DNA of 64,000 bases from Salarchaeum sp. JOR-1 (GTDB lineage Archaea > Halobacteriota > Halobacteria > Halobacteriales > Halobacteriaceae), in assembly GCF_007833275.1 (NCBI RefSeq), contig NZ_CP042241.1:1736001-1800000 (forward strand), written 5' to 3'. A program made the position numbers and the translations under genes. Every line of letters begins with the position of its first letter. Positions within the stretch are counted from its first letter, which is position 1. This document shows positions 1-64,000 of this stretch, one piece after another. The notes beneath the pieces were generated by a model, which was given only the letters and a program-made list of their open reading frames with translations, did not search any database and was not told where the DNA came from.

Positions 1-1
1 C

Positions 2-2962
2 ATTGGCTCGATGAAGCGCAGCGGCATTACGCCCGACGACATCGATGCCTTCCTCGGGCCGGCTGACCGTGTCTACGAGGCCGCCGAGCTTTCCGAGCGT
101 GTCGAGGCGATTGCCAGCGATCATCTGGGTGGCCGTTCCGTGTCGAGCGTGCTGGACTCGCTCCCTGACGCACGCGCTGACCTCGTCAACGAACGTGACG
201 AGTTGGGGACGGAGGGAATGGAAGCCAGCGTGCGCGACTTCTTCGACCGACTCGTGGATCTCTGCGACGCGCTGGAAGCGGCGTTCGAAGCCCACGAGGC
301 GGGTGACCGGGAGTTACCGGAGAACGCGTATAAGCTCCCGAAATACCTGCTCGGCGGTTACGCGAGTGGTGCGCCGAAAGGGATTCCGGACGATCTCGAC
401 CTCGAACTCACGGGCCATCTCGCTTCGTTCCTCTCGGACTGTCTCACGGCCCGTGACCTCACCGCGGGCTACGCGGCGTACGAACGCGAACTCGACGAGC
501 GGAACCTCATTGACTTCGATGGGCTCGTCGTGGAGACAGCTGCCCTGATGGACTCGCCTGTCGGTGAGGAGATCGCTGACAGGTGGGACTACGTGTTCTG
601 CGACGAATTCCAGGACACGGATCGCCTCCAGTTCGACCTCGTCACCTCACTCGTCACTGAGGACAACCTGTTCGTCGTCGGGGACGACGACCAGGCGATC
701 TACGAGTGGCGCGGCGCACACGTCGCCAACATCACCGACGAACTCGACGCCGCGTTCGACGCACTCACCGACAAACCCCTGGAGGAGAACTTCCGGTCTC
801 GACAGCCGATCCTCGACCTGGCGAACGAGGCGATCACGAAACTCGACCACCGCGAACGACACAAGACCCTGACCCGCGTCGACGAACCTGAATACGACGG
901 GGACACTGTCGCAACCGTCGAACTGCCAGACGATGATGCGGATGTGGACGGCGCAGGCCAGCTTCGCACCGTCGTCCAGAATTTGCTGAGTGGCGCCGCA
1001 GACGCTCTTGACACGGCATACGATCCGGGCGATATCGCGCTGCTCGTCCGGAAGAACGACCACGCCACACCCATCATCGAGGAATTCGAAGACGCCGGCA
1101 TCCCATACCAGGTGGCCGGCGATTTGGCCACAGAATCGGTCGGCGTCGGGACTGTCACGGCCTATCTGAAAGCGCTCGCGCGACCCGAAGACGAGGTGAG
1201 TTGGAATCGCGTCCTGCAAATGCGGTACCGCGTGTGCGACACGGACCTCCGTACCCTCAACACGGGCGACGAGCCACTCGTAGACACACTCCGGGAGACA
1301 CCGCTTGACGAGTTCGAGGAGCCCGACCGCGTCGCGGAGGCGCGCGATCACGTCACGGAACTCCTCGAGATTCGAGACTCGGCGTCGCTCAGCCACCTGT
1401 ACCGTGAACTCACGGACCTCACGAACATCGAGTGGTACCTCAGCGAGCAGGAGCGCCGCGATCTCGCGCAACTCGAAGACGTCATCGAACAGTACGGCGA
1501 CAGTGCCGTCCAGCCGCCACTGACTCCGGAGTTCATCGACTCGCTCGAACACTACGACTCGCTCTTCGACGAGAGTGGGTCCACTCCGACGAGTCAGCCG
1601 GACGTCGCCGGCGATGCAGTGAACGTGATGACCATCCACAAGAGCAAGGGCCTGGACTTCCCGGTCGTCCTCATCCCACAAGTCACGGCCGACGAGTGGG
1701 CACCGAGTTCACGGACGTACGACGCGCTCGAGACAGGCCTATCGGATGGCGCGACCGCGGCATTCGACGAGGATTACCTCACGCGCGATGCGAGAGAAAC
1801 ACGACGCGTGTTCCACGTCGGGATAACGCGCGCCGAAGACATCCTCGTCTTGCAGGGCGACTACGAGGACGACGCCGACGCTGATGAGGAGGGTCATCCC
1901 ATGACTGATGTGGTTCGAGAGATGCTGCCGCCCCGGATTCCGTGGCAACCGGAACGTGGCCATCTCCCAATTTGGGCTGACGTGCAAGAGTGCCTCCCAA
2001 CTGCGGCGGTCGATTGGACCGACACCGTAGCGAAGAAGACGGTTGGCGGGGTTGGGGGGACAGTCCGTCATGATGGCGACGAACTCGCGGTCGAAACGGC
2101 ACGCGACCGCGTGTTGAATCTCGCCACGGCATCGCTTGACGGTGACCTCACAACAGACGGTGACCGATCGACACTCCATGTCGAATCACTGACCGGGCCG
2201 CCGACACCGAAACCGTCGCTCTCACACAGTTACACGTCACTGGCAGCGTACGAGGAGTGTCCGCGCAGTCACTACCTTGACTACGTGGTCAACGCCTTCC
2301 CGGATTACCAGGCATCGACGGAGGCGGCTACTGACGGGGTGTCGCAGCGCGAGATTGGGCTGCTCTTCCACCACACCGCAGAACAGGCCGCGAACCAGCG
2401 TGCCCAGAACCGCGAGGAGTGGTACGAGATCTGCGAGCGACTTGCTAGTCAGCGCCGCGCCGAGGAGGCACTGCCTGCGGCCAAGCAGTGCATTGACCGG
2501 TACTTCGAGTTAGATATCTCCGAGTACGAGGTCATCGATGCTGAACGTGAATTCGAGATTGACCTCAACGGCCACGAACTCACGGGGTATATCGACGCGG
2601 TCTACCGAACGCCTGATGACGAACTGGTCGTCATCGATTACAAGGCGACCGAACGGCACCGAGATTTGGATGACGACAAGCAACTCCCGATCTACCTGCT
2701 CGCGTGCCGTGACTTATACGACAAACCGGTTGCGCGCGCCGGATACGCGTATGTCGGCGAGCTTGGGCCGAAAATCGAATCTCGACGCTTCAGCGAGGGT
2801 GACCTCTCGGCGGTCGAATCCGACGTCACGACGATGATGAACGAAATTTCGAACCTGTCGTTTGAGCGGTTTTCGTCTGGCGATCACTGTCGCTGGTGCC
2901 AACACAACCAACTGGCCTGCGCGCCAGAATCATTCCCCGTCGGCCCGGGCTTCGAGGAGTGA
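2..2962 (+). CDS. UvrD/Rep-family helicase with C-terminal RecB/Cas4-like Fe-S nuclease (5' end outside window)
   Basis: The frame is open to the window edge and no Walker A motif is visible, so the N-terminus is missing; the first in-frame ATG is at 11. Counting from that ATG, superfamily 1 motifs follow in order: DEFQDTD near residue 198, GDDDQAIYEWRG near 224, ENFRS near 259, TIHKSKGLDFP near 540 and HVGITRAED near 602. The C-terminal quarter is a PD-(D/E)XK domain with TGYIDAVY near 858 and VVIDYKA near 873. Cysteines in YEECPRSHY (about 747) and CRWCQHNQLAC (about 959-969) match the 4Fe-4S arrangement of AddB and Cas4 nucleases. It should unwind and cut DNA ends in the cytoplasm. Chromosomal recombination or defence are both possible; the next genes favour defence. 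Confidence 0.88.
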   Translation: MGSMKRSGITPDDIDAFLGPADRVYEAAELSERVEAIASDHLGGRSVSSVLDSLPDARADLVNERDELGTEGMEASVRDFFDRLVDLCDALEAAFEAHEAGDRELPENAYKLPKYLLGGYASGAPKGIPDDLDLELTGHLASFLSDCLTARDLTAGYAAYERELDERNLIDFDGLVVETAALMDSPVGEEIADRWDYVFCDEFQDTDRLQFDLVTSLVTEDNLFVVGDDDQAIYEWRGAHVANITDELDAAFDALTDKPLEENFRSRQPILDLANEAITKLDHRERHKTLTRVDEPEYDGDTVATVELPDDDADVDGAGQLRTVVQNLLSGAADALDTAYDPGDIALLVRKNDHATPIIEEFEDAGIPYQVAGDLATESVGVGTVTAYLKALARPEDEVSWNRVLQMRYRVCDTDLRTLNTGDEPLVDTLRETPLDEFEEPDRVAEARDHVTELLEIRDSASLSHLYRELTDLTNIEWYLSEQERRDLAQLEDVIEQYGDSAVQPPLTPEFIDSLEHYDSLFDESGSTPTSQPDVAGDAVNVMTIHKSKGLDFPVVLIPQVTADEWAPSSRTYDALETGLSDGATAAFDEDYLTRDARETRRVFHVGITRAEDILVLQGDYEDDADADEEGHPMTDVVREMLPPRIPWQPERGHLPIWADVQECLPTAAVDWTDTVAKKTVGGVGGTVRHDGDELAVETARDRVLNLATASLDGDLTTDGDRSTLHVESLTGPPTPKPSLSHSYTSLAAYEECPRSHYLDYVVNAFPDYQASTEAATDGVSQREIGLLFHHTAEQAANQRAQNREEWYEICERLASQRRAEEALPAAKQCIDRYFELDISEYEVIDAEREFEIDLNGHELTGYIDAVYRTPDDELVVIDYKATERHRDLDDDKQLPIYLLACRDLYDKPVARAGYAYVGELGPKIESRRFSEGDLSAVESDVTTMMNEISNLSFERFSSGDHCRWCQHNQLACAPESFPVGPGFEE

Positions 2963-3014
2963 CGTAGCGGAGTCCACATGAACACTATTGTGATTGCCCC
3001 GTTTTTGTGACACA

Positions 3015-3485
3015 ATGGCTCGCATCTGGATTACTAACGGGACGCCGACGATGCCCGGCCTGCTGAATCCGCTCGCTGCGGCGTGTGATAACGGCTATGT
3101 TCCGGATGAAGCGCGGATCCTCTCGAATCCCGGTGTTGCGGAGTCAGTCGCGGCCGCGAGCGACATGTTTGAGACGATCATTGATGCTCACGGTGGGGAT
3201 GCGGCTGTCTCGGAACACCGTCTCGAGACGGAGACGGATTTCCAGGGAATCATCGAGTTCTACCGGTCGGCCATTGAGGCCGCCCACGAGAACGGTGATG
3301 TGATTGCGGTCGATGTGACACCCGGTCGGAAGTTTATGTCTGCTATCGCGTTTCAAGCAGGCTTCCGATTCGGTGCCGACCACGTCTTCTACTTTTATCG
3401 GAAAAGCGGTGCGTACTATGGCGACCTCTACTCAGAGATCCCACGGACGGCGACCGAACTCATCGACTTCACGGAGGTCATGTGA
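3015..3485 (+). CDS. CARF-like nucleotide-sensor domain protein
   Basis: This is a 156-residue single-domain protein. The N-terminus has a beta strand running into a glycine/threonine turn (WITNGTPTMPGLLNPLAAA). The C-terminal half contains DVTPGRKFMSAIAFQAG followed by a hydrophobic strand (HVFYFY). This is the layout of CARF domains, whose signature is a D-x-T-G-G-x-K-x-M-S loop that binds cyclic oligoadenylates. Here the first glycine of the loop is proline. CARF proteins normally switch on nucleases during CRISPR type III or related responses. It lies 52 bases after the helicase gene and its stop overlaps the start of the PIN-like gene, so sensor and effector are probably made together. 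The ATG at 3015 was chosen over an upstream TTG. A short frame at 2978-3010 (10 codons) precedes it. The CARF call rests on motif reading only. Confidence 0.6.
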   Translation: MARIWITNGTPTMPGLLNPLAAACDNGYVPDEARILSNPGVAESVAAASDMFETIIDAHGGDAAVSEHRLETETDFQGIIEFYRSAIEAAHENGDVIAVDVTPGRKFMSAIAFQAGFRFGADHVFYFYRKSGAYYGDLYSEIPRTATELIDFTEVM

Positions 3486-4522
3486 TGCACGTCGCGCGCC
3501 GCCGTCTGATGGTCCTGCTGAACGCACTGTACGACCAGGGCGTCGATTCGATCCCCATCGAACATCCGTGCAACGATATTGGAGAACTGGTCAAGATCGA
3601 GTTGGAAGACAACGGGGAGGCGACGGTTCGGTTCACGCAGGGGTCGGTGACTTATCAAGACAACCGGGAGACGATCCCTGCGAAACACGGCGAGGCAGCC
3701 TACCAAGATCTACCGGACGCCCAGACGTACACCCGCATGATGGTCGCCAGCGGGCACGTCGAACTGAAGAACATCGATGAGGTCGTCGAATTCGTCAACC
3801 GCCACGGATATCCCGATCTAGAAGCCGGGAACGACCCCGTCGTCGTCGGTCTTGACGCAAATATCATGCCGTGGCGTCTCCCCGAGGTGCTTGACTTCGA
3901 CAGCGAAACGGGTGAGACAGACGGGAAGGGGCGGCGACCGACTAACGGCTATGCATTGGCGACGGGCGTCAAAGAGGAGCTTGACTGGCACTTCAAACAG
4001 GACAATACCCACGAACTCACCGCGGCGTTCGGCTCGGAATTCGAACGGCTCGACAACCAGCCAGCGGGAGCGAACCGTGAAGGATTGCTCGGGTTGTACG
4101 AGTATCGGCGGCTCCGCACAGATCGTATGGTTGACGTCGTCGAGAGTGACACTGGTGATGAGGCGATTATCGATGGGTATCGCAGATTCAACGATGAAAG
4201 CCAGAAGCAGGCGATTCTGTTCAGCAACGATCACGGGTTCGTTGAGCGTAGTATCGATGCGGGAGTCCCAGCTCAAACTGTCCAGTACCCGGTAGATATG
4301 CCGCGTACTGCGACCGGGTCGTGGACGCAAGCGGCCGAGTTACTGTACTATCTCGCTGTACTCTTCGGTGTTGTTGTCCTCCCGAAAGTAACGGTATATG
4401 GCGTGTGGAACGGGAAAGACGGTCGCCACTGGCAGCACGAACAAATCGATATCGATTGTCGAAGCCCGAAAACTGAAACGCAACTCGAACGGGATCTGAC
4501 TATTCTCGACGCGAAACCGTGA
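3485..4522 (+). CDS. PIN-like nuclease, probable effector of the CARF-like protein
   Basis: This 345-residue protein starts at an ATG that overlaps the upstream stop (TGATG), implying translational coupling. The first 120 residues have no recognised domain. A PIN-like core follows. VVVGLDANIMPW (about 121-132) gives the first acidic residue and GVKEELDW (about 162) supplies a glutamate. FSNDHGFVERSIDAGVPAQ (about 247) resembles the terminal strand and acidic turn of PIN domains. A hydrophobic stretch near 290-305 (LLYYLAVLFGVVVLP) could pack in the core or touch a membrane. PIN domains are metal-dependent ribonucleases. As the partner of a sensor protein it would plausibly cleave RNA when triggered. 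The family assignment is tentative, since only the acidic motifs can be seen. Confidence 0.5.
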   Translation: MHVARRRLMVLLNALYDQGVDSIPIEHPCNDIGELVKIELEDNGEATVRFTQGSVTYQDNRETIPAKHGEAAYQDLPDAQTYTRMMVASGHVELKNIDEVVEFVNRHGYPDLEAGNDPVVVGLDANIMPWRLPEVLDFDSETGETDGKGRRPTNGYALATGVKEELDWHFKQDNTHELTAAFGSEFERLDNQPAGANREGLLGLYEYRRLRTDRMVDVVESDTGDEAIIDGYRRFNDESQKQAILFSNDHGFVERSIDAGVPAQTVQYPVDMPRTATGSWTQAAELLYYLAVLFGVVVLPKVTVYGVWNGKDGRHWQHEQIDIDCRSPKTETQLERDLTILDAKP

Positions 4523-4808
4523 ATTCGGGCGTATTGATGCTGGTATTGAGCAGTTCAGTCTCACCCCTTGATAAAGGAGTAACCAGACGAATCACTACTT
4601 CAATTCATTCGCTTCAGGCGTATTCTCAGGAAACAGTGGGGGGAGTGCAATGACCCTTGGCTGACGAGCTACTACCTGTTTTTCGACTCAAATTTGCGTG
4701 CCTTTAACAGGCACAGAAGACTACATCAGTTGTAGAACGACTGTATATTGCATATCTGGAAGAATTCAATAAATAGATCCTGAGACCGGGATACTTCAGA
4801 ACAATAGT
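4523..4808. other. AT-rich intergenic spacer
   Basis: This is markedly AT-rich DNA separating the nuclease gene from the winged-helix gene. No open frame with coding character is seen. The segment just before 4809 (around 4745-4790) is A/T-dense and could hold the promoter of the downstream gene. Confidence 0.5.
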
Positions 4809-5186
4809 ATGAAAGACGTAGAATCACGACTCATACAACAGATCCTCGCGCATGATTCCGGAGTGTTGTCCGTTGAGGAGTTATCGTTCCGTAATACAGA
4901 TCTCACAGAGGGTCACATAGAAACGCATCTGCGCAGTCTCCATGATGATCGGATCGTCACGCCACTTCCTGCTGATCCGGAACAAGAGGGGATGCCAGAC
5001 GTCTTCTGGGCAGTCACCGATCACGGAGTCAGATGGTTAACAGATTCCGGGTTGTGGGAAGAAATTGAGGTGCTCTCTGAAGCCGACACCGCGCTCAATA
5101 GATCGCAACGGATCCGCGACATAGAGACATTTGATGGCCGCCCAGAACACACGTATGAGATGCTTCCCAGTGGTTCCTCTATGTGA
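4809..5186 (+). CDS. Small winged-helix DNA-binding protein
   Basis: This is a 125-residue acidic protein. Residues 1-60 form a helix-turn-helix of the MarR/PadR-like winged type: a first helix (ESRLIQQILAH), a recognition region around LTEGHIETHLRSLHDD, and a wing containing VFWAVTDHGVRWL. The C-terminal third (about 80-125) is charged and includes RSQRIRDIETFDGRPEHTY. It probably regulates transcription inside the island, but no ligand domain is present to suggest a signal. Base composition is AT-rich like its surroundings. It stands alone, with spacers of about 290 and 350 bases on either side. Confidence 0.6.
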   Translation: MKDVESRLIQQILAHDSGVLSVEELSFRNTDLTEGHIETHLRSLHDDRIVTPLPADPEQEGMPDVFWAVTDHGVRWLTDSGLWEEIEVLSEADTALNRSQRIRDIETFDGRPEHTYEMLPSGSSM

Positions 5187-5533
5187 ACAGATACGACGAT
5201 CCGCCAACCCCGCTCTCCGTCAAGGGTCGCGCTTGGCCTCTATTTGTGAGTTCTTGGATCCCCCGTAGTTACTCCAATACTACCAACTAATGCTCTACCT
5301 CCTTCTGCTCATATTCGATAGTTCATCTTCCGTGTTCCCGATGCGCTGCCGGCCGTAAACCACGTAGAAGTCGTGGCTCGGTGACTCGAATCGCCATGTC
5401 GAGGGTGGAGAGTTCCTTCGATCGGTCGTCAAAGATCATACTCTGAGAAATCATTATCACGATAAGACTTACGCCGACTTCTCGGTATCGACGACACCCT
5501 CACATTCATGAGCTGGTGACTGCTCTATGCGGT
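5187..5533. other. Intergenic region with a possible gene remnant on the minus strand
   Basis: No intact gene is seen. On the minus strand, around 5290-5420, a frame without a start reads WRFESPSHDFYVVYGRQRIG and ends soon after. It looks more like protein sequence than random translation and may be the tail of a decayed gene. The final 80 bases are AT-richer and probably contain the promoter for the nuclease-like gene. Confidence 0.3.
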
Positions 5534-6775
5534 ATGGCAAGTGCGGCGTCGCCGCTCTCGGAACCACGTGTGTTGGCACACGCGAAGCGCCGTCTGTTCC
5601 CCGACGACGCCGACGACGGGTACGCAGTAGTGGATACCCAGTTCTCTTCCGATCAGTGGCTCGCCAACGAGTCCATCGATTCGGACATCACGGATGAACT
5701 AGCGCCCTTCAACCACGTCCAGGTCGGCTCCGGTTATCCCGACCTCGTCGGCGTGCGTCTGTTGGGTGACGAACTACTGGCCGTGGACCGCCTCGGTGAT
5801 GACCCACCGCTAGTGGTCGTCGAAGCGAAAGGCCATACGAATCGGAGCGCCGCCGATGTCGAGCGCGGGATCGTCCAGGCGTACGACCGGCTCCACGAAG
5901 CGAACGCCGCGTACGTCGCAGCCCCGGCGGACACCGTCTCGCAGTCCGCCCGCACGCTCGCTCGTGAGCTGAACGTCGGCATCCTGGGCGTGACTCCCGA
6001 CGGCACCGTCGAGCCGGTCGAAACCCCGCGCGTCGTCGGGAACCGAACAACTACCGAAACGACGGCCATCCGATTCCAGGCCAGCGCACAGGGCGTCGCA
6101 GGGAAGTCGTTCGGCCTCAATCACCCGAAGAACTACCTCGCGTATCCACTCGCTGTCTACCACGACCGAGAAACGGAAGGGGTCCTTGCGGAGTACGTCG
6201 TGCGTGCCGTCGATGACGCCAGAACCGGGGCGGCCTTTTTGAATCTCATCGACGATCAACCCACCCAGACTCGGCTGACACCCCTCGGACGGGAGGTCGT
6301 CCGGTTCGCCCTCCGGGAATACGGGTCGGTCGATGCTGCGCTTCAGGTATTCGACGACTGGAAGCTCTCCCGGGAACGGTTCTGTGACCTGGCGCCGAAG
6401 TGGGGGATGCTCACCAGACGCGTCGTCTACGATTATCCGGCGACCCAGTTGCTCGTCGAGGAACTCCAGCACATGCACGAGGACGGGATCACCGAACCGA
6501 GCCTCCCTGACGTCGTCGAGTACCTCCACGAGTTGCATCCGTCGTTCACGATCGAATTGTTCGTCCGCGGAGACGACGACGTTCGGAGTCGAGTCCTGAA
6601 TGCCGACGGGGAGTTACAGCGAGATGCCCTTATAGACGGAAATATCTATCATTCGCCGACCGTGTTCCAGCTGAAGGCGATGCTGTATCACGCCGGGATC
6701 TTGACTTCGCGGGGCGCGGAACCGTCGAACCTCGAGCCACAGAGTGACGTCTGGGCATTACGCGAGTCGATATAG
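5534..6775 (+). CDS. Stand-alone PD-(D/E)XK nuclease-like protein
   Basis: This 413-residue protein was started at the ATG at 5534 rather than the GTG at 5516. The N-terminal 150 residues show a restriction-endonuclease-like fold signature. GYPDLVGVR (aspartate near residue 69) is followed by VVVEAKGH (glutamate and lysine near 96-98), the classical D...ExK metal site. The rest, from FQASAQGVAGKSFGLN onward, has no recognised domain but is rich in predicted helices (VVRFALREYGSVDAAL, VVEYLHELHPSF), which may form winged-helix or protein-contact domains. It probably cleaves or binds DNA, in keeping with an accessory or defence setting. It is not adjacent to a methyltransferase, so a classical restriction-modification pair is not supported. 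Confidence 0.6.
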   Translation: MASAASPLSEPRVLAHAKRRLFPDDADDGYAVVDTQFSSDQWLANESIDSDITDELAPFNHVQVGSGYPDLVGVRLLGDELLAVDRLGDDPPLVVVEAKGHTNRSAADVERGIVQAYDRLHEANAAYVAAPADTVSQSARTLARELNVGILGVTPDGTVEPVETPRVVGNRTTTETTAIRFQASAQGVAGKSFGLNHPKNYLAYPLAVYHDRETEGVLAEYVVRAVDDARTGAAFLNLIDDQPTQTRLTPLGREVVRFALREYGSVDAALQVFDDWKLSRERFCDLAPKWGMLTRRVVYDYPATQLLVEELQHMHEDGITEPSLPDVVEYLHELHPSFTIELFVRGDDDVRSRVLNADGELQRDALIDGNIYHSPTVFQLKAMLYHAGILTSRGAEPSNLEPQSDVWALRESI

Positions 6776-6933
6776 AGCTTGCGAGCGAACTAGCGGAGGA
6801 TTGTCTGTAGGTTCGAGATTCGCACTCCTAAGCCGATTATAGAAATGCACTCAGCACGGGCGTAATTCGATTCGGTTTCGCTTCTAAACGTGCTCGCCAA
6901 GCGTTATTACTCAATACACGAATTGTGAATTGT

Positions 6934-7518
6934 ATGTCGAAAGCCGCCGGAGATCCCGAGCGTGCCATCAACGGCCTCCTGTCGGTCGCCCAGCTCTTGG
7001 AGGAGCCACGGGAGGCGCGCCTCTACACGTTCGTCCTCCGAGAGGGGGAGGTCACTATTGACGACATCGTTGACGCATTAGAAATACCGCGAACGACCGC
7101 GTACTCGGACATGAGTACGCTCGTCGAACTTGGGGTGCTGATGCGAAATGAGGAACAGAAAACGCACACGTATTCGGCCGTTCCAATCACCCTCACCGTC
7201 AACCTCGACGGCGACGAGTATACTGTCACGCCAACCCTCATCGAGGCATTCGGACGCTCGCCCCGGGATCAGGATCTTGACCTCCTGCTCGAAAAGCACG
7301 GCCTGGGGAAGCTCGCAACCGCACTTACCTACGCGATCCCTTATGCTGAAGGCGAGATCTCGGAACGAGTGGCTGCCCGGGGACTCGACCTCCAGCACGC
7401 CTTCGCCATCGCCGTCTTGCAGGCCCTTCGGGAGGTCGTCCTCGACATGAAGGCAGTCGATCCGTACTTCGAGGATATGCAGAGTGCTCGCAGGCAATCC
7501 CCCGAGACAGAGGACTGA
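6934..7518 (+). CDS. Winged-helix transcriptional regulator of haloarchaeal type
   Basis: This is a 194-residue protein. Residues 25-75 form a helix-turn-helix (TIDDIVDALEIPRTTAYSDMSTLVELGVL) followed by a wing ending in THTYSAVPITLTV. A C-terminal helical domain (about 95-170) would serve dimerisation or ligand binding. The ATG at 6934 is preferred over the GTG at 6925. It follows the PD-(D/E)XK gene by about 160 bases on the same strand, so the two may form a regulated pair. It is the last gene before the tRNA-Glu fragment. Whether it controls the nuclease or the whole island cannot be read from the sequence. Confidence 0.65.
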   Translation: MSKAAGDPERAINGLLSVAQLLEEPREARLYTFVLREGEVTIDDIVDALEIPRTTAYSDMSTLVELGVLMRNEEQKTHTYSAVPITLTVNLDGDEYTVTPTLIEAFGRSPRDQDLDLLLEKHGLGKLATALTYAIPYAEGEISERVAARGLDLQHAFAIAVLQALREVVLDMKAVDPYFEDMQSARRQSPETED

Positions 7519-7890
7519 GGGGGAGCAGCGATGCGTGACCATTCATCTGATCCAGGAGGATGCCGTCGAACATGCAATCGCGTAGTTCGTAGAATCCATT
7601 GAGTAGCTAGTCGGCGGCCATCTATTGAGTTGAGCTATATGTTTGGCTGGTATTTTTCACTATAGTACATACCCTGAAAGTATTATCATGCTGTCTATTT
7701 CAGCAGAGGGCTCAACGTCGGGGTTGTTCTGTTGTTCGTTGCCCCACGAGGGTTTCGAGATTCCACTAGTCTCTCGTGGTCGGGTTTTCTCGATTGCCCC
7801 TGGGGCAAGTATCCGCCATTTTATGTATCTGGCCTCCGTTAGAGTTGGTTGTCACGGTAGGCAATCTAGGAAGGTCGGGGTTCGAGAGGG
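7519..7890. other. Intergenic region at the island edge
   Basis: An 84-codon open frame at 7643-7894 has neither recognisable domains nor haloarchaeal codon bias and was not accepted as a gene. At 7834-7839 a CTCCGT hexamer could pair with the acceptor bases of the tRNA fragment downstream, but the intervening sequence does not fold as a D arm. An imperfect hairpin TAGAGTTG/CAATCTA lies at about 7840-7868. Confidence 0.35.
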
Positions 7891-7925
7891 CTAGAACCGC
7901 CAGAAAGCGGCGACCTCTGTTCTAG
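7891..7925. repeat. Hairpin abutting the tRNA-Glu fragment
   Basis: CTAGAAC (7891-7897) and GTTCTAG (7919-7925) form a perfect 7-base-pair stem, with a small inner stem CCGC/GCGG in the loop. It ends exactly where the tRNA-like sequence begins. It could be an integrase or excisionase recognition site. Confidence 0.4.
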
Positions 7926-7968
7926 GCCTCTCACGGCAAGGACCAGGGTTCAAATCCCTGACGGAGCA
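7925..7968 (+). pseudogene. 3' half of a tRNA-Glu(CUC) gene, putative attachment-site scar
   Basis: The anticodon loop CTCTCAC (anticodon CUC) is followed by the 3' anticodon strand, a perfect T arm CAGGGTTCAAATCCCTG (7944-7960), acceptor strand ACGGAGC and discriminator A. These match the 3' half of haloarchaeal tRNA-Glu as I remember it. The 5' anticodon strand does not pair with the 3' strand, and no D arm or 5' acceptor strand is in place, so this cannot be an intact tRNA. Because the chromosome-like DNA is to the right, the full tRNA would be at the other end of the inserted element. Confidence 0.7.
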
Positions 7969-8568
7969 CTCCCATTCCTTCGCTGTCTTGCGATCTACCT
8001 GTTTCCTCGGTAAGCACGTTACACTGACTCGAATCGGGATTCACTCGGAGTGAGCGGCGTCGACGACAGCAGCGTCGTCACGGAACGATCAGCAGCACAA
8101 CTCAACGGACGCCAGTTCTACAGGCGGAGCAGGCCGAGTACCGCCGAGCGTGACCTCGGGCGTGCAGCCGTGACCCGCGACGCCGTTCGGGATTATCAGG
8201 CCGCTGGTCGCGTGGGCGTGTCCGATTAACCCACGGGAAGCCGCGGGGGTGTACGGGAGCCTCCGTCTTCCGTGATGACGAGACGCCAACGGCGTCTCGA
8301 ACCACTGCCCTCGAGGCGGTTCACGAACGCGCCCGGCAACAGCATTCAGCGAGGGGGAGTGGTACGCGTATGCGGGGTTGAGTTCGGGTTCGGTGACGGT
8401 GCCGCGGGTCTCGGTTTCGAATCGGTCGCCGTTCACGCGGTGGTGCAGACCGGTGACGGCGACGGCGCCGAGCGTATCGCCGCCGGGCGGTAACGCGTGC
8501 GGCGACCGATCTAGGCCGTCGGTGTTCTCCTCGTCGTTGGACGCGACGCCGCCGGCGAGCCCTCTGTG
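7969..8568. other. Degenerate region between the tRNA scar and the first core gene
   Basis: No intact gene is seen. On the minus strand from about 8568 to 8270 a frame without a good start reads like haloarchaeal protein (for example PPGGDTLGAVAVTGLHHRV and NGDRFETETRGTVTEPE) before losing coding character near 8250. This suggests the remains of a gene. A perfect 9-base-pair hairpin sits at 8279-8299. Confidence 0.35.
8279..8299. repeat. Perfect 9-bp hairpin
   Basis: CGAGACGCC (8279-8287) and GGCGTCTCG (8291-8299) pair perfectly around an AAC loop. It lies inside the degenerate stretch, so it may be a coincidental coding palindrome or a small RNA or termination element. Confidence 0.4.
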
Positions 8569-8802
8569 TTAGCGCTTGTGCGTGAAGATGAGCGCGCGGT
8601 CGGCATCGACGCCGACGCAGAAATCGAGTTGCTGGGAGAGGTTGAGGCTCGTGGGGTTCTCCTTGCAGACGACGAGGTCGTCGAACGGCTCGTCGCAGGC
8701 GGGGCAGGCGACCGAGACCGTGTTCTGGTAGGTTTTTAGCGCGCGGTTCTCCTCGCGCGGCGTCAGCGAGGCGGTGAGCTCGTCGAGTTCGATATCGTCC
8801 AT
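8569..8802 (-). CDS. Small zinc-binding haloarchaeal protein (DUF7385-like)
   Basis: This is a 77-residue acidic protein. CPACDEPF (about residues 31-38) and a later cysteine in VVCKENP form part of a zinc-ribbon-like knuckle. The C-terminus LDFCVGVDADRALIFTHKR matches what I recall of a small haloarchaeal family annotated DUF7385. The function is unknown. The ATG at 8802 is preferred to an in-frame GTG six bases upstream. It is the first convincing core gene to the right of the island boundary. Confidence 0.65.
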   Translation of the reverse strand: MDDIELDELTASLTPREENRALKTYQNTVSVACPACDEPFDDLVVCKENPTSLNLSQQLDFCVGVDADRALIFTHKR

Positions 8803-8844
8803 ACGCACTCACTGGCCTGAGACGACATAAACTCTCGGCGCCAC

Positions 8845-9783
8845 TTAGGGGTCTGGAAGGTCGTAGGAGGCGTCAGTGAGGTCTTCGGAGGCCGTCCAGA
8901 GTCGGCGCGCGGCGTTCTCGTCGTGGCTGCGTTCGCTCGACTCCTGCTGCCCGGGGTGGCCGCGCATGTTGAACAGTCCGGTCGGGCCGATGTACTCGCC
9001 GCCGTCGATATCCGGGTTCGTCGCGGCGTAGAGGAGCGGCCACGCGCCCTGTTCGGCGCTCTGCGCGAACACGGCGTTCGCGGCTTTCATGGCGAGCGTG
9101 CGGAGGCGGCTTCCTTCGGCTTCGGGGCCGCGGAGTTGGAGGTTGGTCGCGGCGTACCCGGGGTGGCAGGCGACGCTGGTGACGCTCGCGCCCGCCGTGC
9201 GGAGGCGGCGGTCGAGCTCGTACGCGAACAGGACGTTCGCGAGCTTCGACTGCGCGTACGCGGTCCACTTGTCGTAGTCGTCCTCGCTCTGGAGGTCGTC
9301 GAAGTCGATGCGGCCGCGCTCGTGCACACCGCTCGACTGGGTGACGACGCGGGACTCGTCGTTCGTCTGGCGGAGGACTGGGAGGAGGTGGGCGGTGAGC
9401 GCGAAGTGCCCGAGGTGGTTCACGCCGAACTGCGTCTCGAACCCCTGCGCGGTCTCCGAGCGCGGTATCGCCATGACGCCCGCGTTGTTCGCGAGGACGT
9501 GGAGCGCGTCGTACTCCGCGCGGTACCAGTCGGCGAACGCCCGGATCGAGTTGAGGTCGGCGAGGTCGAGGTCGCGTACGGTGAGGGACGCGCCCGGGTA
9601 CTCGGATTCGATCTCGCGTTTCGCGTCCCGGCCGCGGTCGGTGCTCCGGCACGCCATGACGACGTGCGCGCCGGCGGCGGCGAACGCCGTCGTCGCTTCG
9701 AACCCGATACCGCTGTTCGCGCCGGTGACGAGGACGGTCTTCCCGGCCTGTGAACTCATGTCGGCGGGTGTCCAGTCAGACAT
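8845..9783 (-). CDS. Short-chain dehydrogenase/reductase
   Basis: This is a 312-residue cytoplasmic oxidoreductase of the classical SDR type, closest in layout to retinol-dehydrogenase-like members. The nucleotide-binding TGANSGIG lies near residue 22, the structural NNAG near 100, the catalytic serine region TQSSGVHERG near 152, and the YAQSK tyrosine-lysine pair near 178. Basic residues after the second strand (CRSTDRGRDAK) point to NADP(H). The start was set at the ATG at 9783, because upstream residues (WRASIRRR) do not resemble SDRs. The substrate cannot be assigned. The RND exporter gene diverges from it across about 140 bases. Confidence 0.85.
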   Translation of the reverse strand: MSDWTPADMSSQAGKTVLVTGANSGIGFEATTAFAAAGAHVVMACRSTDRGRDAKREIESEYPGASLTVRDLDLADLNSIRAFADWYRAEYDALHVLANNAGVMAIPRSETAQGFETQFGVNHLGHFALTAHLLPVLRQTNDESRVVTQSSGVHERGRIDFDDLQSEDDYDKWTAYAQSKLANVLFAYELDRRLRTAGASVTSVACHPGYAATNLQLRGPEAEGSRLRTLAMKAANAVFAQSAEQGAWPLLYAATNPDIDGGEYIGPTGLFNMRGHPGQQESSERSHDENAARRLWTASEDLTDASYDLPDP

Positions 9784-9926
9784 ACGTCGTCGTATGCTCG
9801 CGCGCCACATAGGCCCGTGGCCCGACTGGGGGCGTGTCGGTTCCAGAAAGGATATGTACCGAACGCTACTGGATACGAACGAGTGAGACTTGTGAGTACC
9901 TTCCTACTGACAACGGCGGTGGTTGG

Positions 9927-12900
9927 ATGAGTCGGTTCGACCGCCTCGTCACCGCCGTCACCGACCACAGCAAGGCCGCGATAGCGATCATGGTGCTGTT
10001 GACGGTCGTCGTCGGCGCCGGCGCGCCGATGGTCGAGCAGTCGTCGTCGCTCAGCCAGTTCCAGAGCGACACGACGGAGTCCCAGAAGCTCGACTACATC
10101 CAGGAGAACTTCCAGACCGGCGACCAGAACACGACGACCGTCCAGATAATCATGCGCGGGGAGAACGTCCTCGCGAAAGAACAGCTCCTCGACAGTCTCG
10201 CCCTCCAGCAGTCCATCCGGACGAACGAGACCGTCGCGCCCTCGCTCGTGAACAACTCGCCGACGACGGGCGTGGCGAACATCGTCGCGATAACGGCGAT
10301 CCGCCAGGAGCAAGCGGCCGACATCGAACAGCGGCGGCAGGTTCTGAACGAGACCGCGGCGGAGCTCCGGCGCGCGCTCACTGCCCTCCGCCAGAACCCG
10401 AACGCGTCCATCGAGGCGGCGTTCACCGACGTGCGCGCGAGCACGGCCGTCGAACTGAACGACACGGACTACGCGACGTTCGAGGCGGCGGCCCAACAGC
10501 TCCGGAACGCCTCCAGCGAACAGGCCGTCCAGCAGGCGTACACGCTCGGCACGCGCGGCGTGCTCGCGGAGGAGTACGCCGCCCTCCAGGAGCGCGCGAA
10601 CGCCCTCCGGAACGCTGAGACGCCGCCGCTGGCGGAGCAGAAGAACCAGCTGAGATCGATGAACGCGAGCGCGGTCGAATCGCTCGTCACCACCGTTCTC
10701 CAGAACGGGAACGGCGGGAGCGGCGGCGGCGTGCTCGCGTTGATGCCGACCGACTACGAGACCGGGAGCGCGTCCGCGGAGGCGACGATGATCGTCGTCA
10801 CGCAGACCGCGCAGAGCGACAGCGAGATGGGGTCGGCGAGCGACCGGCTCGTCGAGACCCAGACGGCGATGCAGGAAATCGCCAACTCCCGGAGTGACGG
10901 GAACACCTACATGGTGTTCGGGCCGGGCATTATCGCCCAAGAGATCACGCAGTCCATGACGGACAGCGTGCTCATCGTCGGCCCGCTCGCGCTCATCTTC
11001 GTCCTCCTCACGCTCGTCATCGCGTACCGCGACCTCCTCGATATCGCGCTCGGCCTCACCGGCATCGTCGCGGTGCTCGTGTGGACGTTCGGCTTCATGG
11101 GCTGGGCGGACATCGCGTTCAACCAGATCTTCATCGCGGTGCCCGTGCTGCTCATCGGGCTGAGCATCGACTACGCGATACACATCTTCATGCGACACCG
11201 CGAGGAACGCGAAGCGGTCGGTGAGGGGCCGCGCGGGTCGATGCGGGTCGCGCTCGCCGGCGTCGGCGTCGCCCTCGTCTGGGTGACTGCGACGACCGTC
11301 ATCGGGTTCCTCTCGAACCTCGTCAGCCCGCTCCCGCCGATTCAGGACTTCGGCATCGTCAGCTCCGTCGGTATCACCGCCGCGCTCCTCGTGTTCGGCG
11401 TGCTGATTCCCGCGCTGAAGGTCGAGCTCGACGAGTTCCTCGAATCCCGCGGGTTCGACCGGAAGAAGCGCGCGTTCGGAACGGGCGGCGGCCGCCTCGG
11501 GAAGGCACTCACGGTCGGCAGCACGGCGGCGAAGAAGTCGCCGTGGCTCGTCATCCTGTTCGCCGTCCTCCTCAGCGCCGGCGGCGCGTACGGCGCGACA
11601 CAGGTGGACACCTCGTTCAGCCAGACCGACTTCATCGCGGAGGATCCGCCGGCGTGGATGGAAGACCTTCCGGAGCCGTTCAAACCGCACGACTACACGG
11701 CGAAGGAGAACCTCCAGTACGTCAACGAGAACTTCCTCCGGCAGGACTCGCAAGCGCAGATACTGATACAGGGAGCGGTGGCGAGCGACACCGCGCTCGA
11801 ACGCCTCCACGACGCCCAGCAGGCCGCAGAGCAGAAGAACGTCACCGTCGAGCTCTCCGGCGGCGAGGCCGCTATCACCAGTCCGCTCACGGTGATGGAG
11901 CAGGTCGCGGCGCAGAACGAGACGTTCAATCAGACGTACACCGCCGCCGACACCGACGGGAACGGCGTCCCCGACCGGAACGTCGAAGCCGTCTACGACG
12001 CGCTGTTCGCCGTCGCGCCCGACCAGGCGAACGGCGTCATCCACCGCACGTCCCCCGACGACTACCAGGCGCTCCGGATGGTCGTCTCCGTCCAAGGCGG
12101 CGCGTCCGGCGAAGCGGTCACCGAACAGATGCGCGCCGTCGCGGCGGTCATAGAGGGCGGCGGCCTCACCGCGACCGCGACCGGGCAGAGCATCCTGTTC
12201 AAAATCGTTCAAGACCAGCTCCTCGAAACCGTCATCGAGAGCCTCCTCGTGACCCTGGTCGCCATCGTCGTCTTCCTGATGGCGGCCTACCGTCTCACCG
12301 AGGGGAGCGCGACGCTCGGCCTCGTCACCTTACTCCCCGTCGTGTTCAGCGTCGCGTGGATTCTCGGGACGATGTACCTCGCGGGAATCCCGTTCAACGT
12401 CCTCACGGGGATGATCACGAGCCTCACGGTCGGACTCGGGGTGGCGTACAGCATCCACTTGAGCGAGCGGTACAACCAGGAACTCGAACGCCGCGGAAAC
12501 GCGTTCGACGCCCTCACCGTCGCACTCAAGGGAACCGGCGGCGCCCTCCTCGGGAGCGCCGCGACCACCGTCGGCGGGTTCGGCGTGCTCGTCTTCGCCG
12601 TGCTCCCGCCGCTCCAGCAGTTCGGCATCATCACGGGCATGACCATCATCTACGCGTTCCTCGCGGCCGTGCTCGTCCTCCCGAGCCTCCTCGTCGTCTG
12701 GACGCGGTACACCAACCCGCTCGGCGGCGACGAGTTCGAGAACGGCGACGACGCCGAGACCGCAGTCGATATCGGCGAGGGCGCCGACGCGCCGACTCGC
12801 GAGGCGTCGCCACGGTTCGTTCAGCCTGGCGGCGAGGCGACGGTCGTCGTCCACCTCCCCGACGTCGCGGGGCGCGCGCTCCTCCGCGAGGACGCGCCCG

Positions 12901-13274
12901 TCAGCTCCCTCGACCACGTCGACCCCGAACCGCTCAACACCACGGTCACCGATGGCACGCTGTACGCCGTCTGGGAGACCGCGGAGCCGACGCCGGCGCG
13001 CGTCGAGTACACCGTCTCCGTCCCGGGGGACGCCCAGGACAACGAGACCGTGCGCTTCGCCGGCGAACTCCGCACTCCGCGCGGCGCGACGAGCGTCGAG
13101 GGCGACGGGTTCGTCACCGTCGTCAGCGACGTGTTCGAACGCATCGTCAGCGAGGGCGAAGTCAGCCGGCAAGACCTCGCGCTCGCCGCCCAGCAACTGG
13201 AAGCGGGCGCGCTGTCGCCCGAGCAGTACGAACGCATCCACGAACAGTGGCTGAACCAGAACCAGGACGAATGA
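9927..13274 (+). CDS. RND-superfamily (MMPL/SSD-type) membrane exporter
   Basis: This is a 1115-residue protein with two repeats. Each has one N-terminal membrane helix, a large extracellular domain and a bundle of five helices. The first bundle starts at about residue 345 (VLIVGPLALIFVLLTLVIAY) and the second at about 765. The motifs GLSIDYAIHIFMRHREE and GLGVAYSIHLSERYNQE are the conserved proton-relay helices of the MMPL family. The extracellular domains are rich in Gln, Asn and Ala. The last 190 residues are a soluble acidic tail. It probably exports lipids or hydrophobic compounds using the proton gradient. The start at 9927 removes an implausible leader. It shares an ATGA overlap with the TrmB gene. 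Confidence 0.88.
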   Translation: MSRFDRLVTAVTDHSKAAIAIMVLLTVVVGAGAPMVEQSSSLSQFQSDTTESQKLDYIQENFQTGDQNTTTVQIIMRGENVLAKEQLLDSLALQQSIRTNETVAPSLVNNSPTTGVANIVAITAIRQEQAADIEQRRQVLNETAAELRRALTALRQNPNASIEAAFTDVRASTAVELNDTDYATFEAAAQQLRNASSEQAVQQAYTLGTRGVLAEEYAALQERANALRNAETPPLAEQKNQLRSMNASAVESLVTTVLQNGNGGSGGGVLALMPTDYETGSASAEATMIVVTQTAQSDSEMGSASDRLVETQTAMQEIANSRSDGNTYMVFGPGIIAQEITQSMTDSVLIVGPLALIFVLLTLVIAYRDLLDIALGLTGIVAVLVWTFGFMGWADIAFNQIFIAVPVLLIGLSIDYAIHIFMRHREEREAVGEGPRGSMRVALAGVGVALVWVTATTVIGFLSNLVSPLPPIQDFGIVSSVGITAALLVFGVLIPALKVELDEFLESRGFDRKKRAFGTGGGRLGKALTVGSTAAKKSPWLVILFAVLLSAGGAYGATQVDTSFSQTDFIAEDPPAWMEDLPEPFKPHDYTAKENLQYVNENFLRQDSQAQILIQGAVASDTALERLHDAQQAAEQKNVTVELSGGEAAITSPLTVMEQVAAQNETFNQTYTAADTDGNGVPDRNVEAVYDALFAVAPDQANGVIHRTSPDDYQALRMVVSVQGGASGEAVTEQMRAVAAVIEGGGLTATATGQSILFKIVQDQLLETVIESLLVTLVAIVVFLMAAYRLTEGSATLGLVTLLPVVFSVAWILGTMYLAGIPFNVLTGMITSLTVGLGVAYSIHLSERYNQELERRGNAFDALTVALKGTGGALLGSAATTVGGFGVLVFAVLPPLQQFGIITGMTIIYAFLAAVLVLPSLLVVWTRYTNPLGGDEFENGDDAETAVDIGEGADAPTREASPRFVQPGGEATVVVHLPDVAGRALLREDAPVSSLDHVDPEPLNTTVTDGTLYAVWETAEPTPARVEYTVSVPGDAQDNETVRFAGELRTPRGATSVEGDGFVTVVSDVFERIVSEGEVSRQDLALAAQQLEAGALSPEQYERIHEQWLNQNQDE

Positions 13275-14020
13275 ACGAGTCGGCCGCGGTCGACGCCCTC
13301 GCCCGGCTCGGCCTCTCGACGTACGAAGCCCGCGTGTTCGTGGCGCTCCAACGCCTCGGCACCGGCACGGCGAGCGACGTCGCCGAAGTCGCGGACGTCC
13401 CGCGTTCGCAGGTGTACGGCGCGGCCGAAGACCTCGAACACGCCGGCCTGCTCGAAGTCCAGCAGACGACGCCGCGGCGCTACCGGCCGGTGTCGCTGGA
13501 CGCGGCGCGCGACCACCTCCGGGAGCGCTTCGAGGACGACCGCGACCGCGCGTTCGACTACATCGAGTCCGTGCAGGGCGAACTCGCTGACGGCGACGAG
13601 AACCGGGAAGCCATCTGGACGGTCACGGGAACCGACGCCGTCACCGACCGAATCGCCGACGCCGTCGAAGACGCCGACGACCGCGTGCTCTTCGGCACGG
13701 GGAACGTCGCGTTCTTCCCGGACGCCGTCCGGGACGCGCTCGTCGACGCGGCCGACCGCGGCGTCGCCGTGCAGATCGTGAGCGAGGACGACGCCGTCAT
13801 CGCCGCCGCGTCCGATGCGGGTCTCGAAACCAGCGGGCTCACCACGCCGATGGAACCCGCGCCGCCGTCGAGCCGGGTCGCGCTCGTGGACGGGAACACC
13901 ATCGTGCTCGGCGTGCACGACGGCGAGACGGAGACCGCGATGTGGAGTGCGAACTCGCGGTTCGCGTCCGTGCTCACCGAATCCCTGGAGACCTGGTTCG
14001 CGAACGAACTCGACGTGTAG
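13271..14020 (+). CDS. TrmB-family transcriptional regulator
   Basis: This is a 249-residue protein. The N-terminal winged helix (about 10-80) has the TrmB hallmark LARLGLSTYEARVFVALQRLG and DVPRSQVYGAAEDLEHAGLLE. The remaining 170 residues resemble the phospholipase-D-like sensor fold seen in TrmB relatives (AVEDADDRVLFGTGNVAF, DRGVAVQIVSEDDAV). TrmB proteins are sugar- or metabolite-responsive repressors and activators in archaea. The start ATG overlaps the RND stop (ATGA), so it is co-transcribed with the exporter and likely controls it. Confidence 0.88.
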   Translation: MNESAAVDALARLGLSTYEARVFVALQRLGTGTASDVAEVADVPRSQVYGAAEDLEHAGLLEVQQTTPRRYRPVSLDAARDHLRERFEDDRDRAFDYIESVQGELADGDENREAIWTVTGTDAVTDRIADAVEDADDRVLFGTGNVAFFPDAVRDALVDAADRGVAVQIVSEDDAVIAAASDAGLETSGLTTPMEPAPPSSRVALVDGNTIVLGVHDGETETAMWSANSRFASVLTESLETWFANELDV

Positions 14021-14061
14021 CTCCCGGAACTTATTCCTCGCCGCGCCGTCGACACCCGGCT

Positions 14062-14808
14062 ATGCCATCCCCCGCTATCGACGCGACCGGCCTCACCAAG
14101 CGGTACGGCGACGAGACCGCCGTCGACGGCCTCGACCTCTCCATCCCCCAGGGCACGGTGTACGGCTTCCTCGGGCCGAACGGCGCCGGGAAGACGACGA
14201 CGATGCGGATGCTGACGACGCTCACGAAGCCGACGCACGGCACCGCGTCCGTCGCCGGCGCGTCCATCGACGACCGGGACGCGGTGGTGAAGCGAATCGG
14301 CTACCTCCCCGAGGAGCCGCCGCTGTTCGACGAACTCACCGGCCGCGAACAACTGGAGTACATCGCGGGCCTCCGCGACCTCCCGGCCGCGGACGCAACC
14401 GAACGCATCGACAGCCTCCTCGAACGCTTCGGCCTCGCCGACGACGCCGACAAGCGCATCAGCGCGTACTCGAAGGGCATGAAGCAGAAGGCCGGCATCG
14501 TGCAGGCGCTCCTCCACGACCCCGACGTCGTCTTCCTCGACGAACCCACGTCGGGCCTCGACCCGCGGGCCGCCCGCACCGTCCGCGACACCATCGCCGA
14601 CCTCGCCGAGGACGAAACCACGGTGTTCCTCTCCAGTCACATCCTCTCCGTCGTCGACGAACTCGCGGACACCGTCGGCGTCCTGTTCAAGGGCGGCCTC
14701 GTCGCCGAGGGCGGCCCCGACGCCCTCAAGAAACGCGCCGAGACGGGCGAACAGCAGAGCCTCGAAGACGTCTTCCTCGAAGTTACGACGGAGGTAGACG
14801 GCACGTGA
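14062..14808 (+). CDS. ABC transporter ATP-binding protein (ABC-2 exporter type)
   Basis: This is a 248-residue ATPase. Walker A GPNGAGKTTT lies near residue 37, the Q loop near 80 (YLPEEPPLFDELTGREQLEY) and the signature YSKGMKQK near 137. Walker B VVFLDEPTSGLDP is near 157 and the switch histidine in LSSHIL near 194. These fit the CcmA/DrrA-type subunits of ABC-2 exporters. Its TGA stop overlaps the GTG start of the permease, so the two form one transporter. It lies 41 bases after the TrmB gene and may belong to the same operon. Confidence 0.92.
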   Translation: MPSPAIDATGLTKRYGDETAVDGLDLSIPQGTVYGFLGPNGAGKTTTMRMLTTLTKPTHGTASVAGASIDDRDAVVKRIGYLPEEPPLFDELTGREQLEYIAGLRDLPAADATERIDSLLERFGLADDADKRISAYSKGMKQKAGIVQALLHDPDVVFLDEPTSGLDPRAARTVRDTIADLAEDETTVFLSSHILSVVDELADTVGVLFKGGLVAEGGPDALKKRAETGEQQSLEDVFLEVTTEVDGT

Positions 14809-16415
14809 AACCCCCGAACGTCGGACACGCCCTCCTGTTCGCGCGCGTCGAGACGAAACGCCGCATTCGCGTGCTCCTCCGAAGCCGCCTGCAGGCCGGT
14901 GCGATCGCTATCGCCGGCGTCTTCCTCTTCGTGTTCAGCGGTGCCGCCGCGCTCGGCGCGTTCACCCTCGCGGACTCGCTCTCCGGCACCGTCGACGCCG
15001 AGATAGTTCGGTACGGCCGGCTCACCGCCGCCGCGCTCGTCCTGGCGTCCACCGGCCTGACCGGCATCCGCATCGTCGGCGAGCAGGGCGAACTCGACCA
15101 CGAGGCCGGTATGCTCACCACCATCCCCTACCGGGACGGCGTGCTCGGCCTCCTGCTCGCGGAACTCGTCGGCGTCGCCGCGTACGCCGCGCTCCCGACG
15201 CTCTGCGTGTCAATCGCGCTCGCGGCCGGCTCCGGGTCGGCCGCGCTCGGCGCGTCCGTCCTCGTCGCCGCGACGACCCTCGGCGTGCTCGGCACGGCCA
15301 CCGGGCACGCGCTCGGCTACGCGCTCCGCTACGCGTTCACCGCGAGCAGCCGGCTCGCGAAGTACAAGACGCCGCTCGGCGTCGCGGTCTTCCTCGCCTA
15401 CATCTACGTCGTCGGCGTCTCCCAGGACGCCTCGTTCTTCATGCCTCTCCTCGACGCGGTCGGCGCGACGCCGCTCGGCTGGGTCGGCCTCCTCCCGTTC
15501 GCGGTTATCGGGGCCGCTTCGGTGACTGACGCCGCGATCGGCCTCGCGGTCGCCGTCGTCGCGATCCCCCTCCTGCTCGCGGCCGCCGTCCGCGGCGCGG
15601 GTGCCGCCTGGTACGTGGACGAAGCGCACACGGACTCGCGGGTCGAACGCGACGAGACGTCGGTCTCGGCGGGGCCGCTCGAACGCGTCGTCGGCCGGCC
15701 GTCGGCGTGGGTCGCGCGCACCGCGTGGACGCGCGCCCGACGCGCCCCCATCAAACTCGTGTTCGTCATCTACCCCGCGTTCGTCCTGCTCACCCCGGTC
15801 ACGCAGGCCGTCCAGACCGGCGAGATCCCCGCGACCCTCCCCGCAATCTTCGCCGTCTACGGCGCGTGGGCCGCCGGAGCCGGGTTCGCGCTCAACCCAC
15901 TCGGCGACGAGGGCGCGATGCTCCCCGTCACCCTGACGAGCGGCGTGCCCGGCCGGTCGCTCGCGCGCGGCCTCGTCGCCGCCGGCGCGCTTGCGGGCGC
16001 AGTGGTCGTCCTCCCGCTCGCCGTCGGCTCCGCGCTCCTCGTCCCCTTCGACGCCGTCCAAGTCGCCCTGCTCGTCGTCGCCACCGGCGCGCTACTCGCC
16101 GGCGCGAGCATGCTCGCCACCGGAATCGGCACGTTGTTCCCGCGCTTCGAGGGCGTCCGCATCTCCCGGAGTCGCCGCGTCGTCACGCCGAGCCTCGTCG
16201 CGTTCGGCGTCTACTCGTTCGCCCTGCTCGTCGTCGCCGCACCCGGCCTCGCCACCCAGGTTCCCGTGGTCGCGGACGCGCTCGCCGACCGTCTCGGTCT
16301 CACCACGAGCCTCGTGCAGGCGCTCGGAACGCTTCTCACCGCCGTGCTCGTCGGTATCTGTGGCTACGCGAGCTACCGGGTCGCCGGCGCGAACATAGAC
16401 GACTACCGGCTCTAG
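14805..16415 (+). CDS. ABC-2 type membrane permease
   Basis: This is a 536-residue polytopic membrane protein. About twelve hydrophobic segments can be counted, starting at about residue 30 (AGAIAIAGVFLFVFSGAAALGAF, shown with short gaps only) and ending near the C-terminus. A soluble basic/acidic loop at about 270-300 separates two halves. It has the alternating Ala/Val/Leu composition of haloarchaeal ABC-2 permeases and pairs with the ATPase encoded immediately upstream (GTGA overlap). The GTG start at 14805 is fixed by that overlap and by the basic N-terminus before the first helix. The substrate is unknown. Its TAG stop lies on a CTAG shared with the convergent MFS gene. Confidence 0.82.
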   Translation: MKPPNVGHALLFARVETKRRIRVLLRSRLQAGAIAIAGVFLFVFSGAAALGAFTLADSLSGTVDAEIVRYGRLTAAALVLASTGLTGIRIVGEQGELDHEAGMLTTIPYRDGVLGLLLAELVGVAAYAALPTLCVSIALAAGSGSAALGASVLVAATTLGVLGTATGHALGYALRYAFTASSRLAKYKTPLGVAVFLAYIYVVGVSQDASFFMPLLDAVGATPLGWVGLLPFAVIGAASVTDAAIGLAVAVVAIPLLLAAAVRGAGAAWYVDEAHTDSRVERDETSVSAGPLERVVGRPSAWVARTAWTRARRAPIKLVFVIYPAFVLLTPVTQAVQTGEIPATLPAIFAVYGAWAAGAGFALNPLGDEGAMLPVTLTSGVPGRSLARGLVAAGALAGAVVVLPLAVGSALLVPFDAVQVALLVVATGALLAGASMLATGIGTLFPRFEGVRISRSRRVVTPSLVAFGVYSFALLVVAAPGLATQVPVVADALADRLGLTTSLVQALGTLLTAVLVGICGYASYRVAGANIDDYRL

Positions 16416-17680
16416 TCCTGCGGCGCTGCGCCTTCGGCGCGTCCCGCGTCGGGGTCGACGGTCTCCGCGACCTGCGTGTACACGAGCACGAACCCGAGCA
16501 CCGCGAGCAGACCGCCGAACACGAACGGCGCGGCGTAGTCGAACGTGTAGAGCACGCCCGCCGCGAGCGGCCCGATGGCGGTGCCGAGGCCGAAACTCAT
16601 CGTGAGCACGCTCAGCTTCGTTCCGGAGTCGCCGTGTCGCGCGAGGTCGCCGGCGAGCGCGAACCCGGGCGCGAACACCATCGCGCCGGCGACGCCCTGC
16701 ACGAACCGAGCCGTTATCATCTCCGCTGGCGTCGTGACGAACCCCTGCACGAGCGTCGCGGGCGCGAGGATGGCGAGGCCGAGAAGGATGAACGGCCGGC
16801 GGCCGTACCGGTCGCTGAGCCGTCCGACCGGCACCTGCACGAGCACTTGCGCGAGGACGAACGCCGCGAACTCAACGCCGAACAGGAAGCTCCCCTGATC
16901 GAGGCGGGCGTTCACCCTCGTCTCGATGGCGGCGAGGAGCGCGATGCCGATGGCCATGAAGAGCGACGCGAGACCGAGCGTGAACACGGGGTCGAGCACG
17001 CCGCGGTTCGCGGAGTTCAAGACCTCGATGGAGAGGTCTTCGCCCGCGCTCGCCTCCGTCTCCTCCGCGTCCTCCACGAGCGCGTACACGAGGAGCGTGG
17101 CGACGAGCGCCGCGCCCGCGGCGAACGCGAACGCCGCGTTGTAGCCGTAGAGGTGGACGAACGTCCCGGCCGCGATGGGGCCCATTCCGAACCCGAGCAG
17201 CCGGAACGTGTTGAAGACGCCCATGCTCTCGCCCCTGCTCGTCGCCGAGGAGAGCTCGTTCACGAGCGCGACGGTCGCGGGAACGGTGAACGCGACCCCG
17301 AGGCCCTGCAAGGCGCGGATGCCGAACAGGCTGAAGTAACTGCCCGCGAGGACGTACGCGAGGTTCGTTACGGTGAGGATGGCGAGCCCGGCGATGATGA
17401 AGATTTTCCGCTTTCCGACGCGGTCGCTCCACCGGCCCGTGAACGGCTGCGCGAAGCTGTTGAGGAAGCCGAACAGGGAGAGCACGACACCGGTGGCGAG
17501 GCCGAGCGAGAGCGTGGTGGAGAGGCCGAACAGCTCGACGAACACGCCCGACTCGCCGCCCCCGACGAGGTGTTCGATGTAGAGGGGGAGAACGACGATG
17601 AGGAATGAGTTCCCGATGGCGTCGGCCATCCGGGCGAGCGCGAGGACGATGATGCGGCGGTCGGTGTCGAACACGCCCAT
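16412..17680 (-). CDS. MFS transporter, drug-efflux type
   Basis: This is a 422-residue permease with twelve predicted helices. The loop between helices 2 and 3 carries the MFS motif (GRWSDRVGKRKIF) and the equivalent loop of the second half reads GRLSDRYGRRPF. It is probably a proton-coupled efflux pump. A purine-rich GGAGG lies about eight bases before the ATG at 17680. Upstream, an 18-codon frame (17679-17735) ends in TGATG overlapping this start, and an inverted repeat at 17737-17754 could be an operator. It converges on the ABC-2 permease gene, with which it shares its stop tetranucleotide. Confidence 0.88.
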   Translation of the reverse strand: MGVFDTDRRIIVLALARMADAIGNSFLIVVLPLYIEHLVGGGESGVFVELFGLSTTLSLGLATGVVLSLFGFLNSFAQPFTGRWSDRVGKRKIFIIAGLAILTVTNLAYVLAGSYFSLFGIRALQGLGVAFTVPATVALVNELSSATSRGESMGVFNTFRLLGFGMGPIAAGTFVHLYGYNAAFAFAAGAALVATLLVYALVEDAEETEASAGEDLSIEVLNSANRGVLDPVFTLGLASLFMAIGIALLAAIETRVNARLDQGSFLFGVEFAAFVLAQVLVQVPVGRLSDRYGRRPFILLGLAILAPATLVQGFVTTPAEMITARFVQGVAGAMVFAPGFALAGDLARHGDSGTKLSVLTMSFGLGTAIGPLAAGVLYTFDYAAPFVFGGLLAVLGFVLVYTQVAETVDPDAGRAEGAAPQD

Positions 17681-17736
17681 CAGACACCCCCTCCCGCAGC
17701 ACGCGACAGTACGGGCTCAGCGAACAGTTCCGACAT

Positions 17737-17754
17737 ACTGACCGATTGTTCAGT
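17737..17754. promoter_or_regulatory. Inverted repeat ACTGA-N8-TCAGT upstream of the MFS gene
   Basis: The dyad ACTGA...TCAGT is about 57 bases upstream of the MFS start. This spacing and symmetry would suit a dimeric TetR-type repressor controlling an efflux pump. No TetR gene is adjacent, so the role is inferred. Confidence 0.35.
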
Positions 17755-17784
17755 CCGCGGCAAGTAGGTGACGGCTTCGGCGGA

Positions 17785-18294
17785 CTACTCCCCGCTAGAC
17801 CCCGCCTGTGCGGCCCGCCCTGCGCCCGCCTCCACGCCGCCGTGCTTGCGCATCACGACGTGCGGGAGCGCCGCCGAACCAGAATCGAGCGTCACGCGGC
17901 GCACGCACTCGTAGCCGTTCGCGTCGTAGAACCCCACGGCGGGGAGCGCCGCCCACACGGAGAGCGCCTCGCAGCCGGCGTCCGCCGCCTCGGACTCGAG
18001 TCGTTCCAGCAGGCGCGTCCCCACGCCGTCGCGGGCGTGATCGGGGTGGACGGCGACGCCGCTCAGTTCGCATCGCTCGGGCCGCACCCACCCCCAGCCG
18101 ACGGAGTCGCCGTCGCGCTCCGCGACGAGGTGCACGCCCTCGTCGAAGTCGCACGCGTCGGGGTCGCGTTCGCGCGTCCAGTGAGCCAGTTCGTCGCCCG
18201 TGTAGTGTCCGGGGCCGAACGCCCGCGCCGCCGCCGTCCGCAGGGCGGCCACCGCGGATGCATCGGCCCGTGTCGCGTATCGCAGTGCCGTCAT
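17785..18294 (-). CDS. GNAT-family N-acetyltransferase
   Basis: This is a 169-residue acetyltransferase. The acetyl-CoA-binding motif is VHPDHARDGVGTRLLERLE (about residues 83-101), preceded by the strand CELSGVAV. A following helix and strand (GCEALSVWAALPAVGFYDANGY) are typical of GNATs that act on small molecules or amino termini. The ATG at 18294 gives the expected length, and the reading frame extends further only through non-homologous sequence. It lies apart from the thioesterase gene by about 120 bases. The substrate is unknown. Confidence 0.85.
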   Translation of the reverse strand: MTALRYATRADASAVAALRTAAARAFGPGHYTGDELAHWTRERDPDACDFDEGVHLVAERDGDSVGWGWVRPERCELSGVAVHPDHARDGVGTRLLERLESEAADAGCEALSVWAALPAVGFYDANGYECVRRVTLDSGSAALPHVVMRKHGGVEAGAGRAAQAGSSGE

Positions 18295-18416
18295 ACTCCC
18301 ACCGACGCCCCCCACAGCCCTTCCCGTGTCGGTCGTGCAGACCGGGTCTGTCGCTCGCCGGGACGCCGGAGGGGGGCGCTCCGAGCGCACCGTCGCGGGC
18401 CGCAGCCGCCACGAGC

Positions 18417-18794
18417 CTACGCGAGCGCGTCCCGCCACGACTCGGGGAGGTCGCGCGGCCGCCCCGCGTCGTCTACCGCGACCTGGGTCGACTGCGCGGT
18501 CGCGATCCGCTCGCCGTGCTGCGTGACCTCGTACGCGAGCGTGAAACTCGACGAGCCCACGTCCTCCGCGCGGACGGCCACCTCCACGCTCGTCGGTTCC
18601 GTCACGGGGCGCTCGAAGTCGAACTCCAGATGCGCGAGCACGACCCGCGAGTCGTCGAGGCTGATTCCGAGGTGGTCTTCGAGGTAGTACCGGCGGCCCT
18701 CTTCGACGAGCGTGGCGAACGTCGCGTTGTTCGCGACGCCCACCGTGTCGAAGTCCTGATAGCGCACGGCGACCGTGCGCGTGTACTCGAACAT
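18417..18794 (-). CDS. Hotdog-fold acyl-CoA thioesterase (4HBT/YbgC-like)
   Basis: This is a 125-residue single hotdog domain. The N-terminal motif VRYQDFDTVGVANNATF contains the catalytic aspartate environment of 4-hydroxybenzoyl-CoA-thioesterase-like enzymes, and EEGRRYYLED is the central helix. It would hydrolyse an acyl-CoA in the cytoplasm. Since menaquinone synthesis needs a 1,4-dihydroxy-2-naphthoyl-CoA thioesterase and none sits in the men cluster, this is one candidate, but many haloarchaeal thioesterases share this form. It starts at ATG 18794. Confidence 0.82.
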   Translation of the reverse strand: MFEYTRTVAVRYQDFDTVGVANNATFATLVEEGRRYYLEDHLGISLDDSRVVLAHLEFDFERPVTEPTSVEVAVRAEDVGSSSFTLAYEVTQHGERIATAQSTQVAVDDAGRPRDLPESWRDALA

Positions 18795-18824
18795 ACTCCG
18801 GCGTCGGGCGGGGATCGTGAAAAG

Positions 18825-19745
18825 CTAGTTCATCGCGATCGCGGTCTCCTCGACGGCGTCCCCGAGCGCGTCTCGCACGCGCTCGATGGCCGCGCTGTCC
18901 GCCTCGCACGCGTTCTCCATGAGAACGGTTTCGCTCGGGAACAACCGTTCGCCGAGTTCGAGGCCGTGTTCGCGCGCCGTCGACCCCGTGACGGTGAGGT
19001 ACGCGCCGACGCCCGCGTCCGCGATGGCGGCCTCCTCCTCGACGCCCGATTCGGGATAGACGAAGTCCAGGCCGTCGGTGGCGCGCGTGCCGAGTACGGC
19101 TTCGACGAGGCGCTCGTAGCGCGGACTGATGCAGAACGAGCCCTCGTAGTCCGCGACGAACTCGCGACCGAGGGTGTCGGTCGGCCCCGCGTCGACCGTC
19201 TCGTGGGTCGCCAGCAGCGTGTGGTAGACGGTGTCGCCGAGGCCGGTGACGACGCGCACGTCCGTGTCGTGCGGGTCGATGCGGTCGTTCACGTCCGCGA
19301 GCGACGTCAGCGGGTCGGGTTCGAGGCCGACGACCTCCTCGAGGACGAGGTCGGCGCTGTCGAACCCGAGCGCGAACTCGTGCGTGCGGAGCGCGCGGAA
19401 CGGCTCCTCGCGACCGACGAGGTGGACGTCCACGTTCCCGAGGCCGATGGTGACGCTGTCGAAGACGACGCGGCGGGGGAAGCCCGCGCGGTCGTCGCGG
19501 AGGAGCGTGAAGTCGGGCGCGCGGTCGTCGCCGGGCGTCGAGTAGTCGGCGAGCCGGTCGTACACGCCCGCCGCGGCGTCCTGCTCGTCCTTCGTTACGG
19601 CTTTCTCGTAGCGGAGGACGTTCGACACGTCGTCCGCGACCGCCGCGGCGTCGTCGGGCGCGTCGGGATGGCCAGCCAGCCGGTCGAGAACGGCTTCCAG
19701 CGGGCGGCCCTTCCGCGGCACGGCGACGTGGACGGTCTCGCTCAT
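18825..19745 (-). CDS. HisG-like protein (divergent phosphoribosyltransferase fold)
   Basis: This is a 306-residue acidic soluble protein. The N-terminus VHVAVPRKGRPLEAVLDRL resembles the opening of ATP phosphoribosyltransferase (HisG), and the middle (SVTIGLGNVDVHLVGREEP, FALGFDSADLVLEEVVG) resembles its two-domain ligand-binding fold. The HisG phosphoribosyl-binding loop is not clearly recognisable, so a moonlighting or altered activity is possible. hisF lies in this window but about 39 kb away, and the true hisG of the pathway may be elsewhere. It is followed on the same strand by a thioesterase and preceded by a GNAT. Confidence 0.45.
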   Translation of the reverse strand: MSETVHVAVPRKGRPLEAVLDRLAGHPDAPDDAAAVADDVSNVLRYEKAVTKDEQDAAAGVYDRLADYSTPGDDRAPDFTLLRDDRAGFPRRVVFDSVTIGLGNVDVHLVGREEPFRALRTHEFALGFDSADLVLEEVVGLEPDPLTSLADVNDRIDPHDTDVRVVTGLGDTVYHTLLATHETVDAGPTDTLGREFVADYEGSFCISPRYERLVEAVLGTRATDGLDFVYPESGVEEEAAIADAGVGAYLTVTGSTAREHGLELGERLFPSETVLMENACEADSAAIERVRDALGDAVEETAIAMN

Positions 19746-19771
19746 CACGTGAAGGAAGCGGCCGCGTCGGT

Positions 19772-20212
19772 TTACTGATTCCGGTTCAGTCGCTTCTCCA
19801 TCTCGACGTGCGGGATGCCCGCCTCGTCGAACACGTCGCTCGTCGTCTCGTACCCGAGGTGGAGGTAGAACGACTCCGCGTGCGTCTGCGCGTGCAGGAC
19901 GAGGCGGTCGTACTCTCCGCGCGCCGCGTCCTCCAACGCCTCCATCAGCGCCCCGCCAATACCCTCCTCGCGGCGTTCCTTCAGCGTCGCGACGCGCTCC
20001 ACCTTCCCCGCGTCGTCGTCCGCCGGGCGGAGGCGCGCGGCCCCGACGGGCGTTTCGCCGTCGTACGCGACGAAGTGCCGGGTTCGTTCGGCCTCGTCGT
20101 AGTCGTCCCACTCCACGTCCTCGGGCACGCCCTGTTCCTCCACGAACACGTCGCGGCGCACGCTGAACGCGTCCGCGCGCTCCGCGTCGGTCGTGGCTTC
20201 CGTCACCCTCAC
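19772..20212 (-). CDS. GNAT-family acetyltransferase (ElaA-like)
   Basis: This is a 146-residue protein. The N-terminal segment VRRDVFVEEQGVPEDVEWDD is the signature of the ElaA branch. The coenzyme A site RVATLKERREEGIGGALMEA follows near residues 72-91, and HAQTHAESFYLHLGYE closes the fold. It likely acetylates a small amine. The ATG at 20212 overlaps the stop of the metallo-hydrolase gene (ATGA), so both are translated from one transcript. Confidence 0.87.
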   Translation of the reverse strand: MRVTEATTDAERADAFSVRRDVFVEEQGVPEDVEWDDYDEAERTRHFVAYDGETPVGAARLRPADDDAGKVERVATLKERREEGIGGALMEALEDAARGEYDRLVLHAQTHAESFYLHLGYETTSDVFDEAGIPHVEMEKRLNRNQ

Positions 20213-21036
20213 AGGTCCACTCGGTCACCGATCTCGACGGTTTCGAGCCGGTTCGGCGCGTCGAAGCTCCGGACGTGCGGTCGGAGCGCCTCGGGGTTCG
20301 CGGTGAGGCCCTTCCACATGTCCCAGTGGGTCGGGAGCAGGCGGTCGAGGTCGAGCTGGCGCGCGGCCTCCACGACCTCGGCCTCGTCGCTGTACCACTT
20401 CGTGTATTTGGGCTCGCGAGTCTCCTTATCAGGAAGCATGCCGGGCGACCCGAACGCGAGCGCGCCCAGGTCGATGTCGTACTCGTCGCCGACGCGCGCG
20501 AGACCGTCGTCGGGCTTCGTGTCGCCGCCGTGGAAGAACGTCCCCGTCTCGTGCTCGAACACGTACGAGACGGGGTCGGTGGCGTCCGGGTCGTGGGCGT
20601 GCTCGACGTGCACCGTGAACTCTCCGAGTTCGAACGAGTCGCCCGCGGAGACGGTTCGGAACTGGTCGGTTCTGAGGTCGTAGGCGGACTGCCAGTTCGC
20701 CTCCTGGGTGACGGCGACGCTCGCGGCCGGCCCGTAGAAGGTCGCCTCGCTGTTCGACAGAATCGGCCCCTGCGTCTCGCCGTGCACGTGGTCGGTGTGC
20801 TCGTGGGTCGCCAGCACCGCGTCCGCGTGCGCCACGTCGGCGGGGTCGAACGGAACGGGAATCATCCGCACCGTCCGCGGCGGGTCGCCCGTCCCGACGT
20901 AGGGGTCGACGTAGACCGTGGTTCCGTCGCGTCCCTTGAGCACGAAGCCGTTACAGCCGAGATACCAGACGGCGACGGTGTCCGGGTCGGCGGCCGCGAC
21001 CGCCGTCGGTAGCCAGTCGCCCCAGTCGCTCTCCAT
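20209..21036 (-). CDS. Metallo-beta-lactamase-fold hydrolase (UlaG-like)
   Basis: This is a 275-residue metal hydrolase. THEHTDHVHGE (about residues 76-86) is the metal-binding motif, HVEHAHDP and FFHGGDTKPD supply later ligands, and THWDMWKGL (near 248) holds the final histidine. The arrangement matches the L-ascorbate-6-phosphate lactonase (UlaG) branch. The substrate in haloarchaea is not established. The ATG at 21036 removes a leader not conserved in the fold. The gene leads a two-gene unit with the ElaA-like acetyltransferase. Confidence 0.85.
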   Translation of the reverse strand: MESDWGDWLPTAVAAADPDTVAVWYLGCNGFVLKGRDGTTVYVDPYVGTGDPPRTVRMIPVPFDPADVAHADAVLATHEHTDHVHGETQGPILSNSEATFYGPAASVAVTQEANWQSAYDLRTDQFRTVSAGDSFELGEFTVHVEHAHDPDATDPVSYVFEHETGTFFHGGDTKPDDGLARVGDEYDIDLGALAFGSPGMLPDKETREPKYTKWYSDEAEVVEAARQLDLDRLLPTHWDMWKGLTANPEALRPHVRSFDAPNRLETVEIGDRVDL

Positions 21037-21083
21037 ACCGGGAGGGTGTGGCGGAATCGCCCTAAGCGTTCGGGAAACCCGGT

Positions 21084-21091
21084 GAATTATC
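21084..21091 (+). promoter_or_regulatory. TATA-like box of the bat-type regulator
   Basis: GAATTATC lies 26-33 bases before the ATG at 21117. This is the spacing expected for a leaderless or near-leaderless archaeal transcript. Confidence 0.4.
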
Positions 21092-21116
21092 AACCATTCG
21101 ACCCCTTGAGGTGACG

Positions 21117-21770
21117 ATGAGTCTTATCGCCGAGTTCCGGCTGACCGGGCCGGGCCTCGTTCTCCGCCACGCCCGCAACGCCGTCCCCGAAGTCGACGTG
21201 AACGTCCAGCACGAGGTCGGAATCGACCCGCAGCGCCCGATCCTCTTCTTCTGGGCGACCCCGGACGGCGACGCCGACGCGAGCGCGCTCGACGACTTCC
21301 ACGACGCCGTCGCGGCGGACGGCTCCGTGAGGGACGCCACCGTCCTCGACGACCTCGGCGACCGCCGGCTCTACCGCGTCCAGATCCACGAACACCACGA
21401 CACCGTGCTCTACCCGGCGTACGTCGAACTGGGCGCGGCGCTCGTCGGCCTCTACAGCGCGGCGTCCGGCTGGAAGGTCGAAATGCGCTTCCCCCATCGG
21501 GACGCGCTCACCGACTTCCGAGCGGCGTGTGAGCGCAACGGCGTCAGCTTCTCGCTCCACCGGCTCTACCAGGGCGTGAACGAGAACGAACCCAAGGGAC
21601 TCACCGACGCCCAGCGCGAAGCCCTGCGGGTCGCGATGGCACTCGGGTACTTCGGCGTTCCCCGGGAAGCAGCGCTCGCGGACGTGGCGGACGAACTCGA
21701 CGTCTCGACGCAGGCGGCGTCAGAACGAGTGCGGCGCGCGGTGAAAGCGCTCGTGGAGAGCGCCGTCTAG
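21117..21770 (+). CDS. Bacterio-opsin-activator-type HTH regulator
   Basis: This is a 217-residue protein. The N-terminal 150 residues form the conserved haloarchaeal Bat N-terminal-like domain, ending in FSLHRLYQG. The C-terminal HTH_10 domain starts at LTDAQREALRVAMALGYFG and has its recognition helix at VSTQAASERVRRAVKALVE. These proteins regulate metabolism in Halobacteria. The ATG at 21117 has a GAGGTG just upstream, and an in-frame GTG at 21111 is the alternative. It converges on the ABC-importer operon, with which it shares a CTAG stop tetranucleotide. Confidence 0.9.
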   Translation: MSLIAEFRLTGPGLVLRHARNAVPEVDVNVQHEVGIDPQRPILFFWATPDGDADASALDDFHDAVAADGSVRDATVLDDLGDRRLYRVQIHEHHDTVLYPAYVELGAALVGLYSAASGWKVEMRFPHRDALTDFRAACERNGVSFSLHRLYQGVNENEPKGLTDAQREALRVAMALGYFGVPREAALADVADELDVSTQAASERVRRAVKALVESAV

Positions 21771-22576
21771 AGCTGTTCCGCGAGCCACTCCATGTTCATC
21801 ACCGCGGCGGCGACGAGCACGCCGACGATAGAGGTGAGTACGAGGAAGGCGGAGACGACGCTCACCATCGGCGTCAGGGCGGACTGAAGCGAGGTCCACG
21901 CGAGCACGGGCACGGTCTTCACCTGGTAGCTCCGGAGGAACAGCGCCATGATGAACTCCTGAAGGCTGACGATGAACGCCACCACGGCGGAGATGAGGAC
22001 GCCGCTGCGGACGTTCGGCAGGACGACGTGATAGAACACCCGGAGGGGGTGTCCGCCCAGGTCCATTCCGGCGTCCCGCAGGCTCCAGTCGAAGCGCGCG
22101 AACACGGACTGCATCACGAAGAACACCAGCGGGGTCGCCCAGAGGGTGTGTGCGACGACGATGCGGAGGTACGTGCTCGTGATGCCGATGCGGTTGACGT
22201 AGATGAGGAGCGTCAGTCCGATGACGACGGGCGGCAGAAGGAGGGGAAGGAGGATGATCGGCGGAAGAACGCGCGTGAGCACGGAGTCCGATCGCTGCAC
22301 GGCGAGCGATCCGGTGACGCCGAGGACGGTCGAGAGGAGGGACGCGCCGACGCCGATGACGAAGCTGTCGCGGACGGCGCTCAGCCACTCTTCGCTCGCG
22401 AAGAACTGCCGGTACCACTTCAGGCTGTACTCGTTCGGCGGGAACGTGATGTACTCGCCCTGCTGGAAGGACGTGACGAACACGACGAGGATGGGGAGGA
22501 GGATGACCGCGAACAGCAGCCAGTAGCCCGCTCGAAACAGCGCGTCCTCCACCCGCTCTCGTGACACCCTAGACAT
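21767..22576 (-). CDS. ABC importer permease, PotC-like
   Basis: This is a 269-residue permease with six predicted helices and the inner-membrane EAA loop (about residues 165-185: RDAGMDLGGHPLRVFYHVVLP) that contacts the ATPase. It is the last gene of a four-gene minus-strand operon for uptake of a small organic or metal-chelate substrate. Its start overlaps the end of the second permease gene by eight bases. Confidence 0.9.
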   Translation of the reverse strand: MSRVSRERVEDALFRAGYWLLFAVILLPILVVFVTSFQQGEYITFPPNEYSLKWYRQFFASEEWLSAVRDSFVIGVGASLLSTVLGVTGSLAVQRSDSVLTRVLPPIILLPLLLPPVVIGLTLLIYVNRIGITSTYLRIVVAHTLWATPLVFFVMQSVFARFDWSLRDAGMDLGGHPLRVFYHVVLPNVRSGVLISAVVAFIVSLQEFIMALFLRSYQVKTVPVLAWTSLQSALTPMVSVVSAFLVLTSIVGVLVAAAVMNMEWLAEQL

Positions 22577-23468
22577 CTTGAACCCCTCCGATAGAACCAG
22601 TGAACAACCGCATCACGCCGAGTGAGACGACGAGCATGCCGCCGAGCATCAGAATGCTGAACGCCGCGCCGGTCGGCCAGTCCAGTTGAGTGAGCATCAG
22701 GCTCTCAATCTCCATCGCGAACGTCGTCTGTTGGCCCGAGCCGAGCTGGCTGGGGGCGGCGTAGGCGCCGACGCTCCACGCGAACGACACCACGGTCGCG
22801 ACCGCGATACCGGGGAGCGCCTCGGGGACGACGACTTCGAAGAACGACCGCGGTCGGGACGCCCCGAGGTCGCGGGCGGCCTCGACCGTATCCCAGTCCA
22901 TCGTGGAGAGCACGCTGTAGATGGCGAGCACGGCGTACGGGAAGACGATGTACACCTGCCCGACGACCGTTCCTACCATCCCGGGCGCGAACTGGATCGG
23001 CGAACTGATAACGCCGATGTCGATCAGGAGATCGTTCAGGACGCCGTTCGGCGCGAGGAGCGGCCGCCACGCGTACGTCTTCACGACGAGCGTCGTCAGC
23101 AGCGGGAGGATGACGGAGAACAACAGGAGCGACTTCCGGAGGCCCGTCGCGCGGTAGGCGGCATACGCGTAGAACAACGCGAGTAACACCGCGATCACGG
23201 TCGCGATCACGCCGAGTTTGAACGAGAAGACGATGAGGTCGCGGTAGAGCCCGGATTCGAGGACGGCGCGGTAGGCGTCGAGCGTGAACGCCGACGCGTA
23301 GAACCCGGGGTCTACGTTCGCGTTCAAACTCATCCGGACGAGGATGAGGAACGGAACGACGAAGAACACGAGTTCGAACGCCGCGAGCGGTGCGACGAGC
23401 AGGACGCTCCCCGCGTCCTGTCGCTTGATGCGGCGGCCGAGCCACGCGAACATCGACTCCGTCGCCAT
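22569..23468 (-). CDS. ABC importer permease, PotB-like
   Basis: This is a 299-residue permease with six to seven hydrophobic segments and an EAA loop reading AARDLGASRPRSFFEVVVPE (about residues 195-215). A cytosolic basic N-terminus (GRRIKRQDAG) precedes the first helix. It forms a heterodimer with the PotC-like protein. The start shares its base with the last base of the ATPase gene's stop, so expression is coupled. Confidence 0.9.
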   Translation of the reverse strand: MATESMFAWLGRRIKRQDAGSVLLVAPLAAFELVFFVVPFLILVRMSLNANVDPGFYASAFTLDAYRAVLESGLYRDLIVFSFKLGVIATVIAVLLALFYAYAAYRATGLRKSLLLFSVILPLLTTLVVKTYAWRPLLAPNGVLNDLLIDIGVISSPIQFAPGMVGTVVGQVYIVFPYAVLAIYSVLSTMDWDTVEAARDLGASRPRSFFEVVVPEALPGIAVATVVSFAWSVGAYAAPSQLGSGQQTTFAMEIESLMLTQLDWPTGAAFSILMLGGMLVVSLGVMRLFTGSIGGVQDV

Positions 23469-24595
23469 TACCCACCACCTCGGCCGACGCGCTCACCGGT
23501 CTCGGCGAACGCGAGGAGGTCGTCGGGGTTCCAGGACACCGCGACCGTGTCGCCGACATCGAACGTCTCGTCCGCGCCCACGCTCTGCTCGAAGAACAGG
23601 CTCGTGTCCGCGATCTCGACGTAGAACCGCACCGACGAGCCGCGGTACAGGACGTCCGTGACGTCGCCGGTGAGCGTGGTCGCCGGCTCCGGCTCGGCGG
23701 CCGACCCGCCGTCCGCCGCGCTCGCGGGTTCGACCGTCAGGTCTTCCGGACGGAACGAGACGGTGAGCGCGTCGCCCGCCGCGACGGCGGCGTCCCCGGT
23801 CGGGAGCGCGATCTCGGCGTCGAACGTCGTGTCGGCGACGACGCCCGTCTCGGTGACGGATTCGACGCGAGCGTCCACGAGGTTCGTGTCCCCGAGGAAC
23901 TCTTCGATGAACAGGCTCACCGGATCGTCGTACACCTCGCGGGGTTCGCCGACCTGTTCGATCTGGCCGTCGTTCATGATCGCGATGCTGTCGGCGAGCG
24001 TGAACGCCTCGTTCTGGTCGTGGGTGACGTGGACGAACGTCGTCTCGACCTCGTCGTGGATGTTCCGGAGTTCGAGCTGCATCTGCTCGCGCAGCCGCTT
24101 GTCGAGGTTCGAGAGGGGCTCGTCGAGCAGGAGGACGTCGGGCTCGATCGCGAGCGAGCGGGCGAGCGCGACGCGCTGTTTCTGGCCGCCGGAGAGGTCG
24201 GTCGGGTCGCTGTCCGCGAAGCCGCTCATCTCCACGACCTCGAGTATCTCGCGGGCGCGTTCCTCGCGTTCGCCGCTCCCGACCCCGTCCATTTTGAGGC
24301 CGAACGCGACGTTCTCCAGCACGCTCTTGTGCGGGAACAGCGCCCACGACTGGAACACCATCGATGTGTCCCGCTCGTAGGGCGGCTGGTCGGTCACCGG
24401 CTCGCCGCCGATGTGCACGTCGCCGTCCGTCGGCGTTTCGAGGCCGCCGAGCATCCGCAGCGTCGTGGACTTCCCGCAGCCCGACGGGCCGAGCAGGCAG
24501 AGGAGCTCGCCGTCGTCCACGTCGAGAGTGAGGCCGTCCACGGCCGTGAGGTCTCCGTACTCCTTGCGGAGGTCTGAGAGGGTAACGGACGCCAT
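23468..24595 (-). CDS. ABC importer ATPase, PotA-like
   Basis: This is a 375-residue ATPase. Walker A GPSGCGKSTT lies near residue 37, the signature LSGGQKQR near 134 and Walker B VLLLDEPLSNLD near 154, followed by HVTHDQNEAF with the switch histidine. The C-terminal 130 residues are a TOBE/MOP-type regulatory domain (PVSLFIEEFLGDTNLV onward). This is the layout of CUT1/PotA ATPases for polyamine, iron or thiamine importers. It is directly adjacent to the binding-protein gene, with no gap. Confidence 0.93.
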   Translation of the reverse strand: MASVTLSDLRKEYGDLTAVDGLTLDVDDGELLCLLGPSGCGKSTTLRMLGGLETPTDGDVHIGGEPVTDQPPYERDTSMVFQSWALFPHKSVLENVAFGLKMDGVGSGEREERAREILEVVEMSGFADSDPTDLSGGQKQRVALARSLAIEPDVLLLDEPLSNLDKRLREQMQLELRNIHDEVETTFVHVTHDQNEAFTLADSIAIMNDGQIEQVGEPREVYDDPVSLFIEEFLGDTNLVDARVESVTETGVVADTTFDAEIALPTGDAAVAAGDALTVSFRPEDLTVEPASAADGGSAAEPEPATTLTGDVTDVLYRGSSVRFYVEIADTSLFFEQSVGADETFDVGDTVAVSWNPDDLLAFAETGERVGRGGG

Positions 24596-25723
24596 TTAGT
24601 TCGTCTGCATCCGCGTGAATTTGTTCGAGAACTTCTCGGAGTAGGGCGCGACTTTCTTCCAGTGGGGGATGGAGTACTTCTCCGCTTCCTCGGCGGTGGT
24701 GGGGACGTACTCCCCGAGGTCGCCGGCGTAGTCGACGCCCTTCGCGCTGAAGAACAGCGGGTGGTCTTCGGACCACTTGCTCTGAACCTCGGGGTCGAGG
24801 AGCATGTTGATGAACTCTTCGCCGAGCGTGCGTTTGTTCGTGCCACTGACGACCGCCCAGTTGTCCATCCAGGCGGCGTTGTTCGCGGGCATCGAGAACT
24901 CGACGTTCTCGTGTTTGTCGATGTCGTAGTAGATCTGGTCGAAGTACCACTGGGCGGCGTCGATGATGCCGTTCTGGAACTGCTGCCAGATGTCGGTGCC
25001 GGAGGACGCCCAGCCCTGGATCGGCCACTCCTCGAGCGTGGTGAGGAGTTCGTCGTGGTACTGCTCCTGGTAGAGTTCGTCCGCGCCCGTCGCGGCGTCC
25101 GTGCCGACGCCGGCGCCGAGCAGGGGATAGATCCAGAACCCAGAGTCGATGCCGACGCCGCTGGACTGCTTCACCGTAGGGCTCGTGAAGTCGCTCCAGG
25201 TTTCGACAGGTTGCTGGAGGTTCTTGTTGTAGAGGATCGCGAGCGGCGCACCGTCGACTGGGGCGCCGTGCGAGATGGGACGGATGTCCTTGTAGTGCTG
25301 GATGACGTTGTCGATGTTCGGGATGTTCTCGTCGTACCGCAGCGGCTCGAAGAGCCCCTGTTTACGGCCGTTGTAGTAGATGGGTTCGCAGGCCACCGTC
25401 ACGTCGAACGGCGGGGCGCCCGACGAGGACTTGATCTTCGCGAGCAGGGAGTTCCACCCAGAGAGGACTTCGAGTTCGGCGTCGAACCTCGACTCGAAGA
25501 TCGGTTTGATCGCTTTCTTGAAGCGTTCGACGTAGTTGCCGCTCCACACCGTAACGCGGAGGGTGGTCGTGCTGTCGCCGCCGCCACCGAGCATTCCCGT
25601 ACAGCCGGCGAGGCCGGTTGTCGCGGCCGCGCCGGCCGCGCCGAGGAACGCCCGGCGGCTCGCAGAGCTGTGGTTCGTGTCTCGAGGCGTGGCTTCTCGC
25701 TCGTTCTGGCTACTGCCAGACAT
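24596..25723 (-). CDS. Tat-exported lipoprotein substrate-binding protein (PotD-like)
   Basis: This is a 375-residue extracellular binding protein. The N-terminus has a twin-arginine-type signal (ASRRAFLGAAGAAAT) and a lipobox LAGC near residue 42, after which the cysteine would be lipid-anchored. A mature periplasmic-binding-fold type 2 domain follows (TTLRVTVWSGNYVERFKKAI; DAAQWYFDQIYYDID). This is the spermidine/putrescine-like class, but the ligand is not determined by sequence. It is the first gene of the operon and the ATG at 25723 is preferred. Confidence 0.9.
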   Translation of the reverse strand: MSGSSQNEREATPRDTNHSSASRRAFLGAAGAAATTGLAGCTGMLGGGGDSTTTLRVTVWSGNYVERFKKAIKPIFESRFDAELEVLSGWNSLLAKIKSSSGAPPFDVTVACEPIYYNGRKQGLFEPLRYDENIPNIDNVIQHYKDIRPISHGAPVDGAPLAILYNKNLQQPVETWSDFTSPTVKQSSGVGIDSGFWIYPLLGAGVGTDAATGADELYQEQYHDELLTTLEEWPIQGWASSGTDIWQQFQNGIIDAAQWYFDQIYYDIDKHENVEFSMPANNAAWMDNWAVVSGTNKRTLGEEFINMLLDPEVQSKWSEDHPLFFSAKGVDYAGDLGEYVPTTAEEAEKYSIPHWKKVAPYSEKFSNKFTRMQTN

Positions 25724-25872
25724 ACCCGGTGTCAAACGCCGCGCGACGGAAAAGAGTGGTGGCTTCGGAACCGTTCATGGGACGCAACACCAAGGATTTC
25801 GCGGGTCTCGTTGATTGCGGTTCGCCGCCCCAAACGCCGGGGTTAAACGGCGTGGGCGAATACGCGAGTGCA

Positions 25873-26907
25873 ATGAGTCAGCAGGAGCGGACCGAGGGCG
25901 ACCTCCGGAACACCGGACTCTCCCTGAAGCACGACCGAACGTGGGACTACGAACTCGACCGCATCGTCGATGCCGTCGAGGAGCGCGACGCGGAGAAAGT
26001 CGGCCTGCAGTTCCCCGAGGGGCTGAAGCGCCGCGGCCCGGCCGTCACCGACGACCTCCGGGAGGCCCTGCCGGACGGCGTGCGCGTGATGATGTCCGGA
26101 AAGCCGTGTTACGGCGCGTGCGACCTCGACACCTATCTCATGCGGCGCACCGACGTGTTCGTTCACTTCGGCCACAGCCCGATGAAGGAGTCGGAGAAGA
26201 TCATCTACGTCCCGCTCTTCTCGAACGTGGACGTGACGCCGATCATGCAGGAAGCGCTCGACGAACTCGAGGAGGGCGACGTGGGGCTCGTCACGACGGC
26301 CCAGCACATGAACAAGTTCGAGGAGATGCGGACGTGGCTCGAAGAGCGCGGGTTCACCGTCCACACCCGCCGGGGCGACGACCGCCTCACCAACGAGGGC
26401 CAGGTGCTCGGCTGTAACTACGCGTCCGCGGACATCGACGCCGACCAGGTCTTGTACGTCGGCGGCGGCAAGTTCCACCCGCTCGGGCTGGCGATGGAAC
26501 ACCCCGAGAAGAACGTCGTCATCGCCGACCCCGTGAACAACTCCGTCTCCATCGCCGACCAGGAGCAGTTCATGAAGCAGCGCTACGCGAGCGTGCACAA
26601 GGCGATGGACGCCGAGAAGTGGGGCGTCATCTTCTGCACGAAGATCGGTCAGGGACGCTGGGATCAGGCGAACCAGATTGTGGAGAACAACGACAACGCC
26701 TACCTCATCACGATGGACGAGGTGACGCCCGACCGGCTGCGGAACTTCGACATGGACGCGTTCGTGAACACGGGCTGTCCCCGCATCACGACCGACGACG
26801 GCCCGCGGTTCCACAAGCCGATGCTCACGCCCGGCGAGTACGAGATCGCCGTCGGGAACAAGCCGCTCGACGAACTCGAGTTCGACACCTTCCACGGCAC
26901 CTGGTGA
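25873..26907 (+). CDS. dph2: Diphthamide biosynthesis radical enzyme Dph2
   Basis: This 344-residue protein catalyses the first step of diphthamide formation, transferring a 3-amino-3-carboxypropyl group from S-adenosylmethionine to a histidine of elongation factor 2. The three iron-sulfur cysteines are visible in GKPCYGACDLD (about residue 77), VLGCNYASAD (about 179) and NTGCPRIT (about 299). Length and cysteine spacing fit archaeal Dph2. The frame is open further upstream, but the ATG at 25873 gives the archaeal start. A double oligo-T stretch follows the stop. Confidence 0.93.
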   Translation: MSQQERTEGDLRNTGLSLKHDRTWDYELDRIVDAVEERDAEKVGLQFPEGLKRRGPAVTDDLREALPDGVRVMMSGKPCYGACDLDTYLMRRTDVFVHFGHSPMKESEKIIYVPLFSNVDVTPIMQEALDELEEGDVGLVTTAQHMNKFEEMRTWLEERGFTVHTRRGDDRLTNEGQVLGCNYASADIDADQVLYVGGGKFHPLGLAMEHPEKNVVIADPVNNSVSIADQEQFMKQRYASVHKAMDAEKWGVIFCTKIGQGRWDQANQIVENNDNAYLITMDEVTPDRLRNFDMDAFVNTGCPRITTDDGPRFHKPMLTPGEYEIAVGNKPLDELEFDTFHGTW

Positions 26908-26910
26908 GCC

Positions 26911-26928
26911 GTTTTTCTCCCCGTTTTT
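26911..26928 (+). terminator. Oligo-T transcription terminator after dph2
   Basis: Two runs of five T (26912-26916 and 26924-26928) follow the stop codon within 21 bases. Archaeal RNA polymerase terminates at such T tracts without needing a hairpin. Confidence 0.6.
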
Positions 26929-26957
26929 CGAGAGCTGGGTAGCCCGCACCCCACCAC

Positions 26958-26972
26958 CCAATAATTACTACT
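26958..26972 (+). promoter_or_regulatory. TATA-like region upstream of the 132-residue gene
   Basis: AATAATTACTA lies about 50 bases before the ATG at 27018, in an AT-rich patch that stands out from GC-rich flanks. A transcript starting 25 bases downstream would carry a short leader. Confidence 0.4.
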
Positions 26973-27017
26973 AGGCATAGACAAAGCCTTTTGTATTCTC
27001 GTTATGTATGGTCGTGC

Positions 27018-27416
27018 ATGAGCACCACCCAGTCCGCGGACGTCCGAGACACAATCGCGAGCTGTCGCCCGACGAACGCCACCCCCGTCACGATAGACGC
27101 GAAGTCGCTCGACTCGCTCTCCACCGCCCACCTGCGCGACGTGAAGGACGGGCTCCGCGCCGAGGACTACACCGCGGACGTCCTCGAGCTCTCCGCGTGC
27201 TTCGACGAGGACTGCTCGTTCGCCACGCAGGACGAAATCGACCGCGTGCGCGACCACATCGACGCCGCCGCCTACCTCGGCGCGGACACCCTCACCGTCT
27301 CCTTCGACGGCGTCGCCGAGACGTCGAAGGTCGAACCCGCGCTCGCCGCGTCCGCCGAACGCGCCCGCCGCGAGGGCGTCACCCTCGAACTCGACGGCCC
27401 CCTCTCCCTCTCGTAA
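27018..27416 (+). CDS. Conserved-looking haloarchaeal protein of unknown function
   Basis: This is a 132-residue acidic protein with no recognised domain. It shows alternating helices and strands: VTIDAKSLDSLSTAHLRDV, an acidic segment with two close cysteines (ACFDEDCSF), then helices with TLTVSFDGVAETSKVEPAL and a C-terminal strand VTLELDG. The pattern resembles a small alpha/beta fold. Codon use is typical of the host. It is flanked by dph2 and a tRNA/rRNA methyltransferase-like gene on the same strand. A function cannot be given. Confidence 0.7.
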   Translation: MSTTQSADVRDTIASCRPTNATPVTIDAKSLDSLSTAHLRDVKDGLRAEDYTADVLELSACFDEDCSFATQDEIDRVRDHIDAAAYLGADTLTVSFDGVAETSKVEPALAASAERARREGVTLELDGPLSLS

Positions 27417-27447
27417 ACCGTTTCTCCCTCCCGCTCCATTTCTCGCT

Positions 27448-28059
27448 GTGAAACGCGCGCTCGAACAGCGACTCCAGGACGTCGAGGGCTTTCGCGACCC
27501 GCGGGTCGACCTCGAACAGTACCCGACGCCCGCCGAACTGGCGGCGCACGTCGTCCACCTCGCCGGCCTCCACGACGACCTCGACCGCACCGTCCTCGAT
27601 TTAGGGACGGGAACGGGGATGTTCGCGCTCGGCGCGGCGCTCGCGGCCGCCCCGCGCGTCGTCGGCCTCGACGTCGACGCGAGCGCGCTCGCCGTCGCCC
27701 GCGAGAACGAACGCCGCCTCGCGCCCGCGACTTCGGTGGACTGGGTTCGCGGGGACGCGACCCGCCCCCCGCTCTCGGCCTCGAACGCGACCGTGCTGAT
27801 GAACCCGCCGTTCGGCGCGCAGCGCGGGAACGAGCACGCCGACCGCCGATTCCTCGACGCGGCGAGCCGGCTCGCGACGGTCTCCTACTCCGTCCACAAC
27901 GCCGGGAGCAGGGCGTTCGTCGAGTCGTTCGCGGCCGACGCCGGCGGCGAGGTCACCCACGCCTTCCGCGCCGAGTTCGAACTCGCGCGCCAGTTCGCGT
28001 TCCACGACACCGACTCGAAAACGCTCGACGCGGAAGTCTACCGGATCTCCTGGGCCTAG
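27448..28059 (+). CDS. METTL5-like rRNA N6-adenine methyltransferase
   Basis: This is a 203-residue class I methyltransferase. The SAM-binding motif LDLGTGTGMFALGAAL lies near residue 50, the acidic end of strand 2 is VVGLDVDASAL, and the catalytic NPPF (in VLMNPPFGAQ) near 116 is typical of N6-adenine enzymes. The N-terminus, with LEQYPTPAELAAHVV, matches the archaeal METTL5 family that modifies small-subunit rRNA. The start is a GTG at 27448. Its TAG stop is part of a CTAG shared with the convergent rhomboid gene. Confidence 0.85.
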   Translation: MKRALEQRLQDVEGFRDPRVDLEQYPTPAELAAHVVHLAGLHDDLDRTVLDLGTGTGMFALGAALAAAPRVVGLDVDASALAVARENERRLAPATSVDWVRGDATRPPLSASNATVLMNPPFGAQRGNEHADRRFLDAASRLATVSYSVHNAGSRAFVESFAADAGGEVTHAFRAEFELARQFAFHDTDSKTLDAEVYRISWA

Positions 28060-29852
28060 CTGTACGCCTCCTCGTTCGCGACCGTCACGCGCGTCCCGTC
28101 GAATACCGCGACCAGCGCGCGGTTCGTGTGCCTGAAGCGTATGCCCGCGAGTGTCGTCGAACTCCCCGAGCGCGGGATGGGCGTGGTGCCGACAACCGCG
28201 CCCCCCTGCGTGAGCGCGACGTAGAAGACGCCGTCGCGGATGACGATGCTGACGTTCTTCCCGGCGAGCGTCAGGTCGGCCATCGCGGGTTCCGACGAGT
28301 AGACGTGCCGCCAGTCGCCGTCACCGGGCTTCAGGTAGACGGCGTACGCCGCGCCGCCGCCCTGCGCTATCCAGCCGACGCGCTGCGCTGTCACAGTCGC
28401 CTCCCAGCCGATACCGCCGACGCGAACCGTACTCGACCCCGTGAACGCGAGGCGGCCCGCGGAGACGGCTTCCGTCCACAGCGCGCGGCGGTCGCTGTAG
28501 ACGATGACGCCGCTCGCGTTCACGCTCGTGGACTCGCCGAACAGCGACACGTCGATGGCGCTCACGCGCTGGTTCGGGACGGTCTCCGCGTACGCGACCT
28601 GGTAGTCACGGACGTCGACCGCGTCGGCGGGCAGCCCGCTCCCGGCGGTCGTCGTGTAGTTGATGGGCGCGGCGACGCCCGCCATCACGGCGAGGGGGAC
28701 GACGACGAGGAGAACCCCGGCCTGCCGCCGGGAGATGTCGGTGCCCCAGCCGAGCGGTTCGCGCGACCGGCCCGCGCGGACCGCGGTGGCGACGACCCAG
28801 CCGACGGCGAGGACGAAGAGCACGCCGACGGCGCGGTAGAGGACGTAGGAGGCGGGGCCGCGGTACCACCACCACGCCCACAGGGACAGCGACGCCGCGA
28901 ACAGCACGGTTCCGGCGAACAGGCGGAGGGCGGACGGCCCGCGGTCGCGTTTCGCGAGCACGAGCACTCCGAGGAGGACGCCGAGCGTCAGCCCGAGGAA
29001 GTGGCCCTGCACGGCGACGCCCGCCCACCACGGCCCGCCGTAGGAGGCGCCGGCGGACGTGACGACGACGGGATCGGTGAGCGCGCTGTAGAGCGTGGAG
29101 ACGGCGCTGCGGACAGTGAGCGCGACGACGACCGCGAGCGGGTAGCGAACGAGCGCGAACGCCGCGAACGCGAACACCACGCCGGAGAACCCGATGACCG
29201 GCCCCCACGCGAACACGCTCGTCGCGAGGCCGACGAGGGCGACGCCGAGCGGGAACAGGACGAACGCGCGCACGTAGGGGTTCGCGCGGAGCGACGAGAA
29301 ACTGCCGTCGCCGCGCTCGGTCGGGAAGTGGCTGAACGCGTACTCCGCGAGCGGCGCGAGCACGACCGTTCCCACGAGGTTGCCGTAGAGGTGGCCGTAG
29401 CCAGAGTGCGCGAACGGCGCGGTGAGCACGCCCAGCGGGTACGTGTACGACCACGACGTGAACGGGAGGGTGAGCGGGGAGTAGAGGCCGTCCGCGCCGC
29501 CCTGCACGAACAGGTAGAACGCGAGCACGCCGAGAATCGACACGAGCGACCCCCACGGAACCCCGAACAGGAGGCGCGCGCGGAGGCGGCGGAACCACCG
29601 GCCGCGGGGTCGGTCGAGCGCGCGCACCACGCCGAACGACGCGACTAGCACGAGCGCGAGGGCCGCGGCGAGCGCCGGGTCGACGGGGACGGCGCCCAGG
29701 GCGGCCGCGACGCCGACGCCGAGGACGCCGACGACGGGCGCGACCACCAGGAGACCGTCCGAGAGACGGACGCCCGCGAACCGGGAGAGAAGGCCCGCGG
29801 CGGCCGCGCCGAGCAGGCAGGAGACCGCGACGACGACGGGGAGCGACACCAT
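28056..29852 (-). CDS. Rhomboid-family intramembrane serine protease with long C-terminal domain
   Basis: This is a 598-residue membrane protein. The rhomboid core spans about residues 100-310. [13 protein letters not shown] provides the conserved N-terminal motif, [12 protein letters not shown] holds the catalytic serine, and [15 protein letters not shown] holds the catalytic histidine. Additional helices precede and follow the core. The last 190 residues, from [12 protein letters not shown] onward, form a soluble, probably extracellular domain ([27 protein letters not shown]). It is larger than most rhomboids. The substrate is unknown. It converges on the METTL5-like gene. Confidence 0.85.
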
Positions 29853-29984
29853 ACCCGAGTCAAGTCACGCCCCACCAATAAAACGCGTCGGCCGACGCCG
29901 CGCGACCCGTGGCCCGGCGCGCGTCCCACCGGTCGGGGAGGTCGGTGCGGAAGATTGAAACGCGCGCTCCCCCTGCGTTCGTGT

Positions 29985-30272
29985 ATGGATTTGCGGGTTG
30001 TCGAACAATCGGAGTCCGAGCTCGTGATAGAGATCGGGGGCGAAGACCACACGTTCATGAACGTCCTCAAGGGCGCGCTCCTCGAACTGGACAGCGTCGC
30101 CGCGGCGACGTACGACCAGAACCCCGAGCAGTCAGGCGGCCAGACCGAACCCCTTCTGTCACTGAAGACGGAGGACGGCGAGGATCCGCTGGACGCTCTG
30201 GAGGAAGGTGCGGGGCGCGTGGACGAACAGCTCACCGAGTTCCAGACGGCGTACGAATCCGCGGCGCAGTAA
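29985..30272 (+). CDS. rpoL: DNA-directed RNA polymerase subunit L
   Basis: This is a 95-residue protein homologous to eukaryotic Rpb11/AC19, which pairs with subunit D to assemble the polymerase core. The hallmark [16 protein letters not shown] is at about residues 19-34, followed by the acidic haloarchaeal insertion and the dimer helix ending in [10 protein letters not shown]. The ATG at 29985 gives the usual length; a longer frame upstream (ten codons) is not conserved. It diverges from the rhomboid gene. Confidence 0.93.
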
Positions 30273-30516
30273 TAAAACCGAACTGCGAAGCGCTGCTTTA
30301 GTATAAAGTACGGAAACGCTATTTTGCAGGCCTCTAGCCGGGAAACTGTATCGATGGATGAACCACTGACGTGAGTGTGTCATGGAAAGCGCCACGTACA
30401 ACGTGGTAGAATGCGAAACGTGCTGATGAACAACAGGGAGAAATCTCTGAGGGAGATATCGTTGTACGGCCGGAAGAACAAACTGACTTGCCGTGGTGGT
30501 TCCCTCCAATAGTATA
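30273..30516. other. Low-GC patch between rpoL and a small membrane-protein gene
   Basis: This stretch is AT-richer than its surroundings and has no convincing gene. The minus-strand reading around 30290-30400 gives a fragmentary peptide pattern (RYSFPARGLQNSVSVLYT) without a start or domain. It could be the scar of a decayed insertion element, but no clear terminal repeats or target duplication were found. Confidence 0.35.
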
Positions 30517-30762
30517 ATGGTGGAAATAGTTATTTCCGGTATTGGATTGGTAGTGGCAGCTGGATTACTATGGAAATCACTCCAGTCCCAGGAACAGCGC
30601 CCCTGGCACCTTCTTGGAGCTCTTGGATGGGTTGTGTTCGCTGCCTCTGGCCTCGCTACTGGGCGGGGTAAAATAGCGATTATTGCTGTATCAATCGTCA
30701 TATTCGCCGGTGCTATAGTCATTCGGCAGAACGATCGACACCAAAAAACGACAGGCGTCTGA
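30517..30762 (+). CDS. Small membrane protein of unknown function
   Basis: This is an 81-residue protein with three hydrophobic stretches: VEIVISGIGLVVAAGLLW, LLGALGWVVFAASGLA and IAIIAVSIVIFAGAIVI. A short charged tail (RQNDRHQKT) follows. Codon use is AT-richer than neighbouring genes, like the patch upstream, so it may have arrived with that DNA. The ATG at 30517 gives a membrane protein starting directly with a helix. No family was recognised. Confidence 0.45.
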   Translation: MVEIVISGIGLVVAAGLLWKSLQSQEQRPWHLLGALGWVVFAASGLATGRGKIAIIAVSIVIFAGAIVIRQNDRHQKTTGV

Positions 30763-30836
30763 ACTCGTATTTAGTTAAACCGGGCGAGATACGGGAGACT
30801 GCCGGCTCAGTAACTCAACAGAGCGCGGAGAACGCT

Positions 30837-31115
30837 TCAGAGTTTTGAGCCGGCGTCGTCCGCGAGTTCCTCCATGCGCTTGGAGAGGCGGCCGGCGTTC
30901 GAGAACTCGTCTTCGCTCATCGCGTTCGCGAGCGCGTTCCCGAGGACGAACACGGCGTGCTTGTGCTCGCTCTTGGACTTGTGGACGTGGCTCGGGTCGA
31001 CGTCGAGTTGCTCGTACGCGTCGAACGCTTCCTCGTTGATCTGGTCGTAATCGCGGATGTCGTCCTTGATTTCGACCAGCTGTTCGTGGAGGTCGAGCAG
31101 TTCGTCTTTGTGCAT
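30837..31115 (-). CDS. UPF0058 family protein
   Basis: This is a 92-residue helical, charged protein. The N-terminus HKDELLDLHEQLVEIKDD and the segment VHKSKSEHKHAVFVLGNAL are the conserved parts of the archaeal UPF0058 family. The function is unknown; the family is small, soluble and widespread in Halobacteria. It is followed 55 bases upstream on the same strand by a DUF7120-like gene. Confidence 0.88.
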   Translation of the reverse strand: MHKDELLDLHEQLVEIKDDIRDYDQINEEAFDAYEQLDVDPSHVHKSKSEHKHAVFVLGNALANAMSEDEFSNAGRLSKRMEELADDAGSKL

Positions 31116-31170
31116 AATCGCGCTATGCGATTTGACGGTAAAAACCTTGCTCGCTACGCGCTCACACGCC

Positions 31171-31380
31171 CTAGAAGACGTACTCGTCCTCGTGGCCCAT
31201 CATGCCCTCGTCTTCGAGGCCGGCGTCGTCGTCCATCGGGCCGCTGGTCTTGTACGCGCGGATTCCCGCCGAGAGGAGGTCTTCGATGGCTTCCTCGCGG
31301 CTCATGAACTCGCCCTGTTCGACGAGCTGGGCGATCTGCATTTCGATGTGGTCGGGGATGTTTAGCTCCACTGTCGGCAT
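31171..31380 (-). CDS. Ribbon-helix-helix-like small protein (DUF7120-like)
   Basis: This is a 69-residue protein. The N-terminal half, VELNIPDHIEMQIAQLVEQG followed by MSREEAIEDLLSAGIRAY, has the strand-helix-helix layout of CopG/MetJ-type DNA-binding proteins. The C-terminal half is acidic and flexible (MDDDAGLEDEG). It resembles haloarchaeal proteins annotated DUF7120. It may regulate its neighbours or bind DNA generally. Confidence 0.75.
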   Translation of the reverse strand: MPTVELNIPDHIEMQIAQLVEQGEFMSREEAIEDLLSAGIRAYKTSGPMDDDAGLEDEGMMGHEDEYVF

Positions 31381-31547
31381 GGGTTCTAGGTGGCCGTTTG
31401 CCCCACCCGTTGATAAACTTGGCGGGCCGAATTTTCCCTGAGAAAAGTATTCTTTACCTCGTGGAAAACGAATGCTGGTGAGAAGTATCGAGAATTAGCC
31501 GTTCCTGGTACCGGTACGCATACGTGCGCCCCGCCCGACTATCGGGT

Positions 31548-32144
31548 ATGAGCGTCACGGACGTCACGGACCTCCACGAGGAGTTCGACGGGGAGCGCCT
31601 CCCACCCGGACAGCGGGAGACGAGCAAGTTCCCCGTGCTCTCGAAGGGCAGCACGCCGACCTACGACCCCGACGACTGGACGTTCACCGTCACCGGCGCG
31701 GTCGAAAACGACCTCTCGCTCTCCATGGACGAGTTCCAGGCTCTCCCGAGCGAGACCCAGCGCCAGGATTTTCATTGTGTCACCGGCTGGTCGAAGTTCG
31801 ACTGCGACTTCACGGGCGTCACCTTCCCCACCCTGATGGACGCCGCGGGCGTCCAGTCCGACGCCGTCCACGTCATGTTCCACGCCCTCGACGGCTACAC
31901 CACCAACCTCCCGCTCGACCAGTGCGCGCGCGAGGAAGTCATGTTCGCCTGGGGGTACGACGGCGACGACCTCCCCCGCGAACACGGCGGCCCGCTCCGC
32001 GTCGTCACCCCCCACCGCTACGCCTACAAGGGCGCAAAGTGGGTGGACGGCGTCGAATTCCTCACCGAACCCGAGCGCGGCTACTGGGAGAAACGCGGCT
32101 ACTCGAACACCGCGAACCCCTGGAACGAAGAGCGGTACAGTTGA
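31548..32144 (+). CDS. Sulfite-oxidase-fold molybdopterin-dependent oxidoreductase
   Basis: This is a 198-residue protein with the molybdenum-cofactor-binding core of the sulfite oxidase/MsrP family. FHCVTGWSKFDCDFTGV (about residues 76-92) supplies the molybdenum-ligating cysteine, and GGPLRVVTPHRYAYKGAKWV is the conserved cofactor-binding segment. It lacks a signal peptide and the dimer domain of true sulfite oxidase, so it resembles the short archaeal cytoplasmic type. Its substrate is unknown. The ATG at 31548 is preferred over one 24 bases upstream. Confidence 0.87.
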   Translation: MSVTDVTDLHEEFDGERLPPGQRETSKFPVLSKGSTPTYDPDDWTFTVTGAVENDLSLSMDEFQALPSETQRQDFHCVTGWSKFDCDFTGVTFPTLMDAAGVQSDAVHVMFHALDGYTTNLPLDQCAREEVMFAWGYDGDDLPREHGGPLRVVTPHRYAYKGAKWVDGVEFLTEPERGYWEKRGYSNTANPWNEERYS

Positions 32145-32405
32145 GCGACGAAGGAGCGAAACTGTACGAACGGACGAGCGCTGAGCGACCGACGGGAGCG
32201 AGGCGCGAGGAGGTACAGTTGATACGCGGCGCTACGCGCCGCGGAATAGGCGAACGCTGAGCGCTAGCGAGGCGTGAGCCACGGGGACGTAGTGACGAGA
32301 CTGGACGAACGAGCGAGCGGGAGACTGCCGAACAGGTGTTTTACGCGGTGGTTGCCGTAGGCAGCTTCATAAGCCACGGCTGACACGTCCTACGTGAGTA
32401 TCGAG
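32145..32405. other. Intergenic region rich in GAGCGA-type repeats
   Basis: Short degenerate repeats (GAGCGA, GACGAGCG, GCGAGGCG) and two copies of a TACAGTTGA-like string occur downstream of the molybdoenzyme gene. They resemble the low-complexity spacers common in Halobacteria. A perfect hairpin at 32225-32243 lies inside. Confidence 0.5.
32225..32243. repeat. Perfect 8-bp GC hairpin
   Basis: CGCGGCGC (32225-32232), loop TAC, then GCGCCGCG (32236-32243). This is a very stable stem downstream of the molybdoenzyme gene, possibly an mRNA 3' end or processing element. Confidence 0.5.
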
Positions 32406-32720
32406 ATGAACGAAGACGACACTTCCGGGCGCGGGCGGTCGCGGCGGTTCGTCGTCGCGGCGGTCGGCGCGACCGTGGCGGGACTGGCGGGCTGTAGCGG
32501 GAACGACGCCGAGACGACGGCGACGGACACGCGGACGCGCGCACCCACAGCGACCGAGACTGCGACGGCGACACCGACGACGACGGCGACGACGACCGAA
32601 CAGCCGATGACGGTCGCCGACGTTCGGGAACGACGCCGGAACCTCACCGAGCGCGAGAAACGCGAACGCTACCGGGCGGGGATTCCGGGTGAAAGCGACT
32701 ACCAAGTCGAAACGATCTAA
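32406..32720 (+). CDS. Small Tat lipoprotein with threonine-rich linker
   Basis: This is a 104-residue protein. A twin-arginine signal (SRRFVVAAVGATVAG) ends in the lipobox LAGC near residue 30. A stretch of about 40 residues then consists almost entirely of Thr, Ala and Glu, a typical haloarchaeal glycosylated stalk. The last 35 residues are charged (DVRERRRNLTEREKRERY). No globular domain follows, and the gene stops exactly where the foreign-looking sequence begins, so it may be truncated. The ATG at 32406 is preferred over a GTG at 32394. Confidence 0.6.
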   Translation: MNEDDTSGRGRSRRFVVAAVGATVAGLAGCSGNDAETTATDTRTRAPTATETATATPTTTATTTEQPMTVADVRERRRNLTEREKRERYRAGIPGESDYQVETI

Positions 32721-33427
32721 GCCAAATAGATTCACGTAGAGATCAAGCACTCACAATCGCCGAAGAAGTCGGTAAGGATTACGGAAGTCAATGGGCAGAA
32801 GGAACACAAGCCATCGCACACGCACTACACAACGAACTAGACTGGATGAACTGGGAAAACAGAAACCTAGTCAACATAGTAACACGACACAACAGTGCTC
32901 CTGGTCAGCAAGTAACTGTAAACTACAATACTGACGAAGGCAGAATTTTAGACGGCACATGGGCCAGAGGAGAAAACTCAGGGCCTCAAGAATACATAGA
33001 AAACATTCCAGACAGCGAACTAATGGACGGCGACGAAGGAGACTTCCTAATCACAGATACTGAAGTGATCAAAAGATCAAAGAAAGCAGGAAGAATAGAA
33101 GAAGAAGGATGGGAAAACATCCAAATCGAAATGCAATCAGTCATACCCGGAGCATACGGACCAGATGTCAACGATGGTCCTGTACGGAACAGAAACATCA
33201 TCTTCGACGGAGACGCAATGACATACATCGGAGAACACTACGATGATTCTGCCGAGGCAGTAAACGAAGTGACAGTGGAATCCATGGAGATAGCGATGGC
33301 CACCGCTCCACTCAGAGACTCCGGAAGATACGTAGGAGTCACCGCAGGCGGAGAAGGCCTCGAAGTGGATGCAATCTACTCACACGACGAAGGAAAAGAG
33401 AAGATGAGCGAGCCGGTTGCGTTCTAG
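32720..33427 (+). pseudogene. 5'-truncated foreign gene fragment with AGA/ATA-rich codons
   Basis: A coding-like frame runs from about 32720, but its first ATG is only at 32846, and the residues before it (ALTIAEEVGKDYGSQWAEGT) look like real protein. This suggests a lost 5' end. From the ATG it encodes 193 acidic residues, including VTVNYNTDEGRILDGTW and DGDEGDFLITDTEVIKRSK. Arginine is mostly AGA, glycine GGA and isoleucine ATA or ATC, unlike every neighbouring gene. Acidity fits a halophilic source. Candidates are a virus, a plasmid or a nanohaloarchaeon; the domain is not recognised. Confidence 0.55.
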
Positions 33428-33521
33428 CGGGAGTTCGAGCCAGTAGGATACGTCACAGCGAGTAGCGTCGCAACCGTCCGACGAGAGTTTCCGGAAGTGG
33501 TGTGTGCGTTCTCGGGGTCGT

Positions 33522-34670
33522 TCAGTAGATACGTTCTGTCGCTATCTGTGCGCCCTCGTCGAGCGCCTCCAGTTTCGCCCACGCGATTTCGGGGCTGACC
33601 ATGCCGAGGCCGGCCTGTGTGCCGAAGCCGCAGTCGGGCGCGGCGACGAGCGGCGTGTCGTCGGGGACGGCGTCGGCGACGCGCTCTATCCTGTCTGCGA
33701 TGGTTTCGGGGTGGTCGATGATGTTCGTCTTCACGTCGACGACGCCGGGGATGAGCGTCCAGCCGTCGGGAACGGGGTGTTCGGCGAACGCGCGGTACTC
33801 GTGCTGGTGGCGGGGGTTCGCCTGTTCGACGCTCAGGCCCGTGATGTCGGCCTCGTAGAGGACGGGCAGCATCTCGGCGAGCGGCGTGTCGAGGTGGCCG
33901 GGGCCCTCGTAGCTCCCCCAACAGGTGTGGAGGCGCACCTGTTCTTCGGGGACGTTTTCGAGCGCTTCGTTCAGCGCCTCGACGTGCAGGCGGGTGGCGT
34001 CCTTGATTTCCGCCAGTGAGGAGTCGGCGTACGCGGCGGTCTGGCCGACGGTGAGGAGTTCGGGCGCGTCGATCTGGAGCGTGAACCCGGCGTCGGCGAC
34101 GAGTTCGTACTCCTCCTGCATCGCGTCGGCGGCGGCGAACAGGTACTCCTCGTAGTCGCCGTAGTAGTCGTCGACGTGCGTGGCGGTGACGACGCTCGGG
34201 GACGCCGATGTGAGGAAGGTGTTCGAGAAGTCGGCGTCCACGTCGTCGAGCGCGGCCTCGAACTCCGCGATTTCTGCCTCTGCTTCCTCGTAGCCGGTGT
34301 ATTCGAGCGGGCCGGTGACGACCGGATGCTCGGCGAGGTTGATGACGTCGGTCTTGAACGTCTCCTCGGCGTACTCGGGGTAGTCCTGGAGGTCCGCCCA
34401 GAGCTCCTGTTCTTCCGTGCCGTCGATGCCGCTGAGGCGGTTCTTCACGTACCAGTTGAAGGAGACGCGGGGCTGTTCGCCGTTGTTCGCGCTGTCGATG
34501 CCCACGTCGGCCTGCCGGCGGACGACCTCGTGGGTCGCGTCGGTTGTCGCGGCCTCCCACTCGTCGGGGTCGACGTCCTCGCCGTCCTCGCGCTTCTTGA
34601 GGAGGTCGAGGAGGTCGGGCGGTCGGGGGAGGCTACCGATGTGCGTCGTCGGAATCCGGTCGTCTACCAT
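33522..34670 (-). CDS. MetE-like (cobalamin-independent methionine synthase family) protein
   Basis: This is a 382-residue TIM-barrel protein. The N-terminus TTHIGSLPRPPDLLDLL is typical of the single-barrel MetE/UROD-like branch. Zinc ligands are visible in RLHTCWGSY (about residue 240) and APDCGFGTQ (about 345), with an acidic residue in ITGLSVEQAN. The family transfers methyl groups to thiols such as homocysteine. This short form lacks the N-terminal domain of full MetE, so the methyl donor may be a corrinoid or another protein. The gene diverges from menF. The start at ATG 34670 fits a TATA-like box 27-34 bases upstream. Confidence 0.8.
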   Translation of the reverse strand: MVDDRIPTTHIGSLPRPPDLLDLLKKREDGEDVDPDEWEAATTDATHEVVRRQADVGIDSANNGEQPRVSFNWYVKNRLSGIDGTEEQELWADLQDYPEYAEETFKTDVINLAEHPVVTGPLEYTGYEEAEAEIAEFEAALDDVDADFSNTFLTSASPSVVTATHVDDYYGDYEEYLFAAADAMQEEYELVADAGFTLQIDAPELLTVGQTAAYADSSLAEIKDATRLHVEALNEALENVPEEQVRLHTCWGSYEGPGHLDTPLAEMLPVLYEADITGLSVEQANPRHQHEYRAFAEHPVPDGWTLIPGVVDVKTNIIDHPETIADRIERVADAVPDDTPLVAAPDCGFGTQAGLGMVSPEIAWAKLEALDEGAQIATERIY

Positions 34671-34696
34671 CGTAGTCCAATAATACTTTCCCGATC

Positions 34697-34704
34697 TAAT
34701 ATAA
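34697..34704 (-). promoter_or_regulatory. TATA-like box of the MetE-like gene
   Basis: Read on the minus strand this is TTATATTA, 27-34 bases upstream of the ATG at 34670, the right spacing for a leaderless archaeal transcript. Confidence 0.5.
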
Positions 34705-34736
34705 CTCTCGGTATTTGGCCGTGGTCGCGTACTGGA

Positions 34737-34745
34737 AAGTATAAA
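34737..34745 (+). promoter_or_regulatory. TATA-like box of menF
   Basis: AAGTATAAA lies 25-33 bases before the menF ATG at 34770, preceded by a purine-rich GGAA that could be the TFB recognition element. The arrangement suggests a leaderless menF-menD transcript. Confidence 0.5.
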
Positions 34746-34769
34746 CGACCGCCGACCGAAAATCGAATA

Positions 34770-36104
34770 ATGGGAACTCGGCGCAACGCGCAGGAGTCCG
34801 TGCCGGCGGGCGGACGGCTCGTCAGCCGGACCCGCCGACTCGACGACACGCCGCTCGCGGCGCTCGTGCGAACCGCGGAACGCCCGCACGCCGTCTGGAC
34901 CGCGCCCGACGAACCCGCGCTTCTCGCCCGCGGCGCGGCCGCGTTCGTCACCGCCAGCGGAACCGACCGCTTCGCGTCCGTGCGCGAGCAGGCCGCGACA
35001 GTCTTCGCATCCATCGACCGCCCCGATGCCGCGCCACGGGCCGCCCGCCCGCGGTTCGTCGGCGGCTTCTCCTTCCACGACCGCCACGACGCCACCGGCG
35101 TCTGGGACGGCTTCCCCGGCGCGGGCTTCGTCCTGCCGCACGTCCAGTTCACCGCCACCGGTGACACGACCTACCTCACCGTGAACGAGTACGGCGCGGA
35201 CGCCACGCCCGCGTCCGTCAACCGCACGCTCGACACCGTCGCCGCCGACGCCCGGGACGCGACCCGGGGGGAACTCGACGCACCCCCGGGCGTCCGAGAG
35301 ACGGAGCGCACCACCGACCGCGAGACCTGGCGCGACCAGGTCGAACAGGTCGTCGAACGCATCGACTCCGGCGACCTAGAGAAGGCCGTGCTCGCGCAGT
35401 CGCTCCGCGCGGAACTCGACGGCGCGTTCTCGCTCCCCGACGCCTTCGACCGGCTCGGCGACGCCTATCCCGACTGCTTCCGGTTCGCGTTCCGCGCGAA
35501 CGGCGGCCGGACGTTCTTCGGCGCGACCCCCGAACGCCTCGTCACCCGCCACGGCGGCCGGCTGGAGACCGGCGCGCTCGCCTCCACCGTCCCCCGCGGC
35601 GACACGCCCGCCGAGGACGACGCGCTCGAAGCCGACCTCAGCAGCTCGGAGAAATACCAGCACGAACATCAGTTGGTCGCGGACAGCATCCGCGCCCAGC
35701 TCGACGGCCACGCGCGGAACGTCGTGACCGGCGACCAGCAGGTACGGAAACTCGCGACCGTCCAGCACCTCTTCACGCCCATCAGCGCCGACACCGACGA
35801 ACACGTCCTCGACCTCGTGGCCGCACTCCACCCCACGCCCGCCGTCGGCGGCCTCCCGCCGGACGCCGCGCTGGACGCGATCCGGGAGATAGAGACGTTC
35901 GATCGCGGCTGGTACGCCGCCCCCGTCGGTTGGTTCGACGCGAACGGGGACGGCACGTTCGCGGTCGCGATTCGCTCCGCCGTCGCGGACGACCGTGCGG
36001 CCACGCTGTTCGCGGGTAACGGCATCGTCGCGGACTCCGACCCCGACGCCGAGTGGGAGGAAGTCCTCCTCAAGTACCGGCCGGTGCTGGACGCGCTCGA
36101 ATGA
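34770..36104 (+). CDS. menF: Isochorismate synthase MenF
   Basis: This 444-residue enzyme converts chorismate to isochorismate, the first committed step of menaquinone synthesis. The chorismate-binding domain occupies the C-terminal 260 residues. It shows EKAVLAQSL, FFGATPERLV, ETGALASTVPRGD, KYQHEHQLV, LHPTPAVGG and the final GNGIVADSDPDAEWEE. The last supplies the magnesium-binding acidic residues. The N-terminal part is the variable domain of the family. The stop overlaps the menD start (ATGA), so menF and menD form one transcriptional unit. Confidence 0.93.
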   Translation: MGTRRNAQESVPAGGRLVSRTRRLDDTPLAALVRTAERPHAVWTAPDEPALLARGAAAFVTASGTDRFASVREQAATVFASIDRPDAAPRAARPRFVGGFSFHDRHDATGVWDGFPGAGFVLPHVQFTATGDTTYLTVNEYGADATPASVNRTLDTVAADARDATRGELDAPPGVRETERTTDRETWRDQVEQVVERIDSGDLEKAVLAQSLRAELDGAFSLPDAFDRLGDAYPDCFRFAFRANGGRTFFGATPERLVTRHGGRLETGALASTVPRGDTPAEDDALEADLSSSEKYQHEHQLVADSIRAQLDGHARNVVTGDQQVRKLATVQHLFTPISADTDEHVLDLVAALHPTPAVGGLPPDAALDAIREIETFDRGWYAAPVGWFDANGDGTFAVAIRSAVADDRAATLFAGNGIVADSDPDAEWEEVLLKYRPVLDALE

Positions 36105-37846
36105 CCGCCCCCAATCGGAGCACGCTGTTCGCGCGCGCCGTCGTCGACGAACTCGCGAACGCCGGCGTCGAATCCGTCTGCATCGCACCCGGCAGTCGCT
36201 CCACGCCGCTGACCGTCGCGTTCGACGCGCACGACGATATTCGCGTGTTCAGCCACCTCGACGAACGCGCCGCGGCGTTCTTCGCGCTCGGCCGCGCGAA
36301 ACGCACCGGCCGCCCGACGCCCGTCGTCACCACCTCCGGCACCGCGACCGCGAACCTCCACCCGGCCGTGATGGAGGCCGCCCAAGCCCGCGTTCCGCTC
36401 CTCCTGCTCACCGCCGACCGCCCCGCCGAACTCCGGGACAGCGGCGCGAACCAGACCGTCGACCAGGAGAAACTCTACGGGAGTTCCGTCCAGTTCTACA
36501 AAGACCTCCCCGAGCCGAACGCCGAACCGCGCCGCCTGCGCGCCGTCCGCACGACGGTGCACCGCGCGCTCGCGGAATCCCGGGGCGCGAACCCCGGCCC
36601 CGTTCACCTGAACTGTCCGTTCCAGAAGCCCCTCGAACCCACGGACGCGGAGCCGCCGCACGCCGTTCCCGACGACTTCGCCGACCGGTATCCGCTCGCC
36701 GCCCGTGGCCGGAACGGCCCGTTCGTCACCCGTCACGCGGGCGAAACGCATCCCGGCGAGCAGTCGCTCGACCGGCTCGCGGCCCTCGTCGCGGACGCCG
36801 AGCGCGGCCTCGTCGTCGCCGGCCCGACCGACCACCCCGACGCAGCCAGCGAAATCGGCCGGCTCGCGGACACGCTCGGGTATCCCGTGCTCGCCGACCC
36901 GCTCTCCGGCCTCCGATTCGGCGGGTACACCGAACGCGTGCCGACGCTCGGCGGGTACGACGGCTACCTCGACGAGCGCGTCACCGCCGACTGGCCCAGT
37001 CCCGACCTCGTCCTGCGGTTCGGTGCGTCACCGACCTCGAAGCCGCTCCGGAACTACCTCGCGCGCGCCGACGCCCGCCAGGCGCTCGTCGACCCCGCCG
37101 GCGGCTGGCGGGAGGCCTCGTTCACCGCGAGCGACCTCGTCGTCAGCGACCCCGCGCCGCTCGCCCGCCGCCTCGCCGAGCGCGGCGACGACCGGGGCGC
37201 GGACTGGCCGGAACTCCGCCTCGCCGAACGCGCGCACTGGGACGCCGTCGCGGACGCCGACCGCCTGGAGGGCGCGATAGCCCGCGAGGTCGTCGCGTCC
37301 GCGCCCGACCCCTCGACGGTGTTCGTCTCGAACTCGATGCCCGTTCGGGACATCGACCGGTTCGCCCGCCCCCGGGACGCCGACGTGTCCGTGCTCGCGA
37401 ACCGCGGCGCGTCCGGCATCGACGGCGTCACCTCCACCGCGCTCGGCGCGGGGAGCGCGACGGACGCCCCCCTCATTCTGCTCACCGGCGACCTCGCGTA
37501 CTACCACGACATGAACGGCCTGCTCGCGCTCGCGCGCTGCGACCAGTCCGCCACTATCGTCCTCGTGAACAACGACGGCGGCGGCATCTTCCACATGCTC
37601 CCCATCGAGGACTTCGACCCGCCGTTCCAGGGGCAGTTCAAGACCCCGCACGGCCTCGACTTCGAACCCACGAGCGACCTCTACGGCTTCGACTACGCCC
37701 GCACCGACTACGACGGCTTCCCAGAGCGCTACCGCGCCAGCCTCACGAGCGAGGGAACCCAGGTCATCGAAGTCGTGACCGACGCCGAAGCGAGCCACCG
37801 ACGCCGCGAGGAACTCCGCGAGCGCGTGGTCGCTGCCCTCTCGTGA
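36101..37846 (+). CDS. menD: SEPHCHC synthase MenD
   Basis: This 581-residue thiamine-diphosphate enzyme joins isochorismate and 2-oxoglutarate to make 2-succinyl-5-enolpyruvyl-6-hydroxy-3-cyclohexene-1-carboxylate. The N-terminal pyrimidine-binding domain contains CIAPGSRSTPLTVAF and SHLDERAAAFFALG, where the glutamate activates thiamine. The C-terminal domain has the cofactor motif LTGDLAYYHDMNGLL and VNNDGGGIFHMLP. Length and motif order match bacterial MenD. The ATG at 36101 overlaps the menF stop. Confidence 0.94.
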   Translation: MTAPNRSTLFARAVVDELANAGVESVCIAPGSRSTPLTVAFDAHDDIRVFSHLDERAAAFFALGRAKRTGRPTPVVTTSGTATANLHPAVMEAAQARVPLLLLTADRPAELRDSGANQTVDQEKLYGSSVQFYKDLPEPNAEPRRLRAVRTTVHRALAESRGANPGPVHLNCPFQKPLEPTDAEPPHAVPDDFADRYPLAARGRNGPFVTRHAGETHPGEQSLDRLAALVADAERGLVVAGPTDHPDAASEIGRLADTLGYPVLADPLSGLRFGGYTERVPTLGGYDGYLDERVTADWPSPDLVLRFGASPTSKPLRNYLARADARQALVDPAGGWREASFTASDLVVSDPAPLARRLAERGDDRGADWPELRLAERAHWDAVADADRLEGAIAREVVASAPDPSTVFVSNSMPVRDIDRFARPRDADVSVLANRGASGIDGVTSTALGAGSATDAPLILLTGDLAYYHDMNGLLALARCDQSATIVLVNNDGGGIFHMLPIEDFDPPFQGQFKTPHGLDFEPTSDLYGFDYARTDYDGFPERYRASLTSEGTQVIEVVTDAEASHRRREELRERVVAALS

Positions 37847-37901
37847 CACGAGCGCGCCCGCCTCCCTGGCCGTTTAAGCCGGTCGTGCGCGTCCCTCGGC
37901 T

Positions 37902-38492
37902 ATGAGCACGCACAGCGAGTCGGAGTGGTTCGGGTCGGACGCCGTCGCCGCGGTCTACCGCGTGCAATTCCTCCTGCTGATACTGTTCGTCGGAGCGATC
38001 CCGATTGTCGGAACCGCGCTCGCCGCGCCCTGGTACGTCTCCGTCGCCATCGCCGCCGTCGCGCTCGCCGTCCTCGGACTGGTCTGGTGGTGGGCGGGCG
38101 CGTACGAGCGAACCGTCGGCTACCGGTTCGGCGACGACGAGTTCGAGGCGCGTGGCGGCGTCTTCTTCCGCTCGAAGAGTACGGTTCCCTACGCCCGCAT
38201 CACGAACGTCGAGACCAAACAGGGCCCTGTACTCCGGTACTTCGGCGTCGGGTCGGTCGCGGTTCAGACCGCCGGTCGCTCCGGCCAGACCACCGCCGAG
38301 GTCACCGTGAGCGCCATCACCGACTACGAGGACGTTCGCGACCGGCTCGTCGAGCGCGTGCGCGCCGAACGGAGCGCGGGTGACGCCACCGGAAACGAAC
38401 CGCGGCCGTCTGGCGGGGACGCGACGCTCGACGACGTGCTCGCGGAACTCGAGCGCATCCGCGGCGTCCTCGACGACCGGGACGGCGAGTAG
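37902..38492 (+). CDS. PH-domain (bPH2/YdbS-like) membrane protein
   Basis: This is a 196-residue protein. Two helices (about residues 22-40 and 46-66) form a membrane hairpin, followed by a bacterial pleckstrin-homology-like domain. In that domain, VPYARITNVETKQGPVLRYFG and GVGSVAVQTAGRSG are typical of the YdbS/YdbT family. The C-terminal 55 residues are acidic and helical (DDVLAELERIRGVL). The function is unknown. It sits between menD and menB on the same strand but has no evident role in quinone synthesis beyond being membrane-bound. Confidence 0.8.
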   Translation: MSTHSESEWFGSDAVAAVYRVQFLLLILFVGAIPIVGTALAAPWYVSVAIAAVALAVLGLVWWWAGAYERTVGYRFGDDEFEARGGVFFRSKSTVPYARITNVETKQGPVLRYFGVGSVAVQTAGRSGQTTAEVTVSAITDYEDVRDRLVERVRAERSAGDATGNEPRPSGGDATLDDVLAELERIRGVLDDRDGE

Positions 38493-38527
38493 GGAAGCTT
38501 TTTGCGCGCTTGCCCGGGAGTGCGAGT

Positions 38528-39472
38528 ATGGTCTCTGAACTCTTCGACCCCGACCGCTGGGAGCAGGTCGAGGGCTTCGACTTCCGCGACATCACGTACC
38601 ACCGCGGGACGGACGTGGACGCCGTGCGCGTCGCGTTCGACCGCCCGGAGAAACGCAACGCGTTCCGCCCCGGCACCGTGGACGAACTCGCGACCGCGCT
38701 TGACCACGCGAAACGCCAGACCGACATCGGCTGTGTCCTCCTCACCGGCAACGGCCCCAGCCCCACGGACGGCGGCTGGGCGTTCTGCTCGGGGGGCGAC
38801 CAGTCCGTCCGCGGCGAATCCGGCTACGAGTACCAGGGCGAGGACGAAAACCCGGATCAAAGAGACGGGGCCAGTCGAGCGGCGGAGCCGCGAGACGGAA
38901 ACCCGGGCCCGGGCGAGGCCGGCCGCCTCCACATTCTCGAGGTTCAGCGCGCCATCCGCTTCATGCCCAAGCCCGTCGTCGCCGTCGTCCCCGGGTGGGC
39001 CGTCGGCGGCGGCCACAGCCTCCACGTCGTCTGCGACATCACGCTCGCCAGCGACGATCACGCGAAGTTCCTCCAGACCGACCCCGACGTCGCCTCGTTC
39101 GACGCCGGGTTCGGCTCCGCCTACCTCGCCAAACAGGTCGGCCAGAAGAAGGCCCGCGAGGTGTTCTTCCGCGGGAAGACCTACAGCGCCGCGGAAGCCG
39201 CCGACATGGGCATGGTGAACGAAGCCGTCCCCCACGACGACCTGGAGGACGTGGCGCTCGACTGGGCGGACGAGATGAGCCGGAAGAGCCCCACCGCTAT
39301 TCGCATGCTCAAGTACGCCTTCAACATGGCCGACGACGGTATGGTCGGCCAGCAGGTCTTCGCCGGCGAAGCCACCCGCCTCGGGTACATGACCGACGAA
39401 GCCCGCGAGGGACGGGAAGCCTTCCTCGAAGACCGCGACCCCGACTTCGACGACTACCCCTGGTACTACTAA
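38528..39472 (+). CDS. menB: 1,4-dihydroxy-2-naphthoyl-CoA synthase MenB
   Basis: This 314-residue crotonase-fold enzyme closes the second ring of the menaquinone precursor. FCSGGDQSVRG (about residue 90) forms part of the oxyanion hole and substrate pocket. VVPGWAVGGGHSLHVVCD is the second oxyanion segment, and SFDAGFGSAYLAKQVG is a MenB signature. The C-terminus ends in DDYPWYY. Compared with the family there is a hydrophilic insertion after YEYQGEDE (about residues 105-128) that falls in a surface loop. A T tract follows the stop. Confidence 0.92.
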   Translation: MVSELFDPDRWEQVEGFDFRDITYHRGTDVDAVRVAFDRPEKRNAFRPGTVDELATALDHAKRQTDIGCVLLTGNGPSPTDGGWAFCSGGDQSVRGESGYEYQGEDENPDQRDGASRAAEPRDGNPGPGEAGRLHILEVQRAIRFMPKPVVAVVPGWAVGGGHSLHVVCDITLASDDHAKFLQTDPDVASFDAGFGSAYLAKQVGQKKAREVFFRGKTYSAAEAADMGMVNEAVPHDDLEDVALDWADEMSRKSPTAIRMLKYAFNMADDGMVGQQVFAGEATRLGYMTDEAREGREAFLEDRDPDFDDYPWYY

Positions 39473-39477
39473 CCGGG

Positions 39478-39484
39478 TTTTTTT
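39478..39484 (+). terminator. Oligo-T terminator after menB
   Basis: Seven T residues follow the menB stop by five bases, preceded by CCGGG. This is consistent with archaeal T-tract termination. Confidence 0.65.
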
Positions 39485-39970
39485 CGGGTTCGGGTCAGCT
39501 TCGCCGACCGCTCACCGCAAACACGGCCACTATCCGCGAGAAGCGCTGTTTCTCGCGATACAGCCGGGACGCGGCGCGTTCTGGCGATCAAGAGAGCGGT
39601 CGCCGGAGGCGACCGGTACGGTACCGGTAGGTGGAAAGCGGGACACCGGCTTCCGTGATGGGGTCGGGGGCGTCCCAACCTAGTTTCGCGCGTCGCGGTC
39701 AGAGACGTAGGGACTGCAGAGTAGGACAGACTGCAGGAGGGGACGAGGGGGAATCGTCCCGATGTGTCCGAATCGCCGCGCACCGGGCGCGTCCACGCGG
39801 GGCCGCTACGGAGCCACGCGAACGCCCGACGGCGGCGGCGCCAGTCAGTGCGTATCGGGTCAGTCAGGCGAACGACGGGGGTCGTTCGCACTCCCGTAGC
39901 GAGCGTGACACGGGGAGCGTGTCACACCTACCCCGTTCACCCGCCTCCGTGTTAACTCCGCCCCGGATTC
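39485..39970. other. Intergenic region between menB and the MFS gene
   Basis: No gene is supported. Open frames here have no domains. A GTGACAC/GTGTCAC inverted repeat lies at about 39904-39925 and may be the transcript end of the convergent MFS gene. The rest is GC-rich spacer without recognised repeats or RNA genes. Confidence 0.5.
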
Positions 39971-41299
39971 TCAGTTCGTGGGACTAGTGTCGAGGGCGTC
40001 GAGCGCGAGCACGACCGCCGCGCCGGCGACGACGAGCAGGGCGGCGACCGCGAACGCCGAGACGTAGTCGTACGCGGACGCGAGCCAGCCGCCGAGAAGA
40101 CCGCCGACGCCGCCTGCAGCCGAGGACAGCGCGGTGTAGAGGCCGAGCGCGGCCCCGCGGTTGGTCGGCCCGGCATACCGGGCGACGAGCGAGTTCGCGG
40201 TGACGGCGATGACCGCCCAGGAGAGACCGACGAGCGCGAACAGGCCGGCGACGGCGACCAGGCCGGCGGCTGTCGAGGCCTGGACGGCGTATCCGACGGC
40301 AGCGACGACGGGGAAGACGACGGCGCGCAGGCCGAGCGCGCCTGACTGGAGGCGGCGGAGGTCGTAGCGGTCGGCGAGCTCGCCGGCGCCGACGTAGAAC
40401 ACGGCGGACGCGAGGCTCGAGACGACGTAGAGCGCGAACACGGCGTCGTCCCCGAACCCCGCGTTCGTGAGGAAGTCCGGGAGGGGCGCGCTGAACACGG
40501 AGAACCCCGCGAAGAAGACGGAGACGGCGGCGAAGTACAGCAGGAGCGGGCGGCTGACGCCGGTGAGGAGGTCGCGCGGACTGGCGCTGCGGGCGAGCGA
40601 GACGACGCGCCCGGGAAGGAGCGGGGAGAAGACGCTGCGAACGGCGCGCCGGGACGGACGGCGCCGGAGGCGGCCCCGCAACCCGCGCGTGCCGGGTTCG
40701 GTCGGGAGCGCGCTCGCGGCCGCGACCGCGCAGACGAGAACGATACCCGCACAGAGCCAGAGGAGCGCGCGCTGGGTCTCGATGGGGTTCAGATGCTCGC
40801 CGACGACGAGCGTCCACGCCGACCCGAGCACGAGGCCGACGGTCCAGCCGTACCCCTGGTACTTGTTGAGGCGGGCGATGCGGCCGTTCCAGCGGTGTTG
40901 GGGGGCGTCCGCGATGACGAGCGTGGTGAATACGGGGGTGACTGCGGCGACGAACAGCCAGAGCGCCGCGTCCGCGACGACGACCGCTGCGACAGACCCG
41001 AGGAGCGGGAGGGCCGCGAACGCGACCGCGATGCCGGCGAACCCGACGAGGACGATGGTGCGCTGGTGGCCGAACTGATCGGTGATCGGGCCGACCGCGA
41101 GCGAGCTCGGAGCCATCGCCATCGAGGTGGCGAACCAGAGCACGCCGAGCGCGACGGCGTCCCCGCCGAGTTGGACGACGTAGAGCGGAACGAGGAGGCT
41201 GGCGACGCCGATAGCGACGTTCGCGCCGCCCCACGCGTACAGCCAGCGCTCTCCCCGCGGTGCGCGCTCGGGTTCGATGTCGGCGGCCGTGTCGGACAC
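39971..41299 (-). CDS. MFS transporter
   Basis: This is a 442-residue permease with twelve predicted helices in two halves. The first-half cytosolic loop (VGPITDQFGHQRTIVLVG) and second-half loop (GELADRYDLRRLQSGALG) are MFS-type. A central cytosolic segment of about 60 residues is basic (RGLRGRLRRRPSRR). A GTG at 41299 gives a short acidic N-terminus before helix 1; an ATG at 41374 would add 25 unconvincing residues. It diverges from menA and may export a hydrophobic compound. A link to quinones is only positional. Confidence 0.82.
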   Translation of the reverse strand: MSDTAADIEPERAPRGERWLYAWGGANVAIGVASLLVPLYVVQLGGDAVALGVLWFATSMAMAPSSLAVGPITDQFGHQRTIVLVGFAGIAVAFAALPLLGSVAAVVVADAALWLFVAAVTPVFTTLVIADAPQHRWNGRIARLNKYQGYGWTVGLVLGSAWTLVVGEHLNPIETQRALLWLCAGIVLVCAVAAASALPTEPGTRGLRGRLRRRPSRRAVRSVFSPLLPGRVVSLARSASPRDLLTGVSRPLLLYFAAVSVFFAGFSVFSAPLPDFLTNAGFGDDAVFALYVVSSLASAVFYVGAGELADRYDLRRLQSGALGLRAVVFPVVAAVGYAVQASTAAGLVAVAGLFALVGLSWAVIAVTANSLVARYAGPTNRGAALGLYTALSSAAGGVGGLLGGWLASAYDYVSAFAVAALLVVAGAAVVLALDALDTSPTN

Positions 41300-41386
41300 G
41301 CTCCGAGGCTCCGAGCGCCGCCGGGAAAAACCGCACGGGGTCGGACAATCGCAGGCGCTTTCCTCCACCGTCACGAACCCCGGCGT

Positions 41387-42319
41387 ATGTCAGAAGCGGA
41401 CATCTCGCGGACGCGCGCGTGGGTGACGGCGGCGCGCCCGCACACGTTCCCGGCCGCCGCCGCGCCCGTCGTCGTCGGGGTCGGCCTCGCGCTCCGAGAC
41501 GGCGTGTTCGCACCGCTACCGGCGCTCGCGGCGCTCGTCGGGTCGCTGCTCATCCAGATCGGCACGAACTTCGCGAACGACTACTACGACGCCGTGCAGG
41601 GCGCGGACACGGAAGACCGCGAGGGGTTCACGCGGGTGACCGCGAGCGGCCTCATCCGCCCGGACGAGGTGAAGCGCGCGATGTACGGAACGTTCGCCGC
41701 CGCCATCCTCCTCGGAACCTACCTCGTGTACGTCGGCGGTATCCCGATCCTCGTCATCGGCCTGCTCTCCGTCGCGTCCGGCATCGCGTACACGGGCGGC
41801 CCCTACCCGCTGGGGTATCACGGACTCGGCGATCTGTTCGTGTTCGTCTTCTTCGGCGTCGTCGCCGTCGTCGGCACGTACTACGTGCAGGCCGCCTCCC
41901 TGGTCGCGGGCGCGGTCCCGCTCTGGGTTCCCGCGGGAACCGTCACCGTCGACGCCTTCGTGGCGAGCGTTCCCGTGGGAGCGATCGCGACGAACGTCCT
42001 CGTCGTGAACAACGTCCGCGACCGCGAGGAGGACGCCCGAACGGGGAAGACCACGCTCGCCGTCCGGTTCGGCTACGCGTTCAGCCGCGCCCAGTACGTC
42101 GCGCTGTTCGCGCTCGCCTACCTCGCCCCGGGCTGGTTCTACCTCCGCACCGCCGACCTGCTCGTCCTCCTCCCCCTGCTCTCGCTCCCGCTCGCCGCGT
42201 CCGTCACCCGCACCGTCCTCACCGAGACCGCGGGCGACGAACTGAACCCCGCGCTCACCCGGACGGGCCAGACGCTCGCGCTCTACACCGTCCTGTTCGC
42301 GCTCGGACTCGCGCTATGA
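41387..42319 (+). CDS. menA: 1,4-dihydroxy-2-naphthoate polyprenyltransferase MenA
   Basis: This is a 310-residue UbiA-family membrane enzyme that attaches the isoprenoid tail to DHNA. The first aspartate-rich motif [18 protein letters not shown] lies near residue 64, and the second [19 protein letters not shown] near 207. Both bind magnesium-pyrophosphate. About eight hydrophobic helices are seen. The distinctive [19 protein letters not shown] follows MenA sequences. Its stop overlaps menC (ATGA). Confidence 0.93.
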
Positions 42320-43323
42320 TAGAACCGTTCTCACTTCCGCTCGCGTCCCCGCTCGACACCGCCGCCGGCGCCATCACCGAACGCCAGGGGTTCCTCCTCC
42401 GCACCCGCGACGGTCTCGGCGAAGCCACCCCGCTCTCTGGCTGGACCGAGTCCCGCGAGAAATGCCGTGACGCGCTCGAAACCGCGGACGCCGCGCTCCC
42501 CGACTGGCAGGCCGCGCTCGACGCCTGCCGGGGCCGGCCGGCCGCCCGCCACGCCGTCGCGCTCGCGCACCTCGACGCCGCCAGCCGGGCCGAACGGGAA
42601 CCCCTGTACCGCTTCCTCGCGGACGACGACAGCTGGGTCGAGTCGGTGCCCGTGAACGCCACCGTCGGCGACGATTCGGTCGAATCGACGGTCGCGTCCG
42701 CCCGTGAGGCCGTCGCGTCCGGGTTCGACTGCGTGAAGGTGAAGGTCGGCGCGCGAGCCGTTGCGGACGACGTGGAACGCCTCCGCGCGGTGCGAGCAGC
42801 GGTCGGAGCGGACGTGGAACTCCGCGCGGACGCGAACGCGGCCTGGAGCGCCGACGAGGCGAACTACGCGTTCGACGAACTCGCCGGCGATGTCTCCTAC
42901 GTCGAACAGCCGCTCGCGAAGTCCGACCTCGACGGGCACGCGGCGCTCCGCGAACACGACGTGGGCGTCGCGCTCGACGAGACGCTCACCGAGTACGGGG
43001 TTCGCGAGGTGCTCGCTGCCGACGCGGCGGACGCCGTCGTCCTGAAGCCGATGGCGCTCGGCGGCCTCGACCGCGCCCGCGAGGTCGCGCTGACGGCGCG
43101 CGAGGCCGGGGTCGCGGCGGTGGTGACGACGACCGTGGACGCCGTGGTCGCGCGCACCGCCGCCGTCCACCTCGCCGCCAGCCTCCCCGGCGCGCCCGCG
43201 TGCGGTCTCGCCACCGCCAGCCTGCTCGACGCCGACCTCGCGCCCGACCCCGCGCCCGTCGGGGATGGTGAAGTCAGCGTCCCGCAGGATCCCGGGAACC
43301 TCCCGGGGGAGGTGCGGCCGTGA
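42316..43323 (+). CDS. menC: o-Succinylbenzoate synthase MenC
   Basis: This 335-residue enolase-superfamily dehydratase makes o-succinylbenzoate. The barrel carries the catalytic lysine in CVKVKVG (near 140), metal ligands in RADANAAW, SYVEQPL and ALDETLTEYG, and the second lysine in VVLKPMALGG. The start is translationally coupled to menA and its stop overlaps the menE GTG start. The gene order menA-menC-menE supports the specific function over other muconate-lactonizing relatives. Confidence 0.9.
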   Translation: MIEPFSLPLASPLDTAAGAITERQGFLLRTRDGLGEATPLSGWTESREKCRDALETADAALPDWQAALDACRGRPAARHAVALAHLDAASRAEREPLYRFLADDDSWVESVPVNATVGDDSVESTVASAREAVASGFDCVKVKVGARAVADDVERLRAVRAAVGADVELRADANAAWSADEANYAFDELAGDVSYVEQPLAKSDLDGHAALREHDVGVALDETLTEYGVREVLAADAADAVVLKPMALGGLDRAREVALTAREAGVAAVVTTTVDAVVARTAAVHLAASLPGAPACGLATASLLDADLAPDPAPVGDGEVSVPQDPGNLPGEVRP

Positions 43324-44798
43324 GAGACTGGCTCGCCCACCGCGTCCGCGCGTCACCGGACGCGCTCGCGCTCGTGGACGCGGACGCGGGGACGGAGTGG
43401 ACGTTCCGCGACCTCGACGACGCGGTGGCGGAGACCGCGCGCCGCCTCGCGGGACTGGGCGTCGAACCCGGCGACCACGTCGGCGTGCTGATGGAGAACC
43501 GACCGGCGTTCGTCCGCCTCGTCTTCGCCGTCCAGCGAGTCGGCGCGACGCTCGTCCCCCTCAACGCCCGCCTCGCACCCACCGAACTCGCGTCGCAGGT
43601 CGAGACCGCCGACGTCCACGTCGTCGTCACCGAAGCCGAGAGCGAGGGGGACGCCGTCGAAGCCGCCGGAGCCGTGCCCGTCGCGTCCGTCGACCGATCC
43701 GAACACGACGCGGTGGACGCGCTCGACGGACGCGACGCGGCGGTTCCCGAAACCGAGCGGTCGGTCGCGGACACGCTCGCGCTGATGTTCACGTCGGGGA
43801 CGACCGGCGACCCGAAAGCCGTCCGGTTGACGCACGCGAACTTCCTCGCCGCGGCCTCCGCGTCCGCCTTCCGCCTCGGCGTCCTCCCAACCGACCGCTG
43901 GCTCTGCCCGCTCTCGATGTACCACATGGGCGGCCTCTCGGTCGTCCTGCGGAGCGTCCTCTACGGAACCACCGCGGTCGTCCAGCGCGGTTTCGACGCC
44001 GAGCGAGCGCTCGACGCCCTCGACGCCTGCGACTGCACGGGCGTGAGCCTCGTCCCGACGATGCTCCGCCGCATGCTCGACGCCGGCGAGTTCCCCGACC
44101 CGCTCCGCTTCGTCCTCGTCGGCGGCGCTCCCACGCCCGTCGAACTCCGCGAGCAAGCGGTCTCCCGCGGCGTCCCCGTCTATCCGAGTTACGGGATGAC
44201 CGAAGCGGCGTCCCAGATAGCGACCGGCGTCCCCGAGGAGACGGAGGCAGCGCCCGGCTCCGTGGGCCGACCGCTGATGGGGTACGACGTGACGGTCGCC
44301 GGGCCCGAGGGCGAACTCCCGGCGGGCGAGGTCGGCGCGGTACACGTCGCCGGCCCCTCGATCACGCCCGGCTACTACGACGCGCCCGACGCGAACGCCG
44401 ACGCCTTCACCCGGTACGGATTCGACACCGGGGACGCCGGCTACGTCGACGCGAGCGGCCGCCTGCACGTCCTGAACCGGCAGTCCGACCGCATCATCAC
44501 CGGCGGAGAGAACGTCCACCCCGCAGAAGTCCTGGAGGTACTCCGCGACCACCCCGCCGTCGCGGAGGCGGCCGTCGTCGGGGTGGACGACCCGGAGTGG
44601 GGCGAGCGCGTCGCCGCGCTCGTCGTCGCCGACGGGGAGACGGACGCCGACGCGCTTCAGGCGTTCTGCCGGGAGCGTCTCGCGGGCTACAAGGTTCCCC
44701 GAACTATCGCGTTCGCGGACGACCTGCCGCGCACGGCGTCGGGGACGGTCGACCGGGCGGCCGTTCGGGAGGCGCTCGCCGCGGCCGCGGACGTTTAA
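43320..44798 (+). CDS. menE: o-Succinylbenzoate-CoA ligase MenE
   Basis: This is a 492-residue AMP-forming ligase. The phosphate-binding loop LMFTSGTTGDPKAVRL lies near residue 155, YPSYGMTEAASQIATG near 290, the adenylate aspartate in GFDTGDAGYVD near 375, and the hinge in NRQSDRIITGGENVHPAE near 388. The lysine for adenylation is in PRTASGTVDR. It activates o-succinylbenzoate for MenB. The GTG start at 43320 overlaps the menC stop. Confidence 0.92.
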   Translation: MRDWLAHRVRASPDALALVDADAGTEWTFRDLDDAVAETARRLAGLGVEPGDHVGVLMENRPAFVRLVFAVQRVGATLVPLNARLAPTELASQVETADVHVVVTEAESEGDAVEAAGAVPVASVDRSEHDAVDALDGRDAAVPETERSVADTLALMFTSGTTGDPKAVRLTHANFLAAASASAFRLGVLPTDRWLCPLSMYHMGGLSVVLRSVLYGTTAVVQRGFDAERALDALDACDCTGVSLVPTMLRRMLDAGEFPDPLRFVLVGGAPTPVELREQAVSRGVPVYPSYGMTEAASQIATGVPEETEAAPGSVGRPLMGYDVTVAGPEGELPAGEVGAVHVAGPSITPGYYDAPDANADAFTRYGFDTGDAGYVDASGRLHVLNRQSDRIITGGENVHPAEVLEVLRDHPAVAEAAVVGVDDPEWGERVAALVVADGETDADALQAFCRERLAGYKVPRTIAFADDLPRTASGTVDRAAVREALAAAADV

Positions 44799-44822
44799 GT
44801 CGCGGCGCCCGTTTCTCCAGTC

Positions 44823-45530
44823 GTGTGCACCCTGATACTCGCGTGGCGGGCGTTCGCGGACGCGCCCGTGGTGGTCGCCGCGAACCGCGACGAGGCCGTC
44901 GACCGACCGTCGACGCCGCCCCGGGTTCGCGACTGGGAGCGCCCGGCGCTCGCGCCCCTGGACGAGCGGGCGGGCGGGACGTGGATGGGCGTCACCGACA
45001 CTCGACTGTTCGTCGGCGTCACGAACCGGCGCGCCGAGGGCGTGTCGGGCGAGCGCTCTCGCGGCCTGCTCGTCCGGGACGCCCTCGGTGCCGAATCCGC
45101 CACCGCCGCCCGTGACCGCGTCCGCGCGGAACTCGACGCCCGCGAGTACGACGGCTTCAACCTCGTTCTCGCGGACGCCGACGACGCCTATCGACTCTCG
45201 TGGGACGGCACGCTCACCGCGGAACGCCTCGACCCCGGCGTCCACGTCGTCGTGAACACGGGATACGCGCCGCCCGAGCGCGCGCCGGCGGTTCGCGACG
45301 CCCTCCCAGCCGCCGGGAGGGACGCCGACGACTGGCTGGAGGGCGTGAAAACCGTGTTGCGCGACCACGACGTCGGCGCGTGCGTCCACCACGAAGACCG
45401 CGGGTTCGGCACGCGCTCGTCGTCGCTCGTCCGCATCAGCGACGGCGGAGACGTGCGCTTCGACTACGCCGACGGCCCGCCCTGCCGAACGGAGTACGCG
45501 CCCGTGGGCGACCGCAACGGCCACATTTAA
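44823..45530 (+). CDS. NRDE-family protein (TANGO2-like)
   Basis: This is a 235-residue protein with the N-terminal cysteine-containing motif CTLILAWR and the name-giving AANRDEAVDRP (about residues 18-30). A GGTWMGV segment and FVGVTNRRA follow, all typical of the NRDE/TANGO2 family. The family has an Ntn-hydrolase-like N-terminus and, in animals, is linked to lipid or heme handling; the archaeal role is unknown. The start is a GTG at 44823, placing the conserved cysteine at position 2. It follows menE by 24 bases. Confidence 0.85.
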   Translation: MCTLILAWRAFADAPVVVAANRDEAVDRPSTPPRVRDWERPALAPLDERAGGTWMGVTDTRLFVGVTNRRAEGVSGERSRGLLVRDALGAESATAARDRVRAELDAREYDGFNLVLADADDAYRLSWDGTLTAERLDPGVHVVVNTGYAPPERAPAVRDALPAAGRDADDWLEGVKTVLRDHDVGACVHHEDRGFGTRSSSLVRISDGGDVRFDYADGPPCRTEYAPVGDRNGHI

Positions 45531-45555
45531 ACCGCGCGCGGACGCCTGTTCCACT

Positions 45556-45912
45556 ATGAGCGCCAGCGACGACCAGCCGGACCTCTCGGATGTCGAACGA
45601 CGGGCGGTGGAGCTCGTCCACGAGACCGGCGGCATCCACCAGAGCGACTTCTGGAAGGAACTCGACGTGTCCTCCCGGAAGGGAAGCCGCATCGCCTCCA
45701 AACTGGAGGAGCACGGACTCGTCGAACGCGAGGAAACCGTCTACAACGGGAACACCACGTACTACATCGAACCGATCATCGACGAGGCCGACCTCGACTT
45801 CTCCCTCCTGATGGCGGGCGACATGCTCTCGCCGTTCGTCGGCGAGGAGGAACTCGACCCGCAGAGCGACGCGTTCAGCCAGTGGATCCTCAACCTCGTC
45901 TACGAGGAGTGA
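45556..45912 (+). CDS. Winged-helix regulator of Lrp/MarR-like type
   Basis: This is a 118-residue protein. Residues 10-70 form a winged helix: ERRAVELVHETGGIHQSDF, recognition helix SSRKGSRIASKLEEHGLVE, and wing TVYNGNTTYYIE. The C-terminus is acidic with a hydrophobic patch (LDFSLLMAGDMLSPF), perhaps for dimerisation. It begins 25 bases after the NRDE gene and its stop abuts, without a gap, the stop of the convergent USP gene. Confidence 0.8.
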   Translation: MSASDDQPDLSDVERRAVELVHETGGIHQSDFWKELDVSSRKGSRIASKLEEHGLVEREETVYNGNTTYYIEPIIDEADLDFSLLMAGDMLSPFVGEEELDPQSDAFSQWILNLVYEE

Positions 45913-46593
45913 CTACTCGCGCGCCCGAACGACGAACACGGGCCCGAGCGATTCCGTCGCGACCCTGTCTTCGAGTTCGCCGAAGACCCACTCCGTGAGC
46001 GACGGTTCCGGTTCGCCCATCACGATCGCGTCGTAGTCGGCGGCGACGGACGCGATGGCGCTCACCGGGCCGCCGCCGGGGCCGTCCGCGGCGGTGATGT
46101 GGTCGGCGTCCACGCCCGCGTCCGCGAGAACCGCCGCCACGTCCTCGGGCGTCCGGTCGTCGTCCAATGCGAACGTCGTCACGCCGATGTCGCGCTCGGC
46201 GACGAGCGCGGCGACGAACCCGGCGACCTGCGCGAGGTCGGGTTTCCCGACGAGCGGGACGAGCACGTCATCGACCTGCATCGCCGCTCCCGGATGAACG
46301 ACGGCGTCCGCGTCCACCTCGTCGGCGGTGCGGGCGACGGTCTGCTCGACCGCCCCCGTGAACACCATCCGGGTCTCGACGATAGCGCCCGCCTCGCGGA
46401 GCGCGGCCGCCACGTCGTCCAGTCGTTTCTGCGCGCGGTCGCCGAACTGCTCGCGCGCCGCGCCGGGCGGCGTCTGGTCGGGCACGCGGTGGTAACCGAG
46501 CACGAGCACGTCCGTCGGCGCGAGCAGGTCGAGGAGGCCGGGCGAGAGCGATTCGTCCTCCAGCACGCGGAGCGGAAGCAGTATTTTTCTCAT
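45913..46593 (-). CDS. Universal stress protein-like two-domain protein
   Basis: This is a 226-residue protein with a USP-type fold. The N-terminal half includes KILLPLRVLEDESLSPGLLDL and the C-terminal half ends in DYDAIVMGEPEPSLTEWVFGELEDRV and VFVVRARE. The ATP-binding glycine motif is altered (MGEPEPS). It is encoded immediately downstream of an APC permease (2-base gap), an arrangement seen for transporter-associated USPs that modulate uptake. Confidence 0.8.
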   Translation of the reverse strand: MRKILLPLRVLEDESLSPGLLDLLAPTDVLVLGYHRVPDQTPPGAAREQFGDRAQKRLDDVAAALREAGAIVETRMVFTGAVEQTVARTADEVDADAVVHPGAAMQVDDVLVPLVGKPDLAQVAGFVAALVAERDIGVTTFALDDDRTPEDVAAVLADAGVDADHITAADGPGGGPVSAIASVAADYDAIVMGEPEPSLTEWVFGELEDRVATESLGPVFVVRARE

Positions 46594-46594
46594 C

Positions 46595-48031
46595 TTAGCG
46601 CACCCCCTCGTGGGAGACGTCGCGGGCGTAGTAGTAGTACCACGCGGCGGCCGCGGCCATCAAGGCCACGCCGATTATCTGGGAGAGCCGCTGCATGAAC
46701 GCGATGAGGCCGAAGCTCGCGAGCGCGCCGACGCCGGCGACCACGCGATAGGCGGGGACGCGGAAGTCGGGGTCGTACCACCCGGGCGTGTTCCGCCGCA
46801 GCCGGAACAGGGAGACGCAGATGAGGCCGTACATCACGAGGTGGAGGAACGACGCGACCTCCGCGAGCACCGCGGTCTGGCCGGACGCGACGAGAACGAG
46901 GACGGGGACGCCCGCCAGCGTGAGCGCGACGTGCGGCGTTCCGTACGTCACGTGGATCGCGCCGGCCTTCTTGGGGATGATGGCGTCGCGGCTCAACGCG
47001 TACACCGCGCGCGAGGAACTCATGATGGACGCGTTGGCGCTCGACACGGTGGCGAGCAGGCCCGCGAGGAGGATGGCGACGACGCCGGGCAGGCCGAAGA
47101 ACTCGCCCGCGACCTCGACCATCGCCGTCTCACCGAACCCGCCGAGCGTCTTGCTGTCGAACGCGCTCGTCGCGACGAAGATGGTGGCGACGTAGAAGAC
47201 GGTGACGAGAAGCACCGACCCCACCATGGCGACCGGGAGGTTGCGGCCGGGTTTCCTGAGTTCGCCGGCGACGGTCGCGACCTGCGCGAACCCGAGGTAG
47301 GACGTGAACACGAGCGCGGCCGTGATGAACACGGGCGCGAGGCCGAACGGCGCGAACGCCTCCGGGGTCGAGGACGAGCCGAACACGCCGAGCGCGTCGA
47401 GGCCGCCGTACCCGAGGAAGACCGAGAGTATCACGAGGCGCAAGGCGACGACGGCGTTCTGGAGTTTCGCCGTGTTCTCCGTGCCGGTGACGCTCGTCGC
47501 GGTGAGGAGCGCGCCGAACAGGAACCCGAGCGCGGCCGTCGGCGGGACGGGCCAGGAGAGCGCGACGCCGGCGCGCGCGAGCAGTTCGACGGCGTAGCTT
47601 CCGAACCCGACGAGGTAGAACGAGGACGCGAACACCAGTCCCAGCCAGAGGCTGATGCCGACGATCGCTCCCGGGAGCGACCCGAGGGCGCGCGAGATGA
47701 AGTAGTAGCCGCCGCCGGAGCGCGGCATCGCCGTCGCGAGTTCCGACGCCGGGAGCGCGACGAGCAGCGCGATGACGCCGCCGATGGCGTACGACGCCGC
47801 CGCGGCCGGGCCCGCCCTCGCCGCCGCCAGTCCCGGGAAGACGAAGATTCCCGCGCCGATCATCGTCCCGACGCCGATGGCGAGTCCGCCGGCGAGCCCG
47901 ATGGTTCGTTCGAGTTCGACGCCGTCGTCCGTGACTGTCGTCTCGTCGGTCGTCTCCCTGACGGAGTCGGCGCTCGGTTGCTCGCCGGCGCGGTTCTCAC
48001 CGCTCGGGGCGGGCGGTTCCTCGGTTCCCAT
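46595..48031 (-). CDS. APC-family amino acid permease
   Basis: This is a 478-residue permease with about twelve helices. The first membrane segment holds the conserved unwound motif [15 protein letters not shown] (about residues 50-65), where the substrate carboxylate binds in APC transporters. ALPRSGG-like [19 protein letters not shown] follows. A 40-residue acidic cytosolic N-terminus precedes it. An ATG 27 bases upstream is possible; the one at 48031 was chosen. The downstream USP gene is probably co-transcribed. Confidence 0.87.
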
Positions 48032-48076
48032 GCAGGAACCATCGGGAGAGCCCACCAAAACGCTGTGGCCGTCCGT

Positions 48077-49447
48077 CTACGCGAGCAGGCTGCCCGCGCG
48101 AATAATCGCCTCCTCGCCGAACGCCGGGCCGACGAGCTGAAGACCGACGGGGAGGCCGTCGGACTCGCCAGCGGGCACGCTGATGGCGGGGAGGTTCGCG
48201 AGGTTCACCGGCACTGTGTTCGCGTCCGCGAGGTACATCTGGAGGGGGTCGTCGAGACTCTCGCCGAGTTCGGGCGGGAGCATCGGCATCGTCGGGGACG
48301 CGAGCACGTCCACGGTCTCGAACGCCTCGTCGAAGTCCTGTTTCACCCACGCGCGTGCCTCCTGGGCCTGCTTGTAGTACTTGTCGTGGTAGCCCGCGGA
48401 GAGCGCGTACGTCCCGAGGAGGATTCGTCGTTTCACCTCGTCCCCGAAGCCCTCCTCGCGGGCGTCCGAGAACGCCTCGTTCCAGTTCCCGTCGTACCCG
48501 CCCGAGGTGCCGTAGCGCACGCCGTCGAAGCGCGCGAGGTTCGAGGACGCCTCCGACATGGCGATGACGTAGTACGCGGCGACCGCGTACTCGACCGACG
48601 GCAGGCTGACTTCGACGATTTCCGCGCCCGCGTCCCGGTACTCGTCGAGCGCGTCCTCGAACACCTCGACCACGGCCTCGTCCGCGCCAGCGCGGGTCTC
48701 GCCGCCCTCAGCGGGGTCGTCTCCCGCGCGCTCGCGGCCGCCGACCAACTGGGTCGGCACGCCGATTGTCAGGCCCTCGACGTCGCCGGTCGCGGCGCTC
48801 GCGTAGTCCGCGTTAGCGCCCTCTTTCCGGGTCTCGCGGGCGTCGCCTGCTCGACTGTTCGAGGCGCGTGACGCCTCGTAGGTCGTTCCGTCGTTTTCGT
48901 CCGGGCCCGCGATGACGGAGAGGAGTTCGGCGGCGTCCTCGACGGTGTTCGCGATGGGACCGATCTGTTCGAGGCTGTTCGCGTACGCGACGAGGCCGTA
49001 CCGGGAGACGAGGCCGTACGTGGGCTTGATACCGACGACGCCGCAGTAGGCGGCGGGACAGCGGATAGAACCACCAGTATCGCTGCCGAGCGCGAGGTCG
49101 GAGTCGCCCGCGGCGACCGCGGCCGCGCTCCCGCCGGACGACCCGCCGGGGACGCGCTCCTCGTCCACGGGGTTCGTGACGGGGCCGAACGCCGACGTCT
49201 CGGTGGTGGTTCCCATCCCGAACTCGTCCATGTTGGCCTTCCCGACAATGGTCGCGCCCGCGTCCTTGAGCCGGGAGACGACGGTGGCGTCGTAGGGCGG
49301 AACGTAGTCGGAGAGCATCTCCGAGCCACAGGTGGTGCGGACGCCCTCCGTGGAGATGTTGTCCTTCACGGCGACCGTGCGGCCGTCGAGGACGCCGGAC
49401 TCGTCGCCCGCAAGGTCGGTCTCGGTGATGAACGCGTTGTGCGACAT
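48077..49447 (-). CDS. gatA: Asp/Glu-tRNA amidotransferase subunit A
   Basis: This is a 456-residue amidase-signature enzyme that releases ammonia from glutamine for the transamidation of Asp-tRNA(Asn) or Glu-tRNA(Gln). The catalytic triad is visible: lysine in VAVKDNIS (near 27), serine in GGSSGGSAA (near 101) and serine in GSDTGGSIRCPA (near 125). An acidic insertion of about 30 residues follows TYEASRAS (near 200), as is common in halophile proteins. It starts at the base after the gatC stop. gatB is not in the window. Confidence 0.93.
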   Translation of the reverse strand: MSHNAFITETDLAGDESGVLDGRTVAVKDNISTEGVRTTCGSEMLSDYVPPYDATVVSRLKDAGATIVGKANMDEFGMGTTTETSAFGPVTNPVDEERVPGGSSGGSAAAVAAGDSDLALGSDTGGSIRCPAAYCGVVGIKPTYGLVSRYGLVAYANSLEQIGPIANTVEDAAELLSVIAGPDENDGTTYEASRASNSRAGDARETRKEGANADYASAATGDVEGLTIGVPTQLVGGRERAGDDPAEGGETRAGADEAVVEVFEDALDEYRDAGAEIVEVSLPSVEYAVAAYYVIAMSEASSNLARFDGVRYGTSGGYDGNWNEAFSDAREEGFGDEVKRRILLGTYALSAGYHDKYYKQAQEARAWVKQDFDEAFETVDVLASPTMPMLPPELGESLDDPLQMYLADANTVPVNLANLPAISVPAGESDGLPVGLQLVGPAFGEEAIIRAGSLLA

Positions 49448-49726
49448 CTACGACACCCGCGGCCCCTTGAAGAAGCCGTCCTCGCTCTCGTCGGCGTTCG
49501 CGAGCGCCGCCTCCTGGGAGAGCGACTCCTCGACTTCGTCTTCACGCATCACGTTCACGAGATCGGGTTCGGACTCGACCTCGGGCACGTCTTCGAGGGC
49601 CTCGAAGTAGTCGAGGACCTCGGAGAACTGCTCGGCGAACGCGTCCACCTCGTCCTCGGAGAGGCTGACGCGCGCGAGGTCCGCGACGTGCCGGACTTCC
49701 TCCGCGTCGACGGCGGGTTCGCTCAT
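49448..49726 (-). CDS. gatC: Asp/Glu-tRNA amidotransferase subunit C
   Basis: This is a 92-residue small subunit that wraps the GatA-GatB interface. VRHVADLARVSLSEDEVDAFAEQF is the conserved helical core and the C-terminus DGFFKGPRVS is the typical GatC ending. It lies directly upstream of gatA with no intervening base, so they form an operon. It diverges from the TFB gene across about 130 bases. Confidence 0.93.
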   Translation of the reverse strand: MSEPAVDAEEVRHVADLARVSLSEDEVDAFAEQFSEVLDYFEALEDVPEVESEPDLVNVMREDEVEESLSQEAALANADESEDGFFKGPRVS

Positions 49727-49856
49727 ACTCCGAGAGTCGGTTGTGTCGTCGGTAAGGGTTTCGATACGGTCATAAGCCTTATTCAACGGCCGGACGTCAC
49801 CGCTAGACACTTGATTACACAGGGACGGCGCGAGCGGGATGCCGTCCGGGTTCACT

Positions 49857-50828
49857 ATGAGTGATTCACGCATCAGACGCCGGAGCGACGAGCAACGCAC
49901 CGAGACGGAAACCGAGTCCGCGGAAGCCCTCCAGTGCCCCGAGTGCGGCGGGAGCCTCGCGGTCGACGAGGGGCGCGGCGAGACGGTCTGCACGGACTGC
50001 GGCCTCGTCGTCGAGGAAGACGAGATCGATCGGGGGCCGGAGTGGCGCGCGTTCGACGCCGCCGAGAAGGACGAGAAGAGCCGCGTGGGCGCACCCACCA
50101 CGAACATGATGCACGACAAAGGGTTGTCCACGAACATCGGCTGGCAGGACAAGGACGCCTACGGCAACAGCCTCTCCTCGAACCAGCGCCAGAAGATGCA
50201 GCGCCTCCGCAAGTGGAACGAGCGCTTCCGCACGCGAGATTCGAAGGAGCGCAACCTGAAGCAGGCGCTCGGCGAAATCGAACGCATGAGCAGCGCGCTC
50301 GGCCTCCCGAAGCCGGTGCGGGAGACGGCGTCGGTCATCTATCGGCGCGCGCTCGACGAGGACTTGCTTCCCGGACGGAGCATCGAGGGCGTCGCCACGT
50401 CCGCGCTGTACGCGGCGGCGCGGCAGGCGAACACGCCGCGGAGCCTCGACGAGGTGTCGAACGTCAGTCGCGTGGACAAAGACGAGATAGCGCGCACCTA
50501 CCGGTACGTCGTGCGCGAACTCGGATTGGAGGTCGCGCCCGCCGATCCGGCGAGCTACGTCCCGCGGTTCGTGAGCGACCTCGACCTCTCGGACGAAGTG
50601 GAGCGACAGGCGCGCGACCTCCTCTCGAACGCACAGGACGAGGGTATCACGAGCGGGAAGAGTCCGGTCGGACTGGCGGCCGCCGCGGTGTACGCCGCGA
50701 GCCTGCTCGTGAACGAGCGCGTCACCCAGAACCAGGTGAGCGAGGTCGCGAACATCAGCGAGGTCACCATCCGCAACCGCTACCACGAACTCCTCGAAGC
50801 CGCGAGCGACGTTCCGATGGAGGCATAG
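49857..50828 (+). CDS. tfb: Transcription initiation factor TFB
   Basis: This is a 323-residue archaeal TFIIB homologue that recruits RNA polymerase to TBP-bound promoters. The zinc ribbon uses CPECGGS and CTDCGLVV (about residues 25-50). The B-reader/linker region contains SRVGAPTTNMMHDKGLSTNIGW, and two cyclin repeats occupy about 125-215 and 220-310 (SIEGVATSALYAAARQA; SPVGLAAAAVYAASLL). Halobacteria encode several TFBs with distinct promoter preferences. The ATG at 49857 is favoured over one 18 bases upstream. Confidence 0.95.
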   Translation: MSDSRIRRRSDEQRTETETESAEALQCPECGGSLAVDEGRGETVCTDCGLVVEEDEIDRGPEWRAFDAAEKDEKSRVGAPTTNMMHDKGLSTNIGWQDKDAYGNSLSSNQRQKMQRLRKWNERFRTRDSKERNLKQALGEIERMSSALGLPKPVRETASVIYRRALDEDLLPGRSIEGVATSALYAAARQANTPRSLDEVSNVSRVDKDEIARTYRYVVRELGLEVAPADPASYVPRFVSDLDLSDEVERQARDLLSNAQDEGITSGKSPVGLAAAAVYAASLLVNERVTQNQVSEVANISEVTIRNRYHELLEAASDVPMEA

Positions 50829-50851
50829 GACGCCTCCGTCTTTCTCGCGGC

Positions 50852-51316
50852 ATGGAGACGACGCGACACTTCACGGCGACAGTCTACGTCGTACACGACG
50901 GAGCGACGGCGCTCCACGAGCACGCCCGCCTCGGCATCCGCATCCCGCCCGGCGGCCACGTCGACCGGGACGAACTCCCGCACGAAGCCGGGCTGCGCGA
51001 AGTCTGCGAGGAGACCGGGCTCGACCCAACGCTGCTCAGGGACGCGCCGGACGTGCCAGCGCCCGCGGGCGAGGCGCTCCCCCGTCCGCGCTACCAGATG
51101 CTGTACGATATCAACGTTCACCCGGACGGCACGGTCGGCCACCAGCACGTCGACCACGTCTACTTCGCCACCGTCGACGGGAGAGAAATCGACCCCGCGG
51201 ACGGCGAGGAAGGCCCCGAAGCCTGGGACTGGTACACGCCTCGCGACCTCCGCGAGAGCGGTATCGACGCCGACACCCGCGAAATCGCGCTCGAAGCGAT
51301 TGCGGCGGCGGACTGA
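50852..51316 (+). CDS. NUDIX hydrolase
   Basis: This is a 154-residue NUDIX protein. The box reads GGHVDRDELPHEAGLREVCEETGL (positions about 36-59; given here as its parts GGHVDRDELPHEAG and REVCEETGL) and supplies the metal-binding glutamates. The rest forms the usual alpha/beta sandwich. The substrate may be a nucleotide sugar or damaged nucleotide. It starts 23 bases after the TFB gene, and its TGA directly precedes the stop of the convergent SDR gene. Confidence 0.88.
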   Translation: METTRHFTATVYVVHDGATALHEHARLGIRIPPGGHVDRDELPHEAGLREVCEETGLDPTLLRDAPDVPAPAGEALPRPRYQMLYDINVHPDGTVGHQHVDHVYFATVDGREIDPADGEEGPEAWDWYTPRDLRESGIDADTREIALEAIAAAD

Positions 51317-52093
51317 TTACTGCGTGCTCGACATCCCGCCGTCCACGACGAGCGACTCGCCGTTGACGTAACTCGCGAGGTCGCTCGCGAGGAACAGCGC
51401 GGCGTCCGCCACGTCGTCAGGCTGCCCCCAGCGCCGGGAGGGGATCCCCTGCAGGTACTGCTCGCCTTCGTCCGTCCCGATGATGGGGACGTCTTCGGTG
51501 GTCATCGCCGTCTCGATGAGTCCGGGGTGGATGGCGTTCGTTCGCACTCCCTCCGGGCCGAGCGCGGCGGCGACAGAGTACGTGAGGAGTCGAACCGCGC
51601 CCTTCGACGTGCAGTACGTCACGTGGTCGGGCGACCCGTTCAGTCCGGCGACGCTCGAGATATTGATGATGCTTCCGCCGCCGTTCTCGACCATGCGCTC
51701 GCCGGCGATCTGGGTTCCGAAGAACGTCCCCTTGACGTTGATGTCCATGAGCCGGTCGAACTCGTCCTCGGACACCTCGGTGAAGTCCTCGCTCCGGAAG
51801 ATGCCGGCGTTGTTCACCATCACGTCGATGCCGCCGAACTCCTCGGCGGCGTCCACGGCGTCCACGAGGTCGCTCCGGTTCGTCACGTCGCACTCGACGA
51901 ACGCGGCGTCCGCCTCGGTCTCCTCGGAGACGAGTTCGTGCGTCGGCGTCCCACCCTCGCGGGGGTCGTCGCGGATGTCCGCGACGACGACGTCCGCGCC
52001 CTCCTCGGCGAACGTCCGCGCCATGCTGCGGCCGTTCCCGCTCGATGCGCCCGTGATGACCGCCGTCTTCCCGTCGAGTAGTGATCCGGACAT
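51317..52093 (-). CDS. Short-chain dehydrogenase/reductase
   Basis: This is a 258-residue classical SDR. The cofactor site TGASSGNGRSM (near residue 13) has an unusual Asn in place of Ile in GxxxGIG. VVVADIRDD with its acidic end suggests NAD preference. The NNAG motif is near 96, serine in INISSVAGL near 145, and the tyrosine-lysine pair in YCTSKGA near 160. The C-terminus VNGESLVVDGGM is typical of FabG-like enzymes. The start at ATG 52093 fits the domain boundary. The substrate is unknown. Confidence 0.88.
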   Translation of the reverse strand: MSGSLLDGKTAVITGASSGNGRSMARTFAEEGADVVVADIRDDPREGGTPTHELVSEETEADAAFVECDVTNRSDLVDAVDAAEEFGGIDVMVNNAGIFRSEDFTEVSEDEFDRLMDINVKGTFFGTQIAGERMVENGGGSIINISSVAGLNGSPDHVTYCTSKGAVRLLTYSVAAALGPEGVRTNAIHPGLIETAMTTEDVPIIGTDEGEQYLQGIPSRRWGQPDDVADAALFLASDLASYVNGESLVVDGGMSSTQ

Positions 52094-52357
52094 TACGTGA
52101 ATGTTGCCGCTACTCGGACATAGTTCTTCTGCGGAAACACTTTCGCGCGAGGGGGACGTCGTTCTAGCCCGCAGTTGTCTCTGGCTCTGGTCGACTACTC
52201 CGCGCACGGGTGGGGCCTGTCATTGAACTCCCGTTGGGCCGACGCTCCGCCAATCGCATAGTTGTGGGACGGGTATGCGAGTCCATCGGCGGATCGACAG
52301 AGCCGCGTGTCTCAAAATGGCCACGGGAGTTAATCACGCTCAGCCGCTACGGCCACT

Positions 52358-52513
52358 ATGTCGTCCCAGACAACGCTCGGGTGGTCGCTTCTGTCATCGG
52401 GCATCGTGACGATTGTGCTGACACTCCTGCCGGGGAGTGACCTCTGGTGGGGTATCGGGCTCTGCGTACTCGGCCTCGTAGTGTTCTACACGCGCCGTAC
52501 TCGACGCTACTGA
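52358..52513 (+). CDS. 51-residue membrane protein in the SDR-AsnB gap
   Basis: A short frame encodes two hydrophobic segments (SLLSSGIVTIVLTLL and LWWGIGLCVLGLVVFY) separated by PGSD, ending in a strongly basic tail RRTRRY. The two-helix hairpin with positive-inside tail is typical of small haloarchaeal membrane proteins. The start ATG is preceded by AT-rich TTAATCA about 27 bases upstream. The flanking parts of this 520-base gap (52094-52357 and 52514-52616) show no other gene. Confidence 0.55.
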   Translation: MSSQTTLGWSLLSSGIVTIVLTLLPGSDLWWGIGLCVLGLVVFYTRRTRRY

Positions 52514-52616
52514 CGCGTTCTTCATACTCCCTATTCACCACAGCCGCAGTATCAATGTCCGAGACCTTCAACGGGGCCGTCGCTCGGTATCGGGCACTCA
52601 GTCACCCCACCGCCGC

Positions 52617-53669
52617 CTAGACGACCGATTCGACGTACCTCGTGACGTGGTCGTCCATCCGGCGCTTGAACCCGGCCTGGCGGGCGAGCCGGTCGAGTTC
52701 GCGCGCGACGAGACTGCCGTACTGCACGGCCTTCTTCTCGCGGTACGCGACGGGGTCGGGGAGGCGGTCGGCGGCGAGTTCGCGGAGCGCGCGCTTGCGC
52801 GTGCCGTCCGCGACGAGCAGGTCGTCGGGGAGCCGGAGCGCCTCGCGGACGACCGCGTCGTGGAGAAGCGGCGTCACGGGCTCCGTCCCGGTCGCGCGCA
52901 CCGCGCGAACGTCGCGTTCGAGCTGGGCGGGGAGCGTCCCCACCACTTCGTCGCGCGCGCCGCGGACGGTGTCGGCGTCCGTCCGCGGGTCGCTCTCGGC
53001 CGTCTCGACCTTCGCGTACCCGCCGAACAGTTCGTCCGCGCCCTGTCCGAGCAGGAGGCGGTCGGCGTCCGCGCGCTCCGCGACGAAGAAGAGCGGGAGC
53101 GCGATGGAGACGTCCATCGCGTTCGTCCGGCCGATGGCGCGCGCCACGCCGGGAACCGCGTCCTCCACGTCCTCGATGGCGAGTTCGTGGACGGTCACGT
53201 CGCGGCCGAGCAGGCCCGCGGACTCCCGCGCCGCCGCGACGTCGGCGCTGTCGGGGAAGCCGACGACGTGCAGGGGCGCGTCCACCGCGTCCGCGACGAG
53301 CGCCGAGTCCACGCCGCCCGAGAACGCCACCGCCGCGTCCCCGCCGCCGGCGCTGGCGTCATCGAGCGCGGTGTCGAGCGCGGTGTCGAGCGCGGATTCG
53401 AGGGCGTCGAGGCCGCCGTCGGCGGTGGACTCCGGGAGTCGCCAGACGCGCTCGTGGTCGTCGGGCGTGCCGACGTGGCCCGCCGGGAAGGGGGTGGGCT
53501 GGTCGAGGTCGTCGGGGCGGTGGCTCCAGTCCCCGGAATCGGTGTAGAGGAGTTCGCGGCCGAGCACGTCGCGCGCGAGGCGTCCGTCCGGGAGTTCGCC
53601 CGCGAACCCACTGGTTCCCGGGAGCGGGTCGCCCGACTCGACGGCGTCGAGGACGGACTGCGGGAGCAT
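52617..53669 (-). CDS. Asparagine-synthase-like adenylating protein without glutaminase domain
   Basis: This is a 350-residue protein. The PP-loop ATP pyrophosphatase motif VAFSGGVDSALVADAV lies near residue 118, and LLLGQGADELFGGYAKVE near 220, both typical of AsnB synthetase domains. The C-terminal YREKKAVQYGSLV fits too. The N-terminal class II glutaminase is largely missing: the protein does not start with the catalytic Cys2, keeping only about 90 residues with GELPDGRLARDVLG. It may use free ammonia or adenylate another carboxylate. Its ATG overlaps the PHP stop, so the two are coupled. Confidence 0.8.
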   Translation of the reverse strand: MLPQSVLDAVESGDPLPGTSGFAGELPDGRLARDVLGRELLYTDSGDWSHRPDDLDQPTPFPAGHVGTPDDHERVWRLPESTADGGLDALESALDTALDTALDDASAGGGDAAVAFSGGVDSALVADAVDAPLHVVGFPDSADVAAARESAGLLGRDVTVHELAIEDVEDAVPGVARAIGRTNAMDVSIALPLFFVAERADADRLLLGQGADELFGGYAKVETAESDPRTDADTVRGARDEVVGTLPAQLERDVRAVRATGTEPVTPLLHDAVVREALRLPDDLLVADGTRKRALRELAADRLPDPVAYREKKAVQYGSLVARELDRLARQAGFKRRMDDHVTRYVESVV

Positions 53670-54352
53670 CAGAAGAACTCGCGCAGCCGGTTTTTCACGC
53701 GGCGTTTCGCGCCCCCGGCGGCCTGCCGGAAGCTCACGCGCCACGGCGTCCGCGTTCCCTCCACGGAGGTCCGGCCGTCGCGGATGGCGTCCAGAATCGC
53801 GTCGAGCGAGCGCTCGTCGGTGTCGACGCGGGTGACGGCCTGCCCGACCATCTCCGCGATGTGGGCGTCGCTCCCCGCGGTCGTCGGGAGGCCGTGCTCG
53901 TCCGCGAACCGCTCCGCCTGTCGGTTCGCGCGGCCGGTGAGGAGTCGGGAGTTGTAGATCTCGATGGCGTCCGCGGACGCGAGGTCGCGCCGCGAGACGT
54001 TCGCCGCGACGCCGCTCCGGGACTCCTGGAACGGGTGCGGGACGACCGCGATACCGCCGCGGGCGCGGATTTCGCTCAGTGTCTCGTCGAACGGCAGGCC
54101 GGTCGGCACGGCCTCACGGACGCCGATGGCGAGCACGTGGCCCGCGGCGGACGTGACCTCCATCCCGGGAATCCCCACGAGGCCGTACTCGCCGGCTTTC
54201 TCGGCGGCGTCGAGGCTCGCGTCTATCTCGTCGTGGTCGGTGACCGCGAGCGCGTCCAGGCCGACCGCGCGCGCCTGCTCCAGCAGCATCTCGACGGGGT
54301 CGCGGCCGTCGTAGGAGCGCGCGGAGTGCGAGTGCAGTTCGACGGACAGCAC
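53669..54352 (-). CDS. PHP-domain phosphoesterase
   Basis: This is a 227-residue metal-dependent hydrolase. The PHP motifs are ELHSHSARS (first histidine pair), AVTDHDEID, GIPGMEVTS and VVPHPFQES, and a late AGSDAHIAEM. Together they supply a trinuclear metal site as in histidinol-phosphate phosphatase and nucleotide 5'-3' phosphodiesterases. The GTG at 54352 places the first motif at the very N-terminus, as usual. It is translationally coupled to the AsnB-like gene through an ATGA overlap, suggesting a shared pathway. Confidence 0.85.
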   Translation of the reverse strand: MLSVELHSHSARSYDGRDPVEMLLEQARAVGLDALAVTDHDEIDASLDAAEKAGEYGLVGIPGMEVTSAAGHVLAIGVREAVPTGLPFDETLSEIRARGGIAVVPHPFQESRSGVAANVSRRDLASADAIEIYNSRLLTGRANRQAERFADEHGLPTTAGSDAHIAEMVGQAVTRVDTDERSLDAILDAIRDGRTSVEGTRTPWRVSFRQAAGGAKRRVKNRLREFF

Positions 54353-54463
54353 GACTCCGGGTTCGGTGGCCGCCGGCAAAAGCCCCCCGGTACGGGCGAA
54401 GACGTTAGGTAGCCCGACCGTGTGGCGTCGCACGATGCGAGATCGACGGGAGGGACTGGCGCC

Positions 54464-54763
54464 GTGAGCACGATGGACGTGGTGCTCGACGCGCTCATCG
54501 TCGCGCAGAGCACGCTGTTGACGGTCGCGGCGGTCGTGATGGGTATCGCCGCGCGTGGGTACGCGTGGACGACGTGGGGCGGCGTCCTGCAACCGATCAC
54601 GGTCGCTATCGTCGGATTCCTCGGGACGACGATGGCGGCCCAGCTCCCGCTCCCGGGCGCGTGGTACCTCGTGGTGTCGTCGGCGCTCTGGACGGTGAGC
54701 GTCGCGGCGATTGTGGTGGCGACGGTGCGGCTGAACCGGATGACGCGGGGTGTCGCGTCGTGA
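54464..54763 (+). CDS. Three-helix membrane protein, first gene of a three-gene cluster
   Basis: This is a 99-residue protein with three hydrophobic helices (LIVAQSTLLTVAAVVMGIA, LQPITVAIVGFLGTTMAA, and YLVVSSALWTVSVAAIVVA). The GTG at 54464 has a GGGAGGG nine bases upstream, which decides for it over an ATG at 54473. Its stop overlaps the next GTG start (GTGA). No domain family was recognised. Confidence 0.65.
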   Translation: MSTMDVVLDALIVAQSTLLTVAAVVMGIAARGYAWTTWGGVLQPITVAIVGFLGTTMAAQLPLPGAWYLVVSSALWTVSVAAIVVATVRLNRMTRGVAS

Positions 54764-55125
54764 GCGTCGAGTCCGTAGCACTCGCGGTGTTCGCGGCCCA
54801 GATTTTCGTTCTGCTCGCCTGTATGGGCGTGGTGTTGAACGTGCTCGTGCGGCGGGCGGACGCCGTGCTCTACCGGGAGGGCGTGCTGTTGTTCGCCGTG
54901 ACGCTCGGTCTGTTGAGCGTCGGGGCGAGCGCGAACTTCGCGTACGACTTCGGCCTCGCGGAGTCGCGACTCGTCGTGGTCGCCTCCTACGTGCTCTACG
55001 TCGCGGCGAGCGCCTGTCTCGTCGCGGCGGCGGCGTACTTCGCGCGGGACTTCGTGGAGACGGCGCGCGACCGCACCGTCCCCGAGGACGGGAGCGCGGA
55101 CACCGGGGGGTTCGAGGATGCCTGA
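54760..55125 (+). CDS. Membrane protein, second gene of the cluster
   Basis: This is a 121-residue protein with three to four hydrophobic helices (ALAVFAAQIFVLLACMGVVL; VLLFAVTLGLLSVGASANF; VVASYVLYVAASACLVAAA). A soluble acidic tail (VPEDGSADTGGFEDA) follows. It starts with a GTG overlapping the previous stop and ends overlapping the next gene by eight bases. It may form a membrane complex with the first protein. Confidence 0.65.
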   Translation: MSVESVALAVFAAQIFVLLACMGVVLNVLVRRADAVLYREGVLLFAVTLGLLSVGASANFAYDFGLAESRLVVVASYVLYVAASACLVAAAAYFARDFVETARDRTVPEDGSADTGGFEDA

Positions 55126-55645
55126 GAGCGCGACGGAGCAGTTGAACGACCTTCCGGCGGGGACGCAGGTGCTCGCGGAAGCGCCGCCGCACGGGTCGGT
55201 GCTGGACGCGCTCCCCGAGCGCGCGTTCGACAACCTCCTGCTGGTGCGGACGAGCGCGTCGCCGACGCGGACGGAACGCGACCTCCGGGAGCGCGGCGTC
55301 GACCCCTCCCGGGTCGGCGTCATCCCCGTCACGGGGTCGTCCGTGAGATACGACGGCCCGCTCTGGGTGTCCGAGCGCGTGAGTCCGAGCGACCTCACGG
55401 GGTTGAGCATCCAGTACTCGAACGCCCTCCAGTACGTCCGGGAGGGCGGCTGGGTGGTGTTCGACAACCTCAGCACGCTCTACATGTACGCGGACGCCGA
55501 ACGGCTCTACCGGCTCGTTTCGACGCTCACCCGCGCGACGGGGGACGCGGGCGCGACCGGCGTGTACGTGGTCGCGTCGGGCGTGATGCAGTCGGAGGAC
55601 TACTCGCAGTTGCGGGGCGTGACGACCCACCACGTCGAACTCTAG
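55118..55645 (+). CDS. RecA/KaiC-fold-like protein (DUF7504/DUF835-like), third gene of the cluster
   Basis: This is a 175-residue soluble protein. Strand-turn regions such as QVLAEAPPHGSVLDAL, FDNLLLVRTSA, VGVIPVTGSS and GWVVFDNLSTLYMYAD follow the order of a RecA-like core with a degenerate nucleotide loop. The Walker B-like VVFDNLS retains the aspartate. Haloarchaea have many such degenerate KaiC-like proteins near membrane or signalling proteins. It overlaps the upstream membrane gene by eight bases, so the three are one operon. Confidence 0.6.
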   Translation: MPESATEQLNDLPAGTQVLAEAPPHGSVLDALPERAFDNLLLVRTSASPTRTERDLRERGVDPSRVGVIPVTGSSVRYDGPLWVSERVSPSDLTGLSIQYSNALQYVREGGWVVFDNLSTLYMYADAERLYRLVSTLTRATGDAGATGVYVVASGVMQSEDYSQLRGVTTHHVEL

Positions 55646-55661
55646 GTGCACGAACGTGCAC
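55646..55661. promoter_or_regulatory. Perfect palindrome upstream of purL
   Basis: GTGCACGAACGTGCAC is a perfect 7+2+7 inverted repeat, ending ten bases before the purL TATA-like box. The position suits an activator or repressor site. It also directly follows the stop of the upstream cluster, so a termination role is an alternative. Confidence 0.5.
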
Positions 55662-55671
55662 ATGGAAACGC

Positions 55672-55678
55672 ATTAATG
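55672..55678 (+). promoter_or_regulatory. TATA-like box of purL
   Basis: ATTAATG lies 25-31 bases before the purL ATG at 55703, indicating a leaderless transcript. Confidence 0.5.
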
Positions 55679-55702
55679 GCGGGTGTCGGTACACGTAGTT
55701 GA

Positions 55703-57850
55703 ATGAGTCTCGCCGATTCGGACCGCGAACTCGTGGAAGCGGAACTCGGCCGCAGCCCCACGACGACCGAGGCCGCGCTCTTCGAGAACCTCTGGAGCGA
55801 ACACTGCGCGTACCGCTCTTCCCGCATGCTCCTGTCCGCGTTCGACAGCGAGGGCGACCGCGTCGTCGTCGGCCCCGGCGACGACGCCGCCGTCGTCGCG
55901 CTACCGTCGCCGGCTAGCGCCGACTCCGCGGAACGTGCCAGCGGGCACGCGGACGAGGACACCTACCTGACGTTCGGCGTGGAGTCCCACAACCACCCGA
56001 GCTACGTCGACCCCTACGACGGCGCGGCGACCGGCGTCGGCGGCATCGTCCGCGACACGCTCTCCATGGGCGCGTACCCCATCGCGCTCGCCGATTCGCT
56101 CTACTTCGGGGACTTCGACGCCGAGCACTCGAAGTACCTCCTCGACGGCGTCGTTGAGGGCATCAGCGACTACGGGAACGCCATCGGCGTCCCGACCGTC
56201 GGCGGCAGCACGCAGTTCCACTCGGACTACGAGGGGAACCCGCTCGTGAACGTCGCGTGCGTCGGATTGCTCGACGCCGACCGCCTCGTCACCGCGGAGG
56301 CCCAGGAACCCGGGAACAAACTCGTGCTCGTCGGGAACAGCACCGGCCGGGACGGACTGGGCGGCGCGAGCTTCGCGAGCGAAGACCTCGCGGAGGACGC
56401 CGAAACCGAAGACCGGCCCGCGGTGCAGGTCGGCGACCCGTACACGGAGAAACTCCTCATCGAGGCGAACGAAGACCTCGTCTCGGCGGGTCTCGTGGAG
56501 TCCGCGCGCGACCTCGGCGCGGCCGGACTCGGTGGGGCGTCCTGCGAGATGGTCGCGAAGGGCGGCCTCGGCTGCGTCATCGCGCTCGAAGACGTCCACC
56601 AGCGCGAACCGAACATGAACGCGACCGAAATCCTGCTCGCGGAGTCCCAGGAGCGGATGTGCTACGAGGTCGCGCCCGAGAACGTCGCGGCCGTCCGGGA
56701 CATCGCGGAGAAGTACGACCTCGGCTGCTCCGTCATCGGGGACGTGACCGACTCCGGGAACTTCGTCTGCGAGTTCGAGGGCGAGACCGTCGTGGACGCG
56801 CCCGCGGAGTACCTCGCTGACGGCGCGCCGCTCAACGACCTCCCCACCGAAGCGCCGCCCGAACCGACCGTCTCCCTCCCCGACACGAGCGTCGAGTCCG
56901 CGTTCGACGCCGTGCTGTCGAGTCCGAACACGGCCTCCAAACGCTGGGTGTACCGGCAGTACGACCACGAGGTCGGCGCGCGCACGAGCGTCCGGCCCGG
57001 CGACGACGCCGCCGTGCTCGCGGTGCGGCGCGCCGAACAGGGCGTCGCGCTGTCCGCGGGCGCGAACCCGAACTGGACGAACGCCGCGCCCTACGAGGGC
57101 GCGTACGCCACCGCCGTCGAGAACGCCACCAACCTCGCCGCGGTCGGCGCGACCCCGCTCGCGGCCGTGGACTGCCTCAACGGCGGGAACCCCGAGAAAC
57201 CCGGCGTGTACGGCGGGTTCACGAACATCGTGGAGGGGCTCGCGGACGGCTGTCGCGACCTCTCCGTCCCCGTGGTCGGCGGGAACGTCAGCCTCTACAA
57301 CGATTCCGCGACGGGCCCGATTCCGCCGACGCCGACGCTCGCGATGCTCGGCACGAAATCGGGCTACGACGCGCCCGGAACCGGCCTGCAGGGGGAGGGC
57401 TCGCTGTTGCTCGTCGGCGGGCACGCGAGCGGTCTCGGCGGAAGCGAGTACCTCGCGCAGTTCGACGGAAGCGACCGCTTCCCCGCGCTTCCCGACGACC
57501 CGGCAGACCGCGTCGCCGGCCTCGCGTCCGTCGCCGACCTCGACTCCACGCTCGCGGTGCACGACGTGAGCGACGGCGGGCTCGCCGTCACGCTCGCCGA
57601 GATGCTCACCGCGGACGCGGGCCTCGAAGCGAGCGTCCCCGGCCTCCCCGAACTGTTCTCGGAAGCGCCGGGCCGCGCCGTCGTCGAAACCACCGACCCC
57701 GACGCCGTCCGCGCCCGCGTGGACGCCGTCGAGCTCGGAGACAGTGACGGGACGGGCGCGCTCTCGCTCGACGTCAACGGAACCGCCCTCGCATACGAGT
57801 TCGAGGCGGTCGCGGACGCCCGCGGCACGCTCGCCGAAGAACTAGACTAG
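55703..57850 (+). CDS. purL: Phosphoribosylformylglycinamidine synthase subunit PurL
   Basis: This 715-residue enzyme makes formylglycinamidine ribonucleotide in purine synthesis, taking ammonia from PurQ with PurS as partner. Characteristic segments are [14 protein letters not shown] near residue 29, [22 protein letters not shown] near 93, [11 protein letters not shown], and the second-half repeat [25 protein letters not shown] and [14 protein letters not shown] lie near the C-terminus. The length is that of the small archaeal/Gram-positive PurL. An acidic insertion occurs after ADSAERAS. The other pur genes are not in the window. Confidence 0.95.
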
Positions 57851-58009
57851 GAGGGCGGGGCCGACGGCGACGGCGAGCCCGAGGAGGAGCACGAGGAAGC
57901 CGGTGAGGACGACGCGCCCGCCGTAGTCCTGCATGGGCGATGTGACCCGGGAGTCGTGCCGGGACTGTCCGTCGGTCGGTTCCTCGCTCTCGGTCTCGGA
58001 GTCGCTCAT
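57842..58009 (-). CDS. Small membrane-anchored haloarchaeal protein (DUF7550-like)
   Basis: This is a 55-residue protein. The acidic, hydrophilic N-terminal half ([14 protein letters not shown]) leads to [12 protein letters not shown] and one hydrophobic helix ([18 protein letters not shown]). The RVTSPMQ motif next to a single helix matches what I recall of the haloarchaeal DUF7550 family. The function is unknown. Its last nine bases overlap the end of purL on the opposite strand. Confidence 0.65.
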
Positions 58010-58034
58010 GGCGGAGTGTTCTGTGGGCGCGTAC

Positions 58035-58460
58035 TTACGAACTTCGAACGATGTGAACGTCGTAGCTCGCGTCGGTCGCGACGTTCTGCCCGACGCTCAC
58101 GATGTTCGTGACGAGGCGGCCGGCGTTCCGACTGCCGACGAACACCACATCGGCGTCGAACTGGCGGGCGGCCTTCCGCACCGCGAGGCCGATGGTCGCG
58201 GGCGGCGGCGCGGCCTCCAATCGAACCGGCTCGAACGAAACGCTCGGCTGGCGTTCCTGTACGCGTTCACGCAGCATCGCTTCGGTGGCGTCCATGTCGA
58301 ATGCCTCGTCGTCGTCCAGCCAGTCGTTCGCGCGAGCGTACGCCGGGCTTCGCGGTATCGCGGTGACGACGACGACCTTCTGCTCTCCCGCGAACTCCAC
58401 GGCGCGGTCGAGGGCCGCACGCGAGAGCGGCGAGTCGTCGTAGGCGACGAGAAACGTCAT
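58035..58460 (-). CDS. Universal stress protein (UspA family)
   Basis: This is a 141-residue single USP domain. FLVAYDDSPLSRAALDRAVEF is the N-terminal strand and phosphate loop region, and FVGSRNAGRLVTNIVSVGQNV near residue 112 is the ATP-binding glycine motif in altered form. It probably binds nucleotide and responds to stress. It is encoded next to the DUF7550-like gene on the same strand and diverges from hisF. Confidence 0.88.
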   Translation of the reverse strand: MTFLVAYDDSPLSRAALDRAVEFAGEQKVVVVTAIPRSPAYARANDWLDDDEAFDMDATEAMLRERVQERQPSVSFEPVRLEAAPPPATIGLAVRKAARQFDADVVFVGSRNAGRLVTNIVSVGQNVATDASYDVHIVRSS

Positions 58461-58541
58461 ACTCTGGATAGGCGGACGCGGAATATCAGCGTGACGTATC
58501 GAGGCGAAACCGTGAAACGCCGTCCGAGTGAACGAACGTGT

Positions 58542-59351
58542 ATGTTGACGAAACGCGTCATCCCGTGTATCGACGTGGATCTCGACGAGAACGGGGACGC
58601 GGCGGTCTACACGGGCGTTCAGTTCGAAGACCTCCAGTACACGGGCGACCCCGTCGAACTCGCGAAGAAGTACAACGAGGCGGGCGCGGACGAGTTCGTC
58701 TTCCTCGACATCACCGCGAGCGCGGACGGACGGGAGACGATGCTCGACACCGTCTCCCGGGTCGCCGACGAGATATTCATCCCGCTCACCGTCGGCGGCG
58801 GCATCCGCACGCGCGAGGACGTGAAGGAGACGCTGCGCGCCGGCGCGGACAAGGTCTCCATCAACACTGCCGCCATCCAGCGCCCCGAACTCATCACCGA
58901 AGGCGCGCGCGCGTTCGGCAGTCAGTGCATGGTCGTCAGCGTCGACGCCAAACGCCGCTTCGACGAAGACGGCGAACACTACGAACAAGTGAACGGCGAG
59001 TCCTGCTGGTTCGAAGCCACCGTCAAGGGCGGCCGCGAAGGAACCGGCCGCGACGTGATCGACTGGGTGCAGGAGGCCGAGGAGCGCGGCGCGGGCGAAC
59101 TGTTCGTGAACTCGATCGACGCCGACGGCACCAAGGACGGCTACGACCTCCCGCTCACCAGCGCCGTCTGCGATTCGGTATCGACGCCCGTCATCGCGTC
59201 CTCCGGCTGCGGCGGCCCCCAGCACATGAAGGAAGCGTTCGACGCCGGCGCCGACGCCGCGTTGGCCGCCTCCATCTTCCACTTCGACGAGTACGGCGTG
59301 GACGAAGTCAAGGAGTACCTGGACGAACACGGCGTTCCCGTTCGGCTGTAG
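58542..59351 (+). CDS. hisF: Imidazole glycerol phosphate synthase cyclase subunit HisF
   Basis: This 269-residue TIM-barrel enzyme uses ammonia from HisH to form imidazole glycerol phosphate and AICAR in histidine synthesis. Catalytic aspartates are in IPCIDVDLD (near 10) and [10 protein letters not shown] (near 130). Phosphate-binding loops VGGGIRT and [10 protein letters not shown] are conserved. No other his gene is adjacent except the doubtful HisG-like protein far upstream. Confidence 0.95.
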
Positions 59352-59352
59352 C

Positions 59353-59709
59353 CTACGCGGGTTCGAATCGGTAGCCGTCCCAGTTCTGGCTCTCGGGTTC
59401 GCGGATGCCGGCGTCGGGGTCGCGGAGCTCGTCGACGTGGACGGGGGTCACGGTGTCGCCGATGTCCACGTCGTCGGTGGTGAGTTGGCCGAGCGCACGC
59501 ACCGGCTGGCCGTCCACGTCGAACTCGACGATTGCGAGGTGGTTGGGTTGGCGGACGCCCGGCGGGGTGGCGGTGCTCGTCGTCCACGTGACGATCTCGG
59601 CCGTGCGGTCGGCGAGCGAGACGGTGTCGTCCTGTGGTTCGCCGCAGTCGGGACAGCGGGCGTGACCGGGGTACGTGAGGTGGTCGTTCGGACAGCGGTG
59701 TGCGTTCAT
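59353..59709 (-). CDS. DUF35 zinc-ribbon/OB-fold acyl-CoA-associated protein
   Basis: This is a 118-residue protein. The N-terminal zinc ribbon uses CPNDH and CPDCGEP (about residues 6-25), and the rest is an OB fold (VTWTTSTATPPGVRQPNHL; VRALGQLTTDDVDIGDTVTPV). In archaea such proteins bind thiolases and HMG-CoA synthases as a scaffold that passes acyl-CoA. Its ATG overlaps the thiolase stop, so the pair is translated together and most likely forms a complex. Confidence 0.88.
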   Translation of the reverse strand: MNAHRCPNDHLTYPGHARCPDCGEPQDDTVSLADRTAEIVTWTTSTATPPGVRQPNHLAIVEFDVDGQPVRALGQLTTDDVDIGDTVTPVHVDELRDPDAGIREPESQNWDGYRFEPA

Positions 59710-60857
59710 GGCGTTTCGAGGATGGTGGTGGTGACGCAGTTCCCGAACCCGCCGACGTTGCAGGCGAGGCCGACCTCGGCGTCGACCTGTCGGTCGCCCG
59801 CGTCGCCGAGGAGCTGCCGGTGGAGTTCGTAGGCCTGTGCGACGCCGCTCGCGCCGAGCGGGTGGCCCTTCGACTTCAGGCCGCCCGAGGTGTTGACGGG
59901 GAGGCGGCCGTCGCGTTCGGTGACGCCGTCGGGGGCGAGCCGCCAGCCTTCGCCCGTCTCGGCGAACCCGAGGGCTTCCAGCTGGAGCACTTCGAGGATG
60001 GTGAACATGTCGTGGAGTTCCGCCACGTCCACGTCGTCGGGGCCGCGGCCGGCCATCTCGAACGCCTCCGTGGCGGAGTCCGCGACGCCGTTCATCGTCG
60101 TCGGGTCGTCGCGCTCGTGGACGACGTGCGTGTCGCTCGCGCCCGCGACGCCCGAGACGACCGTGTAGTCGTCCGTGTACTCCCGAGCGACCGACTCGGG
60201 GCAGAACAACAGCGCGGCGGAGCCGTCCGTGATGGGGCAGAAGTCGTACAACCGGAGGGGGTCGGCGACGATTGGGGAGTCCAGAATCTCGTCCTCGCTC
60301 ACCTCTTTTCGGAACTGGGCGTGAGGGTTGTCCACGCCGTTCCGGTGGTTCTTCGCCGCGACCGCCGCGAGCGACTCCCGGGGCGCGTCGTACTCGTCGA
60401 GGTAGAGCCGGGCCGTGAGGCCCGCGAAACTCGGGAGCGTCACGCCGTGCTTGTACTCCACGGGATGCGTCAGGCTCGCGATGACGTCGGTCGCTTCTCC
60501 CGTGGTTCGGTGCGTCATCTTCTCGCCGCCGACGAGGAGCGTCATGTCGCTCGCGCCGGACGCGACGGACTGCCAGGCGGCGTAGATGCCCGCGCCGCCG
60601 GACGCGCTCGTCTGGTCGACGCGCTGGGTGTACGCGCCGACCATCCCGAGGTCGTGCGCGAGCATGTTCGAGACGCCGGTCTGTCCCTCGAACTCGCCGC
60701 TCGCCATGTTCGAGACGTAGACGTGCTCGACCGCCTCCGACGGCACGCTCGCGTCCCGGAGGCAGGCGTCCCCGGCCTCCGCGAGCAGGTCGCGAATCCA
60801 GTCGTCGCGTTCGCCGAACCGCGTCATCGACGCACCGATTACGGCTACCCTGTCCAT
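59706..60857 (-). CDS. Thiolase-family protein (SCP2-like) with altered nucleophile position
   Basis: This is a 383-residue thiolase fold. VAVIGASMTRFGERDD opens the protein, HDMFTILEVLQLEALG holds the first active-site histidine near 292, GGLKSKGHPLGASGVAQ the second near 332, and GGFGNCVTTTIL the C-terminal cysteine. At the usual nucleophile site the sequence reads DQTSASGGAG, with no cysteine, so condensation or thiolysis by the standard mechanism is doubtful. It is coupled with the DUF35 gene, as in acetoacetyl-CoA or acyl-CoA pathways. The ATG at 60857 fits the family start. Confidence 0.85.
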   Translation of the reverse strand: MDRVAVIGASMTRFGERDDWIRDLLAEAGDACLRDASVPSEAVEHVYVSNMASGEFEGQTGVSNMLAHDLGMVGAYTQRVDQTSASGGAGIYAAWQSVASGASDMTLLVGGEKMTHRTTGEATDVIASLTHPVEYKHGVTLPSFAGLTARLYLDEYDAPRESLAAVAAKNHRNGVDNPHAQFRKEVSEDEILDSPIVADPLRLYDFCPITDGSAALLFCPESVAREYTDDYTVVSGVAGASDTHVVHERDDPTTMNGVADSATEAFEMAGRGPDDVDVAELHDMFTILEVLQLEALGFAETGEGWRLAPDGVTERDGRLPVNTSGGLKSKGHPLGASGVAQAYELHRQLLGDAGDRQVDAEVGLACNVGGFGNCVTTTILETP

Positions 60858-60942
60858 ACTCGGGCGAGCGCGAGCGAGCGACTTCACGGTTTGGGTAGAA
60901 AAACAGTAGGCTGATACTGGCGGGGTAAACAGGTGGGAGACG

Positions 60943-62079
60943 ATGACCGAGCGGTCGCTCCACACGCGTCGCGGCGTTCTGGCGTCCGGCACCGCGCTCC
61001 TCGGGTCGCTCGCCGGCTGTGCGGACGCTCTCAGGGACGGTGACGACGTGCCGACACCGGCCCTCGACGAGTTCCGCGGCGACACCCGTCTCGTGGGCGA
61101 ACGCCCCGTTCCCGGCGGGCCGCGTATCGACAGCCTCCCAGGGCTCGACGGCCGCCTGACCGTCTACCTCGCGGAGAGCGCGAGCGATCGATACGAACGC
61201 CTCGTCGCTCTGTTCGAACGAACGTACCCTGGGTTCGAGCCGACGCTCCGCATCGAACCCGCAGCCGTACTCGTTGCCGCGCTCCGCGAGCAGGCCGAGG
61301 CCGGGAACGTCCGCGCGGACGTGTTCCTCGCCACCGACGCCGCCGCCGTGGACGCGCTCGCGGACGACGACCTCACCGCCCCCCTCTCGGACGACGTGGC
61401 GGCGCGCGTCCCCCCGCGGTTCCGCCCGACCGACACCTGGGTCGGCGTCGGCGCGCACTCCCGCGCGCTCGCCTACGACGCCACCGCCTTCGACGCCGGC
61501 GGCGTTCCGACGAGCATCGACGCCGTTGCGAGCGAGGTGCCCGCGTCGATAGCCTGGGCCCCGCGCTCGTACGGCTTCCGAACGTTCGTCACCGCCCTCC
61601 GCTCGCTCGCGGGGCGGGAGGCCGCCCGCGAGTGGTTGCTCGCCGTACTCGCCGCGGACACCGAGACCGTGGACGGCGAGTTCTTCGCCGCGAACGCCGT
61701 CGCGCGGGGGGACGCCGCGCTCGCGCTCTGCTCGCACCAGGACGTGCTCCGCGTCCGCGCCGGCCGGCCCGACGCCGGCCCGGGTCTCGCGTTCACCGAG
61801 AACGACGCGGGCGCGCTCGTCAACGCCACCGCCGCCGCCGTCCTCCGTGCGAGCAACGCGACGACGCTCGCCCACCGGTTCGTCCGCCACCTCCTCAGCG
61901 CCGAAGCCCAGGAGTACGTCGCAACCGACGCGCTCGCCTATCCGGTCACGCCCGGTGTCGAACCGGTCGCGGCTCTCCCGCCGCTCGACGCGCTCACGCC
62001 GCCCGCCGTCTCGCTGGCGGCGCTCGGAGACGTGCGGCCGACGACGTCGCTGCTGCGGGAAGTCGGGGTTCTGCCCTAG
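60943..62079 (+). CDS. Tat-type lipoprotein solute-binding protein (iron/anion class)
   Basis: This is a 378-residue binding protein. A twin-arginine-like signal (TRRGVLASGTALLGS) ends in a lipobox LAGC near residue 25. The mature part shows a type 2 periplasmic-binding fold as in Fe(III) or sulfate binding proteins (RLTVYLAESASDRYERLVALF; DVFLATDAAAVDALADDDL; ALCSHQDVLRV). No permease or ATPase gene is adjacent, so it may serve an ABC importer encoded elsewhere. The stop TAG is part of a CTAG shared with the convergent DUF47 gene. Confidence 0.8.
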   Translation: MTERSLHTRRGVLASGTALLGSLAGCADALRDGDDVPTPALDEFRGDTRLVGERPVPGGPRIDSLPGLDGRLTVYLAESASDRYERLVALFERTYPGFEPTLRIEPAAVLVAALREQAEAGNVRADVFLATDAAAVDALADDDLTAPLSDDVAARVPPRFRPTDTWVGVGAHSRALAYDATAFDAGGVPTSIDAVASEVPASIAWAPRSYGFRTFVTALRSLAGREAAREWLLAVLAADTETVDGEFFAANAVARGDAALALCSHQDVLRVRAGRPDAGPGLAFTENDAGALVNATAAAVLRASNATTLAHRFVRHLLSAEAQEYVATDALAYPVTPGVEPVAALPPLDALTPPAVSLAALGDVRPTTSLLREVGVLP

Positions 62080-62705
62080 GGCGAGAGCGACAGCATGAAC
62101 TCGATGTGGTCGGCGGCGTCCTCGATGGCGTCCACGACCGCATCGACGCCGCGCACGAGTTCTCGGAGGACGAGCGCGTCGGCCGCGTCCCGCTGCTCGA
62201 ACGCCACCCTGACTGCGTCGTGGCGGCGGTCGTCGCACGCGCGCTCCAGTTCTCGGATGCGGGCCACCGCCTCCGAGACCGCGTCGTCGCCCTCGTCGCC
62301 CAGGTAGGCGGCGGTCGCGGTTTCGAGGTGCGCGCTCGCCACCACCGCGTCCGCCACCATCTCCCGCAGGTGCGGGCGGACGAGGCCGAGGTACGCGCCG
62401 GTCGCGCGGTAGTCGAGCGCGACGCCCTCCGCGTGGTTCGCGACGTCGTCGGCGCGCGTGTAGAACTCGGCGAGGTCGCCCGCTTGCAGGTAGACGCCGC
62501 GGAACGTCGGAGCTGTCGCGCCGAGCGCCGACCGAAGCGCCCGCCCGATCTCGTCGCACTGGGACTCCAGGGACTCGACGCGTTCGACGCCGGGCGTGCC
62601 TCCGTCGAACACGCCGTCGAGCGCGCTCACGCATTCGGTCACCTCTTCGAGGTACGTCGCGCTCAGCTCCTCGATGCGGTCGTCGGTAACACCGGCTGCC
62701 TCCAT
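62076..62705 (-). CDS. DUF47/PhoU-like helical protein
   Basis: This is a 209-residue all-helical protein of the DUF47 (phosphate-transport-regulator) type. Long amphipathic helices are seen with RVESLESQCDEIGRALRS and GDLAEFYTRADDVANHAEG, the latter holding acidic metal-binding-type residues. The C-terminal helix is VDAVVDAIEDAADHIEFML. Family members usually pair with Pit-type phosphate transporters; none is adjacent here. The ATG at 62705 is preferred over the GTG at 62708. Confidence 0.82.
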   Translation of the reverse strand: MEAAGVTDDRIEELSATYLEEVTECVSALDGVFDGGTPGVERVESLESQCDEIGRALRSALGATAPTFRGVYLQAGDLAEFYTRADDVANHAEGVALDYRATGAYLGLVRPHLREMVADAVVASAHLETATAAYLGDEGDDAVSEAVARIRELERACDDRRHDAVRVAFEQRDAADALVLRELVRGVDAVVDAIEDAADHIEFMLSLSP

Positions 62706-64000
62706 CACGCACGAATCGCGCGAACGCGGCGGAAAGCCTTGCTATGAACCGCCCGAAGCACTCCGTAGCCGTCCGGAGCGCTCGATATCCGCGCCCCCTC
62801 CACAGCCGAGATTGTATATTGCGAAATAAGATTTATGAGGTGCGTGGCGGACACAGTCAGATAGTACGACGCTTGCCAGTCGCTCTCACTCCCAACGCGA
62901 ACCCGCTCGCGAGCGCAGGAAACTCGACTGGACGAGCGGAAACGCCGGAACAATGAAACCGAGCCTCGACCGACAGCCCGAACCCGACTCACCGCGACAC
63001 GCGCCTCTCGGCTCGCTCGTCCTCGGCATGTCGAGAAACTGCGTCCCCCACTATCGAAGACAGCGCCGCGTCCCTCTGAACGGCAGTGCATAGTCGCGGA
63101 GACGGTGCGACGCCGGCGCTCTGGGCGAGGCGAAGCAGTTAACCCCGCCACCATCCGGACCACCTGCCCAAGTAGTGACCGCGCACAATGTCCGAGCCGC
63201 CTCCACCGATACCGTTTTCCGCCCGAACGCTCGCCCACCTCACCTCGGCGTCGATGACTCGCGCCCGCCAGCTCGCGTCCCCTAGACGCCGTGGGACGCC
63301 GGCATGAGTGTCACACAAGACCGTCATCGGTTTCCCGGTGCGCTACTCTGGACGTATCGCCAGCAGGCCGTTGTAGGCCTGTTGAAACCCCCTGCTGAGG
63401 ACAGCGTTGGAACCACTCGGTACGTCCAGATACGTCAGTAATCCCGCCGTCGATCGAATTAGTGCACCTCCAGCACGTTCTGATGCGCGTAGCCGTTCAG
63501 GTATCAGCGTGAAGCTCTGGAAGGCCACAGTCTGGACGGCTGCAACAGGCCAGTCGCCGTTGCGGGCACGCACACTCTCTCCAGACTCGATACGTCCGAC
63601 GCCTTGTGCGTTGGTTCGCTCATTGCCACGTCACAGCCGAGACAGCCTGGCATACGCGACTACGTTCAGAGTGAAACCGCACTGGCGAGACACACTGTCG
63701 CTTACTGGCTCCCCCACCGCAGACAGTAAGTCCACTAGGCAACAGTCAGTTCTCTACAGAAGCGCTCAGCCGCACGGCCGTGGAACTCTCGTTCACGAAT
63801 TCGAGTCTGGCACGACCGTGAGCTGACTCCGAGAGTCGACCGAATGCTCGTTTCGAGACACTACTTCGAATCTGCTGGCCGACGCGTCCCGCCCGCGAGG
63901 CAGACGGCTCCTCGCGTTTGGCACGCCTGACTCCGTTCGAACCCGGATTTACTAAGGAAGCTATGTGGAACCACACGTATCCAATAATAATCATCCTATA
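62706..64000. other. Gene-free terminal 1.3 kb
   Basis: No convincing gene was found on either strand. Open frames present (for example 62953-63093 plus, 63343-63573 minus, 63746-63994 minus) lack domains and typical codon bias. An A/T-rich patch near 62812-62845 contains TATA-like strings on both strands and may be the promoter of the DUF47 gene. The region contains a long inverted repeat at 63347-63430, related partial repeats near 63525-63600 and a TGTGG/CCACA hairpin at 63964-63975. It could precede an RNA gene beyond the edge or be a decayed mobile element. Confidence 0.4.
63347..63430. repeat. Nested long inverted repeat (possible structured RNA or element end)
   Basis: The outer arms TCTGGACGTATCG (63347-63359) and CGGTACGTCCAGA (63418-63430) pair over 13 positions with one G-T. 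Inside, CAGCAGG (63361-63367) pairs with CCTGCTG (63391-63397), and an alternative CAGGCC/GGCCTG hairpin lies at 63364-63381. Such nested symmetry is not explained by any gene here. Confidence 0.6.

Follow-up and report, generated by a model that had tools for sequence, protein, structure and literature searches.

A 2011 study of haloarchaea described, for Haloferax volcanii, Halogeometricum borinquense and Natrialba magadii, a complete tRNA-Glu gene adjoined by an HF2-related integrase gene, with a truncated copy of the tRNA 5–48 kb downstream, and termed the arrangement typical of integrative prophages (PMC3119063). More generally, 2083 of 3919 catalogued tDNA islands use the anticodon region of their target (PMC4383910). 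Tyrosine integrases, as a rule, cross over in the anticodon loop; among them, the HSTV2 family takes in proteins that are at least 30% identical to its members over 60% of their length (PMC8371274).

Here, we analyse a window of 64,000 nucleotides (C2:1736001-1800000) from a haloarchaeal genome of 2.52 Mb in two contigs. We read a tRNA fragment in this window, with a probability of about 0.96, as attR, the far end of an 89.9-kb element (C2:1654053 to 1743926) integrated site-specifically into tRNA-Glu(CUC). Like the islands reported in 2011 (PMC3119063), the locus has an integrase adjoining a complete tRNA-Glu and a truncated downstream copy, but it differs from them in its length of 89.9 kb, its defence-dominated cargo and its two related integrase genes lying side by side. 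It also has the makings of an Islander-type tDNA island (PMC4383910) as judged from its sequence, with an intact tDNA, a displaced 3' fragment downstream in the same orientation, an anticodon-centred site and integrase genes inside the island, two of them with PF00589 at the tRNA end; unlike those islands, it comes without an empty site for comparison, and a trace of a second element lies to the right of the fragment. The arrangement as such has been known since 2011, and what is notable here, with good support, is the size of the island, its unusually large defence load and its common ends with exchanged cargo.

The tRNA-Glu(CUC) fragment and its flanks

The fragment (CCTCTCACGGCAAGGACCAGGGTTCAAATCCCTGACGGAGCA; Table 1) runs from the base preceding the anticodon loop to the final base ahead of the CCA end. 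It comprises the anticodon loop CTCTCAC of tRNA-Glu(CUC) and its T arm, together with the 3' strands of the anticodon and acceptor stems. An earlier note on this DNA had recognised the loop, the T arm and the acceptor strand, and the whole fragment matches the 3' part of an intact gene exactly. The 5' half is missing, as the note had also said: ARAGORN called no tRNA in the window, and Rfam gave only chance matches at the fragment region. The note had placed the fragment at 7925–7968, which holds for 7927–7968 but not for the GG at 7925–7926, absent from the intact tRNA; at the other end, the CT at 7969–7970 also equals the intact copy, giving a shared block of 44 bp.

A search of the whole genome with the 42-bp pattern, allowing up to 3 mismatches, returned two copies, the fragment and the intact gene, both exact and both on the plus strand, and the reversed pattern used as a control gave 0 matches. 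By chance, an exact 42-mer would be expected elsewhere in 2.5 Mb only ~3e-19 times. From the last base of the intact tRNA to that of the fragment, the distance on the same strand is 89,916 bp. The intact gene lies to the left and is followed by an integrase gene (PF00589), and no third tRNA-Glu copy was found between the two. The intact upstream gene, its neighbouring integrase and the exact direct repeat of the 3' tRNA sequence are what the earlier note had led us to look for, and the same-strand repeat, the adjoining integrase and a contrast in G+C content support its proposal of a distal attachment site of a tRNA-integrating element.

Table 1 Features of the island, its attachment regions and its flanks. 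Window positions are counted from C2:1736001.
Feature	Window	Contig C2	Strand	Details
Intact tRNA-Glu(CUC)		1653978-1654052	+	Sole one in the genome; 51.2 bits to RF00005
First integrase gene (tyrosine recombinase)			points away from tRNA	368 aa, no stop; PF00589, 1.1e-14; starts 236 bp after intact tRNA
Second PF00589 gene			opposite to first integrase	426 aa; next after first integrase and ~37% identical to it
Type 1 BREX, all six genes		1683007-1697634	-	
Argonaute gene run	ends in 1-2962	1725770-1738962		
UvrD-like helicase fused to PD-(D/E)XK nuclease, 3' part	1-2962	1735507-1738962	+	End of Argonaute run; Pfam UvrD-helicase 1.7e-60, PDDEXK_1 8e-25
Small ORFs	2994-5186		+	163 aa (sub-threshold Cas_NE0113), 346 aa and 125 aa; no informative family match
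419-aa island protein, no assigned function	5516-6775		+	71% DNA relative just outside the Halosimplex element
TrmB-like/DUF7437 regulator	6925-7518		+	Last island gene ahead of fragment; Pfam
Right arm of attachment region	7593-7926		+	Element-borne, not host DNA, by Halosimplex similarity; rich in inverted repeats
14-nt inverted repeat	7884-7932		+	93% complementary; reaches into tRNA core; inner stem GCTAGAAC...GTTCTAGGC
Displaced tRNA-Glu(CUC) 3' fragment, island attR	7927-7968	1743927-1743968	+	Exact copy of 3' part of intact gene
DNA without congener counterpart	7971-8569			Congener homology begins at ~8570
Partial copy of 27-base motif	7981-8007		+	First half of motif; score 5.8, shuffle p = 0.013; offset +13 as at true attL sites
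Core flank	8845-13274			Short-chain dehydrogenase (-), 1146-aa ORF (+); collinear with congener, 90% DNA identity

The G+C content of the island is 57.1%, 11 points below that of its flanks (67.7% and 68.9%), which together with its defence-type cargo bears out the description of AT-rich accessory genes to the left of the fragment. In a genome of the same genus (G001), which has a single tRNA-Glu, the left flank is 86–91% identical as far as this gene; the right flank, at 90% identity, starts at the point equal to window 8570. Between these flanks, the congener carries 72.8 kb (G001:C1:1230889-1303699) without a protein match to the island. Because the congener has the same flanks without the island genes, these genes are not core, in line with the earlier reading of them as accessory. 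The comparison with a related strain lacking the island, which the note had suggested, holds in so far as this one congener lacks the island genes, but its 72.8 kb of other DNA rules it out as a clean empty site. No truly empty site was found among the genomes examined; such a site is predicted to have tRNA-Glu followed directly by CTCCCATTCCTTCGCTG, with no island. In family-level relatives, the right-flank gene is not kept beside the tRNA. Several blocks in the congener's interval match the second contig (C1) of the genome under study, at up to 90%, indicating that the chromosome and the second replicon have probably swapped large DNA blocks.

To the right of the fragment, the core genes that had been proposed are indeed syntenic with those of the congener, but this synteny starts at about window 8570, some 600 bp further on, and not at 7969. 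The 1146-aa ORF in this flank is probably a membrane transporter. The stretch in between (7971–8569) is most likely all that is left, ~600 bp, of a decayed element that occupied this tRNA earlier or in tandem; tblastx gave no match to a decayed integrase in window 7969–8600.

Integrases and the exchange point

The first integrase shares 49.6% identity over 98% with its counterpart in the virus HSTV-2, and is similar to those of other haloviruses too, with PF00589 as its only Pfam domain. In an alignment of 25 sequences, R217, K245, R321, H343 and Y352 are invariant or nearly so, and would form the active site; the lone exception at R217 is the second integrase, where the alignment is possibly shifted. 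By its identity, its single domain and these conserved residues, the protein falls within the HSTV2 family (PMC8371274), with which it also shares a haloarchaeal host, but its carrier here is a defence island and not a recognisable virus. No relatives of the integrase were confirmed in viral contigs. Another integrase in this genome (C2:1338058-1339137), 52% identical to that of the island, lies beside a tRNA gene (C2:1337766-1337847), and probably represents a second tRNA-targeted element.

At 40 loci with relatives of the integrase, ARAGORN located a tRNA adjoining or near the gene in 34. The tRNA beside the integrase relative was tRNA-Glu at 28 of the 40 loci (with a CUC anticodon in 26 of those 28), and this choice of target is characteristic of the integrase family. 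In 10 of the 31 integrase-bearing genomes searched, the 3' sequence is present twice on the same strand of one contig, 5–142 kb apart, and the relatives G009 and G013 have this arrangement as well. In a 987-kb record of Natrinema thermotolerans (CP031304), 240 kb separate a related integrase from a same-strand tRNA-Glu 3' copy of 93% identity. In Halomicrobium katesii as in Halobellus rarus, the displaced tRNA fragment has the same 48 bases on its left, which makes a second instance of an element end present in two genera.

Comparison of 16 intact and displaced pairs showed agreement at 655 of 656 positions over a 41-nt block that extends from the first base of the anticodon loop to the 3' end. 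On the 5' side of the loop, agreement drops to near-chance levels, with two exceptions: a G located three bases ahead of the loop (15/16) and the base directly ahead of it (13/16). Since identity begins at about the first loop base in all these pairs, we place the left edge of the exchange within the anticodon loop or at its border. No right edge can be read from the sequences, given that the element has to restore the tRNA.

On its integrase side, the intact tRNA-Glu is followed at a distance of 12–13 bases (24 in one case) by a 27-base motif (consensus CGCCGTCTTGTGGTTTTGGCCCGTGAA) at 28 of 28 integrase-bearing sites tested, whose own scores are not independent because the motif was learned from them. 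Of 6 sites at which no integrase was detected, 1 has the same motif. The motif is possibly an integrase arm site or a tRNA terminator.

Shared ends and exchanged cargo

A counterpart of the island is present in another genus, in Halosimplex aquaticum (NZ_CP118158), where 45.6 kb separate the two tRNA copies. The left module, from the tRNA through both integrases (2.8 kb), is 96.3% identical in the two genomes (99% and 97% for the integrase proteins), whereas core genes of the left flank are only ~71–85% identical, and because of this difference the left module was probably shared recently by horizontal transfer. At the other end, identity is 83% between C2:1743593-1743978 and the last part of the Halosimplex element (387 bp ending at its displaced copy), and a 38-nt hairpin (7890–7927) is identical in the Halosimplex attR. 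Out of 391 sampled genomes, H. aquaticum gave the sole match to window 7690–7926, which is absent from the other 390. The hairpin had zero exact matches in viral contigs, and a comparison of the right arm with plasmids matched in the tRNA part only. The predicted RNA fold of the right arm beats that of shuffled sequences (z = -3.3), a signal that may simply reflect protein-binding inverted repeats.

While the integrase pair, right arm and hairpin are alike, the Halosimplex element is half as long and its cargo is almost wholly different, the exception being one 1.65-kb block at 82% identity. Because H. aquaticum combines the same two ends with different cargo, the sequence to the left of the fragment belongs to the element.

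The six-gene set brxA, brxB, brxC, pglX, pglZ and brxL, which defines BREX type 1, is complete in the island. Other genes encode a TmtA-like protein of 1647 aa, an AspBHI-like restriction protein, an Mrr-type nuclease, an SbcD/SbcC-like pair and an EVE-AAA protein. A long Argonaute (883 aa) is followed by a PLD-type protein, a match-less protein, a PD-(D/E)XK nuclease and a UvrD-PD-(D/E)XK protein, and this gene run possibly acts as a separate defence system. Nine other haloarchaea of the sample have the Argonaute (~86% identical) flanked by PLD-type (93%) and divergent AAA/DUF4143 (~82%) proteins; it is absent from the congener, and the PLD gene is still found downstream of Argonautes that are 35% identical. 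A single ORF of 3266 aa (C2:1711106-1720906), with a match to PDC-S37, contains ResIII/helicase, homing-endonuclease-type repeats, DUF4011, AAA helicase and REase_MTES_1575 nuclease regions. The genes at C2:1677395-1682669 encode an HNH protein and an RNase H-like exonuclease, include a weak Cmr3-like match, and possibly constitute an unassigned nuclease or CRISPR-like system. No conjugation, replication or virion genes were noticed among the island proteins examined.

Proposed integration at tRNA-Glu and its alternatives

We propose that an attP carrying the 3' half of tRNA-Glu(CUC) would have recombined with the chromosomal tRNA gene, the recombinase most likely being the element's own HSTV2-type tyrosine recombinase next to the rebuilt tRNA. 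Exchange in or beside the 7-base anticodon loop would have produced a rebuilt tRNA with a host 5' half and an element 3' half, while the host's own 3' half would have ended up 90 kb further right, as the present window 7927–7968. The sequence itself shows the two copies with their order and strand, the integrase, the element ends common to another genus and the start of the identity block at the loop. We infer the direction of the event, as well as the exact cleavage positions and an integrase that is still active.

The fragment could instead derive from a different, older element at the same tRNA, with the 90 kb a composite of nested or tandem insertions. tRNA-Glu is a repeat target, a strong copy of the 27-base motif following 8 of 18 displaced fragments, as expected of tandem elements; at our locus, part of the motif is present in the 600 bp that follow the fragment, for which the congener has no counterpart, and G+C varies between 51 and 62% inside the island. 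Because the island is very large and of mixed G+C, its cargo may have grown by several events. A composite origin of the two ends is nonetheless unlikely, as there is no third tRNA copy between them, and Halosimplex pairs the sequence to the left of the fragment with the same integrase module, assigning both ends to one element type.

The likeness of the integrase to those of HSTV-2 and other haloviruses would also fit an integrated virus in the strict sense, but we regard such a provirus as highly improbable, given that a comparison of 43 island proteins with PHROGs (best 25 of 79 families) gave no capsid, portal or terminase match, and that the cargo consists of restriction, BREX, Argonaute and nuclease genes. 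We give next to no weight to the idea that the fragment is a functional half of a split tRNA gene, or a duplicated tRNA pseudogene unrelated to integration: its T arm and 3' acceptor strand are perfect, but an intact tRNA-Glu(CUC) is present in the same genome, and displaced copies starting at about the same base accompany this integrase family in 15 other genomes.

Integration into tRNA-Glu(CUC) with the fragment as attR remains our preferred reading, and it defines the two ends of this 90-kb defence island with single-base precision, making its mobility directly testable. For this integrase group, the 16 matched pairs of attachment sites put the exchange point in or beside the anticodon loop. 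Conserved ends (the integrase pair and a 330-nt structured arm) might move between haloarchaeal genera while the defence cargo is almost wholly replaced, acting as an immune-system shuttle at tRNA-Glu, an idea that we put forward tentatively and to which we give somewhat less than even odds. The occurrence of the same element ends in two genera with differing cargo bears on how defence genes spread in haloarchaea.
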